Below are positions 1 to 64,000 of a stretch of DNA of 64,000 bases, piece after piece. The position numbers were made by a program, and so were the translations under genes. The first letter of the stretch is position 1. The number at the start of each line of letters is the position of its first letter. Origin of the DNA: Prescottella agglutinans (GTDB taxonomy: Bacteria; Actinomycetota; Actinomycetes; Mycobacteriales; Mycobacteriaceae); contig NZ_RKLP01000004.1 in the NCBI RefSeq assembly GCF_004011865.1, forward strand, positions 1 through 64,000. Reading direction: 5' to 3'. The notes beneath the pieces were generated by a model that saw nothing but the letters and a program-made list of their open reading frames with translations, did not search any database and was not told where the DNA came from.

Positions 1-247
<247 letters not shown>

Positions 248-315
248 CTAGGACGACGCCGCAGCAGGCCCGATATCCAGTGCCCGATAGCTGGCCTGCT
301 GTGGCAACCGTCATA

Positions 316-1332
316 TCAACGGATCGCCCGGACCTCGGGTTCGTCCACCCGCACCACCGCCAGGTTCGCCTCCTCGAGGAGATCGGGCAGATCCTGCGGG
401 TAGACCGCCTCGCCCGACTGCTGGATCGCGCGGATGTCCGACGCGGCGCACCAGCGGTGCTCGGTGATGACGCGCTGTTCGAATTCGGTGAAACCGCCGC
501 CGTGCGGGACGAACTCGTCGGTACGGACCGCGAAGAACAACTCCTCGGACCGGATGAGCTCACCGGCGAACGGGAAGATCGCGACCCTGCGCCACAACGG
601 GCCGCGCAACGCCTCGGGAGAAACCGTTCTTCCGGTCTCCTCCCGTACCTCACGCACCGCCGCGGCCCGGAGCGTCTCCCCCGTCTCGACGGCGCCACCG
701 ATCGTGAACCAGAACGTCGTCTCGGGCGTCGCCGGGTCGTGTCCCCGCATCAGCAGGACGCGGCCGCGCTCGTCGAGAATCACGACCCGCGCGGACGTCC
801 GTACCTCGTCGAGTTGCAGCCCGGACGGCTCGGTCCGCTCCGCGATCTCGAAGTACGTCGGCAGCGGTGCGGTCCCGCCGAGGTGCAGCCACCGGACCGG
901 GCGACGGGTTCGCAGCGCCAGCGTGTCGCGCACGGCATCGTTGTGGAAGCGCCGAGCGATCAGCACCCGGGCCTCGGCGTCGGCCAGTTCGGCCACCAAC
1001 TGCGGTGGAAGCGTGTGGGTGTCGAGTGTCGTCAACGCACCCGACAGCGCGTTCTCCGCCGTCTCCCGATGCGCGCGGTCGGCCCGCTCGGCCTGGCCCG
1101 CGAGGACCGACAGCCGCTTGCTCTCCACCGACGTGGACGCCATCGCCGCCGCGATCGCCCGGACCACGACGGCGCGGCGCGCGAGCGCGGCGTCGAGTGC
1201 CTGCCACGACAGGTCGGAGCGCACGTGCAACCGGTCGAGCCGGTTCGCGGTGCCGTACGCCCAGGCCCCGATCGCCGCGATCACAGCCGCGACCAACGCG
1301 ACGATCAGGATCGTCATTGCGGAGAAGGTCAC
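316..1332 (-). CDS. Membrane-anchored NUDIX hydrolase (Rv2609c-like)
   Basis: The 338-residue protein starts with one hydrophobic segment (about residues 5-26). A LemA-like helical stretch follows to about residue 160, then a NUDIX domain whose box GGAVETGE...REVREETG fits the family consensus GX5EX7REUXEEXGU. NUDIX enzymes hydrolyse nucleoside diphosphates linked to another group; the substrate cannot be read from the sequence. The start is a GTG at 1332 whose GTGA overlaps the pimA stop, so the gene is probably translated from the pimA message; an ATG five codons in is an alternative. The same gene sits beside pimA in mycobacteria, which suggests a conserved but unproven link to inner-membrane glycolipid synthesis. 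Confidence 0.8.
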   Translation of the reverse strand: MTFSAMTILIVALVAAVIAAIGAWAYGTANRLDRLHVRSDLSWQALDAALARRAVVVRAIAAAMASTSVESKRLSVLAGQAERADRAHRETAENALSGALTTLDTHTLPPQLVAELADAEARVLIARRFHNDAVRDTLALRTRRPVRWLHLGGTAPLPTYFEIAERTEPSGLQLDEVRTSARVVILDERGRVLLMRGHDPATPETTFWFTIGGAVETGETLRAAAVREVREETGRTVSPEALRGPLWRRVAIFPFAGELIRSEELFFAVRTDEFVPHGGGFTEFEQRVITEHRWCAASDIRAIQQSGEAVYPQDLPDLLEEANLAVVRVDEPEVRAIR

Positions 1333-2456
1333 GAACGCACCTCACGCACACCGGTGGAACCGACCGTAACGGTTTCGTAGACCCGCAAGATCTGCTCGGC
1401 GACGACCGGCCAGTCGTACTCGGCCACCACGGCACTCGCGACGTCGGTCAGCGCCCGGCGCCGGTCCTCGTCACCGAGCACCGCGTCGATCGCCTTCGCG
1501 AGGCCCGCCGAGTCACCGATCGGCACGAGCAGTCCCGCGGTGCCGTCGCGCAGGACCCGCCGGAAGGCGTCCAGCTCGCTGGCCACGACGGGCGCACCTG
1601 CCGCCATCGCCTCGACGAGCACGATGCCGAAACTCTCACCACCCAGGTTGGGCGCGCAGTACACATCGACGCTGCGCAGTGCGGACGCCTTCTCCTCGTC
1701 GCTCACCTGACCGAGAAGCCGCAGGTGGCGGGCGTGGCGCCCGGCCTCCTTGAGTAGCTTCTCCTCGTCTCCGCGACCCACCACCAGGATCTCGAGGTCC
1801 GGGTACTTCTCCACCAGCGCCGGCAGGGCGCCCAGCAGCACCGCCATGCCCTTCCGAGGCTCGTCGTAGCGCCCGAGGAACAACACCGTCTTGCCGGGGC
1901 GCGGATAGCCGGGCAGCGGCTCGGCCGTCGCGAACGCGGAAACGTCGACGCCGTTGGGGATCTCCACCGCGTCCGAGCCGAGCGACTCGACCTGCCAGCG
2001 CCGCGCCAACTCGGACACCGCGATCCGCCCGCTGATCTTCTCCAGATACGGCTGCAACACACCCTGGAAGGTGCTCAGTACCAACGATTTCGTCGTGGAC
2101 GTGTGGAACGTTGCGACGATCGGCCCCTCGGCGATCTTCATGGCCAGCATCGACAGGCTCGGCGCGTTGGGCTCGTGGATGTGCAGGACGTCGAAGTCGT
2201 TCTCGGCGATCCAGCGCCGGGTCCGGGCGTACGAGACCGGGCCGAACGTCAGCCGCGCCACCGAACCGTTGTAGGGAATGGCGACGGCCCGACCGGCCGA
2301 CACCACGAAGTCCGGCAGCTCGGTACCGTCCGACGCCGGCGCGAGAACGCTGACCTTGTGCCCCCGCTCGATGAAGACCTGTGCCAGCTCGACGACGTGC
2401 GCCTGCACGCCGCCCGGCACGTCGAAGGAGTACGGGCAGACCATGCCGATCTTCAT
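1329..2456 (-). CDS. pimA: PimA, phosphatidylinositol alpha-mannosyltransferase
   Basis: A 375-residue GT4 glycosyltransferase that transfers mannose from GDP-mannose to the 2-position of the inositol in phosphatidylinositol, the first step of PIM, LM and LAM synthesis on the cytoplasmic membrane face. The N-terminal domain has the GGVQAH loop (residues 15-20) and His118. The C-terminal domain has the GRYDEPRKG nucleotide site (Arg196, Lys202) and the E-x7-E motif (Glu274, Glu282). An in-frame upstream extension is possible, but ATG 2456 matches the family start MKIGMVCPYSFDVPGGVQAH. Its ATGA overlaps the patA stop, and the order patA-pimA is that of mycobacteria (Rv2611c-Rv2610c). Confidence 0.95.
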   Translation of the reverse strand: MKIGMVCPYSFDVPGGVQAHVVELAQVFIERGHKVSVLAPASDGTELPDFVVSAGRAVAIPYNGSVARLTFGPVSYARTRRWIAENDFDVLHIHEPNAPSLSMLAMKIAEGPIVATFHTSTTKSLVLSTFQGVLQPYLEKISGRIAVSELARRWQVESLGSDAVEIPNGVDVSAFATAEPLPGYPRPGKTVLFLGRYDEPRKGMAVLLGALPALVEKYPDLEILVVGRGDEEKLLKEAGRHARHLRLLGQVSDEEKASALRSVDVYCAPNLGGESFGIVLVEAMAAGAPVVASELDAFRRVLRDGTAGLLVPIGDSAGLAKAIDAVLGDEDRRRALTDVASAVVAEYDWPVVAEQILRVYETVTVGSTGVREVRS

Positions 2457-3358
2457 CGCGACTCCATGCGCGCGCGACGGGCCTCGGACAGGTCGTCGAG
2501 CCACAGCGGCTGGAGCATGTGCCAGTCCGCGGGGTGGGCGGCGATGTTGGCCGCGAAGCGATCGGCCAGTGCCTGGGTGGCGCCGTCGACGCCGACCGCG
2601 ACGTCGATCGGCGCGTCGATCGAGAATCCCCACCCGCCGTCGGTGAACCAGCAGTGGACGGGCAGAAGGGCGGCGCCGGTCTCGATCGCGAGTTTCGCTG
2701 GGCCGGCGGGCATCCGGGTGGGTTCGCCGAAGAACGTGACCGGCACGCCCTTGGCCGCCAGGTCACGCTCGCCGAGCAGGCACACGACCTTGTTCGCGCG
2801 CAGGCGCTTCGCCAGTTCCCCGAACGGCGGCACCTCGCCGCCGCTGAGGGGGAAGATCTCGAATCCGAGGCTCTCCCGGTAGGCGACGAACCGGCGGTAC
2901 AGCGACTCGGGCTTCAGTCGTTCGGCGACGGTGGACAGTCCGCCCCACGTCCGCGTGCACCACACCCCCGCCATGTCCCAGTTGCCGCTGTGCGGCAACG
3001 CCAGGATCGCGCCCTTACCCTCGCCCATCGCCTTGTCGAGGTGTTCGGTTCCGGTCACCGTGCGGTCGACCTTCGCCTGGGTCTCCGCCAGGTCCATCGA
3101 CGGCAGGCGGAAGGCCTCGCGCCAGTACCGGGCGTAGGAACGCAGCGAGTCCCGCACGAGGTCGTCGGGCACCTGTTCGGGCGGCACCCCGAGCACGCGA
3201 GCGAGGTTGCGGCGCAACTGCTGTGGGCCGCCACCACGCCGCGCCGCGAAGTCCGCGCCCGCATCGAAGATCGCGGTCGCCACCCGGTCCGGCAGCGCCC
3301 GCACGACGCGCCATCCGGTGGCGTACCCGAGGTCGGTCACCCGCTCCGAGATGTTCAC
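2453..3358 (-). CDS. patA: Phosphatidylinositol mannoside acyltransferase
   Basis: A 301-residue member of the LpxL/HtrB-like acyltransferase family. The catalytic H-x4-D motif is present (His123, Asp128 in LPHSGNWD), followed by a conserved GxxVxxLxERD-type segment (about residues 195-203). In actinobacteria with PIMs this enzyme acylates the 6-position of the mannose attached to inositol on PIM1/PIM2, on the inner membrane face. It sits between pgsA and pimA with 4-bp overlaps on both sides, so PI synthesis, mannosylation and acylation are encoded on one transcript. The length is normal for the family and no defect is visible. Confidence 0.92.
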   Translation of the reverse strand: MNISERVTDLGYATGWRVVRALPDRVATAIFDAGADFAARRGGGPQQLRRNLARVLGVPPEQVPDDLVRDSLRSYARYWREAFRLPSMDLAETQAKVDRTVTGTEHLDKAMGEGKGAILALPHSGNWDMAGVWCTRTWGGLSTVAERLKPESLYRRFVAYRESLGFEIFPLSGGEVPPFGELAKRLRANKVVCLLGERDLAAKGVPVTFFGEPTRMPAGPAKLAIETGAALLPVHCWFTDGGWGFSIDAPIDVAVGVDGATQALADRFAANIAAHPADWHMLQPLWLDDLSEARRARMESR

Positions 3359-4038
3359 GACGTCTCCCCCGCACCGTGGTTCTCCGTGGCGCGCGGCGCG
3401 ATCGGCAGGAGGTCACGCGCGCCGGCCGAGTTGCGGACGGCGAGCACCCGCTGGAACACCGTGATGATGCTCGCGACCGCGAGGATCCACATGGCGACGT
3501 ACACCGCCCAGTGCAGCCACCCGATGTCGAAATGCCCTGCGATACCGGTGAGCCCGGCGCCCACGAGCACGATGATCAATCGATCCGGACGCTCGATGAG
3601 GCCGCCGTCCGCGGACAGGCCGCTGGCCTCCGCACGAGCCTTGGCGTACGAGATCACCTGCGAGGTAACGAGACAGATCAGCGTCGCGACCAGCAGGCTC
3701 TTGCTGTTCTCGTGGTAGACGGCCCACCATGCGAGCCCCGCGAAGATCGCGCCGTCGGCGAGCCGATCGCACGTGGCGTCGAGCACCGCGCCGTACCGTG
3801 TGCCGCCCCCACGGGCCCGCGCCATCGCGCCGTCGAGCATGTCGAACATGACGAAGAACCAGATCAGCATGGTTCCCCAGAACAGATGCCCGGACGGGAA
3901 GAGCGTCAACGCACCCGCGATGCTCGCGACGGTGCCGATGATCGTGACCGCGTCCGGAGTCAGCCCCGTCTTGACCAAGGCGCGGCCCATCGGGGCCGTC
4001 ACCTTGGACACCGAGGCGCGTCCGAAGAAACTCAGCAT
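3355..4038 (-). CDS. pgsA: CDP-alcohol phosphatidyltransferase (phosphatidylinositol phosphate synthase)
   Basis: A 227-residue integral membrane enzyme with about six hydrophobic segments. The full CDP-alcohol signature D-x2-DG-x2-AR-x8-G-x3-D-x3-D is visible (Asp66, Asp69, Gly70, Arg74, Gly83, Asp87, Asp91). In this position (Rv2612c in M. tuberculosis) the enzyme joins CDP-diacylglycerol and inositol 1-phosphate to give PI phosphate, the precursor of PIMs. The open frame extends 39 codons upstream, but ATG 4038 has a strong GGGAGG-type ribosome site and fits the family length. The stop overlaps patA by 4 bp. Confidence 0.93.
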   Translation of the reverse strand: MLSFFGRASVSKVTAPMGRALVKTGLTPDAVTIIGTVASIAGALTLFPSGHLFWGTMLIWFFVMFDMLDGAMARARGGGTRYGAVLDATCDRLADGAIFAGLAWWAVYHENSKSLLVATLICLVTSQVISYAKARAEASGLSADGGLIERPDRLIIVLVGAGLTGIAGHFDIGWLHWAVYVAMWILAVASIITVFQRVLAVRNSAGARDLLPIAPRATENHGAGETS

Positions 4039-4070
4039 CCTGCTCCCCCCTCCCGCATCCGGTCGTGGTG

Positions 4071-4090
4071 CCGGGTCCTCTCGGACCCGG
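4071..4090. other. Short perfect hairpin upstream of pgsA
   Basis: CCGGGTCC-TCTC-GGACCCGG forms an 8-bp stem with a 4-base loop in the 94-bp gap between the HIT gene and pgsA. There is no T-run, so it is not a convincing terminator. It could partly attenuate or stabilise the thrS-HIT-pgsA transcript. Confidence 0.35.
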
Positions 4091-4132
4091 ATACCGATCC
4101 TGCCATGGTGTGCCCCCGCCGACGTCGGCGAA

Positions 4133-4693
4133 TCACTCGTTCCAGGCCCCCGCAAGCAGGGCCCGCGTCTCCCGGAGCAGCTGCGGCATCACCTTCGCTC
4201 CGCCGAGGATGGTGATGAAGTTCGCGTCACCGCCCCAGCGCGGAACGATGTGCTGATGCAGGTGCTCGGCCAGCGACCCGCCGGCCGCCGCCCCGAGGTT
4301 GAGCCCGACGTTGAACCCGTCCGGGCGGGAGACCCGCTTGATGACGCGGATCGCCTGCTGGGTGAACGCCATCAGCTCGGAACTCTCCTCCGGCGTCAGG
4401 TCCTCGAGCGCCGCGACGCGGCGGTACGGCACCACCATCAGATGACCCGGGTTGTACGGGTACAGGTTGAGCACCGCGTACACCGACTCGCCGCGTGCGA
4501 CGATCAGCCCCTCCTCGTCGCTCATCTTCGGGATCTCGCTGAACGGACCCTCGCTCGAGCTCGACGTCTTGGGCGCCTCCGCGATGTACGACATCCGGTG
4601 CGGGGACCACAGCCGCTGCAGCCGGTCCGGATCACCCGGCCCGGTGTCCACGAGGGCGCCGTTGTCGTTGCTGCCGTTCACCTGATCGGTCAC
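4133..4693 (-). CDS. HIT-family nucleotide phosphorylase/hydrolase (Rv2613c-like)
   Basis: A 186-residue protein with the histidine triad H-L-H-Q-H (His144, 146, 148) and the upstream [18 protein letters not shown] strand characteristic of HIT proteins. The M. tuberculosis gene in this position, Rv2613c, is known as a diadenosine tetraphosphate phosphorylase; that activity is inferred here from synteny. GTG 4693 overlaps the thrS stop by 4 bp, so the two are probably co-translated. Ap4A is a side product of aminoacyl-tRNA synthetases, which makes pairing with thrS sensible. A longer frame to 4750 would lie inside thrS and is not needed. Confidence 0.88.
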
Positions 4694-6741
4694 TGGGCAC
4701 CGCCGAGTAGTTCGGCCGTGGGCGAGGCGTTGTCGCGCCGCGCGATCCACGACCCGATCGCCTCCACTGCGTCCTTCACGGGCACGCCGTTGATCTGGGT
4801 GCCGTCACGGAACCGGAAGCTCACCGCGCCCGCCTCGACGTCCCGCTCGCCCGCGAGGAGCATGAACGGCACCTTCTGCGTGGTGTGGTTCCGGATCTTC
4901 TTCTGCATGCGGTCGTCGCTGACGTCCACGTCGGCCCGCACGCCGATCGCCTTGAGCTGCTTGACGACGTCGAACAGGTGATCCTCGAACGCCTCGGCGA
5001 CCGGGATGCCCACGACCTGGACGGGCGCCAGCCACGCCGGGAACGCGCCCGCGTAGTGCTCGGTGAGGACACCGAAGAACCGCTCGATCGAGCCGAACAG
5101 CGCGCGGTGGATCATCACCGGACGCTGCTTGGTGCCGTCGCTGCCGGTGTACTCGAGGTCGAAACGCTCGGGCAGGTTGAAGTCGAGCTGGATCGTCGAC
5201 ATCTGCCAGCTGCGGCCGAGCGCGTCCTGCACCTGCACCGAGATCTTGGGTCCGTAGAACGCGGCTCCGCCCGGATCCGGCACCAGGTTCAGCCCGGACG
5301 CCGCACCGACCTCGGCTAGCGTGTTGGTCGCCTCCTCCCAGAGCGCGTCGTCGCCCACGAACTTGTCGGGGTTCTTCGTCGACAGCTCGAGGTAGAAGTC
5401 GTCGAGGCCGTAGTCCTTGAGCAGGCCCAGCACGAACTGCAGCGTGGTGGTCAGCTCGTCGCGCATCTGCTCCTTGGTGCAGTAGATGTGCGCGTCGTCC
5501 TGCGTCATGCCGCGGACACGGGTCAGACCGTGCACGACGCCGGACTTCTCGTAGCGGTAGACCGAGCCGAACTCGAACAGCCGCAGCGGCAGCTCACGGT
5601 AGGAACGACCGCGCGACCCGAAGACCAGGTTGTGCATCGGGCAGTTCATCGGCTTGAGGTAGTAGTCCTGGCCCGGCTTGCGGACGGTGCCGTCCTCGTT
5701 CAGCTCCTCGTCGATGTGCATCGCCGGGAACATGCCGTCCTTGTACCAGTCGAGGTGACCGGAGACCTCGTACAGATGGCCCTTGGTGATGTGCGGCGAG
5801 TAGACGAACTCGTAGCCCTCCTCGACGTGCCGCTTGCGCGAGTAGTTCTCCATCTCCTGGCGGATGATGCCGCCCTTCGGGTGGAACACCGGCAGGCCCG
5901 AGCCGAGCTCGTCGGGGAACGAGAACAGGTCCAGTTCGGCGCCGAGCTTGCGGTGGTCGCGACGCTCGGCCTCAGCCAGCAGCTCGAGGTGCTTGTCGAG
6001 CGCCTCGGTCGACTCCCAGGCGGTGCCGTAGATGCGCTGCAGGTCCTCGCGGCTCTGGTCGCCGCGCCAGTAGGCGGCCGAGCTGCGCGTGATCTTGAAC
6101 GCCGGGATGTACTTGGTGGTCGGAATGTGCGGACCCCGGCACAGGTCCTTCCAGATCACCTCGCCGGTGCGCGGGTTGAGGTTGTCGTAGATCGTCAGCT
6201 CACCGCCGCCGACCTCCATCACCTCGGGGTCGTCGATGCCGGACTTGTCGTCGATCAGCTCCAACTTGAACGGCTCGTTCGCCAGTTCGGTTCGAGCGTC
6301 GTCGAGGTCCTCGACGACACGACGCGAGAAGCGCTGCGCGTCCTTGACGATCTTCTTCATCCGCTTCTCGAGCTTCGCCAGATCCTCCGGGGTGAACGGG
6401 CGTTCCACCTGGAAGTCGTAGTAGAAGCCGTCCTTGATCGGCGGACCGATGCCGAGCTTCGCCTCGGGAAACTCCTGCTGGACGGCCTGCGCCAGGACGT
6501 GCGCGGCCGAGTGCCGGATCACGCTGCGGCCGTCCTCGGTGTCGGCGCCGACGGCCTCGACCTCGACGTCGACGTCCGGGGTCCAGGACAGGTCCCTCAG
6601 CTGGCCTTCCGCGTCACGGACGACGACGACGGCGTCGGGACCCTTGCCCGGCAGCCCCGCCTCGCGCACGGCCGTGCCCGCAGTAGTCCCGGCGGGCACT
6701 TGGACGCGTGCGGCTGGGGTAACGGATGCGGGCGTGGTCAC
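4690..6741 (-). CDS. thrS: Threonyl-tRNA synthetase
   Basis: A 683-residue class II synthetase that charges tRNA-Thr. In order there is a TGS-like N-terminal domain (about 10-75), the editing domain with [10 protein letters not shown] (around 78-87), the catalytic core with MNCPMHN (zinc cysteine) and [14 protein letters not shown], and the C-terminal anticodon-binding domain (from about 560) containing [11 protein letters not shown]. Length and motifs are those of ordinary actinobacterial ThrS. ATG 6741 is the first start in the frame and gives the usual MTTPASV-type lead. No T-box or other leader is evident in the 110 bp upstream. Confidence 0.96.
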
Positions 6742-6851
6742 GGCGATGCGCTCCTAGGTATGAGGGTGTGCCCCCGGATGAGGGGCGATCCCATGTTATC
6801 GGCACCGCGTCGCCATCAGTGGAGCCGTCCCGCCGTCGCGTCGGCCCGCAG

Positions 6852-7316
6852 CTACAGGGGGCTCTCCAGCCACGGCTGCTCGAGTCCCACCCACGTCCCG
6901 ATCAGACCGAAGGTGCCGAGCACCCAGAGCGTCAGCACGACGACCACGGAGGTCAACAACACTCCGGCTCCCTTGACGACGCCGGACTGCCGGGAGAACC
7001 ACACCATGAACCGGTCGTATCTCGCGCGCGCGAAGTGGAGCAGTCGATGTGCCCACGCGAACTCGGACGCCAGGATTCCCAGACCGGCGAACACGATCAA
7101 CCAGCCGGGGCCCGGATAGGGAATGGTCACGATCCCGACGGCGAGGACGACGGCACCGATGATCCCGACACCGATTCGGTAGACGAGGTTCAACGAGGTG
7201 TTTCCGGCAATCCTCCGTCGCCAGCGGAGCCATCGGTTCTCGACTTCCTCGATCGGGTGGAAGCCGTCCTGGTGCGCCACCGCCGACCCGTCGGCGCCGA
7301 CCGCACGACCACTCAC
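6852..7316 (-). CDS. PGPGW-type membrane protein (TIGR02611-like)
   Basis: A small membrane protein of about 154 residues. It has a charged N-terminus, a hydrophobic segment with the signature PYPGPGWLIVFAGLGILASE (about residues 67-86), an amphipathic HRLLHFARARYDRFMVWF helix and a last hydrophobic segment near the C-terminus. The PGPGW family is widespread in actinobacteria and has no known function. The start is uncertain. GTG 7316 directly abuts a GGAGG, which is too close for an ideal ribosome site, and a second GTG lies 12 codons in. The open frame continues far upstream across the att repeat, so that extension is spurious. Confidence 0.72.
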   Translation of the reverse strand: MSGRAVGADGSAVAHQDGFHPIEEVENRWLRWRRRIAGNTSLNLVYRIGVGIIGAVVLAVGIVTIPYPGPGWLIVFAGLGILASEFAWAHRLLHFARARYDRFMVWFSRQSGVVKGAGVLLTSVVVVLTLWVLGTFGLIGTWVGLEQPWLESPL

Positions 7317-7469
7317 CCTCCGGTCACCCACAATCTGCACCTGCTGTCGTGTCGACGTTCGTGTCGGTCCGCCGCCGACGATTCCCAGCGTACCGGCGTT
7401 CGCCGGCCTGCAACCGGACTCGCGACCTGCCCCGATGCCACTCGGGACGACGTCGTTCGGACGACTCGG

Positions 7470-7712
7470 GCACCAGGGCACGCGGTACCGCGACAGGGAC
7501 GCCGGACACTCTCGCCCCTGGGGGTTCAGACGCAGGCGCCGGGCGCGAAGTCCGCACTCGAGTCGAACGCCCAGAAGACCACGGCACTGATCGACGCGTT
7601 GAAGGGCCGGGGAACCAACTGCGCGCGCAGGGCGCGGGCCCACGCCGTGCAGCAGCCGCAGGATCAGGCGAAACAGATCGCCGAGGCGGCCGGTGTGGAG
7701 CTCGGAGAACAG
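7470..7712 (+). pseudogene. Degenerate SIMPL (DUF541) domain gene
   Basis: Two adjacent frames carry recognisable pieces of one SIMPL-domain protein. RGTATGTPDTLA is read in one frame and, after a single-base slip near 7515, LGVQTQAPGAKSALESNAQK and ALIDALKGRG in another. The middle of the domain is missing and the text resumes at QDQAKQIAEAAGVELG, the usual C-terminal end of SIMPL domains. With the frameshift, internal deletion and no start, the gene is dead. It ends just before the hairpin at 7712 and the element's left repeat. The assignment rests on motif resemblance only. Confidence 0.5.
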
Positions 7713-7749
7713 AGAAGGCCCCGTCCGATTTCTCGGACGGGGCCTTCTC
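7712..7749. terminator. Perfect 17-bp stem terminator, native terminator of the disrupted tRNA-Val locus
   Basis: Arms 7712-7728 and 7733-7749 are perfectly complementary around a TTTC loop, with the GGCCCCGTCCGA core. It lies 4 bp from the left att repeat. Read on the minus strand it directly follows the tRNA-Val 3' tail, so before integration it probably ended the tRNA-Val transcript. Confidence 0.75.
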
Positions 7750-7753
7750 GTGC

Positions 7754-7778
7754 GTGGTCCCGGCTGGGATCGAACCAG
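7754..7778. repeat. Left attachment repeat (attL), partial tRNA-Val 3' end
   Basis: These 25 bases are identical to 15884-15908, the 3' end (acceptor and T arm) of the intact tRNA-Val(CAC). The match stops at both ends, and no tRNA 5' half is present here. This is the classic footprint of tyrosine-recombinase integration into a tRNA 3' end. Confidence 0.88.
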
Positions 7779-7951
7779 TCGTGAGCAATCCGAGTTCGAG
7801 CCTCCAACCTGCTCGGCGAGTGGCCGAAATCCCCGGTGAACGGGGATTATCGAGCATTCAATCGGTTCGATGTGTTCGATGTGTTGGGTACTGTGTTGCA
7901 CGTAAGTTGCACGCAAGTTGCACGACGCGGCTCGACGACAGGACCCGAGAC

Positions 7952-9106
7952 ATGGCACGCACGCCGCAGCGCACACGACGATCGTTCGGACAGCTCCGCC
8001 AGCTCCCCTCGGGCCGCTGGCAGGCGAAGTACACCGGCCCCGACCTGGTGGTGCATCGGGCGCCGACGACGTTCGACGCCAAGGACTACGCCGAGGGCTG
8101 GCTGGCCGAGCAGCGTAAACAGATCGACCTCGGGACGTGGACCCCGCCGCGGGAGGCCGCGCAGCAGCGGGCCGAGCGGCTGCGGACGTTCGCCGAGTAC
8201 GCCGAGCCGTGGCTAGAGCACCGACCGATCCGGCCGCGCACCCGCGAGAGCTACCGCTACCTGCTCGACACGCTGATCCTGCCCGTACTCGGCGACCGCG
8301 TCCTGAGTCAGATCACCGCCGCCGACGTCCGCGAATGGCACCACGGCCTCGGGACGCAGTACGCGACCCGCAACGCACGCGCCTACGGCGTGCTGACGGC
8401 CGTGTTCAACAGTGCCGTGGACGACGAGCTGATCGACCGCTCCCCCGCGCGGATCAAGGGTGCCGGACAGGTGAAGCACCGCCGCGAGATCGACGTCCTG
8501 TCCCCCGCCGAGCTGGCCGCGCTCGCCGACGCGATGCCCGACGAGCTGCGCCTGAGCATCCTGCTCGCCGCGTGGTGCGGGCTGCGCCGCGGCGAGACGT
8601 TCGAGCTGCGCCGTAAGGACCTGAGCGCCGACCGCTCGGTGCTGAGCATCACGCGCGGCGTGACCTACCGGGACCGGCAGTTCATCGTCGGCCCGCCAAA
8701 GACCAAGGAGTCGATCCGCAAGGTGACGATTCCGCCGCACCTGCACGCCGAGATCGAGCGCCACCTGGCCGAGCACGTCGGACCGGGCCGCGATGCCCTG
8801 CTGTTCCCTGACCCGGCCGGCGGTCACATGCGGGAGTGGACCTACCGCAAGCGGTTCGACGCCGCGACGGCCGAGATCGGCCGCGACGACCTGCACCTGC
8901 ACGACCTGCGCCACTTCGGCGGCGTCATGGCCGCGCACGCCGGCGCCACGACCAAGGAGGTGATGGACCGCCTCGGGCACGTCACGTCCTCGGCCGCGAT
9001 GCGCTACCAGCACACCGCCTCGGGCCGCGCCGAGTTGGTCGCCGACCGCCTGTCGGCACTAGCCGCCGGACAGTCCGAGCCGCGACACCTGCGCGCGGTG
9101 CAGTAG
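7952..9106 (+). CDS. int: Site-specific tyrosine recombinase (integrase)
   Basis: A 384-residue phage-type integrase. It has an N-terminal arm-binding region (about 10-60), a SAM-like core-binding domain (75-160) and a catalytic domain with Arg in GLRRGE (about 211), the HDLRH box (about 317-321) and the tyrosine in AMRYQHTA (about 351). It should catalyse integration and excision at the tRNA-Val att site. The gene starts about 175 bp inside the left repeat, the standard position for such integrases. ATG 7952 begins MARTPQRTRRSFG; the longer open frame runs back through the att repeat and is not used. A strong hairpin follows at 9122. Confidence 0.93.
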   Translation: MARTPQRTRRSFGQLRQLPSGRWQAKYTGPDLVVHRAPTTFDAKDYAEGWLAEQRKQIDLGTWTPPREAAQQRAERLRTFAEYAEPWLEHRPIRPRTRESYRYLLDTLILPVLGDRVLSQITAADVREWHHGLGTQYATRNARAYGVLTAVFNSAVDDELIDRSPARIKGAGQVKHRREIDVLSPAELAALADAMPDELRLSILLAAWCGLRRGETFELRRKDLSADRSVLSITRGVTYRDRQFIVGPPKTKESIRKVTIPPHLHAEIERHLAEHVGPGRDALLFPDPAGGHMREWTYRKRFDAATAEIGRDDLHLHDLRHFGGVMAAHAGATTKEVMDRLGHVTSSAAMRYQHTASGRAELVADRLSALAAGQSEPRHLRAVQ

Positions 9107-9121
9107 CACCAGACCCGAACT

Positions 9122-9155
9122 CGACGGCCGCCGGACACCAACCTGGCGGCCGTCG
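9122..9155 (+). terminator. Hairpin terminator after the integrase
   Basis: CGACGGCCGCC and GGCGGCCGTCG form an 11-bp perfect stem around a 12-base loop, 16 bp after the integrase stop. No long T-run follows, as is common in actinobacteria. It separates int from the xis-rep operon. Confidence 0.65.
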
Positions 9156-9300
9156 CCGTTCCCGCCACAACCCCCGACGATCGGGCAAAGTCGTTGTGTT
9201 TCAACGTGTTAGCACTTCTGGACAGCTGCACCCCCGTTCTCTACAGTCGCGGGCAGAACAGGCCGAACACGACGAACAACGAGCACCGCAGGAGGTACAG

Positions 9301-9522
9301 ATGGCCGCGAAGGACTCGGCGCTGACCACGGCCCCGACCTATGTCTCGATGGCCGAGGCGGCCCGGATGATCGGGGTCAGCCGCGTCACGATCCACAAGC
9401 GCGTCCGGGATGGCGAACTGCCCGCTTTCCGCGTCGGCACCGGCCGCGGCGCTGCGGTGCGGATCAAGGTCTCCGATCTGGAGGCCCTGCTGCACCCGAT
9501 CGCCGCGGGCACCGCCGACTGA
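9301..9522 (+). CDS. xis: Excisionase-like MerR/HTH protein
   Basis: A 73-residue DNA-binding protein with the helix-turn-helix SMAEAARMIGVSRVTIHKRV (residues 16-35) and the following GELPAFRVG wing typical of excisionase-family HTH_17 domains. Such proteins bend att DNA to direct the integrase towards excision, and often regulate early genes. ATG 9301 follows an ideal AGGAGG site. It is the first gene of the early operon leading into the replication ATPase, so a role as Xis and/or autoregulator is likely but inferred. Confidence 0.78.
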   Translation: MAAKDSALTTAPTYVSMAEAARMIGVSRVTIHKRVRDGELPAFRVGTGRGAAVRIKVSDLEALLHPIAAGTAD

Positions 9523-9622
9523 CACAGCCACCGACGGCAAAGACGACGCGGCACTGAGGCCGCGCGTATCGGGATCGAGCCCGCACACGACGTTTCGACG
9601 ACGAGAGCGGGCGATACCCGAA

Positions 9623-9769
9623 ATGACGACTGAGAACCGGGCCGCTCCCGGCCCGACCAAGGACACCGGGAGCGACCACCGAGGATGGGACGACGACAAG
9701 TCCCGCGACGCCGAGCCTAGCGCCGTCGCTGCGGCTGCGGCAGCCCCCGCCGAGGCGGTGACCGCGTGA
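9623..9769 (+). CDS. 48-residue ORF coupled to the replication gene
   Basis: A short acidic, Ala-rich reading frame (MTTENRAAPGPTKDTGSDHR...). Its TGA overlaps the GTG of the next gene (GTGA at 9766), which suggests translational coupling. No strong ribosome site precedes ATG 9623 and no domain is recognised. It may be a real small protein or just a leader that loads ribosomes onto the replication gene. Confidence 0.4.
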   Translation: MTTENRAAPGPTKDTGSDHRGWDDDKSRDAEPSAVAAAAAAPAEAVTA

Positions 9770-11571
9770 CCACCGACCCGTTCGGCCTCCCGGACGACGA
9801 GCTGTCCGCCGGCAGCGCTCCGAGCCGCGCCGATACGTCCCGGGACGACGCCCCCGCCGCGTGGCTCCACGGCGAGCACGTCGCGCACCTGGCCGATCTG
9901 GACCCCGACGCCGAGCTGCGCCAGGTGCTCGATACCGAGACCGCCAAGGCGGTCCGCGGATTCTGCCGCCGGTACGACCTCGACCCGCCGGAGACGCTGC
10001 GCGACTGCGCGGTGCTCCCGGCCGGGATCATCGAACATCTGATCGACGTCCCGACGCGGCAGGAGGTCGCCGAGGACGCCGCCAACCACGGCGAGGACGA
10101 CCCGCACGACGTCGCGACCAGCCTGGTCGCCGAGCACGCAGCTCGACGACGTGAGCATGCCCGCGAGCGTGACGACCGCAAGACTGCTGAGAAGCAGCTG
10201 CGCCAGCACGCCACGCCGATCGACCCGGCCGCGCGGTTCACTGCCGCGATCCTCGAGCAGTACGCACGGGACGAGCCGGCCGCGGCCGAGTGGGTGCAGC
10301 GGGCCGTCGAGCAGATGAGCCACGAGAACAACATGGCTCGGCTACCGGGACCGGGCCGCGACCGCAAGGCGCCGACGCTCGGGTACACCGCGATCGAGTT
10401 GGTGCAGCGGTTCGGGGTGACGCCGGAGCAGGTCGCCGCGCTACCGCCCGCGACGCCGGCGGACCTGGCCGAGGCGGTCCGCCGCTACGGCACCGAACGC
10501 CGCGCCGAGCAGAACGCCGAGCAGCGCGGCGCCAAGCTGATCGAGGCCGAGCAGGCCGCGGCCGAGATCGAGCTGCCCGAACGGATCAACCTGGCCGAGT
10601 TCGTCCCGCCGGACGACCCGTGGCTGATCGACGAGCTGATGCGCCGCGAGTCCACCCTCGGGTTGTTCGCGCAGTTCAAGGCGGGCAAGACGACCGCCGT
10701 CCGCGAGATCGTCCGGTCGCTGCTCGACGGCGACAAGGTGTTCGGCCGGTTCCCGGTCAACGTGCCGCCGGGCACCGAGGTCGCGCTGTTCGACTCCGAG
10801 ATGCCGCTCGACAACCTCAAGGAGGAGTACGAGAGGGCGGGCACGATCGGGCTCGACCGGCTCAACCTGCGCTCGATCAGGGGCGTCGAACGCAGCTTCG
10901 ACGTCCGGGTGCCCGCGGTGCGGGAGCGGTGGGCGCAGCAGATCGCACCGGGGTCGGTCATCGTGTTCGACTGCCTGTACTCGGTCCTCGCCGCGCTCGG
11001 GATCAACGAGAACGACGACACGGTGGCCGCGCTGCTGCTCGGGCTGCGTGCACTGGCGACCGAGTGCCGGGCGCTCGGGACGATCGTGGTGCACCACCTC
11101 GGTAAGGACGACGAGCGCGGCGCACGCGGCCACAGCTCGATCGAAGGCTTCGCCGACGTGCTGTGCCGTATCCGCCTCGACGGCCCGCTCGGCTCGGACG
11201 CCGAACGCACCTTCACCGCCTACGGACGCGGCGTGGACGTCGAGCAGGGAGTGCTCGTGCTCGGCGACGATCACCGCCTGACGCTCGAGAGTCGGGCCGC
11301 GATGAAGGCCGAGAAGTCCGCCGCCCGCCGCACGTCTCGGGACACCGACGACGACGTGGCGGTGCTGGACCTGATTCGCCGCCACAGCGGTCTGACCGTG
11401 CGCGGCCTGATCGCCCGCAAGCCGGCGGGCATGTCCGATGCCAGGGTGCGCGCGGCCGTGCCCCGTCTGGAGGCGCAGCGGCTCGCCGAGAACCGCGGTG
11501 CCGGGTCCAAGCACGCCTGGCACGTGACCGACGAATCCGTGGACCGAGACCCCTTCTCGGCACCGCTCTGA
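9766..11571 (+). CDS. RepA-like RecA/AAA_25 replication ATPase
   Basis: A 601-residue protein. The N-terminal 250 residues contain helical, charged DNA-binding-like regions. A RecA-fold ATPase follows, with Walker A FKAGKTT (about 304-310), the FDSEMP strand (about 343), Walker B VIVFDCLYSV (about 399) and a sensor-like VVHHLGKDD (about 444). A winged-helix-like C-terminus (from about 525) completes it. This architecture is that of plasmid/phage-satellite RepA-type hexameric helicases that open an iteron origin. The iteron region immediately downstream (11600-11860) fits that role. GTG 9766 overlaps the upstream small ORF. The protein probably drives autonomous replication after excision. Confidence 0.78.
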   Translation: MTTDPFGLPDDELSAGSAPSRADTSRDDAPAAWLHGEHVAHLADLDPDAELRQVLDTETAKAVRGFCRRYDLDPPETLRDCAVLPAGIIEHLIDVPTRQEVAEDAANHGEDDPHDVATSLVAEHAARRREHARERDDRKTAEKQLRQHATPIDPAARFTAAILEQYARDEPAAAEWVQRAVEQMSHENNMARLPGPGRDRKAPTLGYTAIELVQRFGVTPEQVAALPPATPADLAEAVRRYGTERRAEQNAEQRGAKLIEAEQAAAEIELPERINLAEFVPPDDPWLIDELMRRESTLGLFAQFKAGKTTAVREIVRSLLDGDKVFGRFPVNVPPGTEVALFDSEMPLDNLKEEYERAGTIGLDRLNLRSIRGVERSFDVRVPAVRERWAQQIAPGSVIVFDCLYSVLAALGINENDDTVAALLLGLRALATECRALGTIVVHHLGKDDERGARGHSSIEGFADVLCRIRLDGPLGSDAERTFTAYGRGVDVEQGVLVLGDDHRLTLESRAAMKAEKSAARRTSRDTDDDVAVLDLIRRHSGLTVRGLIARKPAGMSDARVRAAVPRLEAQRLAENRGAGSKHAWHVTDESVDRDPFSAPL

Positions 11572-11599
11572 GAGGGGTTCACAGGTGCCCGCCGAGCAG

Positions 11600-11860
11600 C
11601 GAGTGTGTCAAAACATAGTTGACACGCTATATATGCAGGTCGCAGCGTTTCTGCTGTTTCGGTCGAACCGAGTGTGTCAGCGCGTGTCAGAGCGTGTCGA
11701 TTCTTCCCTGACACAGTCCCACCGCAGTTCACAGCATGTTTTCGACGCAGCGTGTCAGAGCGTGTCAACTTTTTACCTCCACTCGTGCGAACGAGCGTGT
11801 CAGTGTGTCAAACCCCCTATGGGGGTTGACGCATTGACACACGACGGGGCCGTGACACAC
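11600..11860. other. Iteron-rich putative replication origin
   Basis: In the 450-bp gap after the replication gene, the hexamer GTGTCA or its complement TGACAC occurs about eleven times, often as GCGTGTCAG spaced about 10-11 bp apart (for example 11671-11698, 11751-11768, 11796-11812). Others are inverted (11619, 11709, 11835, 11852). An AT-rich pocket (catagTTGACACgctatatatg, 11613-11635) lies at one end and a CCCCCTATGGGGG palindrome at 11813-11825. This is the layout of an iteron origin with a DNA-unwinding element. The remaining bases to 12024 show no gene. Confidence 0.65.
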
Positions 11861-12024
11861 ATCGGCCGATCCGGGACCGAGCTGCGACTGCTGAACCGGC
11901 CGTGGCTGCGTGCCCGGCTGCGCCCGAAATAGGACCCGCTCAGCCCGTCTCCCGACGGCCTTACGGGAGACCGAGCCGCGCCCAACCGACCGAGATCGAC
12001 GACGACGAACCGAGAGGCCCCACG

Positions 12025-12333
12025 ATGACCAGTCCCACGACCGCCGACCCGTTCACTGCTCCCGGCCCGCTTGCGAAGCGGTACCGGATGCACGGATGCC
12101 ACCGACTGCACCCGACCTACCGCTCGTGGGCGGTGTGCGCATGGCCGAGCGCCGCGTGGATCGCCGGAGAAGGCGGCTACGCCGTCGTGGCGCGGTGTCG
12201 CCGCGGTGCGCTGACGGTCACCCTGCACGCCGCCCTGACGGCCGCACAGGCCGCGTTCGACCGTGTCGGGCGTACGGGCTGCGGCGGCGTCTGCTGCGGC
12301 CGGCACGACCTGATCCAGATCGTCCACCCGTAA
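12025..12333 (+). CDS. Small Cys-rich protein of unknown function
   Basis: A 102-residue protein starting at ATG 12025 behind an AGAGG site. It has six cysteines, including a C-terminal CGGVCCGRHDL cluster that could bind zinc, and a central helix TLHAALTAAQAAFDRVG. I recognise no family. It opens the second operon of the element, just after the origin and before the terminase-like gene, so a role in element replication control or host-phage interaction is a guess. Confidence 0.62.
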   Translation: MTSPTTADPFTAPGPLAKRYRMHGCHRLHPTYRSWAVCAWPSAAWIAGEGGYAVVARCRRGALTVTLHAALTAAQAAFDRVGRTGCGGVCCGRHDLIQIVHP

Positions 12334-12378
12334 CTCAACACACGAGCACTCAACAATCACCGACCCGAGGAGGTCACC

Positions 12379-12888
12379 ATGCCCCGACCTGGACCCGCCG
12401 CCACGGCACAGCCCGACGACAGACTGCGACAGCAGCGATGCCTCGAGCTGCGATTGCAGGGCAAGACGTTGCAGGAGATCGCCGACGCCGAGGGATACAA
12501 CGACCGGAGCGGTCCGCACCGTGCGATCCAGAGCCTGCTCGGCCGCGTCGAGACCGAAAAGGTGTCCGACTACCGCGAACTCGAATCCGCCCGTCTGGAC
12601 GCACTCCAGGCCGCGCACTGGCCCGCCGCGATCAGCGGCGACGTCAAGGCCGCCGACTTCGTCCTGCGCGTCTCGGCGCGGCGGTCGAAGCTGCTCGGCC
12701 TCGACGTGCCCGAGAAGGTGATCGTCGCCGAGGCAAGCGCGATGTCCGATGAGGAGTACGCCGCCACCTTGGTCGGTCTCATGCGTGAGATCGGGGTGCA
12801 GCCGCCGGCCGAGTGGGACCGCTCCCACGACATCGACGCCGACGACTGGTGCAACATCGGCACCGAGACCGAGAGGACCGGGCAGTGA
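12379..12888 (+). CDS. HTH protein resembling phage terminase small subunits
   Basis: A 169-residue protein behind an excellent GAGGAGGT site. The N-terminal helix-turn-helix lies around LRLQGKTLQEIADAEGY (residues 22-38). A helical segment RLDALQAAHWPAAISGDVKA...VLRVSARRSKLLGLDVP follows, a pattern I associate with actinophage small terminase-type proteins. A small terminase recognises the packaging site. In a satellite it could redirect a helper phage's packaging, but no large subunit is present. Its stop overlaps the next gene by 4 bp. A transcriptional regulator is the main alternative. Confidence 0.55.
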   Translation: MPRPGPAATAQPDDRLRQQRCLELRLQGKTLQEIADAEGYNDRSGPHRAIQSLLGRVETEKVSDYRELESARLDALQAAHWPAAISGDVKAADFVLRVSARRSKLLGLDVPEKVIVAEASAMSDEEYAATLVGLMREIGVQPPAEWDRSHDIDADDWCNIGTETERTGQ

Positions 12889-13550
12889 TCACGACCGAAC
12901 CGCAGCTGCGCCCGCACGACGTCCGGCAGCTGAGCCTGCCCGACCTCGACACGTTCTCGGTCGTCGATCGACTGGCCGCGATCCTCGGCGACGCCGACGA
13001 GAGCACGCGGGCGATCCTGTCCGACCTCGGCCACCTGTCCGTCCACGACGAGCGAGACGGCGCCGCGGCTGCGACCGCCCTCGGATCGCTGCTCGACTTG
13101 CTGCACGACCTGGAGGTCACCGCCCGCCGGGCACGCCGCGCGATCGACCAGGCCGAGCGACGCCGGCAGGCGTTCCACGCGGGCATCGAACGCCGCGACA
13201 CCGAGGCCGAGCAGGCCGCCGCCGAGGCCGAGCAGCGTCGCCGGGAGGAGGCCGCGCAGCGGCAGCAGCTCGACGACCGGATCGCACGGGTGAAGCTGTG
13301 CGCGCAGCAGCACGGCCTGATCCTGGAGAAGGTGCCGAGCTACGACGCAATCGGCCCGCAGCTGTGGCGGCTGACGACCGACAACAAGGGCAACCGGTTC
13401 CTGCCGGGACCGTTCGACGACGCCGCGTGGCAGCAGGTCGAGACCATCCTGCGCGGCGCGCAGCCGACCCACGTCGTGCCCGGTGGTAGCGGCACCATCG
13501 GCCGGATCGAGAAGTGGCTCGAATACCATTGCCCGCCGTTCAAGCCCTGA
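12885..13550 (+). CDS. Coiled-coil protein of unknown function
   Basis: A 221-residue protein starting at a GTG that overlaps the preceding stop (GTGA), so the two are translationally coupled. A long charged coiled coil (about residues 75-130, rich in Glu, Ala, Arg and Gln) separates an N-terminal helical half from a C-terminal globular part (YDAIGPQLWRLTTDNKGNRFLPGPFDD). No family recognised. Co-expression with the terminase-like gene hints at a late or packaging-related role, but nothing in the sequence proves it. Confidence 0.6.
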   Translation: MITTEPQLRPHDVRQLSLPDLDTFSVVDRLAAILGDADESTRAILSDLGHLSVHDERDGAAAATALGSLLDLLHDLEVTARRARRAIDQAERRRQAFHAGIERRDTEAEQAAAEAEQRRREEAAQRQQLDDRIARVKLCAQQHGLILEKVPSYDAIGPQLWRLTTDNKGNRFLPGPFDDAAWQQVETILRGAQPTHVVPGGSGTIGRIEKWLEYHCPPFKP

Positions 13551-13641
13551 CGGAAGGTAACTTCCCTGGCGGATCGACACGAGCGGGATACCGCGGCCCT
13601 TACTGCCGCGGTGTCCCGCGTCCACCAGGGAGGGATCAGAT

Positions 13642-14337
13642 TTGAGCGCATACGAGGGTTTCGGTTGCACGGCGACACTCGATGTCGAGGAGGGCACCGT
13701 GACGCTGGTGCACGCAGGTGTCACCGCGCCCAAACACAAGAAGGCAAGTTCGCCGCGGGTAATACCGCTCGGCGCGATCGAGGATGTCGACTACGTGCCC
13801 AAGACCCTGCTCAAGCGCGGCTACATCCGCCTACTCCTTCGAGGCCGCGCGGGCTATGACCCGATCGAGATCGAGGACGTGAACACGTTCCTGCTCAAGG
13901 GAAAGGGAGCTGATGAGTTCGTCGAGGCGGTCCGCGAGGCCGCTTCGAGCGCGTCCCCGGTCGAAGGGTTCGGTGCACCGGGCACGGATTCCGCGCACGC
14001 GCTCTCGGTGCGTGAACGGATGCAGGCGGCGAACGACCGGCTCGGCGAACTCGTCGAAGCCAATGACCGCGAGCGCGAGCTGTCGAAGACCCACAACTTC
14101 GCGTCGTTCGGTGTCCGAGAGAACGGGATCTGGCATGACGGCACGCAGTATGAGCTTGCCGGCGTACACGCCCGGATCGACGAGCCAGAGCCTGGCACGG
14201 CCGTTCTCGCCGTGCTGTTCCCGAACGGTGCTGTCCTGACGTACCCACTCAAGCCGAAGCAGGTCGAAGACGCCTCGCGTTTCGCCGAGCTGGTGAACGA
14301 ACTCGCGCTGTCCCGAGAGCAGGCCGGCGCGCAATAG
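13642..14337 (+). CDS. DUF4429-like (PH-fold) protein, element cargo
   Basis: A 231-residue protein beginning at TTG 13642 behind GGGAGGG. The first 100 residues (YEGFGCTATLDVEEGTVTLVH...VIPLGAIEDVDYVPKTLLKRGYIRLLL...NTFLLKG) follow the DUF4429 pattern, a bacterial PH-like beta domain. The second half has another beta-rich segment (FGVRENGIWHDGTQYELAGVHARID). Such proteins occur in many actinobacterial prophages and genomic islands without assigned function. It stands alone between the presumed late genes and a terminator at 14355, which suggests a separately expressed cargo gene. Confidence 0.68.
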   Translation: MSAYEGFGCTATLDVEEGTVTLVHAGVTAPKHKKASSPRVIPLGAIEDVDYVPKTLLKRGYIRLLLRGRAGYDPIEIEDVNTFLLKGKGADEFVEAVREAASSASPVEGFGAPGTDSAHALSVRERMQAANDRLGELVEANDRERELSKTHNFASFGVRENGIWHDGTQYELAGVHARIDEPEPGTAVLAVLFPNGAVLTYPLKPKQVEDASRFAELVNELALSREQAGAQ

Positions 14338-14354
14338 CAGCAAGGACGGGAGAC

Positions 14355-14389
14355 CGAAAGGGTCGGGGATACAACCCGACCCTTTCGCA
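14355..14389 (+). terminator. Terminator after the DUF4429-like gene
   Basis: CGAAAGGGTCGGG and CCCGACCCTTTCG pair around a 7-base loop, 17 bp after the stop codon and followed by catTCTTC. It is a good intrinsic terminator candidate. Confidence 0.7.
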
Positions 14390-14423
14390 TTCTTCAAGAC
14401 ATACCGTGTGGTTTCATGCCGAA

Positions 14424-14918
14424 ATGTCCATCAAGTCCAAATCCTCAGTAATCGCGACCGCCGCAGTCGCCCTTGCACTGCTCGCGGGATGCTCCAGCAG
14501 CACGACCGAGGCGGCGTCCGACCCGACCACGACCACCGCAGCCGCCGCGACCTGCACAGCCACGCCGATCACCGATGAGGCGCTACAGAGCGCGGTCGCC
14601 GGGGCTGCTCTGCCCGAGGGCGTCGTTATCGTCTCGGGCGTCAACCAGAAGAACATCGAGCACCCCGGCACGCAGGACATCATCGTGCGCGTGTGTAAGC
14701 CCGGCCTGACCGGTAACGCGCTCAAGGACGTCGCCACCGAACTGGCACGCTCGATCAAGGCGTCGCCGCTCCAGGTGCAAACGATGCGGGTCACGAACAC
14801 CGCCGAGGAGTCCTCGCCCGAGGGCAAGGTGCGCTGCGAGGACTTCCCTGCGCGTACGTTCAGCGCCGAAGCCGACCCCGGAGCTGTCCGGACGTCGTGG
14901 AAGTACCCGAGCCAGTAA
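14424..14918 (+). CDS. Secreted lipoprotein of unknown function, element cargo
   Basis: A 164-residue protein with a lipoprotein signal peptide: basic MSIKSKSS, hydrophobic core, lipobox LLAGC (Cys about residue 23), then a Ser/Thr/Ala linker (SSSTTEAASDPTTTTAAAA) and a globular domain with three more cysteines (CTATPITDEALQ..., VRVCKPG, VRCEDF). It should be anchored to the outer leaflet of the membrane. GTG 14406 would add six residues; ATG 14424 gives the better signal peptide. A lipoprotein on a mobile element could act in superinfection exclusion or surface modification; that is speculation. Confidence 0.75.
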   Translation: MSIKSKSSVIATAAVALALLAGCSSSTTEAASDPTTTTAAAATCTATPITDEALQSAVAGAALPEGVVIVSGVNQKNIEHPGTQDIIVRVCKPGLTGNALKDVATELARSIKASPLQVQTMRVTNTAEESSPEGKVRCEDFPARTFSAEADPGAVRTSWKYPSQ

Positions 14919-14930
14919 CCTCAACCACAA

Positions 14931-15066
14931 CGGGCGGCACCGCGGTTATCCGCGTGCCGCCCGTTCGCGTTGCGCGATGTCGCCGGCGCTGTACCGATCA
15001 CAGCCCGCCGTTCACGCCCTGACCACCGACCACACGGCGACGGCCGAGCATCCCGCTCGGCCGTCG
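14931..15066. terminator. Two tandem hairpins between convergent genes
   Basis: 14931-14963 (CGGGCGGCA...TGCCGCCCG, TTAT loop, one bulge) and 15038-15066 (CGACGGCCGAGC / GCTCGGCCGTCG) are strong stems between the lipoprotein gene and the oppositely oriented membrane-protein gene. They probably serve as bidirectional terminators. Confidence 0.65.
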
Positions 15067-15069
15067 TCG

Positions 15070-15762
15070 TCAGTTCGCGTACCAGTCCTCGGTGCCGTCC
15101 CAGGTAGGGAAGTGGCGTCGATCCATGTCGTCGGTCTCGACGCGCTTCCACCGGCCGAGTGGCTTCGGGACGCCACCGCCCCAGAAGGCGAACCTGGTCT
15201 GACGCTGCCACCCCTTGCGAAGCTGCGCGAAGCGGTACCAGCGCCAAACCTGAACTTCGTTCCGGCCGAGGTTTGATCGGACGAACTCACTCCGCACGTG
15301 ATCTTTGTTCGTGGTGCCGGCGACCGAAGTCTCGTTGTAACCGAGCCCGAACCAGACCTGCTCGGCCTCGTCGTCGTAAATCTCGATCTCGCAGCTCAGT
15401 CGTCCGCTCGTGTTGTCGAACCGGTCAAGATTCTGCCTCTGGTCCTTCCACTTGAGTTCGACAAGGTCGTCTACCCAGAGGTAGGTCCGAACGTCGTAGC
15501 GCATGCCGGGGCCGGTTGCGGCTACTGACGGCGTGAACTTGCGCCGGGGTCGGTCTTGGTTCTCGATCGTGACGGTGCTGGACCGACCGGCTTGGAACAT
15601 CAGCCCCAGGATGCTTGCGGATCGGCTCTGGCGGTGCTCCCAGATATCTCGGAACAAGGCGATCAGCGCGACGACAAGGGCTGCGAGCGCGACGACGAGC
15701 GACACGACCGCCACACCGTTCGTTGTCCCCAACACCTCGACGATCCACGACCCAAGACCCAC
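15070..15762 (-). CDS. Membrane-anchored protein of unknown function at the right end of the element
   Basis: A 230-residue protein with one strong hydrophobic helix near the N-terminus (GVAVVSLVVALAALVVALIALF, about residues 16-37). A short basic linker follows, then a beta-rich cytoplasmic or surface domain (SILGLMFQAGRSSTVTIENQ, RLSCEIEIYDDEAEQVWFGLGYNE). GTG 15762 has an upstream GGAGG/GGGGG site; the longer frame to 16131 runs through the tRNA and is spurious. It is the only element gene on the minus strand and sits next to the att repeat, a common place for accessory or defence genes. Family unknown. Confidence 0.68.
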   Translation of the reverse strand: MGLGSWIVEVLGTTNGVAVVSLVVALAALVVALIALFRDIWEHRQSRSASILGLMFQAGRSSTVTIENQDRPRRKFTPSVAATGPGMRYDVRTYLWVDDLVELKWKDQRQNLDRFDNTSGRLSCEIEIYDDEAEQVWFGLGYNETSVAGTTNKDHVRSEFVRSNLGRNEVQVWRWYRFAQLRKGWQRQTRFAFWGGGVPKPLGRWKRVETDDMDRRHFPTWDGTEDWYAN

Positions 15763-15883
15763 GCTGCCCCCACCTCCGTCCGAAACGCAGAAATCGCCCC
15801 TCAACGAGGGGCGACTTTGCACGCTATTTGCACGAACCCGTGCAACAAGTCCAGGAAACCTACCCTGACCTGCATTTTCTTCT

Positions 15884-15908
15884 GTGGTCCCGGCTGGGAT
15901 CGAACCAG
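15884..15908. repeat. Right attachment repeat (attR) inside tRNA-Val
   Basis: Identical over 25 bases to 7754-7778. It covers the T arm and acceptor 3' strand of tRNA-Val(CAC), so integration kept the tRNA complete. Confidence 0.88.
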
Positions 15909-15956
15909 CGACCTCCCCGGTGTGAACGGGACGCTCTTCCACTGAGCCACGGGACC
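15885..15956 (-). tRNA. tRNA-Val (CAC)
   Basis: A 72-nt cloverleaf on the minus strand: acceptor GGTCCCG/CGGGACC with discriminator A, D arm GCTC/GAGC, anticodon stem TCCCG/CGGGG with loop TTCACAC, and T arm GCTGG-TTCGATC-CCAGC. CCA is not encoded. Its 3' part is supplied by the integrated element. Confidence 0.95.
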
Positions 15957-16467
15957 GAACCGCGCTAACCACTCGCGGTCGAACGAGACGAAACACTAAC
16001 ACGCACTTGCGCCGAACACGAATCCCCTGGTTGTCATTCGTTTCGCAGGGACTCGGACCCGATCCCCGAGGGCGCGCACGGCAGTACGGCGGACGCTCCC
16101 CCACAACGCGTCCCCACTCGTCCACGCGCAAGAAGCGTCCCGAACCGAGCGCTCACGAATCGAGCGTCGGGGGGCCCGCGGCCGAACCACACTGCCGAGC
16201 GTGAGTACGGGCGATCCCGTAAGAGGCGGTCGCGGACGTCTCCACCACCGTCGCCGGCGTCTCGGATCCACGACGTTCGCGAGCACCGACGCCTGTGGGC
16301 ACCTGGGAGCGCATCGAATCCTTCCGCTCGTGTTCATCGAGAGGCGAGGCCGACGCCGCCGAAACGACAGGTTTCGGCCCGACAGGTCGGTTATCGCAAG
16401 CAGTTGCCCCGAAATCAGCCTGGATACACCCGTCGGAGATCTTGGTTTTCGGCTCTGACCTGGCGAT
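15957..16467. other. Intergenic stretch without a recognisable gene
   Basis: About 510 bp between tRNA-Val(CAC) and the tRNA array. Reading frames here have arginine/proline-rich compositions typical of non-coding high-GC DNA, and none has a ribosome site with a plausible protein. I see no conserved element apart from the array promoter at the end. Confidence 0.6.
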
Positions 16468-16497
16468 TTGTGCCTTTCTCAAATGGTCCGCTAATGT
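16468..16497 (+). promoter_or_regulatory. Candidate promoter of the tRNA array
   Basis: TTGTGC (16468-16473) and TAATGT (16492-16497) are spaced by 18 bp and lie about 44 bp upstream of the first tRNA-Gly, in a locally AT-richer patch. Confidence 0.42.
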
Positions 16498-16540
16498 TCT
16501 CACCGCACCGGGGAAGCGGAAACGCCCCGCCGGAGCAAAT

Positions 16541-16613
16541 GCGGATGTAGCGCAGCTGGTAGCGCATCACCTTGCCAAGGTGAGGGTCGCGGGTTCGAAT
16601 CCCGTCATCCGCT
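16541..16613 (+). tRNA. tRNA-Gly (GCC), copy 1
   Basis: A 73-nt cloverleaf: acceptor GCGGATG/CATCCGC, D arm GCGC/GCGC, anticodon stem TCACC/GGTGA with loop TTGCCAA (anticodon GCC), T arm GCGGG-TTCGAAT-CCCGT. It is identical to 16830-16902. Confidence 0.97.
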
Positions 16614-16638
16614 CGAGAGGTTGGACTCGACCTTTTAT

Positions 16639-16709
16639 GGTGGAGTGGCCGAGTGGTGAGGCAACGGCCTGCAAAGCCGTGCACACGGGTTCGATTCCCG
16701 TCTCCACCT
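16639..16709 (+). tRNA. tRNA-Cys (GCA)
   Basis: A 71-nt cloverleaf with acceptor GGTGGAG/CTCCACC, anticodon stem ACGGC/GCCGT and loop CTGCAAA (anticodon GCA). It directly abuts the next tRNA-Val. Confidence 0.96.
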
Positions 16710-16710
16710 C

Positions 16711-16782
16711 GCGCGATTAGCTCAGCGGGAGAGCGCTTCCCTGACACGGAAGAGGTCACTGGTTCAATCCCAGTATCGCGCA
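16711..16782 (+). tRNA. tRNA-Val (GAC), copy 1
   Basis: A 72-nt cloverleaf with acceptor GCGCGAT/ATCGCGC, anticodon loop CTGACAC (anticodon GAC) and T arm ACTGG-TTCAATC-CCAGT. The CCA end is encoded (16783-16785). It is identical to 16970-17041. Confidence 0.96.
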
Positions 16783-16829
16783 CCAAGTTTCGAGGCAGTA
16801 TGCTGCTGAAGAACTTGAGTGTTACACAT

Positions 16830-16902
16830 GCGGATGTAGCGCAGCTGGTAGCGCATCACCTTGCCAAGGTGAGGGTCGCGGGTTCGAATCCCGTCATCCG
16901 CT
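16830..16902 (+). tRNA. tRNA-Gly (GCC), copy 2
   Basis: Base-for-base copy of 16541-16613. The flanking sequences differ, so the duplication is old or kept uniform by gene conversion. Confidence 0.97.
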
Positions 16903-16928
16903 CCACGATCGGCCCCTGTGGCCGGTCA

Positions 16929-16956
16929 GGAAACCCCGAGGACACTCGGGGTTTCC
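16929..16956 (+). terminator. Hairpin between tRNA-Gly copy 2 and tRNA-Val copy 2
   Basis: GGAAACCCCGAG / CTCGGGGTTTCC is a perfect 12-bp stem around GACA. It may end one transcript, so that the last tRNA-Val is transcribed by read-through or its own promoter. Confidence 0.6.
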
Positions 16957-16969
16957 GATCTGAAGGCCC

Positions 16970-17041
16970 GCGCGATTAGCTCAGCGGGAGAGCGCTTCCC
17001 TGACACGGAAGAGGTCACTGGTTCAATCCCAGTATCGCGCA
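16970..17041 (+). tRNA. tRNA-Val (GAC), copy 2
   Basis: Identical to 16711-16782, with encoded CCA at 17042-17044. It is the last gene of the array and is followed by a terminator. Confidence 0.96.
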
Positions 17042-17046
17042 CCACC

Positions 17047-17082
17047 GAGAAGAGGCACCTCCACACGGAGGTGCCTCTTCTC
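17047..17082 (+). terminator. Terminator of the tRNA array
   Basis: A perfect 16-bp stem (GAGAAGAGGCACCTCC and its complement) around ACAC, three bases after the tRNA-Val CCA and followed by gTATTTc. Confidence 0.8.
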
Positions 17083-17172
17083 GTATTTCACGGCCGGTTC
17101 GTCCCGTCCGCTCGATTCGAACATGAGGGAATCCTCAGGTATCGTCGTTCCTGCCATCCCCCCGATGGTGTC

Positions 17173-17210
17173 GAGCCCCAGCCATGACCCCCCATCCACG
17201 GCTGGGGCTC
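17173..17210 (-). terminator. Terminator downstream of the beta-glucosidase gene
   Basis: GAGCCCCAGCC and GGCTGGGGCTC pair over 11 bp around a 16-base loop, 26 bp beyond the minus-strand stop at 17236. On the plus strand it is followed by CTTAATTT, so it may work in both directions. Confidence 0.6.
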
Positions 17211-17235
17211 CTTAATTTCCGCGGGTCCCGCGTCC

Positions 17236-18621
17236 TCAGTTCCGCTTTCGGGCGGCAAGCAATTCCTGGAACCAGAGGTACGAGTCCTTCGGCGTTCGCG
17301 CGAGGGTGTCGTAGTCCACATGGACGAGGCCGAAACGCTCCCGGTATCCGGCCGCCCACTCGAAGTTGTCGAGGATCGACCACACGAAGTAGCCCCGGAC
17401 GTCGACGCCGGCATCCATCGCCGCTCGAACCGCGGCAAGGTGGTCGGCGTGGTACGCGATGCGACTCTCGTCACGAACGCGCCCCGAGGTGTCCGGGTCC
17501 GGGTCGTGGAACGAGCACCCGCTCTCGGTGATGTAGACCGGCGGCAATGCCGCGCCGAACCGGTCACGGAAGATAGTGAGGATCTCGCGCAGCCCGTCGG
17601 GGACGATCGGCCAGCCGAAGTCCGTCATCGGATACCCCTCCAGCGGGACCGGCGCGAACGGCATCCCCGGCGGCAGGTCGACCTCGAGGACACCGGCCGT
17701 CCCCTCCCCCTCCCGGGGCGCGGCGATGATGGTGGGCTCGTAGTAGTTGATCCCGAACCAGTCCAGAGGCTGCGTGATCACCCGCAGGTCGTCGTCGACC
17801 GGGCCGGTCAGCAGCGCCGCGAGCTCGTCGGCCGGGTACTTGCCGAGCAGGACGGGGTCCGCGAACGTCCAGTTCACGATGTGGTCGTAGATGTCCGCGG
17901 CCTCCACGTCCGCGTCGGCCTCAGTGGCGGCGTGCACCGGCGCGTGATTCGACGCGATGCCGATGTTGCCGCAGCCGGCGGACCGGAGCGCCTGCACGGA
18001 CAGCCCGTGTCCGAGCAACTGGTGGTGCGCCGCCTGCAGCGCACCGAATCCGAGGGACAACCCGGGCGCGTGAACACCCAGGGCATGGCCGTAGAGCGTG
18101 TGGACGACGGGTTCGTTGAGCGGCATCCACATGCCGACCCTGTCGCCGAGCCGCTCCCCCACGATCGCGGCGTACTCCGCCAGGCGATACGACGTCTCCC
18201 TGTTCAGCCAGCCGCCCTCGTCCTGGAGCGTCTGCGGCAGGTCCCAGTGGAACAGGGTGACCGCCGGCGAGATGCCGGCGGAACACAGTTCGTCGATCAG
18301 CCGGTCGTAGAAGTCGAGGCCGGCGGCGTTGACGGCGCCCTTGCCGTCGGGCTGGATCCGGGGCCACGCCACCGAGAGCCGGTAGGAGTCGATGCCGAGG
18401 TCGCGCATCAGCGCGACGTCCTCGCGATAGCGGTGGTAGTGGTCGATCGCGACGTCGCCGGTCTCCCCACCGACGACCTTCCCGGGAACGGAACAGAATT
18501 CGTCCCAGATGGAACGGCCCCTGCCGTCCTCGGTCACCGCCCCCTCCACCTGGTACGCCGCTGCCGCGACACCGAAAAGGAAATCGTCAGGAAACTCTGG
18601 AATCGATCGCTGTACCGCCAT
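17236..18621 (-). CDS. GH1 family beta-glucosidase
   Basis: A 461-residue glycoside hydrolase family 1 enzyme that releases the non-reducing glucose (or related sugar) from beta-glucosides, in the cytoplasm (no signal peptide). The family start FPDDFLFGVAAAAYQVEGA is present. The acid/base NEP motif is at 169-171 (Glu170), and the nucleophile lies in ITESGCS (Glu366; most family members have TENG). The C-terminal YFVWSILDNFEWAAGY motif is also present. ATG 18621 is chosen because the family motif begins eight residues later. It is divergent from an MFS gene 40 bp away, suggesting shared control and a possible sugar/glucoside uptake and cleavage pair. Confidence 0.93.
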   Translation of the reverse strand: MAVQRSIPEFPDDFLFGVAAAAYQVEGAVTEDGRGRSIWDEFCSVPGKVVGGETGDVAIDHYHRYREDVALMRDLGIDSYRLSVAWPRIQPDGKGAVNAAGLDFYDRLIDELCSAGISPAVTLFHWDLPQTLQDEGGWLNRETSYRLAEYAAIVGERLGDRVGMWMPLNEPVVHTLYGHALGVHAPGLSLGFGALQAAHHQLLGHGLSVQALRSAGCGNIGIASNHAPVHAATEADADVEAADIYDHIVNWTFADPVLLGKYPADELAALLTGPVDDDLRVITQPLDWFGINYYEPTIIAAPREGEGTAGVLEVDLPPGMPFAPVPLEGYPMTDFGWPIVPDGLREILTIFRDRFGAALPPVYITESGCSFHDPDPDTSGRVRDESRIAYHADHLAAVRAAMDAGVDVRGYFVWSILDNFEWAAGYRERFGLVHVDYDTLARTPKDSYLWFQELLAARKRN

Positions 18622-18661
18622 GATGAGCAGTGAAGCAGAGAACGCCACGAAACGGAGCAGA

Positions 18662-19882
18662 ATGTTGGACACTCGTCCAGTGATTCGAAACACGAAAACC
18701 CTTAGCGGGGCACGAGTCTCGGCCGCGGTCGCCTTCGGGCTCCAGGGATTCATGCTCGCAGCTCTGCTCACTCAGCTTCCGCAGTTCAAGGACGACCTCG
18801 GTTTCAGCGACAGCCTGGTGGTCGGCGCCGTCGTCGGGGTGTCCGTCGTGGCCGGCGTGGGCAGCGTGCTCGCGGAGCAACTCGCGAAGGCCACCTCGAG
18901 CCGAACGACCCTGCGCACCGGCCTTTTCGTCATCGCCGTAGCCGCGCTCGTGATCGCCCTCGCGTCGTCGACGGGCGCCTTCCTCGCCGCCTTCGCCTTC
19001 TACGGAATCGGGCTCGGCATGGTCGATGCGGCCGCCAACATGCAGGCGGTGTCGATCCAGCACGCGTACGGGCGGGTGATCCTGTCGTCGTTCCACGCGG
19101 CCTGGAGTGTCGGCGCGATCATCGGCGCGTTGTTCGTGTCCGCGTGTTCGGGTCTGAACCTGTCCGTCGAGACATGCGTGCTGATCGCGGCGGTGGTCGT
19201 CGCGGTGGGCTGCACGGCGATCGGGCCGCGCCTGCTGCGCACCGGCCACCAGCAGGCGGCCGAGACCTCGGCCACCCCGCTCGCGGTCCCGCTGTGGCCG
19301 TTCCTGGCGCTCGGTGCCGCGATGGTGCTGTTCTATGCGATCGATTTCGGGATCGGCAACTGGTCGGCGATGTATCTCAAGGAGGTGTTGCTGTCCGACG
19401 CGAGCACCGCCGCCCTCGCGATGGCCGCCTACCAGATCACCGCTCTGATCTCCCGTCTCACCGGGGACTACTGGGTGCGCCGGTTCGGCGAGATCACCGT
19501 GGTCCGCGCGGGCGCGGCGATCAGCGTCGTCGGACTGCTGGTGGTCGTGCTGGCGCAGACACCGGCCGTCGCCATCGCCGGGTTCTTCGTGGTGGGCCTC
19601 GGCGCGCCGGTCGTCGCGCCGATGTGTTTCAGCGCGGCCGGGCGACTGGCGCCGCCGGACCAGACCGACGCCGTCATCGCGCGGATCAACCTCTTCAACT
19701 ACGCCGGAACCGTGATCGGCGGTGCGGTGATCGGCGGCATCGCGTGGGCCACCGATCTGCGGATCGGGTTCATCGCACCCCTGGTGTTCGCGGTGGGATT
19801 GTTCCTGCTCGCGCCCGCTTTCGCGCCGCGTCGCGTGTCGTCCGACAGCACCCCGACCGCGTCGGCGCCCACCGCCTCCTGA
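18662..19882 (+). CDS. MFS transporter
   Basis: A 406-residue membrane protein with about 12 hydrophobic segments in two halves. There is an MFS-like loop after the second helix (QLAKATSSRTTLRTG) and a central cytoplasmic linker around residue 210. ATG 18662 is preceded by GGAGCAGA, whereas the upstream ATG 18620 overlaps the beta-glucosidase start and has no ribosome site. The fold resembles sugar/proton symporter-like MFS proteins (FucP/YfcJ-type), but the substrate cannot be told. The divergent GH1 gene suggests an oligosaccharide or glycoside, as inference. Confidence 0.85.
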   Translation: MLDTRPVIRNTKTLSGARVSAAVAFGLQGFMLAALLTQLPQFKDDLGFSDSLVVGAVVGVSVVAGVGSVLAEQLAKATSSRTTLRTGLFVIAVAALVIALASSTGAFLAAFAFYGIGLGMVDAAANMQAVSIQHAYGRVILSSFHAAWSVGAIIGALFVSACSGLNLSVETCVLIAAVVVAVGCTAIGPRLLRTGHQQAAETSATPLAVPLWPFLALGAAMVLFYAIDFGIGNWSAMYLKEVLLSDASTAALAMAAYQITALISRLTGDYWVRRFGEITVVRAGAAISVVGLLVVVLAQTPAVAIAGFFVVGLGAPVVAPMCFSAAGRLAPPDQTDAVIARINLFNYAGTVIGGAVIGGIAWATDLRIGFIAPLVFAVGLFLLAPAFAPRRVSSDSTPTASAPTAS

Positions 19883-19945
19883 TCGCGTCCGTCCCGGACA
19901 GTGGTGTACTTACCGGGACGGACACGACCTACGCGAGGTGAAGCT

Positions 19946-20476
19946 GTGACCATTTCCGTGGACCGCGCCGGACTGTGGGACGCCGAGGCGCTCGCCGACG
20001 TCGCGGCGGTGACCTTCCCGCTCGCGTGCCCGCCGCACGCGACCAAGGAGGACATCGCGGCCTTCATCGACGAGGTGCTCTCCGCGGAACGGTTCAGCGA
20101 GTACCTCACGGATCCGACGCGGACGGTCCTCAAGGCCACCCTGGGCGGCGAGATCGTCGGCTACGTGATGCTGGTCGACGGCGCGCCCGAGGACGACGAG
20201 GTCCGGTCCGCGGTCTCGCTGCACCCGACCACGGAGATCAGCAAGCTCTACGTGCTGCCGGATCGACACGGCTCGGGGGTGTCGGCGGCACTGATGGCCG
20301 CCGCCGTCGATCACGCCCGCAATGCGAACTGCGCGGGCGTGTGGCTCGGCGTGAACCAGTTGAACGAACGTGCGCAGCGGTTCTACGTCAAGAACGGCTT
20401 CGAGAAGGTCGGCACGAAGACCTTCCGGGTGGGCGGCCAGACCCACCACGACTTCGTGATGCAGCGCAGCGTCTGA
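19946..20476 (+). CDS. GNAT family N-acetyltransferase (Rv2669-like)
   Basis: A 176-residue GNAT enzyme. The acetyl-CoA-binding region is visible as ISKLYVLPDRHGSGVSAALMAAAVDHAR (motif A, about residues 92-119). The C-terminal NERAQRFYVKNGFEKVGTKTF strand-helix is typical of the superfamily. The substrate is unknown. GTG 19946 has GAGGTGAAGCT in front of it. The gene order GNAT, ZapE, RibD-like, secreted hydrolase, AftC, MsrB is that of Rv2669-Rv2674, so this is the conserved chromosomal ortholog rather than an accessory gene. Confidence 0.87.
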   Translation: MTISVDRAGLWDAEALADVAAVTFPLACPPHATKEDIAAFIDEVLSAERFSEYLTDPTRTVLKATLGGEIVGYVMLVDGAPEDDEVRSAVSLHPTTEISKLYVLPDRHGSGVSAALMAAAVDHARNANCAGVWLGVNQLNERAQRFYVKNGFEKVGTKTFRVGGQTHHDFVMQRSV

Positions 20477-20503
20477 CCTGCCGCGCTGCATCACGGACGT
20501 GTG

Positions 20504-21517
20504 TCAGGCAGCGACCTCGAAGCGCGACAGTGCGAGCAGGCGGGACGTGGCGCGCAGGTACTTCTTGCGGTAGCCGCCGGCCACCATCTCGGGGGTGAAG
20601 ATCTCGTCGAGCTTCGCGCCCGACACGGTCACCGGGATGCTGGCGTCGTACAGGCGGTCGGCCAGGACCACCAGGCGCAGGGCGACGGACTGGTCCGCGG
20701 CCGGGTGGACGCCCTTGATGAACACGGCGGGCACGCCCTCGACGAGCTTGCCGTAGCGGGAGGGGTGCAGCGTGCTCAGGTGCGCGCACAGCTCGTCGAA
20801 GTCGTCGAGCGTGGCGCCCTCGATCGCGTCGGCGCGCTCGAGCAGGTCGGCGTCGTCGGTCGGCTCGGGGGCGGGCGGCAGGTCGCGGTGACGGTAGTCG
20901 GGGCCGTCGACGCGGATGGTCTCGAAGATCGAGCCGAGCTTCTTGATCTCGCGCAGGAAGTCCTGCGCGGCGAAGCGGCCCTCGCCGAGCTGGCCGGGCA
21001 GGGTGTTCGACGTCGCGACGATCGACACCCCACGCGCCGACAGCTCGGTCAGCAGGCGGGACACCAGCATGGTGTCGCCCGGATCGTCGAGCTCGAACTC
21101 GTCGATGCACAGCACGCTGTGCGACGACAGCTCCTCGACCGCGCGGTTGAAGCCGAGCGCGCCGACGACGTGCGTCAGCTCGACGAACGTGCCGAACGCC
21201 TTGGGCGACGGGGAGCTGTGGAAGATCGAGGCGAGCAGGTGGGTCTTGCCGACACCGAATCCGCCGTCGAGGTACAGGCCGGCGCCCGTGGAGGGCGCCT
21301 TCTTGCCGAACAGGCCGCGGCGGCCACCGCCACGGATCTTGGCGACCTTCTGGGAGAACTCCTCGGCCTTGCGCACAGCGGCGGCCTGGCTGGGTTCCTT
21401 GGGGTCGGGAATGTAGGACGCGAAGCTGACCTCGTCGAACATCGCCGGGGGCACCATTTGAGCAATCAATTGATCGGCCGGCACCACCGGGTTGCGATCG
21501 ACAAGACGTGCATGCAT
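20504..21517 (-). CDS. zapE: ZapE/AFG1-like ATPase
   Basis: A 337-residue AAA-type ATPase of the AFG1/ZapE family (Rv2670c position). Walker A GGFGVGKTH is at residues 85-93, Walker B VLCIDEFE around 134-141, and the arginine-containing SNTLPGQLGEGRFAAQDFL segment follows. In E. coli ZapE associates with FtsZ during division under stress; the actinobacterial role is not established. It ends 27 bp from the convergent GNAT gene and starts 22 bp from the divergent RibD-like gene, so promoters must overlap. Normal length, no defect. Confidence 0.9.
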   Translation of the reverse strand: MHARLVDRNPVVPADQLIAQMVPPAMFDEVSFASYIPDPKEPSQAAAVRKAEEFSQKVAKIRGGGRRGLFGKKAPSTGAGLYLDGGFGVGKTHLLASIFHSSPSPKAFGTFVELTHVVGALGFNRAVEELSSHSVLCIDEFELDDPGDTMLVSRLLTELSARGVSIVATSNTLPGQLGEGRFAAQDFLREIKKLGSIFETIRVDGPDYRHRDLPPAPEPTDDADLLERADAIEGATLDDFDELCAHLSTLHPSRYGKLVEGVPAVFIKGVHPAADQSVALRLVVLADRLYDASIPVTVSGAKLDEIFTPEMVAGGYRKKYLRATSRLLALSRFEVAA

Positions 21518-21539
21518 GCACTGAGCGTATCGACGTGCT

Positions 21540-22337
21540 GTGATCGAACACGTGCACCGTCTGGATTTTGCGACCTACCTCACACGCGACGCGGGCAGTG
21601 CCGGTCGGCCGCCGGAGTTGAGCGACGACGACCTGCGTTCACTGTACGGCTATCCGGCCGCGCTGGACCGCCCGTGGGTCCGTGTCAACTTCGTCTCGAG
21701 CATCGACGGTGCGGTGGCCGTCGACGGCGCCTCCGCCGGCCTCGGCACACCCGCGGACAAGCGGGTGTTCACGGTGCTGCGCGAACTCGCCGACGTGATC
21801 CTCGTGGGAGCCGGCACGGCGCGCACCGAGAACTACGGCGGCGCCCGCACCGACCCGACCCTGGCCCGTCGCCGACTCGGATCCGGGCTCTCCGAGGTCC
21901 CGCCGATCGCCGTCGTCACCGCGAGTGGTCGTGTCGACCCGACGTCGCGGCTGCTGACCGACACCGCCGTCCCGCCGCTGGTGCTCACCTCCACCCGCGC
22001 CGACGCCGATAACCTCGCCCGCCTGCGTGACGCGGGCGCCCGCGTCGAGATCGTCTCCGACGGCGACGTCACGGGAACCGCCGTCGTGGCGGCTCTGCGG
22101 CGCCGGGGGCTGCACCGGGTCCTGTGCGAGGGCGGGCCGGGCCTGTTCGGCACCCTGACCGCGGACGGCGCCGTCGACGAACTGTGCCTGACGACGTCCC
22201 CGCAGCTGGTGGCCGGCCGGAGCGGGCGGATCGCGGTCTCCCCCAACGCGAATCCGACGCCGATGACCCGCGCGCACGTGCTCGGCGACGACGACGGGAC
22301 CCTCCTCACTCGCTGGGTGCGCACCCCCGATGAGTGA
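21540..22337 (+). CDS. RibD C-terminal-domain reductase (Rv2671-like)
   Basis: A 265-residue stand-alone reductase domain of the RibD/DHFR-like fold. Visible are RPWVRVNFVSSIDGAVAVDG (substrate strand and loop), VILVGAGTARTENYGG and LCEGGPGLFGTL. In riboflavin synthesis this fold reduces the ribosylamino-pyrimidine with NADPH. The M. tuberculosis counterpart Rv2671 is known for dihydrofolate-reductase-like activity, so the cell role may be in folate or flavin metabolism. There is no deaminase domain. GTG 21540 is the start; the next gene overlaps its end by 8 bp. Confidence 0.87.
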   Translation: MIEHVHRLDFATYLTRDAGSAGRPPELSDDDLRSLYGYPAALDRPWVRVNFVSSIDGAVAVDGASAGLGTPADKRVFTVLRELADVILVGAGTARTENYGGARTDPTLARRRLGSGLSEVPPIAVVTASGRVDPTSRLLTDTAVPPLVLTSTRADADNLARLRDAGARVEIVSDGDVTGTAVVAALRRRGLHRVLCEGGPGLFGTLTADGAVDELCLTTSPQLVAGRSGRIAVSPNANPTPMTRAHVLGDDDGTLLTRWVRTPDE

Positions 22338-23925
22338 CCGACCTGGCAGGCTGTCCGGCATGCAGTCGCGTGTGAGCAGGATCGGTGTCGCAGCGATCGC
22401 CGGGGCCGTTCTCGCCGCCGGCACGGCGTGCGGCGCCGGACCGTCCGACCGACCCGACATCGCGGTGGTCGAGCACGGTGGCGGTTCCGCGCCGACGTCC
22501 GACGCGGCGGACCGGATCCCGCCGCTGCAGACGCCGGTCCGGGACCTCGACTGGGTGGACTGCAAGGACACCACGCTCAGGGCGCTCGGGCTCGGATCGG
22601 GCCCGGAGGGGCTCTCGTTCGAGTGCGCCAGCCTGCTGGCGCCGATCGACAGCGTCAGCGGCGCGGCCGGCCCGATCGAGATCGGCGCCGCCCGGGCCAA
22701 GCTGCCGCAGACCCCCGCGGAAGCTGCTCCCCTGGTCCTGACGTCGGGATCCGACGTCGCGTCGACGAACACGCTGGCCGCGTTGGCGACCGGTCCGAGT
22801 TCGGGGCTGCTCGAACGACAGCCGATCGTCGCGGTGGACCGGCGCGGCATCGGCGCGTCGACGCCGATCGACTGTGGCCGGACGGCCGACCGCAGCGGCC
22901 TCGCCGATCTCGGACAGTTCACGCCCGGTGACGCGTCCGGCGTCGACGAGGTGGCCGCGCTGAGCCGCGACGTGACCGTGGCGTGCACCGACGCACTGCA
23001 GCCTCAGGAGTTGGCGTTCGACACCGCGCACGCCGCCGACGACCTCGAACAGCTGCGAAAGCTGTGGCAGGTGAACAGCCTCGGGCTGCTGGGCACCGGC
23101 AACGGCGCCGCGGTCGCGCTGGCGTACGCCGCGAAGTACCCGAGCGGCGTGGGCCGGCTGGTGCTGGACTCGCCCGCCGCGACCACCGCCGACGCGTCGA
23201 CCGCCGCCGAGCAGCGCCTCCAGGGCCAGGAGGCGGCCCTCGCCGACTTCAGCCGCCGCTGCGCCGCGTTGGAGTGTTCGCTGGGTCCGGATCCGTCCGC
23301 GGCGATCGTGGCGTTGCGGGACCGCGCGGCCGCGGGTCAGCTCGGGACGGTGTCGTCGAGCGCGCTACTGGGCGCCGTCTCGGCGTTCCTCGGATCGCCG
23401 CGCGGCGACCAGGTGGACCGCGTGCGGGAACTGTCCGACGTGCTGGCCGCGGCCGGACGCGGCGACCTCGCACCTCTGCAGGGCCTGATCGGCGCGACGC
23501 GGGCAGCGGTCGGCACCGACGGCCAGTTCGTGGCGCGCTGCAGCGACGGCCAGCAGTGGCCGGGACCGGGGCGCGCCAAGGAACTGCAGCGGACCTGGGC
23601 CGACCGGTACCCGGTGTTCGGCGCCGACGCCGCCGTCGGGCTCATGCGGTGCTCGGCGTGGCCGACGATGTCGCCGCCGCCGCTCCCCAGCACCGTCCCG
23701 GTGCCGGTCCTCGTGTTCAACGGTGCCGCCGATCCCGTGGTCGGCAATGCCGGCGTCGCCACGGTCACCGGCACCCTCACGAGCGCGGACACCACGTGGT
23801 CGAACGTGGCATGGGCGGGTTACGGGCATCCGGTCACGACGCATTCGGACTGTGCGCGCCAATCCCTCGGCCGCTACCTGGATTCGGCGTCGTTGCCGGC
23901 GAACGGGAGCGTCTGCCCGGCGTGA
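22330..23925 (+). CDS. Exported alpha/beta-hydrolase-fold protein lacking the catalytic serine (Rv2672-like)
   Basis: A 531-residue protein with an N-terminal export signal (IGVAAIAGAVLAAGTACGAG; a weak lipobox ends at the Cys). It has a TAP/SlpD-type alpha/beta-hydrolase fold: PIVAVDRRGIGAS oxyanion region, the nucleophile-elbow region LGLLGTGNGAAVALAYAAKY (about 250-269), Asp in FNGAADPV (about 462) and His in GYGHPV (about 500). The usual G-x-S-x-G reads G-T-G-N-G, so the serine is missing and ordinary peptidase activity is doubtful. ATG 22330 overlaps the upstream gene. ATG 22360 would give a more compact signal peptide. Confidence 0.8.
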   Translation: MSDRPGRLSGMQSRVSRIGVAAIAGAVLAAGTACGAGPSDRPDIAVVEHGGGSAPTSDAADRIPPLQTPVRDLDWVDCKDTTLRALGLGSGPEGLSFECASLLAPIDSVSGAAGPIEIGAARAKLPQTPAEAAPLVLTSGSDVASTNTLAALATGPSSGLLERQPIVAVDRRGIGASTPIDCGRTADRSGLADLGQFTPGDASGVDEVAALSRDVTVACTDALQPQELAFDTAHAADDLEQLRKLWQVNSLGLLGTGNGAAVALAYAAKYPSGVGRLVLDSPAATTADASTAAEQRLQGQEAALADFSRRCAALECSLGPDPSAAIVALRDRAAAGQLGTVSSSALLGAVSAFLGSPRGDQVDRVRELSDVLAAAGRGDLAPLQGLIGATRAAVGTDGQFVARCSDGQQWPGPGRAKELQRTWADRYPVFGADAAVGLMRCSAWPTMSPPPLPSTVPVPVLVFNGAADPVVGNAGVATVTGTLTSADTTWSNVAWAGYGHPVTTHSDCARQSLGRYLDSASLPANGSVCPA

Positions 23926-23961
23926 CGCTCGGGGTGGCCGCCCCGTCCGGACACCCCCGCG

Positions 23962-25227
23962 GTGTACCGTGCCGTAGTGTTCCTTCGACGATTCGAGCCG
24001 CGTACCGGCCGCACCACCGCCGAGGTCATCAACTTCGCGCTCTGGCCCCTCGCCGTGATGACGGTGATCCACCGAGTAGTCATCAAGGCGGTCAACGGAT
24101 CCGTCACCGACGACTTCTCGCCCGTGTACCAGGCCGCGCTGGCGTTCCTCAATCGTCGTGAGGTCTACACCGCCAACTTCAATTCGGTGGATCCGCACTA
24201 CCTGTATCCGCCGAGCGGAACGTTGCTCATGGCGCCGATCGCCATCATCGATCCCGAGAAGTCCCGCTGGCTGTTCATCCTCGTCAACGCGATCGCCGTC
24301 ATCATCGCGCTGTACCTGCTGCTGAAGATGTTCAACCTGGCGCTGAACTCGATCGCCGCACCCATCCTGCTGTTCGCCGCGTTCTCCACCGAGACCGTGT
24401 CCAACACGCTGATCTTCTCCAACATCAACGGCCTCGTCCTGCTCGGCGAGATCGCGTTCCTGCTGCTGCTGTTGCGCCGCAAGGACCTGTGGTCGGGTGC
24501 CGCGATCGGCCTGACCTTCGCGGTGAAACCCATTCTCGCGCCGCTGCTGTTGCTGCCGCTGGTGCGCGGCCAGTGGAAGGTGTTCGTCACCGCGATCGGC
24601 ATTCCGCTGATCCTGATGGCCGTGGCGTGGCCGCTGTCGGCAGACCCGATGGATTTCGTCCACCACACGCTGCCGTACCTGATGGAGTCGCGCGACTACT
24701 TCAACAGCTCGATCGTCGGCAACGGCACCTATTACGGCCTGCCCGTCGCGCTGATCTGGGCGCTGCGGATCGCATTCGCCGCCATGGTCGCGGTGTCGCT
24801 GTGGCTGCTGTACCGGTACTACCGCAACGACGAACTGTTCTTCGTCGCGACCGCGTCCGGTGTGCTGCTGGCGGGTTCCTTCCTGATCGGCTCCCTCGGC
24901 CAGCTGTACTACTCGATGCTGCTCTTCCCGCTCGTCATGACGGTCGTGCTGCGCAACTCGGTGATGCGCAACTGGCCGGCCTGGCTTGCCGTCTACGGGT
25001 TCCTCAGTGCCGACGACTGGATCTCGCACCGGTTCGTGGAGGCCGGACGCACCGCCGAGTACCTCAAGCCCACGATGGGCTGGAGCCTGCTGCTCATCGT
25101 CGTGTTCGCGGTGCTGGTCAACCGGTACCTCACCGCGAAGCGGGAGGGCCGCCTGGACCAGGGCATCGACCCGGACTTCCTCGTCGCCGACCGGGCCGCA
25201 CCGGCCCCGACGCCGGCGAAGGTGTGA
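23962..25227 (+). CDS. aftC: AftC-like alpha-(1->3)-arabinofuranosyltransferase (GT87)
   Basis: A 421-residue polytopic membrane protein with about ten hydrophobic segments. Near the N-terminus comes a periplasmic-loop acidic motif, NGSVTDDFSPVYQAALAFLNRREVY (Asp50/Asp51), typical of GT-C enzymes of family GT87 that use decaprenyl-phosphoryl-arabinose. It corresponds to Rv2673 (AftC), which adds the 3,5-branch in arabinogalactan and lipoarabinomannan. GTG 23962 is the first start; GTG 23977 is an alternative. Its presence supports a mycolata cell wall. Confidence 0.86.
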   Translation: MYRAVVFLRRFEPRTGRTTAEVINFALWPLAVMTVIHRVVIKAVNGSVTDDFSPVYQAALAFLNRREVYTANFNSVDPHYLYPPSGTLLMAPIAIIDPEKSRWLFILVNAIAVIIALYLLLKMFNLALNSIAAPILLFAAFSTETVSNTLIFSNINGLVLLGEIAFLLLLLRRKDLWSGAAIGLTFAVKPILAPLLLLPLVRGQWKVFVTAIGIPLILMAVAWPLSADPMDFVHHTLPYLMESRDYFNSSIVGNGTYYGLPVALIWALRIAFAAMVAVSLWLLYRYYRNDELFFVATASGVLLAGSFLIGSLGQLYYSMLLFPLVMTVVLRNSVMRNWPAWLAVYGFLSADDWISHRFVEAGRTAEYLKPTMGWSLLLIVVFAVLVNRYLTAKREGRLDQGIDPDFLVADRAAPAPTPAKV

Positions 25228-25261
25228 CACGGATGCGGCCGCGTCGTACTAGCGTGGTGGC

Positions 25262-25699
25262 ATGAGTTCCACACAGGATTCCGGTCTCCCCGAACCGAAG
25301 TTCCGCCTGGGCGACGGCGAGTGGCGCGCGCACCTGACGCCCGAGGAGTACCACGTGCTCCGTCAGGCCGGGACCGAGCCACCTCACGTCGGTGAGTACA
25401 CGAACACCACGACCGAGGGCGTGTACTCGTGCCGGGCCTGCGGCGCCGAACTGTTCCGCAGCACCGAGAAGTTCGAATCGCACTGCGGGTGGCCGTCGTT
25501 CTTCGATCCGGCCGACTCCGACGCGGTGATCCTGCGCGCCGACGACTCGCTGGGCATGCGCCGCGTCGAGGTCCTGTGCAGCAACTGCCACAGCCACCTC
25601 GGCCACGTCTTCGAGGGCGAGGGCTACCCCACGCCGACGGACAAGCGCTACTGCATCAACAGCATCTCGCTCACGCTCCAGCCGGCCGACGGCTCCTAG
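25262..25699 (+). CDS. msrB: Peptide methionine-(R)-S-oxide reductase
   Basis: A 145-residue MsrB that repairs oxidised methionine in proteins. The two zinc CxxC pairs (Cys57/60 and Cys106/109) and the catalytic cysteine in RYCINS (Cys131) are all present, along with HCGWPSF and NCHSHLGHVF. ATG 25262 starts MSSTQDSG. It is the last gene of the conserved Rv2669-Rv2674 block and is followed by a strong terminator at 25710. Confidence 0.95.
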   Translation: MSSTQDSGLPEPKFRLGDGEWRAHLTPEEYHVLRQAGTEPPHVGEYTNTTTEGVYSCRACGAELFRSTEKFESHCGWPSFFDPADSDAVILRADDSLGMRRVEVLCSNCHSHLGHVFEGEGYPTPTDKRYCINSISLTLQPADGS

Positions 25700-25709
25700 A
25701 ACGGAGGAT

Positions 25710-25740
25710 TGCCCCGGCGACGCCGCCAGTCGCCGGGGCA
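25710..25740 (+). terminator. Terminator after msrB
   Basis: TGCCCCGGCGA and TCGCCGGGGCA form an 11-bp perfect stem around a 9-base loop, 11 bp past the stop and followed by GTTTCTCGTTT. Confidence 0.8.
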
Positions 25741-25751
25741 GTTTCTCGTTT

Positions 25752-25790
25752 CACTACCTTGCTCACCAAGATACTGCTACCTTGCTGTGC
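25752..25790 (+). promoter_or_regulatory. Candidate PadR operator/promoter
   Basis: Just before the padR ATG, TACCTTGCT occurs twice (25754-25762 and 25778-25786), and the first copy belongs to the inverted repeat CTTG-CTCAC-CAAG. Repeats this close to the start suggest autoregulation by the PadR protein. The site is inferred from symmetry only. Confidence 0.45.
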
Positions 25791-26153
25791 ATGAGTCCAT
25801 CGGTCGAACGCCGCAGCCTGATCCTCCGGGGCGTGCTCGATATCTGCCTGCTCGCCCTGCTCCGGGAACAACCCGTCTACGGCTACGAACTCACCGAGAG
25901 ACTGGCCGAGCGGGACCTACTGGTCGCGGGAGGTTCGTCCTACCCACTGCTCGCCCGCCTCGAGAAGGCCGGATTGGTCGAATCCGAGAGTCGCCGATCC
26001 GAATCGGGCCCGCCGAGGAAGTACTACTCGTTGTCCGCCGCCGGCCGCGAAGCCCTCGCGGAGGGCACCGCCGAATGGTTCACGGTGGCCAAGAGCGTCG
26101 CCGCACTACTTGATCCGATCTCGGAAACCACATCAGGGGAGGAATCAGCATGA
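25791..26153 (+). CDS. PadR family transcriptional regulator
   Basis: A 120-residue winged-helix protein. The PadR signature is clear: LRGVLDICLLALLREQPVYGYELTERL (residues 12-38), SYPLLARLEKAGLVESE (50-66) and GPPRKYYSLSAAGREAL (73-89). PadR repressors usually sense small ligands and control membrane or efflux genes. ATG 25791 is used; an upstream TTG adds three residues. Its ATGA overlaps the next membrane-protein gene, a pairing common for PadR regulators with their target or partner. Confidence 0.9.
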   Translation: MSPSVERRSLILRGVLDICLLALLREQPVYGYELTERLAERDLLVAGGSSYPLLARLEKAGLVESESRRSESGPPRKYYSLSAAGREALAEGTAEWFTVAKSVAALLDPISETTSGEESA

Positions 26154-26845
26154 TCGAGGCAAGCATCGAACACACGGAACCGTCAGCGCCGGAAGACGGT
26201 CCGAAGATCCTGCGGGATGCCAAGCGCATCTGGCGCAGAGCGGGGGTTCGACGCGCCGACCGCCGCGCCCTGCTCACCGAACTGTCGGACGAACTCACCG
26301 CCGCCGACGCCGACGGCCTACCCACGAGCGCGGTGGTCGGCGAGAATCCGGAAGAGACGCTGCGGGCCTGGGCCGACGAGCGCGGGCTGTCCGGACGGGC
26401 CCTGCGACTCGGCGTCGTCCTGCCGGTAGCGTTCACCGGCATCGCCCTCGGTTTCGCGCTCCTAGCCGTGTTCCTGTTCATCGGGTTCACGAGGAAGAAC
26501 GTCGCCATCGAACCCCCATACCTGATCCTCGGCCTGTATGCAGTGACGGCGCTGCTCGCGTATCTGCTCGCCGTCACAGGCACGTTCATCGTCCTGCGAC
26601 AGGTAGGCGATCCGCGGTCGGGAAGCACCGCCCGGTGGCTCGCCGCCACCCTGCCCGCCGGCGCCGCGGTGGCAACGGCGGCGGGTGTCGGCGTCGCACG
26701 CCTTCTCGGATTCACGACCGAACCGGAAACGTTCGTCGCGACGATCGGCATCGTCTGCGTCGCGCTCGCCGTGACCGCAACCGTTGCCCGCTACTTGGCT
26801 ACCCGCCCGCGCGCGGCGAGCGAGTTGAGCACGGCTGCCGCCTGA
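26150..26845 (+). CDS. PadR-coupled membrane protein (HAAS-like signalling domain)
   Basis: A 231-residue protein with a soluble helical N-terminus (about 1-80, LLTELSDELTAADADGLPTSAVVGENPEETLRAWADERG). Four hydrophobic segments follow. The N-terminal helices resemble the HAAS domain that accompanies PadR regulators in Gram-positives; function unknown. It overlaps padR by 4 bp, so the two form an operon. Its last 55 bp overlap the convergent gene ending at 26791, so antisense interference between the two operons is possible. Confidence 0.72.
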   Translation: MIEASIEHTEPSAPEDGPKILRDAKRIWRRAGVRRADRRALLTELSDELTAADADGLPTSAVVGENPEETLRAWADERGLSGRALRLGVVLPVAFTGIALGFALLAVFLFIGFTRKNVAIEPPYLILGLYAVTALLAYLLAVTGTFIVLRQVGDPRSGSTARWLAATLPAGAAVATAAGVGVARLLGFTTEPETFVATIGIVCVALAVTATVARYLATRPRAASELSTAAA

Positions 26846-27798
26846 TCCGCGCCGTCGACGGTGACGGTGAACTTGGATCCGTCACCGCGAGTCACGCGCA
26901 GCGCCGCGCCGGGGCGCACGAGCAGACCGACACCGTCGGGACCGACGCGGTAGCCGATGCCGCCGAAGCGGTTGATCAGCCCGATCTTCACGACGTCGGC
27001 GCGGGCGATCTCGTCGAGCGGGATCCGCCTGCGCCCGCCGGTGAGGACGTAGCGTGTCTCGAGCCCGCGGCCGTCCACCACGACGTGCACGGGCGCGAGG
27101 GCTAGCCCCATCAGCAGCGCGCCGACGACCGCGGCGACGAGCAGCATCGGCACCGCGTCCTCGGACGACGCCCAGACGACGGACACCACGATGACGATCG
27201 GCACCAGCGCGAGCACCACGGCGAGCCATCGCGGCATGGCCGCCGTTCCCGTCCACACGACGGTCTCCGTGTCGGCGAGATTCATCCGTGCCGCATCCGA
27301 CGGCGGGGCCACTGCGACCGCCCCCACCGGATCGGGGCGCCCGACCAGAGCGGACCCGGCAACCGCCGCGACGATTCCGACGAGCACCGCCGGCACCAGC
27401 CACCATCCGGCGAACGAGGCCTCGGCCGCGTCGGTGAGTCCGCGCTGGGCGGCGAGCATGCCGACCGGCAGCACCGCGACCGCGGTGCCGGTACCGGACG
27501 CGATCGCGGCCCCCATCCGGGCCGCACGCACGTCGCGCCGCGTGAGCAGCAACAGAATTCCGCCGAGGAGCACCGCAAAGGCCAGACCCATCAGTGGCGA
27601 CCACTGCGCCGCGGCGCGTGAGGCGAAACCGTCCGCGGCCCCACCCGGCCCGAAGTGGACGGCGACCGGATCGGGCAGGTCACCGGCCCATGCCGTGAGC
27701 ACGGCGATCGCACCCGCCGCCGCCACGAGGGGCGCGCCCATCGCACCCGCGAACCCCCGCAACCACGAAACCCTCTGCGCCGGAATCGAGTCGGTCAT
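26791..27798 (-). CDS. Multi-spanning membrane protein with DUF1648-like N-terminus and PH-like C-terminus
   Basis: A 335-residue membrane protein. The first segments follow the DUF1648 pattern (a hydrophobic helix, then LPDPVAVHFGPGGAADGFASR at about 40-60). Six or so hydrophobic segments are seen, ending in a beta-rich C-terminal domain (VVDGRGLETRYVLTGGRRRIPLDEIARADVVKI) that resembles bacterial PH-like domains. ATG 27798 overlaps the gntR stop by 4 bp. GntR/YtrA-type regulators are often co-transcribed with such proteins, which are thought to help sense envelope stress. The substrate or ligand is unknown. Confidence 0.76.
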   Translation of the reverse strand: MTDSIPAQRVSWLRGFAGAMGAPLVAAAGAIAVLTAWAGDLPDPVAVHFGPGGAADGFASRAAAQWSPLMGLAFAVLLGGILLLLTRRDVRAARMGAAIASGTGTAVAVLPVGMLAAQRGLTDAAEASFAGWWLVPAVLVGIVAAVAGSALVGRPDPVGAVAVAPPSDAARMNLADTETVVWTGTAAMPRWLAVVLALVPIVIVVSVVWASSEDAVPMLLVAAVVGALLMGLALAPVHVVVDGRGLETRYVLTGGRRRIPLDEIARADVVKIGLINRFGGIGYRVGPDGVGLLVRPGAALRVTRGDGSKFTVTVDGADQAAAVLNSLAARGRVAK

Positions 27799-28145
27799 GT
27801 CATCTCCCTCTTCACCAGGTCGAGCAGGTCGGCCGCGCTCATGCCGTGCCGCTTCGCTTCCGTGACGAGTCCACGGACCGCGTCCAGCAACCGACTCGTG
27901 GCGGAGGCGTCCGCGGCCACCACGGCGCCGCGACCGCGTCGCAGTTCGATCAGCCCCTCGTCGCGCAGCAGTTGGTACCCGCGGAGCACGGTGTGGACGT
28001 TGACGTCCAGCGACGCCGCTAGGTCGCGCGCGGAGGGCAACCGCTCCCCTGCCGTGACGGAACCGTCGGCGATCGCGCCGCGCACGGACGCGGCGAACTG
28101 CTCGTACAGCGGCACGGCGGACGACTGATCGATACGGATGAGCAC
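27795..28145 (-). CDS. GntR family regulator, YtrA-type
   Basis: A 116-residue regulator consisting of a GntR winged helix (PLYEQFAASVRGAIADGSVTAGERLPSARDLAASLDVNVHTVLRGYQLLRDEGLIELRRGRGAVV, residues 12-76) and only a short C-terminal helix pair, as in the YtrA subfamily that lacks a large ligand domain. GTG 28145 is the start. A near-perfect palindrome at 28158-28180, 12 bp upstream, is its probable operator, so the gene and the coupled membrane-protein gene should be autorepressed. Confidence 0.88.
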   Translation of the reverse strand: MLIRIDQSSAVPLYEQFAASVRGAIADGSVTAGERLPSARDLAASLDVNVHTVLRGYQLLRDEGLIELRRGRGAVVAADASATSRLLDAVRGLVTEAKRHGMSAADLLDLVKREMT

Positions 28146-28157
28146 ACACCCACCATA

Positions 28158-28180
28158 TTGTTCTAGTTCAAATAGAACAA
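28158..28180. promoter_or_regulatory. Palindromic GntR/YtrA operator
   Basis: TTGTTCTA (28158-28165) and TAGAACAA (28173-28180) are perfect inverted repeats separated by GTTCAAA. The site lies between the gntR start and the end of the molybdopterin enzyme gene, and it is much AT-richer than its surroundings. It probably overlaps the gntR promoter. Confidence 0.72.
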
Positions 28181-28181
28181 G

Positions 28182-30479
28182 TCAGAGCGGAGGGTCGAAC
28201 GCCTTGATCGGGGGCAGCGCGCCGTCGAAGTGCTCGATCTGCACCAGCACGTGCTGGCCGGTACAGCCGTGCGACAGCCGCGAACTCCCGATGTCGGCGG
28301 TGAGCACGTTGGGGTTGCCGTGCACGCACATCGAGTCGGGGTCGGACGGGTCGAGCGGGTCGTACCAGGCTCCGGTCGACAACTGCACCACCCCGGGGCG
28401 GACGCCGTCGTCGAGCACGACGCCGGCGAGGCAGGCTCCGCGGTCGTTGAACACCCGGACCACGTCGCCGGCCGCGAGACCCCGATCGGCGGCATCGTCG
28501 GGATGTATGCGGATCGGTTCGCGCCCGCGGATCTTCGACGCCTGACTGGTCGCGCCGTGGTCGAGTTGTCCGTGGAGGCGGGTCCGAGGTTGGTTCGCGA
28601 TCAGGTGCAGCGGAAACTGCTGCGCGCGCTGCCCGCCCAGCCACTCGTCGGGTTCGTACCAGCGCGGGTGTCCGGCGCAGTCGTCGTAGCCGAACTGGTC
28701 GATGTCGGCTGAGAAGATCTCGATGCGCCCGCTCGGCGTGGTCAGGGGATTGCGCCGCGGGTCGTCCCGGAACTCCGAGAACAGCGACAGCCCGTCCTCG
28801 GTGCGCATCCGCACATGTCCGCGCCGCCAGAACTCGCCGAACGAGGGCGCCTCCAGGTGCGCCGGGTCCGTCCGCACGAATCCGCGCCACTGCTCGTACA
28901 GGTGCTCGATCCACTGCTGCGCGGTGCGGCCCTCGGTGAAGCGTTCCCCGAATCCCAACCGGTGCGCGAGCGCCGAAAACGTGTCGTAGTCGTCGCGCGC
29001 GTCGGCGTGCCGGGGCGCCGCCTGGTGCATGGCGACCAGCAGCGGATCGTTGCGGGTGCACGCGAGATCGTTGCGTTCGAGCGACGTGGTCGACGGGATC
29101 ACGATGTCGGCGTGCCGGGCCATCGGCGTCCAGTACGGCTCGTGCACGACGATCGTGTCCGGTCGAGCCAGCGCCCGCCGCAGCCGGGCCAGGTCCTGGT
29201 GGTGGTGGAACGGATTGCCGCCGGCCCAGTAGACCAGGCGGGTGTCCGGGAAGGTGAGGCGCCGGCCGTCGAAGTCGAACTCCTCCCCCGGGTGCAGCAG
29301 CAGATCCGCGATCGCGGCCACCGGGATGAGGTCGGGCACCGGGTTGCTGCCCTGGAACAGCGTCGGCAGCGGGTACGGCACCGGGGCCAGTCCGGGCTCG
29401 TTCATCGACCCGTAGCCGTGGCCGAATCCGCCTCCGGGAAGCCCGATCTGGCCGAGCATCGCGGCGAGCGTCACACCCATCCACGGAGCCTGCTCGCCGT
29501 ACCGGACGCGCTGCAGCGACCAGGTCACGGTGACCATCGTGCGACTGGCAGCCATCCGGCGGGCCAACGCGGTGATCTGCTCCGCCGGCACCCCCGACAG
29601 CGCCGACGCCCACTCCGGCGACTTGGGGACGCCGTCGTCGTCCCCGAGCAGGTAGCGCTCGAACCGGTCGTAGCCGACGCAGTACCGGTCGAGGAAGTCC
29701 TTGTCGTGCAGCCCCTCCGAGGCCAGGACGTGCGCGAGGCCGAGCATGATCGCGACGTCGGATCCCGGGATCGGCGCGATCCACTCGCACCGCCCGTGCA
29801 CGTCGTCGCGCAGGGGGCTGATCGAGACCACCTCGCCGCCCCGCTCACGCAGCCGGTCGAGACCGCTGCGGGTCGGGTGTTCACTGGTACCGCCGCCGTT
29901 GACTGCGGTGTTCTTCAGCGGCACTCCGCCGAAGCACACCATCAGATCGGTGTGGGCGGCGATGACGTCCCAGTTGGTGGAGCGGGCGAACAGCTTCCAG
30001 TGCGTGCCCACGACGCGCGGCATGATCACGCCGGTCGCGCCGAGCGAATAGGTGTGCACCGAGCGGGTGTAGCCGCCGAGCATGTTGAGGAACCGGTGCA
30101 CCTGACTCTGCGCGTGGTGGAACCGGCCCGCGCTGGCCCAGCCGTAGGAGCCGCCGAAGATCGCGCGGTTGCCGTGCTCATCGACGACGCGGCGAAGTTC
30201 CCGCGCCAGCAGGTCCAGCAGTTCGTCCCACGACACGGCCACGAACTCGTCGGCGCCGCGCAGGTCGGACGGGCCGGGGCCGGATTCGAGCCAGCCCCGC
30301 CGGACCGCCGGTCCGGTGATGCGGGAGCGGTGCCGCACCGACCCGGGCAGATTCCCCAGGATCGGCGACGGATCGGAGTCCCCCGCGTACGGATGTACGG
30401 CGCTCACGTCACCGTCGACGGACTCCACCTCGAACATGCCCCAGTGCGCCATGTGCTGGTACCGGCCCTCAGAACTCAC
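28182..30479 (-). CDS. Molybdopterin-dependent oxidoreductase of the DMSO/biotin-sulfoxide reductase type
   Basis: A protein of about 765 residues with the fold of BisC/TorA/DorA. The N-terminus GRYQHMAHWGMFE matches the family. There is no Fe-S cluster-binding cysteine set. A serine in VHTYSLGATG (about residue 145) is placed as the molybdenum ligand of DMSO-reductase-type enzymes. The C-terminal beta-barrel binds the second pterin (LHLIANQPRTRLHGQLDHG). Likely reaction: reduction of an S- or N-oxide such as biotin sulfoxide or methionine sulfoxide. There is no clear Tat signal, so it is probably cytoplasmic. Start is GTG 30479 or 30512. No molybdenum-cofactor genes are nearby. Confidence 0.85.
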   Translation of the reverse strand: MSSEGRYQHMAHWGMFEVESVDGDVSAVHPYAGDSDPSPILGNLPGSVRHRSRITGPAVRRGWLESGPGPSDLRGADEFVAVSWDELLDLLARELRRVVDEHGNRAIFGGSYGWASAGRFHHAQSQVHRFLNMLGGYTRSVHTYSLGATGVIMPRVVGTHWKLFARSTNWDVIAAHTDLMVCFGGVPLKNTAVNGGGTSEHPTRSGLDRLRERGGEVVSISPLRDDVHGRCEWIAPIPGSDVAIMLGLAHVLASEGLHDKDFLDRYCVGYDRFERYLLGDDDGVPKSPEWASALSGVPAEQITALARRMAASRTMVTVTWSLQRVRYGEQAPWMGVTLAAMLGQIGLPGGGFGHGYGSMNEPGLAPVPYPLPTLFQGSNPVPDLIPVAAIADLLLHPGEEFDFDGRRLTFPDTRLVYWAGGNPFHHHQDLARLRRALARPDTIVVHEPYWTPMARHADIVIPSTTSLERNDLACTRNDPLLVAMHQAAPRHADARDDYDTFSALAHRLGFGERFTEGRTAQQWIEHLYEQWRGFVRTDPAHLEAPSFGEFWRRGHVRMRTEDGLSLFSEFRDDPRRNPLTTPSGRIEIFSADIDQFGYDDCAGHPRWYEPDEWLGGQRAQQFPLHLIANQPRTRLHGQLDHGATSQASKIRGREPIRIHPDDAADRGLAAGDVVRVFNDRGACLAGVVLDDGVRPGVVQLSTGAWYDPLDPSDPDSMCVHGNPNVLTADIGSSRLSHGCTGQHVLVQIEHFDGALPPIKAFDPPL

Positions 30480-30512
30480 GGGCACAAGTCTGCCAGCGGG
30501 ACGCGGAGGCAC

Positions 30513-31039
30513 GAGAAGAACGCCAACTCAGGCTATCGCCTGGCCTTCCGCCGTCGTGGGCGGCGGTTACTGGTCCGGTCTCGGTGAATGCACTGGCCGA
30601 CTCGGCATACAGAATGGTGACGGTTCCCTACACGCCGGTCCCGACATTTCTCCAGTGCACCCGGCCCTTCCGTCAGTCCACCAATCGACAGGAACACCCA
30701 CATGCGGAGCCGTGGGCTCCGACGCAAGCCGACCTCCCCGGGCAGTCTCTCACTGCCGAACACCGGAAGCGCTGCCGAAACAACCGATCCGATGTAGCCT
30801 AGGCCGACACGCCAGACGCGTGCAGAATCGACGCTAGGCACTTCTGGCTGATCACGCCAAGGCCCTCAGGGCGACACGTTAGAGCACTAACTGACATACA
30901 CGATTTGCCGCCCGCACGCCCGGAGAAACATGTGGACCCATGCTGAAATCTGGGCGCTGCACATCCCGCGAACGATGCTGGTGTAAGTTCCCGTAGCGGC
31001 GCCGCGTCGGCGGTGCTGGACTTGAGAATCGGGGAGGGT
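30513..31039. other. Gene-free left flank of the HEPN-ATPase island
   Basis: About 530 bp between the molybdoenzyme and the HEPN gene. Open frames here lack ribosome sites and recognisable domains. Base composition shifts from chromosomal GC-rich to a more mixed composition towards 30880, so the left edge of the acquired segment probably lies within it. No tRNA or direct repeat was found. Confidence 0.5.
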
Positions 31040-31555
31040 ATGCCGACGCTGTCGACCGCGGATGAACTGCTCTTGAGCATTGCTGGCGCAAAGTCAACCG
31101 CAATTTCAAGCATTCCGAACTTCATTGGAAAAGGATTCAATTCGGCCAAGCTAATCTCGCAGGTCACTTCAGACAGGTTCGACCTAGCGGGCGAGCACCT
31201 TCGGATCGGCGACTACTTCTTTAGGCAGGGGGAGTTCAGGGCTTCAATCAGCCGACATTACTACGCAATGTACCATTCCGCTCGAGCGGTGGTGTTTGCA
31301 GTAGTTCAGGGCGATGATTTTCAGCAGCACTCAGTTCTTCCAAACAATCTGCCCGGGGACTTACCCCCGTCGAAAGCTGCGGCGCCCTGGCGGGATGAGC
31401 TGACAAAGGCTCGGCTCACTCGAAATCAGGCGGACTACGACCTGTATCCACTATCGAAAGAAAAATGGGAGCACGACGCGCGAAATCTGGCTGCGATCGC
31501 CCCACTCTTCGTATCAGCATTTTCAGACTACGCATTGGATAAGGGTTTGGTTTAA
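31040..31555 (+). CDS. HEPN-domain protein, probable ribonuclease-type effector
   Basis: A 171-residue helical protein. The core ASISRHYYAMYHSARAVVF (about residues 68-86) matches HEPN domains of the UPF0332-like group. It contains R-x6-H (Arg72 to His79), compatible with the R-x4-6-H metal-independent RNase motif. HEPN proteins act as RNA-cutting toxins or abortive-infection effectors. ATG 31040 follows GGGGAGGG; an in-frame GTG at 31013 is less likely. The stop is one base before the ATPase start, so the two are one operon. Codon use is clearly lower in GC than the neighbours, indicating transfer. Confidence 0.75.
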   Translation: MPTLSTADELLLSIAGAKSTAISSIPNFIGKGFNSAKLISQVTSDRFDLAGEHLRIGDYFFRQGEFRASISRHYYAMYHSARAVVFAVVQGDDFQQHSVLPNNLPGDLPPSKAAAPWRDELTKARLTRNQADYDLYPLSKEKWEHDARNLAAIAPLFVSAFSDYALDKGLV

Positions 31556-31556
31556 T

Positions 31557-33197
31557 ATGTCAAGCAACTCGATGGATCTGATACGGCCGACACTCGACGG
31601 TGCCGGCATCGTCGCTTTGGAAATTCAGGAACGAGAGTTCCCAGGCGAGCACTGGGTAATTATTACGGTTGACCCCAAGTCAGTTGCACTCGGCCAAAGT
31701 CTTGCGGGAGAATTGGAAAAGCGACTTCTCCGTGGCGACGAATCATCGATTACCGTATTGTTCCGAGGGGCTATCCACGACTCTACCGATGCGGAAGATT
31801 CACAGTCTGGCGGTAAGCTGGCCGATCCTGCAGTCGATCGCCTAATTCAGCTTCTCGAAGCGCGTTCGCGCACCTCCGATGCTGTCCCCAGTTTGAAGTA
31901 CATGGAGGACCCAAGGGCGAGTTTGCCGGCAATCGGATCTTCTAGACATCACCTTATCTATGGACGTCGCGGCGTGGGCAAGACTGCGCTCTTGCTTGAA
32001 GTTAAGCGGCAAGCCGAAGAAGCCGGCCATGTTGTGGTCTGGCTCAATTCACATACCATTCGGCGCCTAAATGCCGATGAGGCATTTTCGGTAGTCGTCG
32101 AATCGATTCTTGAGGCAGTGGTTATTCGAGCTGGCTCAAGTGAATCGTCGGCAATTTCCGTGTTGGACCAACTGCGGCAAACAATATCCGAATCCACCGA
32201 TTCGGGGGCGACCGCCGTTAGCAAGATTCCCGAGATGAATCGAACCCTGCGCAGGGTGCTAAGAACTGATCTGCTGAGGCTGTTCGTCTTCCTGGATGAT
32301 TTCTACTTGTTGGATTCGACAGTCCAGCCGTATCTACTGGACCACGTTGCTAGCGTATTGCGCGATTGTGATGCATGGATGAAAATCGCAAGCATCGAGC
32401 GTTTGACGCGCCCCTTCGAAGTATCGACTAAAGTCGGAATTGAATCGCCTCATGATGCACTGATTGTGGATCTCGACGTCACATTGGAGAACCCCAGCAC
32501 TGCGCAAAACTTCCTTGAATCAGTACTTGAGTCGTACCTTTCCACTGCCGGCATTAAGTCGGCTAGGAAGATTGCAAAGATCCAGGCCCTGGGACGGCTG
32601 GTCCTCGCGTCGGGTGGCGTACCTCGAGACTACCTGAACCTGTTTTCTGCTTCGATTCTTGCTGCTCGCGACCGCAGCTCACAGGCGGCGGAAATCGGGA
32701 AAGAAGATGTTGCGGTTGCTGCAGGAAGGTACTCAAGAAGTAAGAAGCGCGACCTTGAACAGGATGTTATGGAAGAGAGTTCAGCGATCATCATCTCCGC
32801 TCTGGAGGATGTGAAATCTCAGGCGAAGGACTCGGGAACCACGTATTTCAAGGTTGATATTGCACAAAAGACGCATCCGGGGTATGAGATATTGGCCGAT
32901 CTTGTGGATCTGAGATTTGCACACTTGGTTCAGTCATCGATTTCTGATCAGCATCGCGCTGGCGTGAAGTATGAGGCATATGTGCTTGCATTGAGTGAGT
33001 ACACCGAGGTTAGACTTCATCGCGGCCTGGACATTCTCGATATCGAAAATGGGCAGTGGCTGTGGCAGAAGACAGGAAAGGCGGGTACGTCTACAAAACT
33101 TACAGCCACAAATTTTCGCGACAAGTTGCGCCTCGCTCCACTCCTCGATCTTGACCGACTTGCGAAGTTCGCTAATACCGTCGAAGAATCTCCGTAG
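31557..33197 (+). CDS. P-loop (STAND/AAA-like) ATPase partnered with the HEPN protein
   Basis: A 546-residue protein. The N-terminal ~115 residues form an uncharacterised alpha/beta region. The NTPase module has Walker A GRRGVGKTALL (136-146), Walker B LFVFLDDFY (242-250) and an arginine-rich IERLTRPFEVS (about 282-292). A winged-helix-like region with YFKVDIAQKTHPGYEILADLV (about 433-453) follows. Its organisation recalls STAND/KAP-like ATPases of defence systems, in which the ATPase senses infection and frees a toxic effector. It is tightly coupled to the HEPN gene. No known named system is recognised with certainty. Confidence 0.72.
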   Translation: MSSNSMDLIRPTLDGAGIVALEIQEREFPGEHWVIITVDPKSVALGQSLAGELEKRLLRGDESSITVLFRGAIHDSTDAEDSQSGGKLADPAVDRLIQLLEARSRTSDAVPSLKYMEDPRASLPAIGSSRHHLIYGRRGVGKTALLLEVKRQAEEAGHVVVWLNSHTIRRLNADEAFSVVVESILEAVVIRAGSSESSAISVLDQLRQTISESTDSGATAVSKIPEMNRTLRRVLRTDLLRLFVFLDDFYLLDSTVQPYLLDHVASVLRDCDAWMKIASIERLTRPFEVSTKVGIESPHDALIVDLDVTLENPSTAQNFLESVLESYLSTAGIKSARKIAKIQALGRLVLASGGVPRDYLNLFSASILAARDRSSQAAEIGKEDVAVAAGRYSRSKKRDLEQDVMEESSAIIISALEDVKSQAKDSGTTYFKVDIAQKTHPGYEILADLVDLRFAHLVQSSISDQHRAGVKYEAYVLALSEYTEVRLHRGLDILDIENGQWLWQKTGKAGTSTKLTATNFRDKLRLAPLLDLDRLAKFANTVEESP

Positions 33198-33260
33198 TGG
33201 GGCTCTTCAAGAGTTGGAGCGAAGTTCACGGCGCGCGACTCCACCGCAGATCCGGACGGG

Positions 33261-33620
33261 TGTCGCTGCCCGGGGTGCGGCGCAGTCGGCCGGGATCGGC
33301 ACACGATCGTGCGGGTAGTGACGGACCTGCCCGTGGTTGGACTCCCACCAATCCTACTGGTTAAGGCTCCAGCCTTCCACTGCGCGCATGCTTGGTGTGA
33401 GCGAGAAGCGTTCCCTTACAACACAGATCGGCTCGCCTCCACTGGGGCGTCGACCTCTCGGCGATATGTTCGTTATGTGCTGCGGCGGTTGATGGTCGAC
33501 CGCACGTCGTCGCCGCTGTCGTCGCCAGGGAGCCCGGTGCGTCCTTGGACACATTCGACACGATCATGGTCGACGCCACCACAAGGATCGTCGGCATCCG
33601 CCCTGTTTTCAGGTTGTGGC
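33261..33620 (+). pseudogene. ISL3-family transposase remnant
   Basis: Frame from 33261 reads CRCPGCGAVGR...[23 protein letters not shown]...CEREAFPY, the zinc-finger and start of ISL3 transposases. After a frameshift near 33505 the match continues as [19 protein letters not shown] and [10 protein letters not shown]. The DDE catalytic part, inverted repeats and start codon are missing, so it is a dead fragment. Confidence 0.7.
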
Positions 33621-33624
33621 GCAG

Positions 33625-33770
33625 TGCTATCTGAAGACCTCGATCGTGATCACTACCAACCGCGGCGTCGGCGAATGGAGCGACGTCCTCGGCGACACCA
33701 CCGCGCTGCGGCCACGCTCGACCGACTCCCGCACGGTTGCGGACACCGACGAGTACCGCTGTACATACGA
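33625..33770 (+). pseudogene. IS21-family istB (helper ATPase) remnant
   Basis: [23 protein letters not shown] is the IstB-like C-terminal motif. A frameshift then moves the match to [13 protein letters not shown] and back to DTDEYR. Only about 45 codons of the ~260-codon gene remain. It directly follows the ISL3 fragment, so two different IS remnants were joined by deletion. Confidence 0.65.
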
Positions 33771-33808
33771 AAACACCCCACACCTCTCCGGTGCGGGGTG
33801 TTTTCGTA
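33766..33808. terminator. Strong hairpin between IS remnants and hemQ fragment
   Basis: TACGAAAACACCCCACACC pairs with GGTGCGGGGTGTTTTCGTA, one mismatch, around a short TCTCC loop, with a T4 run in the right arm. It is a likely terminator for plus-strand transcripts from the island. Confidence 0.7.
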
Positions 33809-33814
33809 TCGGAT

Positions 33815-34003
33815 GAGGGCAGCGATTTGACCAACTGCTCGACGCTCACGCGTGGACCGCTGAAGAACGGGATCTCCTCGCGCACGTGCATGCGGGCCTC
33901 GGTGGCGCGCAGATCGCGCATGAGGTCGACGATGCGGTCCAGCTCGGAAGCCTCGAACGCGAGGATCCACTCGTAGTCGCCGAGCGTGAACGCGGGCACC
34001 GTG
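33815..34003 (-). pseudogene. Second, diverged copy of the hemQ 3' end
   Basis: The minus strand encodes [20 protein letters not shown]...[14 protein letters not shown], matching the last 62 residues of the intact HemQ at 35261-35956 with six substitutions. The DNA is about 90 percent identical by eye. The rest of the gene and the normal stop codon are missing. The divergence is too high for a recent tandem copy. Confidence 0.85.
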
Positions 34004-34025
34004 TCCCCGGTGGCCCCACCGGCCG

Positions 34026-35147
34026 CTACTTGAGCTTGAGCTCTGCCACCACACCGGCGTGATCCGACGCCCACAGCGGTGCTGGCGCCCCACGGAACGG
34101 GTTCGCGCCGACTTGCGTCGCCTTCTTGGCCTGCCAGTCACCCTTGGTCAACACCAGGTCGATTCGGGTGGCGTTCTCCGAGACCGGGTTGGTCAGCAGC
34201 TCGTTCTGGCAGCAGGTCGGCCCGGGCGCGTTGCGAGTGGCCGCGGGCCAGGCGTCGACGAGACCCCCGGCGACCAGGTTCGCGTAGGTCGGTGTGGTCG
34301 ATCCGCCTGCGTCGGAGTTGAAGTCACCGACGGCGATCACCGGCAGCGGACTCGTGTTGACGATGGCCAGCGCCTCGGACCCCTGCGCGACCTGGATCGC
34401 CGGCGCCGGGGACTCGGTTTCGAGGTGGGTGTTGAAGAAACGGAACGACGCACCGTTGACGGTCGCGTCGACCGATGTCCAGCCGCGAGTGAACGTGACC
34501 GGCTGACCGGTCACCGTCGGCACGGTGAGCTGGGCGGCGTAGCGGCCGTCGGCCGGGTTCGAGGTAGTGACGCCGGCGCGCGCCAGGATCACGTCCCGGT
34601 CGGTGAGCCGGATGTCCGACAGCGGCAGCCCCACCGCCGGATTGACCGGCGCGGCCGGGTCCAGGTAGGGCGCCTCGACGTCCGCGTTCGTGGATGTCGA
34701 GACCACCGTGTAGTTCAGGCCGCGTTCGGCCAGCTCGCCCTGCAGGATCGTGAGGAAGTCCTGGAACACCGTGGTGGCGTTGGGGCCGGTGAGATCGGAG
34801 GGTGTCTGCGTCCGCCAGAGCGAGACCTCCTGCAGGCCAACCAGGTCCGGGCCGTTCGCGGCAATCTCGTCGGCCAGCGCCTCGGCACGGGCCGGGAAGT
34901 CAGTGGCGATCACGTTGGCCCGGGCCTGGGTGACGGCCTCGACGAACTGCTGGAAGGTCGTCGAGGTCACGATGTCGGTCAGTCCCGTACCCAGGTACAG
35001 GTTCCGGGTCATGACGGTGACCTTCTTGTTGTTCGGTTCGCCGCCCGGTTTCGCTCCCGCCGCGGGCAGTGCGACGCCGGCGAACAGGGCCAGGAACGCA
35101 AAAAGGACGGCGAGACGCCGTCCTGTGCTGGTGATGCGATTCGACAT
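34026..35147 (-). CDS. Secreted endonuclease/exonuclease/phosphatase-family protein
   Basis: A 373-residue protein with a Sec signal peptide ([20 protein letters not shown]...AAGAKPGG). The EEP fold motifs are present: [22 protein letters not shown] (metal Glu), RFFNTHLE (His), [10 protein letters not shown] (Asp/Asn) and the terminal [11 protein letters not shown] (Asp-His). Members cleave nucleic acids, lipid headgroups or phosphoinositides; the substrate is open. ATG 35147 has a GGGAGGA ribosome site. It is inserted between intact hemQ and the diverged hemQ fragment, so it probably arrived by transfer. Confidence 0.87.
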
Positions 35148-35260
35148 ACTGGGTCCTCCCGTGCTGGTCGGTGACCTGAACATCACGAGGAGGTTCTCAC
35201 ATCGCGGGCGGTCGACGACCGGAAACGGATCGATCACGATCCGGCCGCCGACCGACGCGA

Positions 35261-35956
35261 TCAGGGCAGGGAGTTCACCAGCTGCTCGACGCTCACGCGC
35301 GGACCCGTGAAGAACGGGGTCTCTTCGCGCACGTGCATGCGGGCCTCGGTGGCGCGCAGGTCGCGCATCAGGTCGACGATGCGGTCGAGCTTGGGGGCCT
35401 CGAACGCGAGGATCCACTCGTAGTCGCCGAGCGCGAACGCCGGGACGGTGTTGGCGCGGACGTCCGGGTAGGTGCGGCCGGCCATGCCGTGATCGGCGAG
35501 CATCTTGCGGCGGTCGGCGTCGGGCAGCAGGTACCACTCGTACGAGCGCACGAACGGGTACACGCAGATGTAGTCGCCCGGCTCCTCGCCGGCGATGAAC
35601 GCCGGGACGTGGCTCTTGTTGAATTCGGCGGGACGGTGCAGCGCGACGTTGGACCACACCGGGTCGCTGGCCTGGCCGAGGTCGGTGGTACGGCGGAAGT
35701 CCGCGTACAGCTTCTGCAGATCCTCGAGGCGTTCCGCGTGCGTCCAGATCATGTAGTCGGCGTCGGCGCGGACACCCGCGACGTCGTAGATGCCGCGGAC
35801 GACGGTGTCGGTGTCCTCGTAGGACGCGAAGAAGTCCTGCGCGTTCTTCACCGCGGCGGCGCGGTCCTCACCGAGGACGCCGGGCTGTGCCTGGAAGACC
35901 GAGAACATCGCGTAGCGAAGGGTGGAATTGAGCTTGTCGAAATCGAGGCGTGCCAT
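35261..35956 (-). CDS. hemQ: HemQ, coproheme decarboxylase
   Basis: A 231-residue chlorite-dismutase-fold enzyme that converts coproheme to protoheme with peroxide, the last step of the Gram-positive haem branch. [13 protein letters not shown], a central [17 protein letters not shown] with the reactive tyrosine, [11 protein letters not shown] (haem His region) and the [10 protein letters not shown] strand are all present. ATG 35956 follows GAGG. It lies 4 bp after cgoX in the hemE-cgoX-hemQ operon, as in Rv2678c-Rv2676c. The coding sequence is complete, although a diverged piece of its 3' end lies 1.3 kb downstream. Confidence 0.94.
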
Positions 35957-35960
35957 GGCC

Positions 35961-37325
35961 TCATCCTGCCACTCGTGCCGCGAGCCGTGTCGCGGCCGTC
36001 GTCGCCGCCGCGACGCAGGCCGGAACCCCGACCCCGTGCAGGTAGGCGCCCGCCACCTCGAGGCCGTCGACGTCGGCGACCGCATCCTCGATCGCCGCGA
36101 CCCGATCCAGGTGACCGGGCGCGTACTGCGGCAGCCCGCCGTGCCAGCGCTGGACGAACACGTCCACCGGTTCGGTCGACACACCGGTCACCGTCTCGAG
36201 GTCGGCGCGGGCCATGGCGATCAGGTCGGCATCCGGTGCGTCGACGACGGCGGCGTCCCCGAAGCGGCCGTACGACGCCCGTACCAGCGTGACTTCCCGC
36301 TCGGCCAGGTGCGGCCACTTGCGACTGGACAGCGTGAACGCCTTGGCACCCAGCGACTCCCCCGTCGCGACGAGGATGCCGGAGTTCTCCGGAACCCCGG
36401 TCTCGTCCGGCAACGCGAGTGCGACGACCGCGGACGAGGCGAGTTCGATGTCGCGCGCGGCGGCGGCCAGGTGCGGCGCCGCGTCGGCCACCAGGCCGAC
36501 CATCTCCGGGGCGGGGGCGGCGACCACCACGCCGTCGACGTGTCCGACCGGGTCGAGCCACCAGCCGTCGCCGTCACGGCGCAGCCCGGTCGCCGGCGCG
36601 TCGAGGATGGTGCGCGGGTGGGCCGCCTCGCGCAGCGCCTCGAGCAGGGCGCCGTACCCGTCGCGCAGGGTCCCGAACACGGGGCCGGGCGACGGTGTCG
36701 GCAGCGCGGCCGTGACCGCGGCCGTGAGGCTGGTCGCGCCCGCGTCGAGCGCGGCGGCCAGTGCCGGCAGCGCGGCCCGGACGCCGATCGAATCGGACAG
36801 CCCCGAGTACACGCCGCCGAGCAGCGGGTCGACGCTCCGGCGCACCACCTGCTCGCCGAATCGGCCGCCGACGAGCGTCGCGACGTCGAGGTCCGCGGAC
36901 GGATCCCAGTCCAGCGGCACCGACGGCTCGGCCGTGATGCGCGCGAGGGTGTCGGCGTCGACGAGTCCGGCCACGGACTGCGCGGTCGACGGGATGCCCA
37001 TGAGCGTGCGGGTGGGCAGCGGGTGCAGCGCGCCCTCCGACCAGATGAGCGGCTGGCGCCCGGCGGGATGGACCAGCTGGTCCTCGAGCCCCAGTTCGAC
37101 GATCAGGTCCGCGACCTCGGGCCGGCGGGCGATGAACGCCTCGGCGCCCACGTCGACCGGGCCGTCACCCAGGGGCACCGTCCGCAGCTTGCCGCCCAAC
37201 CGGGACCCCGCCTCGACGACGGTGATCTCGGCGTCGGCACCGAGCTGCTGCCGCAGGCGGTACGCGGCGACCAGACCGGTGACGCCGCCACCGACGACCG
37301 CTACCGACACGCGCCGAGATGTCAC
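35961..37325 (-). CDS. hemY: Coproporphyrinogen III oxidase (HemY/CgoX)
   Basis: A 454-residue FAD enzyme that oxidises coproporphyrinogen III to coproporphyrin III. The N-terminal Rossmann motif [17 protein letters not shown] (8-24) with the following [15 protein letters not shown] is clear. The C-terminal FAD segment [20 protein letters not shown] is present. Gram-positive members (CgoX) use copro- rather than protoporphyrinogen, which agrees with hemQ next door. GTG 37325 overlaps the hemE stop by 4 bp. Confidence 0.93.
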
Positions 37326-38419
37326 AACGAATGCACCAGCTCCACCACATCGGTCAGGACGGCCGGATCGGTCTCCGGGAGCACGCCGTGTCCGAGGTTG
37401 AAGATGTGTCCGGTCGCGCCGGCCGCGACCGCGGCGTCCGCCTCGCGGCAGATGCGACGGACCTGCTTCTCGATCGCGTCCCAGCCCGCGAACAGCACCG
37501 CCGGGTCCAGGTTGCCCTGCAGCGCCTTGCCCGGTCCGACGCGGCGCGCGGCCACGTCGAGCGGAATGCGCCAGTCCACACCGACGACGTCGGCGCCGGC
37601 CTCGCCCATCGCGCCGAGCAGCTCGCCGGTGCCGACACCGAAGTGGATGCGTGGCACGCCCGCCGACTCGACCTCGACGAAGACGCGCTCGGAGTGTGGC
37701 AGCACGAACTCGCGGTACTCGGCCAGCGACAGCGCGCCCGCCCAGGAGTCGAACAGCTGCAATGCGTCGACACCCGCGTGCAGCTGCGCCTGCAGGAACC
37801 CGATCGTGATGTCGGTGATCCGGCCCAGGAGCGTGTGCCACGTCTTGGGGTCGGCGTGCATGAGCGCCTTGGTGCGCTCGTGGTTGCGGCTCGGGCCGCC
37901 CTCGACGAGGTACGACGCGAGCGTGAACGGCGCACCGGCGAAACCGATCAACGCCGTCTCGCCGAGTTCCGCGGTGAGCAGGCGCACGGCCTGCGCGACG
38001 GCACCGACCTCGTCGGGCACCAGCCGCGGCAGCGCCTCGACGTCGGACACCGTCCGCACCGGGTTCGCCACGACGGGGCCCACCCCCGCCACGATGTCGA
38101 GGTCGATACCGGCCGCCTTGAGCGGAACGACGATGTCGGAGAAAAGGATCGCCGCGTCGACCTTGTGCCGCCGGACAGGCTGCATCGTGATCTCGCAGAC
38201 GAGCTCGGGGTCGAAGCAGGATTCGAGCATCCCGATTCCTGCCCGGATCTCCCGGTACTCCGGCAACGAGCGTCCGGCCTGACGCATGAACCACACGGGT
38301 CGATGCTTCACCGGACGGCCGGTGGCCGCCGCCAACAACGGTGCGTCGTCGAGCACCCGCCGAGCGGGGTATTCCGCGCGCCCGGTCATCCCTGCATTCG
38401 TATCTTCCAAGCCGCTCAT
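37322..38419 (-). CDS. hemE: Uroporphyrinogen III decarboxylase
   Basis: A 365-residue enzyme that removes four acetate carboxyls from uroporphyrinogen III to give coproporphyrinogen III. The family motif [17 protein letters not shown] (around 42-58), the invariant Asp in [10 protein letters not shown] and the C-terminal [13 protein letters not shown] are intact. ATG 38419 has GGAGCCC in front; ATG 38437 and 38389 are alternatives. It heads the haem operon and is divergent from the DUF3000 gene, 88 bp away. Confidence 0.95.
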
Positions 38420-38507
38420 CGGGCTCCATGCTGCCACGAGTTGGACGCCCCGCAGAATCGGCGCGCCTCCGACGCGCTACCAGGTGCGGCGTCTAACGTC
38501 CGCAGTT

Positions 38508-39101
38508 GTGACGACCCCGGGATTGCCGAAAGAACCAGCCCAGTTCCGCGCCGCTGTCGACGCGATGAACTCGGCTGCGGTTCACCCGGATATCGAACTC
38601 GGTCCCATCCGCCCGCCGCAACGACTCGCGCCCTTCAGCTACGCGCTCGGCGCCGAGGTGCGCCACGCCGAGACCGGCGCCGTCGCCGAGCACTCCGAGG
38701 GGGACGCGTTCGGCCGCCTGATCCTGCTGTACGACCCGGACGGCGACGAGGCGTGGAACGGCACCATGCGGCTGGTCGCGTACATCCAGGCAGACCTCGA
38801 GCCCGCGCTCGCCGCCGATCCGCTGCTACCGGAGGTCGCGTGGAGCTGGCTCGTCGACGCGCTCGACGAGAAGGCAAACGAGATCCTCGCGCTGGGCGGC
38901 ACCGTCACCGCCACCAGTTCGGTGCGGTACGGCGACATCGCGGGCCCACCGCACGCGCACCAACTCGAGCTGCGGGCGTCGTGGACCGCGACGTCGACGG
39001 CCCTGGCCTCCCACGTCGAGGCGTTCTGCGACGTGCTCGCCTACGCGGCGGGCCTTCCGCCCGCGGGGATCACCAAACTCGGTCGTCGACCGAGGTCCTG
39101 A
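38508..39101 (+). CDS. DUF3000 family protein (Rv2680-like)
   Basis: A 197-residue cytoplasmic protein starting at GTG 38508. Conserved blocks are PQRLAPFSYALGAEV, GRLILLYDPDGDEAWNGTMRLVAYIQAD and VEAFCDVLAYAAGLPPAGIT. DUF3000 proteins sit next to hemE and an RNase D-like gene throughout actinobacteria, but their role is unknown. Here the expected RNase D neighbour is displaced 5 kb downstream by a lipid-gene cassette. Confidence 0.88.
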   Translation: MTTPGLPKEPAQFRAAVDAMNSAAVHPDIELGPIRPPQRLAPFSYALGAEVRHAETGAVAEHSEGDAFGRLILLYDPDGDEAWNGTMRLVAYIQADLEPALAADPLLPEVAWSWLVDALDEKANEILALGGTVTATSSVRYGDIAGPPHAHQLELRASWTATSTALASHVEAFCDVLAYAAGLPPAGITKLGRRPRS

Positions 39102-39128
39102 GGGACGCCCGCTCCGCCCTCGACCCCG

Positions 39129-40649
39129 ATGCCGAACCGAACTCTCACCGTGTACGTCCCCGGTTGGATCATCGAGGACAGGTCGCTCGACCCGCCGTCG
39201 GTGGGGGCGGTGATGTCGGCACTCCTCCAGTTCGATCGGCGGCATCCGCGAGCTCCGCGCGAGGCTACGAGCGAACTCGTCGCGCTGGCGCGGCCCGTGT
39301 TCGGTAGGAATCCCGTCGTGTACCCCGACGGGACGACGCGCTGGCCGACGATCCTCCGAGGCGACGGGTGGAGCGCCGAGTGGGCGGCCGATCGACCGAT
39401 GACCGGGTACGTGCGGCTGGCCGGAACGCTGTTCGCGCAACTCGATCTCACGGACACGCTCGCCGACCAAGGCGATCCGGTACGCGGCCTCGTCACCCGG
39501 GTCCGTGTGATCACTCGTCCGGACGATGGCCGCGAGCACGGCTACCTCGACGTCGACGTCTCACCGTCCCGGTTCGACGGGCACGACACGACCGGCGTAC
39601 TGGTCGACCTCGACCTGGGCGCCGTTCCCAACCCGCCTCTACGACCAGCGCTGATACCCGCTTCGGTCAGCGCGCACGGAACCGACGTCTGGGTCCTGGA
39701 CCGGGACCTGCCCGTACTCGTGCGCCTCGCGAACGCCACCACGAACCCCGTCGCCACCGAGCACGCACTGCCGGCGGCCATCCTGCGGCCGTCGGCGCCT
39801 CGCATGCGCCGGGTGCACGCCGACCGGACCGGCTGCTGGGTCACCGGCGCCGACGGGATCCTCCGGTGCACCCTCGAAGCCGACGGGTCGCTGTCGACCG
39901 CGTGGGTCGACGAAGGCGACGCCCGTACGTCGGACGGGTGTGACGACACAGTGTTGGCGATCGGACCGACACACCCCGGCATGCGTCTGGACCGCGACGC
40001 CGGCGTCGTCCCCATCGACCTGCCGAGCGAACCGGCTCGCCTCGTCCGTCCCGGATCGCTGCCGGTACCCGTCGCGCTGCCGCCGGGATCGGTCCAATCG
40101 ACGACGTCGACCGCAGGCGGGTTCGCCCTCCTCATGTGGCGGTCGAAGGAGCGGGACTATCGGATCGTCACTGTCACACTCGACGGCACCGTGACGACCG
40201 GGGAACGACTCGTTTTCGACGAGGCGCATCCCTTCCCTCGCTTCGCGGGATCGGAGCACCTGGTCACCCGGAACGGCCTGTGGCGGGTCGACCGTGCCGG
40301 GGTCGAGAGGATCCGCCGGTTGGCGGCGATGCCACCGTCGTGCGGCGTAGCCGGAGACGCCCTGTGGCTGGTGATCGACCGCCGCCACCCGGGGCACGAC
40401 GAAGCGGCGTGGCCGCTCGACCGGTCGACCGACGTACCGCCGCGTGGCGCGGGGCAGTACCTCCTCGCCATCGTCGACAAGGCCACGCTCGAGGTGCGGG
40501 TCAGCGTCCCGCGTGAGCACACGGATCCCGAACTCGCCGCCACCGACGACGGCACCCTGTGGATGGCGGGCGATGCGTTGGAGAAGGTCTCGGTGTCCGG
40601 GACAGTCGAGAAGCTTGATCTCGCAACCCTTCTCGCCTCGCCGGGCTAG
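39129..40649 (+). CDS. Beta-propeller-like protein of unknown function
   Basis: A 506-residue protein without signal peptide or membrane helix. The C-terminal two thirds contain repeated strand motifs of a propeller (GTDVWVLDRDLPVLVRL, GCWVTGADGILRCTL, GDALWLVIDRRH, GTLWMAGDALEKVSV). The N-terminal part (TVYVPGWIIEDRSLDPPSVGAVMSAL, about 1-130) is of unknown fold. ATG 39129 has no clear ribosome site. It ends 4 bp into the convergent hydrolase gene. No family recognised. Confidence 0.66.
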   Translation: MPNRTLTVYVPGWIIEDRSLDPPSVGAVMSALLQFDRRHPRAPREATSELVALARPVFGRNPVVYPDGTTRWPTILRGDGWSAEWAADRPMTGYVRLAGTLFAQLDLTDTLADQGDPVRGLVTRVRVITRPDDGREHGYLDVDVSPSRFDGHDTTGVLVDLDLGAVPNPPLRPALIPASVSAHGTDVWVLDRDLPVLVRLANATTNPVATEHALPAAILRPSAPRMRRVHADRTGCWVTGADGILRCTLEADGSLSTAWVDEGDARTSDGCDDTVLAIGPTHPGMRLDRDAGVVPIDLPSEPARLVRPGSLPVPVALPPGSVQSTTSTAGGFALLMWRSKERDYRIVTVTLDGTVTTGERLVFDEAHPFPRFAGSEHLVTRNGLWRVDRAGVERIRRLAAMPPSCGVAGDALWLVIDRRHPGHDEAAWPLDRSTDVPPRGAGQYLLAIVDKATLEVRVSVPREHTDPELAATDDGTLWMAGDALEKVSVSGTVEKLDLATLLASPG

Positions 40650-41905
40650 CCCGCCGCCTCGGTGGAGGCCGCTTCACCCGAGTGCTGGCGGGCCCGCGTC
40701 CAGTCCAGGAAGTCGGCAACGCCTCGGGCGACGGCGGCGCTGCGGATCGACGGGAAGATGTCGAACGCGTGCTGAGCCCCGCGCAGTTCCGCGTAGGCGA
40801 CGGCGTTCTCCGACACCTCGCGCAGCCGCCGGACGAACTCGCGCGCCTCGGCGACGGGGATGAACGAGTCGCTGGCCCCATGGACGACGAAGAACGGTGG
40901 CGCATCCGGCCGCAGATGGTTCAGCGGCGACGCCGCCTCGTAGTCCTCGGGGAACCGCGCGTTCTTGCCGAGCACCATCGGCATCAGCCCGGACTCCACC
41001 CGCTGGCGCGTGGCCTTGATCCCCGTCTCCCCCGCGAAGTCGTAGACGCCGTAGTGCGGGGCGCAGGCCTGGACCGAGGTGTCGGCGTCCTCGAACCCCG
41101 GTTGCAGGGTCGGGTCGCCCGCCGTGAGGGCGAGCATCGCCGCCAGATGGCCCCCGGCCGATCCGCCGGTGACGGCGACGAACCCGGGATCGCCGCCGTA
41201 GATCGACGCGTTGTCCCGCAGCCAGGCCACCGCCTGCTTGATCGCGATCAGGTGCGCCGGCCACACCGCCTTCGGCGAGAGCGGGTAGTTGACCGCGGCG
41301 CATACCCAGCCGCGCGAGGCCATCTCCAGCATGAGCGGGATCCCCTGGTGGTCCTTGCTGCCGATGACCCAGCCGCCGCCGTGGATCTGCAGGAGGATCG
41401 GCGCATTCACCGGGACGTCGCGGCGGTGGTAGACGTCGATCAGGAACCGTCGGCCGCCCGGCGCGTACTCGAGGTTCGGCACCCGCACGACGTCGGCGTG
41501 ACGCATCCGGAACGGCAGCGCCAGCTGCTGCCACGGCACCCCGGCGACGGTCTCCGCCCGGCCGGCCACGGACCTGTAGTCGGATCCGAGGGCCGACGTG
41601 AGCGCGGCCTCGACCTCCGATCGCGCACCGCGCCCGGTCGCGATCACCGCGGCGAGACCCGCGGCCGACAACCCCGCGGCGGCGACGGCGGCGACGTCGC
41701 CGCCGGTGCGAACTCCCCGCCGCGCCACGTGGATTGCCGTGTCGGCCAGCGTGGCCGCGAGCAACTGTGGAGCAAGCTCGGCGGTGAGCCAACCGGAGAC
41801 GAACGTCGGGACGGAGAGCGGCATCCCGGGGATCGGCCGCAGCGCATTCGCCGCCAATGCCGCAGTTGCTACTTGCCGTAACAGGAACCGGTTTCTGAAC
41901 GTCAT
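40646..41905 (-). CDS. HSL-type alpha/beta hydrolase (esterase/lipase)
   Basis: A 419-residue enzyme with a hydrophobic N-terminal region (about residues 10-90, possible membrane association). The hormone-sensitive-lipase-like core has oxyanion motif HGGG (175-178), nucleophile in GGSAGG (Ser249), Asp346 in GASDSFIP and His379 in QHAFD. It probably hydrolyses short or medium acyl esters. ATG 41905 is preferred to the TTG at 41917. It is divergent from the WS/DGAT gene with a KstR-like palindrome between them, suggesting coordinated lipid or sterol control. Confidence 0.87.
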   Translation of the reverse strand: MTFRNRFLLRQVATAALAANALRPIPGMPLSVPTFVSGWLTAELAPQLLAATLADTAIHVARRGVRTGGDVAAVAAAGLSAAGLAAVIATGRGARSEVEAALTSALGSDYRSVAGRAETVAGVPWQQLALPFRMRHADVVRVPNLEYAPGGRRFLIDVYHRRDVPVNAPILLQIHGGGWVIGSKDHQGIPLMLEMASRGWVCAAVNYPLSPKAVWPAHLIAIKQAVAWLRDNASIYGGDPGFVAVTGGSAGGHLAAMLALTAGDPTLQPGFEDADTSVQACAPHYGVYDFAGETGIKATRQRVESGLMPMVLGKNARFPEDYEAASPLNHLRPDAPPFFVVHGASDSFIPVAEAREFVRRLREVSENAVAYAELRGAQHAFDIFPSIRSAAVARGVADFLDWTRARQHSGEAASTEAAG

Positions 41906-41949
41906 TAACCAATTCAACCATGACTTTTGTCACACGGCCTGCATCAATC

Positions 41950-41963
41950 TAGAACAGGTTCTA
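41950..41963. promoter_or_regulatory. KstR-type operator between divergent lipid genes
   Basis: TAGAACAGGTTCTA is a perfect 14-bp palindrome matching the KstR consensus TNNAACNNGTTNNA at every fixed position. It lies 45 bp from the hydrolase start and 11 bp from the WS/DGAT start. KstR is the TetR repressor of cholesterol and steroid catabolism in Rhodococcus and Mycobacterium. Confidence 0.72.
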
Positions 41964-41974
41964 CCGTTAGCTGC

Positions 41975-43402
41975 ATGGAGAGACTAAGTGGAATGGACGC
42001 CAGCTTCCTCTACCTCGAGACCCCCACCCAGATGCTCCACGTGTGCGGCCTGATCATCCTCGACGGGTCCACGATCCCCGGTGGCTATTCTTTCGCGAAG
42101 TTGCGCGACGAACTCGCGATTCGCGTAAAAGCGATGCCGAGCTTCAAGCGACGCCTCAAGGACACCCGGTTCAACCTCGACCACCCGGTGTGGGTGGACG
42201 ACACCGATTTCGACATCGAACGCCACTTCCACCGGATCGCCGTCCCCGCCCCCGGCGGCCGCGACGAGCTGTCGGAGTTGTGCAGCTCGATCGCCAGCCA
42301 GCCCATGGACCGGTCCCGCCCGCTGTGGGAGATGTTCGTCATCGAGGGCCTCGACGACGGCTCCGTCGCCGTCATGTCGAAGATGCATCACGCGAACGTC
42401 GACGGCGTCACCGGCTCGAATCTGATGTCCCAGCTGTGCGGCCTCGAACCCGACGCCCCCCGGCCCGAGTTCGACCAGCTCCCCGAAGGCGCCGGCCGCG
42501 CCAGTTCGCTCGACATCGCCGTCAACGGCCTGATGGAGTTCGCGTCGCGCCCGCTCAAGATGGTGAAGCTGCTGCCGGACAGCGTTGCGCTGCTCCCCCG
42601 GTGGATCGGCCGGGCCCGCAAGGGCGAGGCGATGCCGACTCCGTTCACTGCGCCGCGCACGTCGTTCAACGGTGCGATCACCGGTCGCCGCACCCTCGCG
42701 TACACCGAGCTGAGCCTCGACGACATCAAGTTCGTGAAGAACACGTTCGGCGTCAAGGTGAACGACGTCGTGCTGACGTTGTGCGCCGGGGCGCTCCGCC
42801 GGTATCTCGAGGACCGCGACGAACTCCCCGACACGTCACTCGTCGCGACGGTGCCGGTCTCCGTGCACGACAAGTCGGACCGGCCGGGGACCAATCAGAT
42901 CTCGGTGATGTTCACCCAGATGGGTACCGACATCGCCGATCCGGTCGAGCGGCTGCACACCATCTCCGAGCTGAACACCATCAACAAGGACCACCACAAC
43001 GAGGCGCTCGGCGCCACGCTGCTGCAGGACTGGGCGCAGTTCGCAGCGCCCGCCACGTTCGGCAGCGCGATGCGGGTGTACTCCAAGCTGAAGCTGGCCG
43101 AGCGTCACCCTGTGGTGCACAACCTGGTGGTCTCGAACGTGCCCGGCCCGCCGTTCCCGCTCTACTTCCTCGGCGCGCGCATCAAGCAGATGTACCCGCT
43201 GGGACCGGTCTTCCACGGCGCCGGACTGAACGTGACGGTGATGTCGCTCGAGAACCGCGTCGACGTCGGCCTCGTCTCGTGCAAGGAACTCGCCCCGCAC
43301 CTGTGGGATCTCGCGGACGCGTTCCCCGAGGCCCTCGCCGAGCTCGTCAAGGCCGCACGCGCGCAAGCACGGAAGAAGAAGCAGCCAGCAGTCCCTCGGT
43401 GA
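41975..43402 (+). CDS. WS/DGAT acyltransferase
   Basis: A 475-residue wax ester synthase/diacylglycerol acyltransferase that makes triacylglycerol or wax ester from acyl-CoA. The active-site HHxxxDG is intact (His138, His139, Asp143 in MHHANVDG). Conserved PLWEMFVIEGL, NDVVLTLCAGALRRYL and the terminal NVTVMSLENRVDVGL blocks are present. ATG 41975 is used; ATG 41993 has a better-spaced GGAG and would begin MDASFLYLE. Storage lipid synthesis is typical of rhodococci. The KstR-type box suggests induction by steroid or a related lipid. Confidence 0.92.
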   Translation: MERLSGMDASFLYLETPTQMLHVCGLIILDGSTIPGGYSFAKLRDELAIRVKAMPSFKRRLKDTRFNLDHPVWVDDTDFDIERHFHRIAVPAPGGRDELSELCSSIASQPMDRSRPLWEMFVIEGLDDGSVAVMSKMHHANVDGVTGSNLMSQLCGLEPDAPRPEFDQLPEGAGRASSLDIAVNGLMEFASRPLKMVKLLPDSVALLPRWIGRARKGEAMPTPFTAPRTSFNGAITGRRTLAYTELSLDDIKFVKNTFGVKVNDVVLTLCAGALRRYLEDRDELPDTSLVATVPVSVHDKSDRPGTNQISVMFTQMGTDIADPVERLHTISELNTINKDHHNEALGATLLQDWAQFAAPATFGSAMRVYSKLKLAERHPVVHNLVVSNVPGPPFPLYFLGARIKQMYPLGPVFHGAGLNVTVMSLENRVDVGLVSCKELAPHLWDLADAFPEALAELVKAARAQARKKKQPAVPR

Positions 43403-44198
43403 ACGGTCCGGCGTTCATGACGCACGACGCGTGACCGCAGTCCACCTCGTACGTTGCGGCACCGGCGATCTGGCGGGCGAGCCAGCGCTGGCGCCGCGGC
43501 GGGATGATCATGTCCCTGGTGGGCACCACGACGGCGGTCGGGACGTCGATGTCGCCCACCCAGGCGGTGGAGTCGAACTTGCCGATCTCGGCGGTCGCCC
43601 GGCCGATCGCGCCGTAGCTCGTCTCCCTGAACTGTGAGTAGGCCCATACCCGGTCGCCGCCGAGGACGGGACCACCGACCGGCACCGGACCGGGCCGCGG
43701 CTTGAGCGCGCCCAAGCTGTAACTGAGCGACTCGAGTGCGACCCGTTCCCGCGAGTTCCGCTTGAAATGCGCCGCGCCCGCGCACAGGACGAGGCCGGCG
43801 ACCCGGTCGCGGTGCCGCTTCCACACGAGCTGCGAGACGAGCGAGCCCATCGAGTACCCGACCGGCACGACCTGGTCGATGCCCAGCACGTCGGCGAGCG
43901 CGACGACGTCGTCGGCGCAGTCCTCGAGGGTGAATCGCCGGGACCGGATCCCCCGCCCGTGCCACCGCTGGTCGAGAATCACCACCCGCGCCTTCCGGGC
44001 GAGCTTGTCGATCGCGGGGTACCACGTCAGCGTCCCGGTGCAGGCGAGCGCATGCAGGAGCACCAGTGTCGGCTTGCCCTCATGCTCCAGGGAGTCGCCG
44101 GTGTCGATGACGTACGTGGAGCCGCGGCCGGGCAGTTCCACCATCGATCCGACCGGGACTGCACCGACGGGAGCGACGGCGGGCGCGAGATTGAGCAT
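43347..44198 (-). CDS. Alpha/beta hydrolase
   Basis: A 283-residue hydrolase with full triad: Ser116 in GYSMG, Asp229 in VPTRDM and His256 in DCGHAS, plus the LLHALACTG oxyanion segment (47-55). There is no signal peptide. ATG 44198 follows GGGGGAA, better than upstream alternatives. Its last 56 bp overlap the convergent WS/DGAT gene, so the two are linked. A monoacylglycerol or acyl ester substrate is plausible but unproven. Confidence 0.85.
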   Translation of the reverse strand: MLNLAPAVAPVGAVPVGSMVELPGRGSTYVIDTGDSLEHEGKPTLVLLHALACTGTLTWYPAIDKLARKARVVILDQRWHGRGIRSRRFTLEDCADDVVALADVLGIDQVVPVGYSMGSLVSQLVWKRHRDRVAGLVLCAGAAHFKRNSRERVALESLSYSLGALKPRPGPVPVGGPVLGGDRVWAYSQFRETSYGAIGRATAEIGKFDSTAWVGDIDVPTAVVVPTRDMIIPPRRQRWLARQIAGAATYEVDCGHASCVMNAGPFTEGLLAASSSVLARVRP

Positions 44199-44360
44199 CG
44201 AATTCCCCCATTCAGATCCGATCGTCGAGACGAGTGCCACCAGCGACGCCTCACGTGGCCTTGGTCACTTGTCCAACATTTGACACAATTGCCGGAATCC
44301 TCCCGAATGTCAACGCGAGATCGCATCCAGACCCCGCCCCCACCAGTAGAGTTGCGCCCT

Positions 44361-45593
44361 ATGCCAGATACCCCCGAGCCCGCCTCCGCCCCCGTACCCC
44401 TCCTGGTCCCCGCCGACGGAGTTCCGCCGGTGATCGAGACCGCCGAGGGCGTGCGCGACGCGGCGGAGCGACTCGCCGCGGGCAGCGGTCCCCTCGCGGT
44501 GGACGCCGAGCGCGCATCAGGGTTCCGCTACTCCTCGCGCGCCTACCTCGTGCAGTTGCGCCGCGCCGGGGCCGGTTCGTTCCTGCTCGATCCCATCCCG
44601 ACCGTCGACGACCTCGAGCCGCTGCGCGACGCGATCAACGACCTCGAGTGGGTACTGCACTCCGCCGACCAGGACCTTCCGTGCCTGGCCGAACTGGGAC
44701 TCGCGCCCGCCAAGTTGTTCGACACCGAACTGGCCGGACGCCTGGCAGGCTTCGAGCGCGTGGGGCTGGCGGCGATCGTCGAGCGCACGCTCGGGCTGGA
44801 GCTGCGCAAGGGCCACGGTGCGGCCGACTGGTCCACCCGGCCTCTCCCGGACGCGTGGCTCAACTACGCCGCCCTGGACGTCGAGGTTCTCCTCGAACTG
44901 CGCGAGGCGATGGCGAAAGAGCTTGCCGCGCAGGGCAAGACCGAGTGGGCGGCACAGGAGTTCGAGCACGTCCGGTCGGCCGGCCCGCCCCAGCCCAAGC
45001 CCGACCGGTGGCGCCGCACCTCGCAGATCCACAGCCTCAAGAGTCCCCGCCAGCTCGCGGCGGTCCGCGAACTGTGGACCGCGCGCGACGAGGTGGCCCG
45101 CAAGCGCGACATCTCCCCCAGCCGGATCCTGCCCGACTCGGCGATCGTCGCGGCCGCGAGTGCCGACCCCAAGAGCATCGACACGCTGCGGGCGCTGCCC
45201 GTGTTCGGCGGCCCACGCCAGCGCCGGTCGTCACGGCTGTGGCTCTCGGCCCTCGAACGCGCCCGCACGCTGCCGCAGAGCGAGCTTCCGCCGGTGAACC
45301 AGCCGTTCACCGGACCGCCGCCGCCGAGTCGCTGGGCCAAGCGCGACCCCGAGGCCGCCGCCCGACTGACCGCGGCGAAGACGGGTATTGCCGACCTGAG
45401 CGAGCGGGTCCATGTGCCCGTCGAGAACCTGCTCAGCCCGGATCTGGTGCGCCGCGTGTGCTGGGAGCCGCCGGCCGCCGACGTGGACTCGGGGCCGGCG
45501 ATCGACGGCCTTCTCGCCGCGACGGGCGCGCGCCCGTGGCAGCGCGAACTGACGGTGCCGATCCTCGCGGAGGCCGTCCACGCGCAGCCGTGA
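44361..45593 (+). CDS. RNase D-like exonuclease with HRDC domain (Rv2681-like)
   Basis: A 410-residue protein. The DEDD exonuclease core shows LAVDAERASGFRY (Asp48, Glu50), VLHSADQDLPCL (Asp105) and LNYAALDVEVLLEL. An HRDC domain follows (about 210-300) with an additional C-terminal domain. RNase D-type enzymes trim tRNA and other RNA 3' ends. ATG 44361 is chosen; ATG 44307 would add 18 residues. In relatives it directly follows the DUF3000 gene, from which it is separated here by inserted lipid genes. Confidence 0.87.
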   Translation: MPDTPEPASAPVPLLVPADGVPPVIETAEGVRDAAERLAAGSGPLAVDAERASGFRYSSRAYLVQLRRAGAGSFLLDPIPTVDDLEPLRDAINDLEWVLHSADQDLPCLAELGLAPAKLFDTELAGRLAGFERVGLAAIVERTLGLELRKGHGAADWSTRPLPDAWLNYAALDVEVLLELREAMAKELAAQGKTEWAAQEFEHVRSAGPPQPKPDRWRRTSQIHSLKSPRQLAAVRELWTARDEVARKRDISPSRILPDSAIVAAASADPKSIDTLRALPVFGGPRQRRSSRLWLSALERARTLPQSELPPVNQPFTGPPPPSRWAKRDPEAAARLTAAKTGIADLSERVHVPVENLLSPDLVRRVCWEPPAADVDSGPAIDGLLAATGARPWQRELTVPILAEAVHAQP

Positions 45594-45626
45594 GCAGCGG
45601 AAACCCTCCGTCGGCCGCCCCATATG

Positions 45627-45640
45627 TTACTGGCGGGTAA
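45627..45640 (+). promoter_or_regulatory. Candidate operator upstream of fadAB
   Basis: TTAC-TGGCGG-GTAA is a perfect 4-bp inverted repeat in an AT-richer patch. TACAGT (45648-45653) is a possible -10 element 60 bp upstream of fadA. A fatty-acid-responsive repressor would be logical, but the factor is unknown. Confidence 0.35.
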
Positions 45641-45714
45641 TTAGCGCTACAGTGGTGCCTGTCGGGTCTTGGCACCCGCCGTGACCGCATCTTTCCCGCC
45701 AGGAGGAATCCAGC

Positions 45715-46941
45715 GTGGCTGCTTCCGCTAATCAGAGAAACGTCGTCTTCGTCGACGGCATCCGCACGCCGTTCGGCAAGGCCGGCCCGAAGGGGATCTA
45801 CGCCGAGACCCGCGCCGACGACCTGGTCGTCAAGGCCATCCGCGAGCTGCTGCGCCGCAACCCCCAGCTCGATCCCGCCAAGGTCGACGAGGTCGCGATC
45901 GCCGCGACCACGCAGACCGGCGACCAGGGGCTGACCATCGGCCGCACGTCGGCGATCCTCGCGGGCCTGCCCGAGACGGTCCCCGGCTTCGCGATCGACC
46001 GCATGTGCGCCGGCGCGATGACCGCCGTGACCACCACCGCGTCGGGCATCGGCTTCGGCCAGTACGACGTCGTCATCGCCGGCGGCGTCGAGCACATGGG
46101 TCGGCACCCGATGGGCCAGGGCGCCGACCCGAACCCGCGCTTCCTGGCCGACCGCCTGGTCGACCCGAGCGCGCTGGTGATGGGCAACACCGCCGAGAAC
46201 CTGCACGACCGGTTCCCGTCGATCACGAAGGAGCGCACCGACGCCTACGCCGTCGCGTCGCAGAACAAGTACGAGGCCGCCAAGAAGGCCGGCTACATCG
46301 CCGACACCCTGGTGCCGGTCGCGACCCGCTCGGAGGCGGGTTGGGGCCTGGCCACCGAGGACGAGCCGCCGCGCCCGGGCACCACGCTCGAGGACCTCGC
46401 CAAGCTCAAGACCCCGTTCCGCCCCGCCGGCCGTATCACCGCCGGTAACGCCGCGGGCCTCAACGACGGTGCCACCGCCGCGATCCTCGCCGGTGAGGAC
46501 ACCGCCACCGAGCTGGGCCTGCCGATCGGCATGCGCATGGTCGGCTTCGCCTTCCAGGGCGTCGACCCCGCGGTCATGGGCATCGGCCCGGTCCCGGCCA
46601 CCGAGAAGCTGCTGGCCCGGACGGGTCTGAAGATCGAGGACATCGGGCTGTTCGAGATCAACGAGGCGTTCGCCGTGCAGGTGCTCGCCTTCCTCGAGCA
46701 CTTCGGCATCGCCGACGACGACCCCCGGGTCAACCAGTGGGGCGGCGCAATCGCGTGCGGCCACCCGCTCGCGTCGTCGGGCGTGCGCCTCATGACGCAG
46801 CTGTCGCGCCAGTTCGCGCAGAACCCGGGCGTCCGCTACGGCCTGACCACGATGTGCATCGGCCTCGGCATGGGCGGAACTGTCATCTGGGAGAACCCCA
46901 ATCACAAGGACTACGCAGCTCACGAAGCGGGGGCCAAGTAA
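45715..46941 (+). CDS. fadA: Acetyl-CoA acetyltransferase (thiolase) FadA
   Basis: A 408-residue thiolase that cleaves 3-ketoacyl-CoA in beta-oxidation. Catalytic Cys98 lies in DRMCAGAM, the His in GHPLASSG (about 354) and the second Cys in TMCIGLGMGG (about 388). GTG 45715 is preceded by AGGAGGAATCC. Its TAA is followed immediately by the fadB ATG, so the two encode the fatty-acid oxidation complex. The gene matches Rv0859 in type. Confidence 0.95.
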   Translation: MAASANQRNVVFVDGIRTPFGKAGPKGIYAETRADDLVVKAIRELLRRNPQLDPAKVDEVAIAATTQTGDQGLTIGRTSAILAGLPETVPGFAIDRMCAGAMTAVTTTASGIGFGQYDVVIAGGVEHMGRHPMGQGADPNPRFLADRLVDPSALVMGNTAENLHDRFPSITKERTDAYAVASQNKYEAAKKAGYIADTLVPVATRSEAGWGLATEDEPPRPGTTLEDLAKLKTPFRPAGRITAGNAAGLNDGATAAILAGEDTATELGLPIGMRMVGFAFQGVDPAVMGIGPVPATEKLLARTGLKIEDIGLFEINEAFAVQVLAFLEHFGIADDDPRVNQWGGAIACGHPLASSGVRLMTQLSRQFAQNPGVRYGLTTMCIGLGMGGTVIWENPNHKDYAAHEAGAK

Positions 46942-49047
46942 ATGAGCGACATCGCAAACGCTTTCGCCGACGAGGTTGTCACGAACGCCTACACCAAGCT
47001 GATCTCGGTTCCCGGGATCGACGGCCCGGTCGCGCTGATCACCCTCGACAACGGCTTCGATCACACCAAGCCGAACTCGTTCGGCCCGCGCGGCCTGCAC
47101 GCGTTCGACAAGGCCCTCGACGAGGCGTTCGCGGCCAACCCGGCCGCGGTCGCCGTCACCGGCAAGCCGTTCATCTTCGCGGCCGGCGCCGACCTCAAGG
47201 GCGTCCCGTCGATCACGTCCCGCGAGCAGGGTGTCGAGCTCGGTCAGCTGGGGCACAAGGTGTTCCGCCGCCTGCGCGAGTCCGAGGTGCCGACGTTCGC
47301 GTTCGTGAACGGCGTCGCGCTCGGCGGCGGCCTCGAGGTGGGTCTGCACTGCCACTACCGCACCTACGCGGACAACGTCGGCGCCCTCGGCCTGCCCGAG
47401 GCGATGCTGGGCCTGGTACCCGGCTGGGGCGGAACCCAGTTGCTGCCCAACCTGATCGGGCCGTCGAACGCCGTCACTGTCGCGATCGAGAACCCGCTCA
47501 ACAACGGCAAGGTCGTCAACTCGAAGAAGGCACTCGAGCTCGGCATCGCCGACGTGGTGCTCGGTTCCGCCGACTTCATCGAGCAGTCCCTCGCGTGGGC
47601 GGCGAAGGTGATCGCCGGGGACATCACCCCGGCCCGCCCCGAGATCGACCGCGGCGCCGGCTGGGACGAGGCCATCGCCCGCGCCAAGGCGATCATCGAG
47701 GGCAAGACCAAGAACAACGCGCCGGGCGCGGTCCGCACGGTCGAGCTGCTCGAGCTGGCCCGCACCACGGACATCTCCGACTCGAAGTCCCTCGACGCCG
47801 GTTTCGCCGCCGAGGACGACGCGCTCGCCGACCTGCTGATGACCGACGAGCTGCGTGCCGGCCTGTACGCGTTCGACCTGGTGAACCGGCGGGCCAAGCG
47901 GCCGGCCGGCGCACCGGACAAGTCGCTGGCGCGCAAGATCTCCGGCGTCGGCATCGTCGGCGCGGGCCTGATGGCGAGCCAGTTGGCGATGCTGTTCGTC
48001 AAGCAGCTCAAGGTGCCGGTGATCCTCACCGACATCGACCAGGAGCGCATCGACAAGGGTGTCGGCTACGTCCACGGCGAGATCGACAAGCTGCTCGCGA
48101 AGGGCCGGCTGTCGCCGGACGGCGCGAACCGCCTCAAGGCACTCGTGTCCGGCTCGCTCGACAAGGCCGCGTTCGCGAAGACCGACTTCGTCATCGAGGC
48201 CGTCTTCGAGAACATGGACGTCAAGAAGAAGGTGTTCGCCGAGCTCGAGGAGCACATCTCCCCCGAGACCGTGCTGGCCACCAACACCTCGTCGCTGTCG
48301 ATCACCGAGATGGCCGCGGACCTGAAGCACCCCGAGCGGGTGGTGGGCTTCCACTTCTTCAACCCGGTCGCGGTGCTCCCTCTGCTCGAGGTCATCAAGG
48401 GTGGGCAGACGGACGACGCCACGCTCGCAACGGCGTTCGCGACGGCGAAGGCGCTCAAGAAGTCGGCCGTCGGCTCCGCCGACCTGCCCGGCTTCGTCTT
48501 CAACCGCCTGCTCATCCGCGCCCTCGGCGAGGTCATGAACGCGGTCGACGAGGGCACCCCGTTCGACGTCGCCGACAACGCGATCGCCGAACTCGGCATG
48601 CCGATGACGCCGTTCACGCTGCTCGCGCTCGTCGGACCGGCCATCGCGCTGCACACCGGCGAGACCCTCAACGCCGCCTACCCGGAGCGGTTCAAGCCGT
48701 CGCCGGGACTCGAGGCGATCGTCGAGGCCCGCAAGCCCGGCGTGTGGACCTGGACCGACAAGGGCCAGGTCGTCGACCCCGATGTCGCCGCGCTGTGGCA
48801 GCAGGGTGACAAGCCGTCGACCTCCGAGGAGGTGCTCGAGCGCACCCGTCGTGCGTTCGCCGAGGAGATCCGGATCATGCTCGAGGAAGGCGTCGTCGCC
48901 GCCCCCGAGGACATCGATCTGTGCCTGATCCTGGGTGGTGGCTTCGGCTTCTGGAACGGCGGCATCACGCCGTACCTGGACCGCACCGGCACGTCGGAGG
49001 CCGTGAACGGCAAGCCGTTCCTGGCGAAGGGTGTCGCGAGCGTCTGA
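46942..49047 (+). CDS. fadB: FadB, multifunctional 3-hydroxyacyl-CoA dehydrogenase/enoyl-CoA hydratase
   Basis: A 701-residue bifunctional beta-oxidation enzyme. The N-terminal crotonase domain has FAAGADLKGV and NGVALGGGLEVGLHCHYR plus EAMLGLVPGWGGTQ (about 75-165). The dehydrogenase NAD site is GVGIVGAGLMAS (about 334-345), the catalytic His is in VVGFHFFNPV (about 469), and the C-terminal dimerisation half follows. Pairs with FadA to form the trifunctional complex. A strong terminator follows at 49064. Confidence 0.95.
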   Translation: MSDIANAFADEVVTNAYTKLISVPGIDGPVALITLDNGFDHTKPNSFGPRGLHAFDKALDEAFAANPAAVAVTGKPFIFAAGADLKGVPSITSREQGVELGQLGHKVFRRLRESEVPTFAFVNGVALGGGLEVGLHCHYRTYADNVGALGLPEAMLGLVPGWGGTQLLPNLIGPSNAVTVAIENPLNNGKVVNSKKALELGIADVVLGSADFIEQSLAWAAKVIAGDITPARPEIDRGAGWDEAIARAKAIIEGKTKNNAPGAVRTVELLELARTTDISDSKSLDAGFAAEDDALADLLMTDELRAGLYAFDLVNRRAKRPAGAPDKSLARKISGVGIVGAGLMASQLAMLFVKQLKVPVILTDIDQERIDKGVGYVHGEIDKLLAKGRLSPDGANRLKALVSGSLDKAAFAKTDFVIEAVFENMDVKKKVFAELEEHISPETVLATNTSSLSITEMAADLKHPERVVGFHFFNPVAVLPLLEVIKGGQTDDATLATAFATAKALKKSAVGSADLPGFVFNRLLIRALGEVMNAVDEGTPFDVADNAIAELGMPMTPFTLLALVGPAIALHTGETLNAAYPERFKPSPGLEAIVEARKPGVWTWTDKGQVVDPDVAALWQQGDKPSTSEEVLERTRRAFAEEIRIMLEEGVVAAPEDIDLCLILGGGFGFWNGGITPYLDRTGTSEAVNGKPFLAKGVASV

Positions 49048-49063
49048 CGCGACCCGCCGATCC

Positions 49064-49111
49064 GCGAAAAGGAGCGCGCCCCCGGATTTCCGGTGGCGTG
49101 CTCCTTTTCGC
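49064..49111. terminator. Bidirectional terminator between fadB and mmpL
   Basis: GCGAAAAGGAGC and GCTCCTTTTCGC form the outer stem, with further pairing CCGGA/TCCGG at the apex. T4/A4 runs on both strands suit both the plus-strand fad operon and the minus-strand mmpL gene. Confidence 0.8.
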
Positions 49112-49126
49112 ATCGACGGGTACCGG

Positions 49127-51394
49127 TCAGGGGATCGCATCCTCGGCTAGCGGCTCCCGTGTACGGGCCACTTCCGACGGGGAGGAATCCGCCGCGTCGA
49201 CGGCGTCGGGGGCCGCCGGATCGCGCACGTCGTCCACAACCAGTTCGGACTCGAGGACCGGCTCACCGAGCCCGATCTTCTTCTGAATGCGCTTCATCCA
49301 CGCCGGGGCCCACCAGCAGTCGTCGCCGAGGAGCGTCATCACCGCCGGGACGAGGAACATGCGGATCAGCGTCGCGTCGATGATGAGCGCCGCGATCATG
49401 CCGTACGCGATGTACTTCATCATCACCAGATCGGAGAACCCGAACGCGCCGGTGACCACGATCAGGATCAGAGCTGCAGCGGTGATGATGCGACCCGTGT
49501 GCGCGGTGCCGACTCGGATGGCCTCCGTCGTACTCGCTCCCCGCGCCCTGGCTTCGACCATGCGGGAGAGCAGGAACACCTCGTAGTCGATCGACAGGCC
49601 GTAGATGATCGCGACGATGAGGACGAGCATCGGTGATGTGATCGGCCCGGGGGTGAAATTCAACGCTCCGGCGCCGTGACCGTCGATGAAGATCCAGGTC
49701 AGGATGCCGAGCGTCGCGCCGAGTCCCAGCGCGCTCATCAGCACGGCCTTGATCGGCAGCACGAGCGACCCGAACGCCAGGAACATCAACAGGGTCGTCA
49801 GGGTCACGACCGTCACCACCATCAGCGGGAGGTTGTCGAGCAGGGCGCTGATGCTGTCCTGTTCGATCGCGGGTGTGCCGCCGACGAGGACCTGCACGCC
49901 GTCGGGGATGTCCATCGACCGCAGGTAGTCGATGGTCTCGGCGGAGTCGTTGCGGTCCACCAGGCCCGCCTTGAGGACCTGGACGCCGTTCTTCGCCGGT
50001 CCGGTGAGAGAGAACTTCTCGACCAGACCCGGTGCGCCGCTTGCCGCTTTGATGATCTGGCCCACCTGCGTGCCCTCGGCGTCTCGGATCACCAGCTTGA
50101 CCGGCTCGGTGCGGCTGCCCGGGAACAGTTCGTCGAACTGCTCCTGCGCCACGCGGGTCGGGTTGTCGCTCGGCAGATACTCCTCGTTGATGCCACCGAA
50201 CTTGATGCCCGTCAGCGGGGTCATCAGCAGCAACAGCCCGATCACGATGGGGATGGTGACCTTGAGCGGGTTGCGCATCACCCAGACCGTCAGCCGGCCC
50301 CACATGCCGGCCTCGATCTCGTCCGTGGACTTGATCTGACCGAATCGCCGGAGCCCGAACTTGTCGATCCAGCGGCCCAGGATGCCGAGGATCGCCGGCA
50401 GCACCGTCACCGACGCGAACGCCGCCAACAGCACCGTCGCGATCGCGCCGTATGCCATCGACTTCAGGAATCCCTGCGGGAACAACAGCAGCCCGCCGAG
50501 ACTCGCGACGATCATCGTCGCGGAGAACAGCACCGTCCGGCCGGCCGTCATCACGGTTCGTCGAACGGCCGTGCGGGTGTCGTAGCCGTCGCCCAACTCC
50601 TCACGGAAACGACTCACGATGAACAGGCCGTAGTCGATCGCAAGACCCAGACCGATCAACGACACCACCGACTCGACGAACGAGTTGACCTCGGTGAAGT
50701 GCGTGAGGACCCGCACGATGCCGGTGGCGCCGACGATGGTCAGGCCGCCGACGATCAGCGGGAGCGCGGCAGCGATGACGCCACCGAACACGAAGAACAG
50801 CAGCACCGCGACCGCCGGGATCGCGAGAATCTCCATGCGGTGGATGTCACTCGCGATCGTGTCGTTGATGGCGCTCGCGACCGGCTGCATGCCGGCGAGC
50901 TGGACCTCGACGCCGTCGATGTGGAACGCGTCCCGGACCTCCCGGAAGTTGTTGGTGATCGCGGTGTCGTTGTCGCCTCTCAGCGCGATGCTCGCGAGCG
51001 CATGCGTGCGGTCCGCCGTCGCGAACGCCGGCAGTCGCGGCGTGTTCGGCACAGGAACGTAGCTGCCGTTGATCTTCGCGACCTGATCCGGATGATCCTG
51101 CAGCAGTCGCTGCAGACTGTCGGCGACCTTCGCTTGGAAGGCGGGATCGTCCACCGTCGTCCCGGCGGGAGCGGTGTACATCGCGACGACGTCACCCGTG
51201 GCGTCGCGGCCGAACGTGCCGTCCGCAAGCCGCGCCGCCGCTACCGACTCCGAACCGGGATCCTCCAGACCGCTCTGGCTGAGATGGGCACCCAGGCCGG
51301 AACCGTAGGCACCCAACGCCAACAGCCCGGCCACCATCACCGCGAGAACGGTGAAACGGGCCCGGTAGACCAGATCTCCCCAGCGAGCGAACAC
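49127..51394 (-). CDS. MMPL/RND family transporter
   Basis: A 755-residue transporter with 11-12 hydrophobic segments and two large extracytoplasmic loops. Both proton-relay helices are intact (VSLIGLGLAIDYGLFIVSRF around 245 and IIYGLSIDYEVFLLSRM around 590, each with Asp-Tyr). The C-terminal 50 residues are acidic and cytoplasmic. MmpL proteins export lipids or siderophores to the outer membrane layer. The substrate is unknown, but the preceding genes (small ORF, lipase-fold protein, secreted protein) all read towards it and may form an export or maturation unit. It is shorter than MmpL3. Confidence 0.9.
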   Translation of the reverse strand: MFARWGDLVYRARFTVLAVMVAGLLALGAYGSGLGAHLSQSGLEDPGSESVAAARLADGTFGRDATGDVVAMYTAPAGTTVDDPAFQAKVADSLQRLLQDHPDQVAKINGSYVPVPNTPRLPAFATADRTHALASIALRGDNDTAITNNFREVRDAFHIDGVEVQLAGMQPVASAINDTIASDIHRMEILAIPAVAVLLFFVFGGVIAAALPLIVGGLTIVGATGIVRVLTHFTEVNSFVESVVSLIGLGLAIDYGLFIVSRFREELGDGYDTRTAVRRTVMTAGRTVLFSATMIVASLGGLLLFPQGFLKSMAYGAIATVLLAAFASVTVLPAILGILGRWIDKFGLRRFGQIKSTDEIEAGMWGRLTVWVMRNPLKVTIPIVIGLLLLMTPLTGIKFGGINEEYLPSDNPTRVAQEQFDELFPGSRTEPVKLVIRDAEGTQVGQIIKAASGAPGLVEKFSLTGPAKNGVQVLKAGLVDRNDSAETIDYLRSMDIPDGVQVLVGGTPAIEQDSISALLDNLPLMVVTVVTLTTLLMFLAFGSLVLPIKAVLMSALGLGATLGILTWIFIDGHGAGALNFTPGPITSPMLVLIVAIIYGLSIDYEVFLLSRMVEARARGASTTEAIRVGTAHTGRIITAAALILIVVTGAFGFSDLVMMKYIAYGMIAALIIDATLIRMFLVPAVMTLLGDDCWWAPAWMKRIQKKIGLGEPVLESELVVDDVRDPAAPDAVDAADSSPSEVARTREPLAEDAIP

Positions 51395-51451
51395 TAGTAA
51401 CTCCTCAGCGCCCGAGATCGACGCAGACGGTGGACAACCGAGAACTCTCGG

Positions 51452-51544
51452 TCAGGAACCGAAGATGCGTCCGAAGGCTTCGAGAAATGCAACGGGCCCC
51501 AGGGAGAACATGTAGCTGCTCCCGGTGAACATGGCATCGATCAC
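51452..51544 (-). CDS. 30-residue hydrophobic microprotein upstream of mmpL
   Basis: GTG 51544 is preceded by AGGAGGTGA at 8-nt spacing, one of the best ribosome sites in the window. It opens a 30-codon frame reading VIDAMFTGSSYMFSLGPVAFLEAFGRIFGS and ending in TGA 57 bp before mmpL. The peptide is mostly hydrophobic with small residues and one Arg and two acidic residues, so it could sit in a membrane. It is too short for standard gene finders. Possible roles are a small subunit of the MmpL/lipase system or a corynebacterial PorA/PorH-like envelope peptide; a leader peptide is also possible. Confidence 0.55.
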   Translation of the reverse strand: MIDAMFTGSSYMFSLGPVAFLEAFGRIFGS

Positions 51545-51581
51545 GTCGGTCACCTCCTCCCGTTCTCGTGGCGTGCGCGAC

Positions 51582-53033
51582 TCATTCGGTGAAGTTCCGT
51601 TCGATCCAGTCGATGGTCTGCATCCCGAACAGGTCGGTGCCCCACCCGTAGAGGTCGGTGAGCATCCTCACCATGCCGCAGTCACTCGGCGCGTACGTCA
51701 CGTCGGTTCCCCCGGCCCGATACTTGTCGGCGAGTTCCCGTGAGTCCTTCGCCGGCACAAGGGACATCGGTGAGTCGTCCTTGGCGCACGACGTGATGAG
51801 GACCTTCGACTTCGGAGCCTTGGTCCCGAGCAGGTTGTCGTCGTAGACGGGCTGGAAATCGGGGATGTCGGCCGGGCTCTGTCCACCGACGAACAACGTC
51901 TCGAGGGGGACGAACGGCGCCGTGAAGTACGCGGGCGTCTGGCACTGCGTTCGATACGCGGCCGCCAGCGCCTTGCCGACGGGGTTCAGCTTCTCGTCGA
52001 TCCGCATCTGCGGGTACTTCGGCTCCAGGCCGAGCAGCGTGGCGAAGGCGAACCCGGAACCGATCGAACCGTCGGCCGTGCGCATGAAGTTGCGCTGGTT
52101 GACCACCATGCCCTCGAGGACGGTGGACCGGACGTTCAACTCCGGGGCGTACTGCGCCTGCGCCTCGGCCGCGAAGCCCGCACCGACGCCGCCCCCCGCG
52201 ATGCCGAACAGCGAGACCGGGGCGTTTGCATCCAGGCCCGTGCTCGGGGTCGACAGGGCGGCTCGGACCGCGTCGATTTGGGCGTGGCCGGCGTACTTGC
52301 CGGCGAAGACGCCGTGCGGGTCCGGATCGGCGTCGTTGCCGACGTCGGAGATGACGACCGCGTAGCCCTTGCCGAACATCAGTGCCAAGGGCCCGAGCGC
52401 GGACCACGCGGACCCGTCGAGCGGATTTCGGCCCGTCCACTGGGTGCTCGGATGACAGTAGGCGCCGACGCTGTCGTTGGCCTCCTGGTAGCTGATCACC
52501 TTCTTCGCCGACGCGGGTGTGCCGTCGACCGGGATCATCACGATGCCGGTGCTGATCTCGGGGGTGGTCCCGTCGAGGCCGGTCGTCACGTACATCAACT
52601 TGTAGGCGTCGATCCGGCCCGGCTTGTAGCCGAGGAACATCACGTCGACCGGCTTGACCTTCAGCACGGTGCCGGGCGTCTCCGTTCCGGTCAACGGTGG
52701 TTCGGCGTAGAAGGGATCGCGCGCCGTCAGCGCCTGGAACGCCTCGACTCGCGATGCAGCCGTTCCGGCATCGAGTGCGCCGACGACGAATCCGTTGAAC
52801 ACCTCGTCGAGACGCGGGGTCCGCATGTCGGACTGGCCGTCTCCCGACGACGAGCTGCCGGCCGACGACGGCCCGTCAGCCGACAGCGACCCACCGGCCG
52901 ATGACGACCCGTCGGCCGATTGGGCGGACGCGCCGACGGGGGCGACCATGATCGCGGCGGTGGCCACCGCCGCGCAGGACAGGACTCGTGTGGCGGCGCG
53001 GAGCCGGCGACGAAGCGTCACGCTGGATGCCAT
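51582..53033 (-). CDS. Secretory lipase-family protein without the nucleophile serine
   Basis: A 483-residue exported protein (signal peptide about 1-38, then a Ser/Gly/Asp-rich linker to 70). The body follows secretory (LIP-family) lipases: YVTTGLDGTTPEISTGIVMIP, VISYQEANDS, GYAVVISDVGND and APVSLFGIAGGGVGAGFAAEAQ (272-293). Where the family has G-x-S-x-G, this reads G-I-A-G-G (Ala279), and no convincing catalytic His motif follows. It may be a non-enzymatic binding protein. ATG 53033 overlaps the upstream gene by 1-4 bp, so both are co-translated. Confidence 0.76.
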   Translation of the reverse strand: MASSVTLRRRLRAATRVLSCAAVATAAIMVAPVGASAQSADGSSSAGGSLSADGPSSAGSSSSGDGQSDMRTPRLDEVFNGFVVGALDAGTAASRVEAFQALTARDPFYAEPPLTGTETPGTVLKVKPVDVMFLGYKPGRIDAYKLMYVTTGLDGTTPEISTGIVMIPVDGTPASAKKVISYQEANDSVGAYCHPSTQWTGRNPLDGSAWSALGPLALMFGKGYAVVISDVGNDADPDPHGVFAGKYAGHAQIDAVRAALSTPSTGLDANAPVSLFGIAGGGVGAGFAAEAQAQYAPELNVRSTVLEGMVVNQRNFMRTADGSIGSGFAFATLLGLEPKYPQMRIDEKLNPVGKALAAAYRTQCQTPAYFTAPFVPLETLFVGGQSPADIPDFQPVYDDNLLGTKAPKSKVLITSCAKDDSPMSLVPAKDSRELADKYRAGGTDVTYAPSDCGMVRMLTDLYGWGTDLFGMQTIDWIERNFTE

Positions 53034-54316
53034 CAGGACACCGTCACTCTCGTGTTGAGCAGAGCGGACTGCATGATCTGGGGAACGTTGAGCAGCGGTC
53101 GATGCGTTTCGAGCTGCGTGTCGTAGGGCACACGAAGCTCGGATTCCAGTTGCGGCCAGTTGTTCTCGACCATGTTCTTGTACTTCGGCAGCAACTGGGT
53201 GGTGATGTAGTCCCACCGCTCCTCGTAGACGGACCAGTTCCATGCCGGCAGCGGGCTGGTGAGGGTGGCGGTGCGGCCGTCGGGCAGGCGCGTGCTGACC
53301 TCGATCGGACGGAACGAGCGTGGCGGCAGCACCCCGGCAACCGACGGCGATCCGGCGACGGTGGACAGATACGTGATGGCCCGGCCGACGGTGTCCTTGT
53401 AGTTGCGGACGGTGTCCCACTGCTCCCGGATGATGACCCCCTGCTCGCGCTGCAACAGCGCACCGTTGCCCCGCGCCATCCGGTCGGGGTCGTTCGACGC
53501 GATATCGCGCCACGCAGCCATGATGTCGTCACCGAAGAGCCCCGCGTGCTGCATCTCCTCGAGGGCGGGGAGCCCGCCGGTGACGTAGGCGCGGTGCATC
53601 GGCATCAGGTCGGAGAAGATGTTCTTCTGCATCACCATGATCATTCCGAGGATGAAATGCAGGTCCTCGCTGGTGATTTCGCTGCCGGCCTCGGCCAGCG
53701 CGCGCAGCCCGTCGGGGAGCGAGTCGACGATCCCCGGCCCCGCGATGTCGGTGGCGGTCGCGACGACGGCCCGGGCGGACTGCTGGAGTTGCGGGAAGTC
53801 GTAGGCGTCGGTCATGAGTTCGAAATCGATCAGCCCGCCGCCGAAGTCGGCTCCGACCATGCCGCCCATTCCCGCCCACTGCAGTTCCCGGCGCTCCAGT
53901 TGCAGGTCCTCGTAGAGGCGGTACGACTTGACCAGGTTCTCCCGGTTCACCGCCACCCCGGCACGCGGATCCCATTGGGCCAGATCGATTCCCGCGACGT
54001 CGGTGGCCTCCACCAGCCAGTACTGGAACAGCAAAGCCTGGTATTCGTGGGGCGCTGCGCCGCTCGCGCGGGCCTCGTCCAGGATTCGGGTGAGCGTCGC
54101 GCGATCGGTGGGCAGCGCCGGATTGACGCCACCCGGGCCGTGCGCGGCATCCCGGTTGATCATCGGTAGGTTCAGATATTGGTCGACGCCCGTCTCGGAC
54201 GCGACCGCTGGTGTCGTCACCGCTCCCCCGATCGTCATCGCCGTTGCCGCCAGCACCCCCACCACGCCTGCGACGGACGCACGCGAAGTCCAGCGTTTCC
54301 CCAATCCAGCACTCAT
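53033..54316 (-). CDS. Secreted protein of unknown function
   Basis: A 427-residue protein with a clear signal peptide (SAGLGKRWTSRASVAGVVGV...AVTTPAVA). The mature part is mainly helical, with KSYRLYEDLQLERRELQWAGMGGMVGADFGGGLIDFELMTDAY (about 130-172) and a C-terminal domain WNWSVYEERWDYITTQLLPKY. No family recognised. ATG 54316 has GGGGGCGAC before it. It is the first gene of a tight minus-strand group ending in mmpL, so a role in envelope lipid handling is a reasonable guess. It is divergent from the IdeR-box siderophore gene. Confidence 0.75.
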   Translation of the reverse strand: MSAGLGKRWTSRASVAGVVGVLAATAMTIGGAVTTPAVASETGVDQYLNLPMINRDAAHGPGGVNPALPTDRATLTRILDEARASGAAPHEYQALLFQYWLVEATDVAGIDLAQWDPRAGVAVNRENLVKSYRLYEDLQLERRELQWAGMGGMVGADFGGGLIDFELMTDAYDFPQLQQSARAVVATATDIAGPGIVDSLPDGLRALAEAGSEITSEDLHFILGMIMVMQKNIFSDLMPMHRAYVTGGLPALEEMQHAGLFGDDIMAAWRDIASNDPDRMARGNGALLQREQGVIIREQWDTVRNYKDTVGRAITYLSTVAGSPSVAGVLPPRSFRPIEVSTRLPDGRTATLTSPLPAWNWSVYEERWDYITTQLLPKYKNMVENNWPQLESELRVPYDTQLETHRPLLNVPQIMQSALLNTRVTVS

Positions 54317-54504
54317 GTCGCCCCCACGGCTCACTCGAAAATGGCCACCCCGACATGCTCGATCTGCAGCGACAATACTTACCGGCCGGTTCGAATCGCC
54401 GGGAATCGTCGATACGCCCCGGCACAATCGGCCGGGTTCGCGACAAAGAGGACGAGTGCCCCACCCTGGTGCCCCACGCGGCCTCATTCACCATCGAGAC
54501 TCGA

Positions 54505-54523
54505 ATAGGTTAGGCTCACCTAT
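54505..54523 (+). promoter_or_regulatory. IdeR/DtxR iron box
   Basis: ATAGGTTAGGCTCACCTAT matches the 19-bp iron-box consensus TTAGGTTAGCCTAACCTAA at 15 of 19 positions and keeps the AGGTTAG and CACCTA half-sites. It lies 24 bp upstream of the siderophore-binding protein start, a standard position for iron repression. Confidence 0.85.
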
Positions 54524-54547
54524 CACTCGACCTCGAAGGAGTTCTCA

Positions 54548-55564
54548 GTGTTCGCTCTCACCACCCGCCGCAAGCTTGTGACGGCCGTCGCCGCCCTCGG
54601 CGCGACGGCACTGCTGGCGTCGTGCTCGTCGTCCGACTCGGACGCGTCGGCAGCGTCGTCGTCCGACGGCGCCTTCCCGGTCACGATCGCGAACACGTTC
54701 GGGTCCACCACCATCGAGTCGGCGCCCGAACGCCTCGTCACACTGGGCTGGAACGCGCAGGACGTCGTCTACGCGCTCGGCGAGACGCCCGTCGGCATGC
54801 CGAAGTACACCTACGGCGCCGAGGCCAACGGCGTGATGCCGTGGCTCCAGGGCAAGTTCGACCCGAGCCAGACCACGCTGCTCGACGCCGCGACGTCCAC
54901 GCCGGTCGAGGCCATCGCAACCCTCTCGCCGGACGTGGTCCTCGCGCCCTACGAGGGCTTCGACAAGGCCACCTACGATCAGCTGTCCGCCGTCGCCCCG
55001 ACCGTCGCCTACCCCGACAAGGCGTGGCAGACCACCTGGCAGGACCAGACCACGCTGATCGGCCAGGCGCTGGGCAAGTCCGACGAGGCCACCGAGCTGA
55101 TCGACGGCATGAACACGATGTTGGCCGACACCGCGGCCGCCCACCCCGAGTACGCGGGCAAGACGTTGTCGGTGATCAACCTCGACACCACGAACGGCCA
55201 GGTCAATGTCTACAAGCCAACCGATCCGCGCGTCCAGATCCTCACCCAGCTGGGCTTCGTGAACTCCCCCGGCGTCGAGAAGCTGGCCGCGTCCAGCGAC
55301 CCCGACAACTTCTTCGTCGACATCTCGTCCGAGCGGATCTCCGAGGTCGACGCCGACGTGGTCGTGGTGTTCGTGTCCGACACGGCCGAGGCCGAGAAGA
55401 ACCCCGCCTACGCCTCCCTCGGCGCGGTCAAGCGCGGCACCGCGGTGGCCCTGTCCGATACCAAGATCATCGCCGGCCTGAGCCAGACCAGCGTCCTGGC
55501 GACCCCGTGGGTAATCGACCAGCTCACCCCCCAGCTGACGGCGGCGGCGAACAAGGTCGTGTAA
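54548..55564 (+). CDS. Iron-siderophore ABC transporter substrate-binding lipoprotein
   Basis: A 338-residue class III (FepB/BtuF-type) binding protein. It is a lipoprotein, with MFALTTRRKLVTAVAALGA then lipobox LLASC (about Cys26). Two lobes are joined by a long helix (DEATELIDGMNTMLADTAAAH). Conserved RLVTLGWNAQDVVYALG and ATLSPDVVLAPYEG are present. It should deliver a ferric siderophore to an ABC permease, which is not in this window, so the binding protein is an orphan here. GTG 54548 follows GAAGGAG. The IdeR box upstream predicts repression by iron. Confidence 0.92.
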   Translation: MFALTTRRKLVTAVAALGATALLASCSSSDSDASAASSSDGAFPVTIANTFGSTTIESAPERLVTLGWNAQDVVYALGETPVGMPKYTYGAEANGVMPWLQGKFDPSQTTLLDAATSTPVEAIATLSPDVVLAPYEGFDKATYDQLSAVAPTVAYPDKAWQTTWQDQTTLIGQALGKSDEATELIDGMNTMLADTAAAHPEYAGKTLSVINLDTTNGQVNVYKPTDPRVQILTQLGFVNSPGVEKLAASSDPDNFFVDISSERISEVDADVVVVFVSDTAEAEKNPAYASLGAVKRGTAVALSDTKIIAGLSQTSVLATPWVIDQLTPQLTAAANKVV

Positions 55565-55601
55565 CGCCCCGCTTTCAACCGCCCAGCGGCACACCGTCAA
55601 C

Positions 55602-55640
55602 CGATCGCCGGCACCGGATCCGATCCGGGGCCGGCGATCG
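55602..55640. terminator. Terminator between the siderophore gene and the immunity array
   Basis: CGATCGCCGGC and GCCGGCGATCG pair over 11 bp, with CCGGATC/GATCCGG extending the apex. It separates convergent transcription units. Confidence 0.75.
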
Positions 55641-55654
55641 GCCGTCGGATCGAC

Positions 55655-56353
55655 CTACGGTGCCGTCCCTCCGTCGGACATCCAGCGTTCGACACCCGAT
55701 TGAATCGCGTCGAGAGCCTGCTCGGCCGCATAGACATCGGTACCGACGACCCGATCGTCGAACGACCCGAACCCCCGAACGAGCATCGCGCCCTCGAGAA
55801 CGAGCGGACAGAAATGCCGGACCAACGAGTTGCCGTCGGCAGAATCCCGGCGAACCCCTTCGATCAGTTGCTCGAGTTCATCGAGTGCGAATTCCTGGGG
55901 CAACAGAAGGCACACGGCTGGGCGGTCCCGACTGACCTCCACGGCCGCACCAAGATTGGCCGTGTCGGTCGTCAACCAGCCACCGAACTGCAGCAGGTCG
56001 TCCTCCCGATCCAACTGGAAGTCGTGCCGTTCTCCGGGCGGCAGCACTGCGCCATCCTTCTCCCATCGCTTCCATAGGGATTCACGTCTCATCGTGAGAT
56101 CACCGAGTCGGTTGAGCGGAGCAAGGGGCTGAGATACCCCGACGAGGACCAGTCGACCCGCCAAAGCACAGGGAGCAGCGTGGCTCAGTGCGTTGGCGGA
56201 GACAGCGACCGCGGCGGGAATCGACTGTGATCCCCCTCGACGGACCTCGATACTTACAACACCGATCCGTGGACGGCGCTGAGCAAGATCAGCGAGAGCA
56301 GGGACGAATTCGGCCGACTCCCGATTCAGTGAGATTCTCTCGCCAGTAGTCAT
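55655..56353 (-). CDS. Hypothetical protein at the end of the immunity array
   Basis: A 232-residue protein without signal or membrane segment. The middle part has GRLVLVGVSQPLAPLNRLGDLTMRRESLWKRWEKDGAV and the C-terminal half helical LPQEFALDELEQLIEGVRRDS. No family recognised; a beta-lactamase or T7SS-associated role is not supported. It lies 22 bp from the next minus-strand gene, so it probably belongs to the same transcript as the toxin cluster. GC is only slightly lower than in the chromosome core. Confidence 0.62.
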   Translation of the reverse strand: MTTGERISLNRESAEFVPALADLAQRRPRIGVVSIEVRRGGSQSIPAAVAVSANALSHAAPCALAGRLVLVGVSQPLAPLNRLGDLTMRRESLWKRWEKDGAVLPPGERHDFQLDREDDLLQFGGWLTTDTANLGAAVEVSRDRPAVCLLLPQEFALDELEQLIEGVRRDSADGNSLVRHFCPLVLEGAMLVRGFGSFDDRVVGTDVYAAEQALDAIQSGVERWMSDGGTAP

Positions 56354-56374
56354 GATGATCGCCGTTGCTCTCTT

Positions 56375-56755
56375 CTAGATCTCTGTCGGGTACACCCGAG
56401 CACAGCCACCGACCACGCGAATCGACTCTCGTGCGACACCTGCATCGTGCGGGTTCGCGAGTTCGACCATCACGATCCCGGGATGCAGGTCCAGGATCAG
56501 GACCCCGTCAGCCGTAGTGTCCACAGCCTTGCCGACGAGCGTGGTTTGCCCGCCGACGGATTCGATCGAGATGGCCTCGTTCGAATCCGTCTCCCGGAGC
56601 GCGACAACCGAACCCGGCACCTCCACCTCCACGTCCAGCACCGCCCCGGACGCGATCGGATCGTCACCCATCCAGATGGCCTGGAAGGCACCCCGGGCAC
56701 TGGATACCTCGATGCGATCGCCTTGGATACCACCGGCTTTCACGGCCACCTGCAT
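56375..56755 (-). CDS. Small hypothetical protein of the immunity array
   Basis: A 126-residue mainly beta protein: GDRIEVSSARGAFQAIWMGDD, VLDVEVEVPGSVVALRETDS and GVLILDLHPGIVMVELAN. ATG 56755 has GAGGGG eight bases upstream; the GTG one codon before is also open. This length and alternating strand pattern is common for polymorphic-toxin immunity proteins, but no family is recognised. It may be an orphan immunity gene left by earlier toxin cassettes. Confidence 0.6.
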   Translation of the reverse strand: MQVAVKAGGIQGDRIEVSSARGAFQAIWMGDDPIASGAVLDVEVEVPGSVVALRETDSNEAISIESVGGQTTLVGKAVDTTADGVLILDLHPGIVMVELANPHDAGVARESIRVVGGCARVYPTEI

Positions 56756-56838
56756 CACTGCTCGCCCCTCGAAAGTGCGTCCCGAAGCGGACGCGCGCCC
56801 TGTAGATCACCAATTCAAGCCGGCCGATACAGCCACGA

Positions 56839-57141
56839 TCAGGAAATCAACCTGAACAGTCCTTCGCTGTAATACTCGACTTTGGATCCACCCGACACCC
56901 CTTCAGCGATCTTGGAGGCGAGGATTCTCCCCTCCCGGTCCAACCGCTGGATCGCAGCCACCGAATCGGGATCGCGCCTGGCCTCGGCGGACAACTGGAT
57001 GATCGACTGATACCGACCGTTCCAGGCTTCCAGATCCCGAGTAAGAGCATCGGAGACGCCCAGCGAGACGGTACTGGTCGGACCTGACCCGACCACGGTG
57101 ACGACGGGGTTCATGTAGTCCGCAGAGAGCCTCAGATACAT
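56839..57141 (-). CDS. Small actinobacterial hypothetical protein (MYLRLSADY family)
   Basis: A 100-residue protein beginning MYLRLSADYMNPVV and ending KVEYYSEGLFRL, the pattern of a common small family found in actinobacterial toxin and accessory loci (function unknown). The centre is helical (LTRDLEAWNGRYQSIIQLSAEA, IQRLDREGRILASKI). ATG 57141 has GAGG upstream; a TTG at 57165 would lengthen it by eight residues. Likely an immunity or regulatory protein within the array. Confidence 0.62.
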   Translation of the reverse strand: MYLRLSADYMNPVVTVVGSGPTSTVSLGVSDALTRDLEAWNGRYQSIIQLSAEARRDPDSVAAIQRLDREGRILASKIAEGVSGGSKVEYYSEGLFRLIS

Positions 57142-57210
57142 CAACGCACCGGCCTCGACATCCAACTGGGCATCTTCACGGATTCAAAGAAATAGCGGAA
57201 GTCACTCTCC

Positions 57211-57567
57211 CTATGCGAACAGTGCCGACTCCATGATCTCCACGCGATCGCCCAAGACCACCCGAATATCTCCAACCTGGTTTCCCGATCTGAACTCGAT
57301 CACCATTCCGACATTGCAACCTTCGTCACGGACTCGAAGCGAGATCGCGCCCTCCCGGTAGATCCGAATGCACTCGCCCTCCCGGTCGAGCTTGATCGAG
57401 ACGGAACGCAGAAGCGGATCCGCCACAAGTTGGAAGGTTGCGCCAAGACCTACCCACGAAATCGAGACACCACCTGGAAGATCGCGGACTTCCTCGACCG
57501 CGATCAGCTCGGACGGAATATCCTCCACCCTAGGCAGGTCGAATATCCTGAACACAGCCTCATTCAC
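57211..57567 (-). CDS. Putative immunity protein coupled to the Imm50-like gene
   Basis: A 118-residue beta-rich protein (GVSISWVGLGATFQLVADPLL, SVSIKLDREGECIRIYREGAISLRV). The GTG start overlaps the stop of the Imm50-like gene by 4 bp, so both are translated together. No named family fits, but the coupling and size suggest a second immunity protein for the same or a related toxin. Confidence 0.62.
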   Translation of the reverse strand: MNEAVFRIFDLPRVEDIPSELIAVEEVRDLPGGVSISWVGLGATFQLVADPLLRSVSIKLDREGECIRIYREGAISLRVRDEGCNVGMVIEFRSGNQVGDIRVVLGDRVEIMESALFA

Positions 57568-57980
57568 CGGCCCTCGAGAGGTGTGGCGGACCGTCTGCTG
57601 TCGTGATAGGCACTGATCTTGGCCACCCGTATCCAGCGCGCGAGAATCGTGCAGTCCGGAACAGGATTCGACCGAAACCTCAAAAGGTCGTCACCAATAC
57701 TATCGATCGACAGGTCGGCGATCATGGTGGTCTTCCATTCTCTGATCGACAAACTCTCGACCCCAACGATCGCGAGTTCCACCTGAATTGTATTCACCCA
57801 GGTTTTCCACTTCTCCGGCGGATCCTCCGGGAACTCACTCAGATCGAAGCGGACCTCCACGTCGGAACCGTCCCGGCGTAGTCGGAACTCGTGAATTTCC
57901 ACCCCAGAGAGGGACGGAATCTTGTCACCGTATATTGACCGGATCACCACCGGATTCAGGAGAAGTTCCACCCAGTTCAT
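57564..57980 (-). CDS. Imm50-like immunity protein
   Basis: A 138-residue protein whose N-terminal text follows Imm50: NWVELLLNPVVIRSIYGD then PSLSGVEIHEFRLRRDGSDV, EVRFDLSEFPEDPPEKW and QVELAIVGVESLSIREW. Imm50 proteins neutralise toxins of polymorphic toxin systems. The cognate toxin is not the intact one next door, whose own immunity gene is at 58144, so this is probably an orphan that protects against a related strain. ATG 57980 is used; the gap upstream (164 bp) shows no other gene. Confidence 0.7.
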   Translation of the reverse strand: MNWVELLLNPVVIRSIYGDKIPSLSGVEIHEFRLRRDGSDVEVRFDLSEFPEDPPEKWKTWVNTIQVELAIVGVESLSIREWKTTMIADLSIDSIGDDLLRFRSNPVPDCTILARWIRVAKISAYHDSRRSATPLEGR

Positions 57981-58143
57981 CCAACGATCCTTCCATCACT
58001 GTTCCGGAACTGGTCGATCGCCGGCGGGATGCGGTTCTACCTCAGGAATCGAATTGCGAACAGAATTCGTCGAGATTTCACCGGAACCCCTAATCAATTT
58101 CGCCTTACCGCCCGGATTTGCACCAAATGGTCGGCCAAATAGT

Positions 58144-58587
58144 TCACTCTTCGAGAACTATTATCCACACCCCATACTCCTCAGAGGTAACTCCAATAAT
58201 CGGGTACCCAGTCAATGCCGCAGCGACAAATTCCGGCTCTCCATCGTGCGGCGCCAATTCTTGCGCCAACTGGAGGTCCCCAGAAATCCGCACACGATAC
58301 CACGGGTTTTCCAGTGCGCCCGGGCCGGATGTGCTGAGAAGGAAGGACTCGTCAGCATCGAAGAGTCCGCAGCGAGTTGCGACTTCTCTCCAATTCTGAT
58401 TCACAGAGTCCAGATACCCTTCGGCCGCGTAATCTACAACGAGGTCCGGCTTCACATCACCATCTATCACCGCCTTCCACGCACTGACCGGAAGAATATC
58501 TCCGGCCGATGGTGCGCGTCCCAGTATCTCCAACCCGGCGCCATGTATTCTCGTCGCCGATTCGTCAGCCATTGCGTCTCCGATCAT
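58144..58587 (-). CDS. Cognate immunity protein of the RHS toxin
   Basis: A 147-residue (or 142 from ATG 58572) alpha/beta protein directly downstream of the toxin gene. ATG 58587 overlaps the toxin stop (ATGA), and ATG 58572 has GGAG at good spacing. Motifs are SAWKAVIDGDVKPDLVVDYAAEGYLDS and YRVRISGDLQLAQELAP, with no named family. Position alone makes it the immunity gene for the C-terminal toxin module: such pairs swap together. Base composition is lower in GC than the toxin's YD-repeat core. Confidence 0.75.
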   Translation of the reverse strand: MIGDAMADESATRIHGAGLEILGRAPSAGDILPVSAWKAVIDGDVKPDLVVDYAAEGYLDSVNQNWREVATRCGLFDADESFLLSTSGPGALENPWYRVRISGDLQLAQELAPHDGEPEFVAAALTGYPIIGVTSEEYGVWIIVLEE

Positions 58588-61500
58588 TCGACTGGATAGT
58601 AGAAGTGATGTCGTCCATCCACAGGACGATACCGCTCATGCGGCGAGGTCGTATCCCATCCGAAGTTGACGGCAGAAGTGCTTGGATCGCCTTTCGGAAG
58701 CCCAGCATGGAAGTGCGGCCCCTGCCGCGGGTCGGAAACGTGTTCAACAACTACCCGGGATCCATCGTCAGTTTCAAACTGCATATAGTGCCCCCATCCC
58801 CCCGGATCATTCGAGTATCGATAGCCAGGAAGGCCCCTGCGATGCATATCGCCGCCAACCTCCCAACTCGCATCGGGTGGAGTGCCTCTTGGGATTCCAG
58901 CTCGGTCAAAGGCGGCGTCCCGCGCAAGCTCCCGATCTGAGAATTCCCGATTGTCGCCGCATGGCTTCAATCCCAGCGGATCCGACCACACCGTCGGGTT
59001 GTGCGGGTAGCTGTTCGGGTTCGGCGACGGCGCGAGTCCCAGCGGGTCGATGGTCGCGTAGCGCGCGGTGACGGGGTCGTAGTAGCGGTGCAGGTTGTAG
59101 TGCAGGCCGGTCTCGTCGTCGAAGTACTGGCCGGGGAACCGGATCGGGGTGTCGGCCGCGCCGGTCCAGGACGTGCTCCCCCACAACGACATCGCCGACC
59201 ACCCCGCGACGTCGGCGGTCCCCGGGTCGACCAGTTCGGTCGGCGTGCCGACCAGGTCGGTGACGATCGCGTAGAACTCGGCGTCCACGGAGGCCTGATC
59301 CGCCAGGTCCACCGTCGGCACCGAGGCCTGGGTCAGCGGCGCGTGCGTTCCCGGTTGATAGGTCCACCGGGTGACGCGGTCAGACGTGGACTGCTCCACC
59401 AACGTCGTTGCATCCCAGGTGAACACGGTCCGTTCCGCCACCGACCCGTCCACGGCGAGACGGGACTTGGCGGTGCGCCGGCCCAGGGCGTCGTAGCTAT
59501 ACCGCCACTGCGTCCCGTCCGGCGTCGACACCTCGACCATCTGGTCGAACGCGTCGTACCGGTACTGCCAGACGTCCGGCTTCCGCGACAGCCTGGTCGT
59601 GACCTTGCGGATCAGTCTGCCGGCGTCGTCGTAGTGGAACTGAGTGCGCCCGTCCCGGACCAGCAGCGTTCCACGGTACTCACGCCGACCTGCGTCGTCG
59701 GCAATCGCCGTCGCGGTCTGCGTCACGATGTTGCTCAACGCGTCGTACGAGTACCGCTCCACCGCGGTGCCGTCGTCGACCACCGACGTGATGCGGCCCG
59801 CCGCATCCAGTTCGAACTGCCGGCGCAGCATTCGGTCGGTGGTCGTCGTCTGCTCGACGAGATAGCCGTCCGGCCGGTAGTCGAACACGTCGGACCGCAG
59901 CACCCGCGAAGCGGCGGCCGGGCCGGAATCGAAACTCAAACTCAGCGACGACGCCGGATGCGCCACAGCCTCCTGCATGGTGAGCCGGCCGCGCGAGTCG
60001 TGGCGGCGGGTGATCCCCACCTCTCCCGCCCTCCACCCGGTGACCGCGCCGCGCGCGTCGTAGGTGAGACCGATCGAGTGCCCGTCGACCGCCACCGAGG
60101 CGACGCGGCCCGCCGCGTTCCAGCGCCACCCGGTGACACCGCCGGTGTGCGAACGGCGCTCGACGCGTCGCCCGAACGGATCGTGGTCGAAGCGCAGTTC
60201 GCCCGCTCCGTCGACGGTCTGCCGCGCGAGCTGCCCCGCCGCCGTGTACTCGAACTCGACCGTGTGGACCGGATCCCCGCCGACGCCGCTGACCGCCGAC
60301 AGCGTCCGTCCGACCAGATCGTGGGTGTAGCGGCGGAACTCGCCGCTGTCGGCGGTGACGTCGAGCAGGCGGCCCAGGATGTCGTGCGAGTGGTGGCGCG
60401 TCACGCCGGTCGCGGATGTCACCGTCGCGATGCGACCCGCGGCGTCGTGCGTGTAGGTGGTTCGGGCACCGTTGAAATCGGATTCGGCCACCAGACGCCC
60501 GTCCGCGTCGTACTCGTACGACCAGGTCTGGCCCAGCGGGTTGGTGACCGCCGTCAGGCGCCGCTCGGTGTCCCACGCGTACGCGGTGAGCGAGCCGTCC
60601 GGGTCGATCCGCGAGGCCACCAGATCGAAGGATCCGTACGTGTACGACGTGACGGCGCCCACGGGATCGGTGTGCCGCAGGAGGTTTCCCTCGCCGTCGT
60701 AGTCCCACGACTCGACGGCGACGTCCGGGTGCGTTCGCTCGACGAGCTTCCCGTCGGGCGACCACCGCAGTCGCGTCACCGCGCCCGTCGCGTCGGTCAC
60801 CGAGGCGGCCCGCCCGAACGCGTCGCGCGTGATCCGCGTCGTCGCTCCCATCGGGTCGGTGACGGCGACGGGCAGCCCGGCGTCGTCACACTCCACGAGG
60901 GTGCGGGCGCCGGTCGGCTCGGTGATCGAGGACACCGCCCCGGTCGGGTGGTAGCTGTACTCGGTCCGCGCGCCCCCGGCGTCGGTGACGGCCACCAGGT
61001 TGTCCGTGGCATCCCAGTCCTGGCGGACGACCGTGCCGTCGACCTGGTGGACGGCGACCGGCCTGCGCGGCCCGGCGTAGTCGACGGTGACCGAGTGCCC
61101 GTCCGGCCGGGTGATCTGCGCGACGTCGCCGTCGGCGGTGTAGCGGTACCGGGTGACGGCCCCGTCCGGACCGGTGACCCGCAGCGGTTCGCGGCGCTCG
61201 TTGTAGTCCGTGTGCGTTCGAGAGCCGTTCGGCGACATCAGGTCTCGTTGACGGAGGTCGCTGTCGAACCCGTGCGCGGTCTGCGCCCCGAGCGAGTCGG
61301 TGACCACAGTGACCGACCCCGAACCGTCGGCCGTCGGCGCGTAGTCGAAGCGGGCGGACATGATGCCGTCGGTGCCGTTCTGGACCACGACCCGTCCGTC
61401 GGCGTCGTACGTGTTGACCATCCGGTTGCCGTTGGCGTCCTGCCACGACAGCATCCGACCCTCGGCGTCGTACGTGTAGCGGGTCGTGCCGCCGAATCCG

Positions 61501-63590
61501 TTGGTGACCGCGGTGAGGTGCCCACCGTCGTAGCCGAAACGGCGGACCGCGACGGCGCCGCCCGAGTCCGGGTCGATCACCGACAGCGCACCGATCCGCC
61601 CGCCGCGGGCGTCGACGAGCACGCGGTAGCCGCCCGAGTGGGACACCTCGACCGGCGCACCGTCCGGGCCGTAGTGGAATCGGATACGGTTGCGGAACCG
61701 GTCCGTGATTGCGCTGATGGCGATGTTGCCCAGCGCCGAATCGACCCCGCCGAGTTCGGGTTTGGGGGCGAAGTGCCAGGTGAGCGACCGGTCCGGGTCG
61801 TACACCGCGTAGCCGCCGGTCTCGGTCCGCGCGAGCGTCCAGCGCTGCAGCGACTGTCTCGGACGGACGGGTACGCCCATCTCCGGGTGCGGATAGACCA
61901 CCATCACGCCGTCCTCGGCGAGCAGGGTGACACCGGATTCCTCGACCACGATCCGCATGTCGATCGTCGCCGACCAACTCGGGCCGAACCACCGGCCGAA
62001 CCCGTAGCTCGAGCGATGACGCCGCCCGAACACGAGCGGCAGCACACCGGGCAGCGTCAGATCGGTTTCCGGCAGCAGGAACTCGCCGGTGGCGGCATCG
62101 ACCGGGTCCTGGCATTCGGTGACCTGGTTGCTCGTCTGGTCGCTCGCCGGTCCGTTGTCCTCCGCGGTCCGCGCCGCCCCGGCGTCGGATTCGGCGAGAT
62201 GCTGCGGGTTCGGGTTCTCGCCCTCGGGCGGACGGGTGAAGTCGGGGTCGTGGCCGGCGCCGGTCGGACCCTGGTCGTGCGCGGGGGTGGACTGGTCCGG
62301 GCCGCCCGGGTCCGCACCGTGTAGCGACGACGGTGAATCGATGTCCGGCGCATCGATTCTCGGGGCGTCGGCTCCCGGTGCCTCCGCGCGGGGGACCTCG
62401 GGCGTCGGGACGTGGCCGGCCGTGTCCGCCACGCGATCGACGGTCCGCAGATCGCTCCCCAGATCAGCAGCGATCTCGACCGCGTGCATGGACGTCCGCG
62501 CACCGGCCACTCCGGCGCCGGCGCCACCCGTCGCCGCCGTCAGCAGCGCGTCTCCGGTGAGCGCTCCCGCGAACTCGAACGGGTTGGCCCGTGCGTCGGC
62601 GAGGAACGCGTCCACCACGGCCCCCGGATCCGCCGCCGCCACCACGAGGCCGGTCGTCAGGTCGCTCAGTCCTTCGACGTACTCCGCCGGGTGGCTGAGG
62701 TTGTACGGGTCGACGGGGTTGACCTGTCGCACGAACTGCACGAGTCCGGTGACGCTGGTGACGAGACCGGAGGTGAAGTTGACGCTGCCGTGCTCGAGCA
62801 CATCGGTCAGGTCCCCGAAGTTCGCGGCCATCCGCTGCGTGAACGGCGGCTCCTCGGGCGCCGACTCGGTCAGGGCCGCCAACTGACCGGCGATCTGCGA
62901 CGCGGCGTTGTCGCGCTCGGCCCGGGCGGCACGCAGGGTCTCCACCGCATCGGCGTACATCGCCGTCCACGAATCGACCACGGGGGTCCGCGCACGCTGC
63001 TCGCCGCTGAGCGCGTTGTAGGCGGCCTTCGTCGCCCGCTCCTGCTGTTCGGCCTGCTCCCACCGCGCGATCGCGTCGGCCGCGCGCGCCTGCGCCGACT
63101 CGATCGTGTTCGCCCACCAGGTCAGTGACTGCGCGGCGGACGCCATCGCATCGGCAGCGTCCTGCCACAGCGCCGGCTGTCTGTCGTAGACGGCCTGGAA
63201 CGCGTCAGCCGCGTCGCCGGTCCAGCCGGCGGCGTCGACCGTGCGTAGGGAGGTCCCGGTGGACCCGATGTTCGTGCCCAGTTCCGTCAGCGTGGTGACG
63301 GCCTCGTTGACCGCACCGGCGTCGCCACGGATCAGTTCCCGCGGATCGGTGGTCTGGCCGAGTTCGAGCTCGTCGACCGCACCCCCGGTGCTGCTCGCAA
63401 CCCGATCGCCGAGGTCCGTGAGGACGTCGGCAACCCCGTCCGCGCCCAAGCCGCGGGCGACACCCGCCAGGCCGTCGAGACCCGCATCGGCCATCTGGCC
63501 GGCCTTTTCCAGCACCCCTTCGGCCGCGTCCTCGACGAACTCACCGACCTTGTCCAGGCCGCCGATGACGTCGTCCCACCCATAGCCCAT
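58584..63590 (-). CDS. RHS/YD-repeat polymorphic toxin with T7SS-type N-terminus
   Basis: A 1668-residue protein. Residues 1-260 are helical and WXG100-like (AAGWTGDAADAFQAVYDRQP, around 119-138), the T7SS-secreted type N-terminus. A Pro/Asp-rich linker leads to a DUF6531-like entry (PVDAATGEFLLPETDLTLPG, about 495-515). About 900 residues of YD repeats follow (for example TRYRYTADGDVAQITRPDGH). The RHS core end is YYDPVTARYATIDPLGLA and DPLGLKPCG (about 1500-1543). The last ~125 residues are a separate toxin: PGYRYSNDPGGWGHYMQFET, VVVEHVSDPRQGPHFHAG and DGRHHFYYPVE. Its His clusters suggest a nuclease. ATG 63590 has GGGGGAGAA upstream. Confidence 0.9.
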   Translation of the reverse strand: MGYGWDDVIGGLDKVGEFVEDAAEGVLEKAGQMADAGLDGLAGVARGLGADGVADVLTDLGDRVASSTGGAVDELELGQTTDPRELIRGDAGAVNEAVTTLTELGTNIGSTGTSLRTVDAAGWTGDAADAFQAVYDRQPALWQDAADAMASAAQSLTWWANTIESAQARAADAIARWEQAEQQERATKAAYNALSGEQRARTPVVDSWTAMYADAVETLRAARAERDNAASQIAGQLAALTESAPEEPPFTQRMAANFGDLTDVLEHGSVNFTSGLVTSVTGLVQFVRQVNPVDPYNLSHPAEYVEGLSDLTTGLVVAAADPGAVVDAFLADARANPFEFAGALTGDALLTAATGGAGAGVAGARTSMHAVEIAADLGSDLRTVDRVADTAGHVPTPEVPRAEAPGADAPRIDAPDIDSPSSLHGADPGGPDQSTPAHDQGPTGAGHDPDFTRPPEGENPNPQHLAESDAGAARTAEDNGPASDQTSNQVTECQDPVDAATGEFLLPETDLTLPGVLPLVFGRRHRSSYGFGRWFGPSWSATIDMRIVVEESGVTLLAEDGVMVVYPHPEMGVPVRPRQSLQRWTLARTETGGYAVYDPDRSLTWHFAPKPELGGVDSALGNIAISAITDRFRNRIRFHYGPDGAPVEVSHSGGYRVLVDARGGRIGALSVIDPDSGGAVAVRRFGYDGGHLTAVTNGFGGTTRYTYDAEGRMLSWQDANGNRMVNTYDADGRVVVQNGTDGIMSARFDYAPTADGSGSVTVVTDSLGAQTAHGFDSDLRQRDLMSPNGSRTHTDYNERREPLRVTGPDGAVTRYRYTADGDVAQITRPDGHSVTVDYAGPRRPVAVHQVDGTVVRQDWDATDNLVAVTDAGGARTEYSYHPTGAVSSITEPTGARTLVECDDAGLPVAVTDPMGATTRITRDAFGRAASVTDATGAVTRLRWSPDGKLVERTHPDVAVESWDYDGEGNLLRHTDPVGAVTSYTYGSFDLVASRIDPDGSLTAYAWDTERRLTAVTNPLGQTWSYEYDADGRLVAESDFNGARTTYTHDAAGRIATVTSATGVTRHHSHDILGRLLDVTADSGEFRRYTHDLVGRTLSAVSGVGGDPVHTVEFEYTAAGQLARQTVDGAGELRFDHDPFGRRVERRSHTGGVTGWRWNAAGRVASVAVDGHSIGLTYDARGAVTGWRAGEVGITRRHDSRGRLTMQEAVAHPASSLSLSFDSGPAAASRVLRSDVFDYRPDGYLVEQTTTTDRMLRRQFELDAAGRITSVVDDGTAVERYSYDALSNIVTQTATAIADDAGRREYRGTLLVRDGRTQFHYDDAGRLIRKVTTRLSRKPDVWQYRYDAFDQMVEVSTPDGTQWRYSYDALGRRTAKSRLAVDGSVAERTVFTWDATTLVEQSTSDRVTRWTYQPGTHAPLTQASVPTVDLADQASVDAEFYAIVTDLVGTPTELVDPGTADVAGWSAMSLWGSTSWTGAADTPIRFPGQYFDDETGLHYNLHRYYDPVTARYATIDPLGLAPSPNPNSYPHNPTVWSDPLGLKPCGDNREFSDRELARDAAFDRAGIPRGTPPDASWEVGGDMHRRGLPGYRYSNDPGGWGHYMQFETDDGSRVVVEHVSDPRQGPHFHAGLPKGDPSTSAVNFGWDTTSPHERYRPVDGRHHFYYPVE

Positions 63591-63628
63591 CAGTTCTCCC
63601 CCGCCCCTGCCTCAGCCCTGGCCGTCGG

Positions 63629-64000
63629 TCAGGTCTGGTCGTTCATGACCGACGCCGCCTGCTCGGCGGCGCCGGTGTGGTACCCGGGCGCAGCGTCCAC
63701 ACCGACGACGTCCGCGACCGCCAGCGACACGTTGGCCAGCGCCTGCGGGCCGACCGCCGCGATCACGTCGTTGTTGGTCCGGATCGTGTCCATCGCCGCG
63801 TCGAACGACTCGCCGCTGTAGTCGGGATGGAGCACGTTGTTGACCGGGTTGTCCGCGAAGGTCTCGCCCCACGAACGCTCGCTGATCTCCTCCTCGCTGA
63901 GGTGCGGGTTGCCCGCGACGTGCGTCCAGGCGGTCTTGACCATGTCCGAGGCTTGCTGGTCCATCAGGTGATAGCGCCCGGCCTGGAGATCGAGCAGTTC
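63629..64000 (-). CDS. Partner protein upstream of the RHS toxin (5' end outside the window)
   Basis: The frame is open to base 64000 without a stop (ELLDLQAGRYHL precedes the internal ATG 63964), so the gene very probably starts beyond the window. The visible 123 codons include MDQQASDMVKTAWTHVAGNPHLSEEE and an alanine-rich helical tail (GPQALANVSLAVADVVGVDA). It ends 38 bp before the toxin gene, so the two form an operon. In related loci this position holds a WXG100-type or chaperone partner for T7SS secretion. The assignment to that role is inference. Confidence 0.62.
   Translation of the reverse strand, partial: ELLDLQAGRYHLMDQQASDMVKTAWTHVAGNPHLSEEEISERSWGETFADNPVNNVLHPDYSGESFDAAMDTIRTNNDVIAAVGPQALANVSLAVADVVGVDAAPGYHTGAAEQAASVMNDQT

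Follow-up and report, generated by a model that had tools for sequence, protein, structure and literature searches.

Background

Placing a HEPN effector under the control of an ATPase is a known logic. Several described systems bear on it more or less directly. ORC/CDC6-clade ATPases recur in conflict systems, according to passages of PMC10853773 and PMC8195603, and in the DUF499 (Ava_2192) HEPN-AAA+ systems, or "BR" type 1, a HEPN domain is linked to an ORC/STAND-type ATPase, often by fusion, and accompanied by a methylase and a helicase (as given in excerpts of PMC12839542). Excerpts of PMC3710099 describe a dyad in which a HEPN gene (MAE_18760) is paired with a ParA/Soj ATPase gene, and state that in the HEPN-MNT system (HepT-MntA, type VII) the antitoxin gene almost always lies upstream. 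With regard to catalysis, the same excerpts present AF0298, a HEPN-T protein, as devoid of the canonical histidine, report aspartate in place of this histidine in several HEPN-T proteins, and allow for alternative active sites in HEPN proteins of this kind.

Here we describe a pair of genes, one encoding a HEPN protein and the other a P-loop ATPase, found in a window of 64,000 nucleotides (positions 1 to 64,000 of contig NZ_RKLP01000004.1, assembly GCF_004011865.1) of Prescottella agglutinans. On balance, we favor the view that this pair is a mobile two-component anti-phage module of the abortive-infection type, as yet undescribed.

A GC-poor gene pair at a variable site

The HEPN gene (P0001, plus strand, 31040..31555) encodes a HEPN-T (PF05168)-like protein of 171 amino acids from an ATG start, with an alternative, longer start at the GTG at 31013; the ATPase gene (P0002, plus strand, 31557..33197), also starting with ATG, encodes an AAA_16/ORC-CDC6-like protein of 546 amino acids. 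The two genes are co-directional, and the single base 31556 separates the stop of the first from the start of the second. The GC content of the stretch 31040-33197 is 52.6% versus 68.0% for the whole window; none of 619 module-length sliding windows is as GC-poor, the lowest value outside the module being 56.9%, and the third-position GC of the two genes is 59% and 55%, compared with 91% in the neighboring molybdopterin gene. Downstream lie a remnant of a transposase gene (33297..33582, no strand assigned), which is 67-69% identical to stretches of Rhodococcus plasmids, with "transposase family protein" annotated under two of the matches, and a remnant of an IS21 istB gene (33592..33734, plus strand as read from the sequence), which shows 81-85% identity to plasmid stretches, many of them annotated as istB, and has counterparts of 83-87% identity in two genus-mates. 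The adjacent open reading frames, the depressed GC content and the insertion-sequence wreckage, all three of which figured in the original prediction, are thus borne out.

Among 13 genus-mates, 10 contained the left flank at length and were compared (in G091 and G105 the match was short, and in G130 there was none). Both flanks align in all 10, and the intervening stretch with the module, approximately 30604..33761 (no strand assigned), is absent; in one of these genomes (L110), the flanks are only 32 bases apart.

The site between the molybdopterin gene and hemQ is variable in the genus, as other open reading frames occupy it in L111, L112 and L118. Some of these have signal-peptide-like starts, and the 3.7-kb insert of L118 includes a lipase-like frame, all named by the look of the sequence. 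In the window, hemQ (chlorite dismutase family) has its 3' end in two copies of 193 nt (33812-34004 and 35259-35451; 90% identical), which flank a minus-strand gene of the exonuclease-endonuclease-phosphatase family whose stop is at 34026. The 10 compared genus-mates have just one such 3' end, joined to the rest of the gene, so the duplication has the look of an additional insertion at this site, distinct from that of the module. Elsewhere in the window, the region 56400-63590, with the second lowest GC dip, encodes on the minus strand a YD-repeat (RHS-like, by the look of its sequence) protein of 1668 amino acids; past the C-terminus of this protein, small low-GC open reading frames (57564-58587) are possible immunity or orphan genes. 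Furthermore, six tRNA genes (Val, Gly, Cys, Val, Gly, Val) are clustered at 15884-17044.

The two genes are inherited as a unit

Genome contigs were scanned with five ATPases as seeds, yielding 85 confirmed loci, 80 of which were kept. A HEPN gene lies upstream of the ATPase gene in 50 of these 80, a proportion that leans towards paired ATPases because all five seeds had a HEPN neighbor; with one Paraburkholderia plasmid, there are 51 paired loci. In this and the following tallies of conservation and context, sequences rather than events are counted, and near-identical Streptomyces loci (L021-L026, L057) enter the conservation, GC and integrase figures several times. The distance between the two genes mostly ranges from a short overlap to 15 bases; longer overlaps, as well as the one gap of 102 bases, at L096, where the ATPase is in two pieces, may reflect the mechanical choice of starts. 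The HEPN protein and the ATPase are the only families common to all 51 paired loci, and the next most frequent family occurs in 11, so that the pair has no other constant neighbor. Across 48 of 52 pairs (the window, L054, L075 and L096 were left out), pairwise distances in the HEPN and ATPase families correlate with r = 0.957, the maximum in 2000 permutations being 0.197. This correlation shows joint inheritance of the two proteins, not their binding.

The N-terminal domain of the ATPase (residues 1-92 as modelled; 31557..31832, plus strand) tracks the presence of the partner. In a profile search, this domain was found in 50 of the 51 ATPases with a HEPN gene, the exception being L075 (a Bacillota bin outside the 48-pair tree), and in none of the 19 solitary ATPases that contain a P-loop and whose start lies within the contig. 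Forty-three paired ATPases went into this profile, and 42 of these also belong to the set of 51; among the 9 paired ATPases outside the training rows, 8 have the domain. Independently of the profile, no paired ATPase has its P-loop beginning before residue 126, whereas in the solitary ATPases that start within the contig it begins at residues 48-105. Taken together, the counts and the P-loop positions indicate that the N-terminal domain marks those ATPases that have a partner gene, and it is this co-occurrence that suggests a coupler role for the domain.

The other 30 of the 80 loci fall into several groups. At L059, the HEPN gene is frameshifted, and at the contig end of L070 the HEPN C-terminus is weakly matched (E 0.018). 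The two Pseudonocardia eucalypti loci, L053 and L058, retain the N-terminal domain and have no detectable HEPN gene; directly downstream of the ATPase, they encode related proteins of 246-248 amino acids with one or two hydrophobic stretches (L053:11620-12360 and L058:11780-12526). This protein is a possible alternative effector, and such a swap of partners, at two loci of one species, fits the logic of exchangeable effectors; a search of 397 genomes of the order, run without a positive control, found it in none. In 26 further unpaired loci, the N-terminal domain was not detected: 7 are cut by the contig end or broken, and the other 19 are the solitary ATPases mentioned above.

These 19 (L067, L071, L073, L074, L076-L079, L081, L083, L085-L087, L089, L090 and L092-L095) come from many phyla and share no neighbor family in more than three loci; the open reading frames of L093 and L095 are shortened.

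Patchy distribution and association with mobile DNA

The 48 pairs in the tree come from Actinomycetota, Pseudomonadota, Planctomycetota, Acidobacteriota, Armatimonadota and Candidatus Poribacteria, several of them from metagenome bins. Within the host's own lineage the pair is rare: it is present in 4 of 301 sampled genomes of the family and in 1 of 14 in the genus, and a draw across the order gave a full-length match in 4 of 298 genomes, with the HEPN partner confirmed by profile in the two of these that were new. The low GC content is a general property, as the module is more than 3 points below its flanks in 45 of the 47 loci (out of 51) that have more than 5000 flank bases for the comparison, the median difference being 13.5 points. 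Within 10 kb, a tyrosine-integrase family is represented in 11 loci, and 10 loci apiece have an FtsK-like and a GntR family. All of these loci are from Actinomycetota, some being the near-identical Streptomyces ones, and the set of neighbors is like that of actinomycete integrative elements. The idea of a two-gene HEPN-ATPase module of foreign composition, which originated from the window alone, is therefore supported, the unit being kept far beyond this genome and, in several cases, residing on mobile or island DNA.

Could this be an ordinary accessory gene pair, such as a stress or metabolic regulator, that has merely spread horizontally? The lack of constant neighbors is compatible with such a role, but the patchy presence, the low GC and the island or element contexts of some loci fit selfish or defensive genes better, and we consider this explanation very improbable.

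The main rival to the defense reading is a toxin-antitoxin (addiction) role, whereby the HEPN protein would act as an RNase that inhibits growth, with the ATPase as antitoxin, the two keeping an island or integrative element in place with no dedicated phage sensor. Two genes that overlap or nearly touch, with integrase and transfer genes nearby in Streptomyces and its relatives, are what would be expected of such a unit, and the HEPN-MNT pair and the HEPN-ParA/Soj dyad, both covered in passages of PMC3710099, are precedents. The gene order, however, is the opposite of the one that the same source gives for HEPN-MNT; a protein of 546 residues with a match in just one of 72,556 plasmid records (three queries all led to this one) would be an unusual antitoxin; and the N-terminal domain is kept in the two P. 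eucalypti loci where no HEPN gene was found. In view of these points, addiction appears rather unlikely as the function of the pair.

The scarcity in plasmid records also weighs on the defense reading itself, together with the viral contigs, which, scanned with P0002 alone (a query that reaches close relatives only), yielded no relative; in both respects the pair is unlike many defense systems. The search of phage records produced a single weak match, from a Bradyrhizobium phage, and there a transposase lies between two short ATPase-like open reading frames.

A HEPN protein with an atypical motif

The protein has the four-helix HEPN fold, the absence of which the original prediction had named as a reason to abandon it. 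Of 46 family members, 33 match the PF05168 profile at E<=0.01, with 1.2e-8 as the best value; the protein from the window scores 18.4 bits against a cut-off of 22. A search of a viral structure library gave no match at E<=0.001.

The proposed catalytic motif fared less well. The letters R72-x6-H79 are indeed present, within the stretch R72-x-YY-x2-Y78-H79 (31253..31276, plus strand), in which R72 is conserved in 51 of 52 relatives and Y74, Y75 and Y78 in all 52; position 79, however, is histidine in only 33 relatives, asparagine in 11 and glutamine in 8, and 2hsb has threonine in the place of R72. We accordingly reject R72-x6-H79 as the catalytic motif: very probably, it does not occupy the position of the HEPN-defining Rx4-6H. 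That position probably corresponds, as judged from a sequence alignment rather than a superposition, to R128-x3-D132-Y133, with aspartate replacing histidine, within R128-N-Q-A-D132-Y133-D134 (31421..31441, plus strand; R128, D132 and Y133 in 51 of 52 each, with one gap); this segment aligns with LREESDYG of 2hsb (AF0298, R..DY), and at this aligned place the window protein does not have the canonical Rx4-6H motif. Hence, mutation of R72 and H79 alone would be a poor test of function, as H79 is not conserved and R128-x3-D132-Y133 probably stands at the motif position. The missing motif does not expel the protein from the HEPN-T clade, given the aspartate-for-histidine cases in the excerpts of PMC3710099. 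A third conserved element, the G91-D92-D93...H97 loop (31310..31330, plus strand; G in 49 of 52, D92 in 48, D93 in 51 and H97 in 41), is a candidate part of an alternative active site.

RNase activity is uncertain inasmuch as the canonical catalytic histidine is apparently missing. The HEPN protein might, then, be a non-catalytic adaptor that binds nucleic acids or nucleotides, leaving the work to the ATPase, for instance as a DNA-bound ORC-like remodeller. The apparent replacement of the canonical histidine by aspartate, and the asparagine or glutamine at position 79 in 19 of 52 relatives, would agree with this. Such an adaptor seems improbable to us, as R67, R72, D93, R128 and D132 are near-invariant, every aligned row except the partial L096 keeps a histidine at position 79, 94 or 97, and alternative active sites are allowed for, at least in the passages of PMC3710099 cited above.

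The ATPase

The assignment of P0002 as a P-loop ATPase, made initially by inspection, is corroborated by both motifs and profiles. Walker A, GRRGVGKT (31962..31985, plus strand), has G136, R137, R138, G139, G141 and K142 in 52 of 52 relatives each, and Walker B, VFLDDF (32286..32303, plus strand), has D247 in 52 and D248 in 51 of 52. Two Pfam families score over their cut-offs, AAA_16 with 41.2 bits (cut-off 32.6) and ORC-CDC6-like with 38 bits (cut-off 27), and each is matched by 43 of 44 family members at E<=0.001, which places the protein with the AAA+/STAND, ORC-CDC6-like ATPases. Further downstream, VPRD in the context GGVPRDYL (32619..32630, plus strand; V in 51, P in 50, R in 51 and D in 51 of 52) presumably resembles the GxP motif of STAND and archaeal ATPases. 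The original prediction had found no nameable system matching the ATPase termini; given the two Pfam families, this is no longer so for the protein as a whole, but it does hold for the termini in profile searches against the PDB, in which neither the N-terminal part (best E 0.17) nor the C-terminal part (best E 0.85), where ORC/CDC6 proteins have a winged helix, found a convincing relative.

A defense context for some loci

The homologs' neighborhoods, proposed at the outset as the place to look for defense islands, give a mixed answer. The Paraburkholderia plasmid copy adjoins genes annotated as SIR2, ATP-binding, PIN and Eco29kI restriction-modification (R-M), and the PADLOC scan of near neighbors gave one SIR2 and one HerA match, presumably the plasmid genes. 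Within 3.5 kb of the pair, the matches listed include type I R-M, AriAB, Cas3e, DruE, GajB and reverse transcriptases; the matches listed for the far-flank control also include R-M and Cas families. At E<=1e-12, 230 + 112 families were matched for 227 near proteins and 70 families for 118 far proteins, but these family counts are not numbers of proteins, as one methylase alone matched 45 models; of ten near neighbors scanned singly, two had a match, an AriAB homolog and a type I methylase, at one locus each. The near scan covered 227 of 231 selected proteins of at least 120 amino acids (three end pieces and one ATPase fragment were dropped) from loci other than the Streptomyces loci L021, L022, L023, L025, L026 and L057; for the far control, 137 of 174 selected proteins were drawn at random, and manual removal of 19 that lay at a locus end or close to it left 118. 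Defense islands are thus one context of the pair, with enrichment unproven because the control also holds defense genes.

A proposed mechanism

If the pair is the anti-phage module favored here, the following sequence of events can be envisaged. The ATPase would act as an NTP-dependent switch and detect a sign of infection, and its N-terminal domain would dock and hold the HEPN protein. Once triggered, the ATPase would free or assemble a HEPN dimer, which would cut cellular or phage RNA (tRNA or mRNA) by means of a non-canonical site, possibly made of R72, Y74/75/78, D93 with a neighboring histidine, and R128-D132-Y133, so that growth would stop before the release of phage.

Tentatively, a broader scheme can be considered, which we regard as possible but doubtful. 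The pair would belong to a family of conflict systems in which the small N-terminal domain of an ORC/STAND-type switch is dedicated to coupling it to an effector encoded by a separate gene. This effector would usually be an aspartate-for-histidine HEPN RNase and sometimes a membrane protein, the whole being modular and spread over at least six phyla.

Should the proposal be correct, it would add a module for defense or killing that went unrecognized in the present searches of PADLOC-DB and NCBIfam, and provide a test case for the wiring of AAA+/STAND switches to separate HEPN effectors. It would also make a case for RNase activity in HEPN proteins without the textbook histidine, a matter raised in 2013 for AF0298-like proteins, as seen in excerpts of PMC3710099.

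Comparison with known systems

Searches of the system databases returned nothing decisive for the window module: the best PADLOC-DB 2.0.0 matches were HEPN_IX (E 3e-4 over 43 residues) and mad8 (E 0.015), neither of them strong, and no NCBIfam model scored over its cut-off. The best NCBIfam matches of the ATPase, both below cut-off, were the Sll1717 family (NF047389, E 3e-11), membership in which we reject at 42.9 bits against a cut-off of 75, and DS41_1 of the DS-41 antiphage system (NF053860, E 2e-9), likewise rejected at 36.9 bits against a cut-off of 370; DS41_1 was over its cut-off in none of 200 genomes of the order. Among the matches listed from the open-licence PubMed Central literature, no description of the HEPN-ATPase pair was found.

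The pair is not a HEPN-MNT system: the partner is a P-loop ATPase instead of a nucleotidyltransferase, no third gene is constant over the 51 loci, the gene order is reversed, and the histidine of the Rx4H motif of that group is not kept at R128-x3-D of the window protein. The dyad with ParA/Soj is likewise a HEPN gene paired with an ATPase gene, but the ATPase there is of the ParA type, whereas here it is AAA_16/ORC-CDC6-like and the HEPN family is matched by PF05168; P0002 has 13 Pfam matches at E<=1, none of them to a ParA or CbiA family, so membership is rejected; in one relative (L061), CbiA does match (E 0.0055), but it stays under its cut-off and ranks after AAA_16. The DUF499/"BR" type 1 systems share the link of HEPN to an ORC/STAND-type ATPase; in contrast to their frequent HEPN-ATPase fusions and their methylase and helicase companions, the genes here are separate, and as any third family is limited to 11 of the 51 paired loci at most, membership in this type is rejected as well. 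On the structural side, AbiV (PDB 9bj6, titled as an RNase in a two-component antiphage system) is a weak match to the window HEPN protein. Compared with AF0298 (PDB 2hsb), the window protein has an extra N-terminal stretch, the match to 2hsb beginning at residue 37, an arginine (R72) where 2hsb has its threonine, the GDD loop and, as a family, an ATPase gene downstream.
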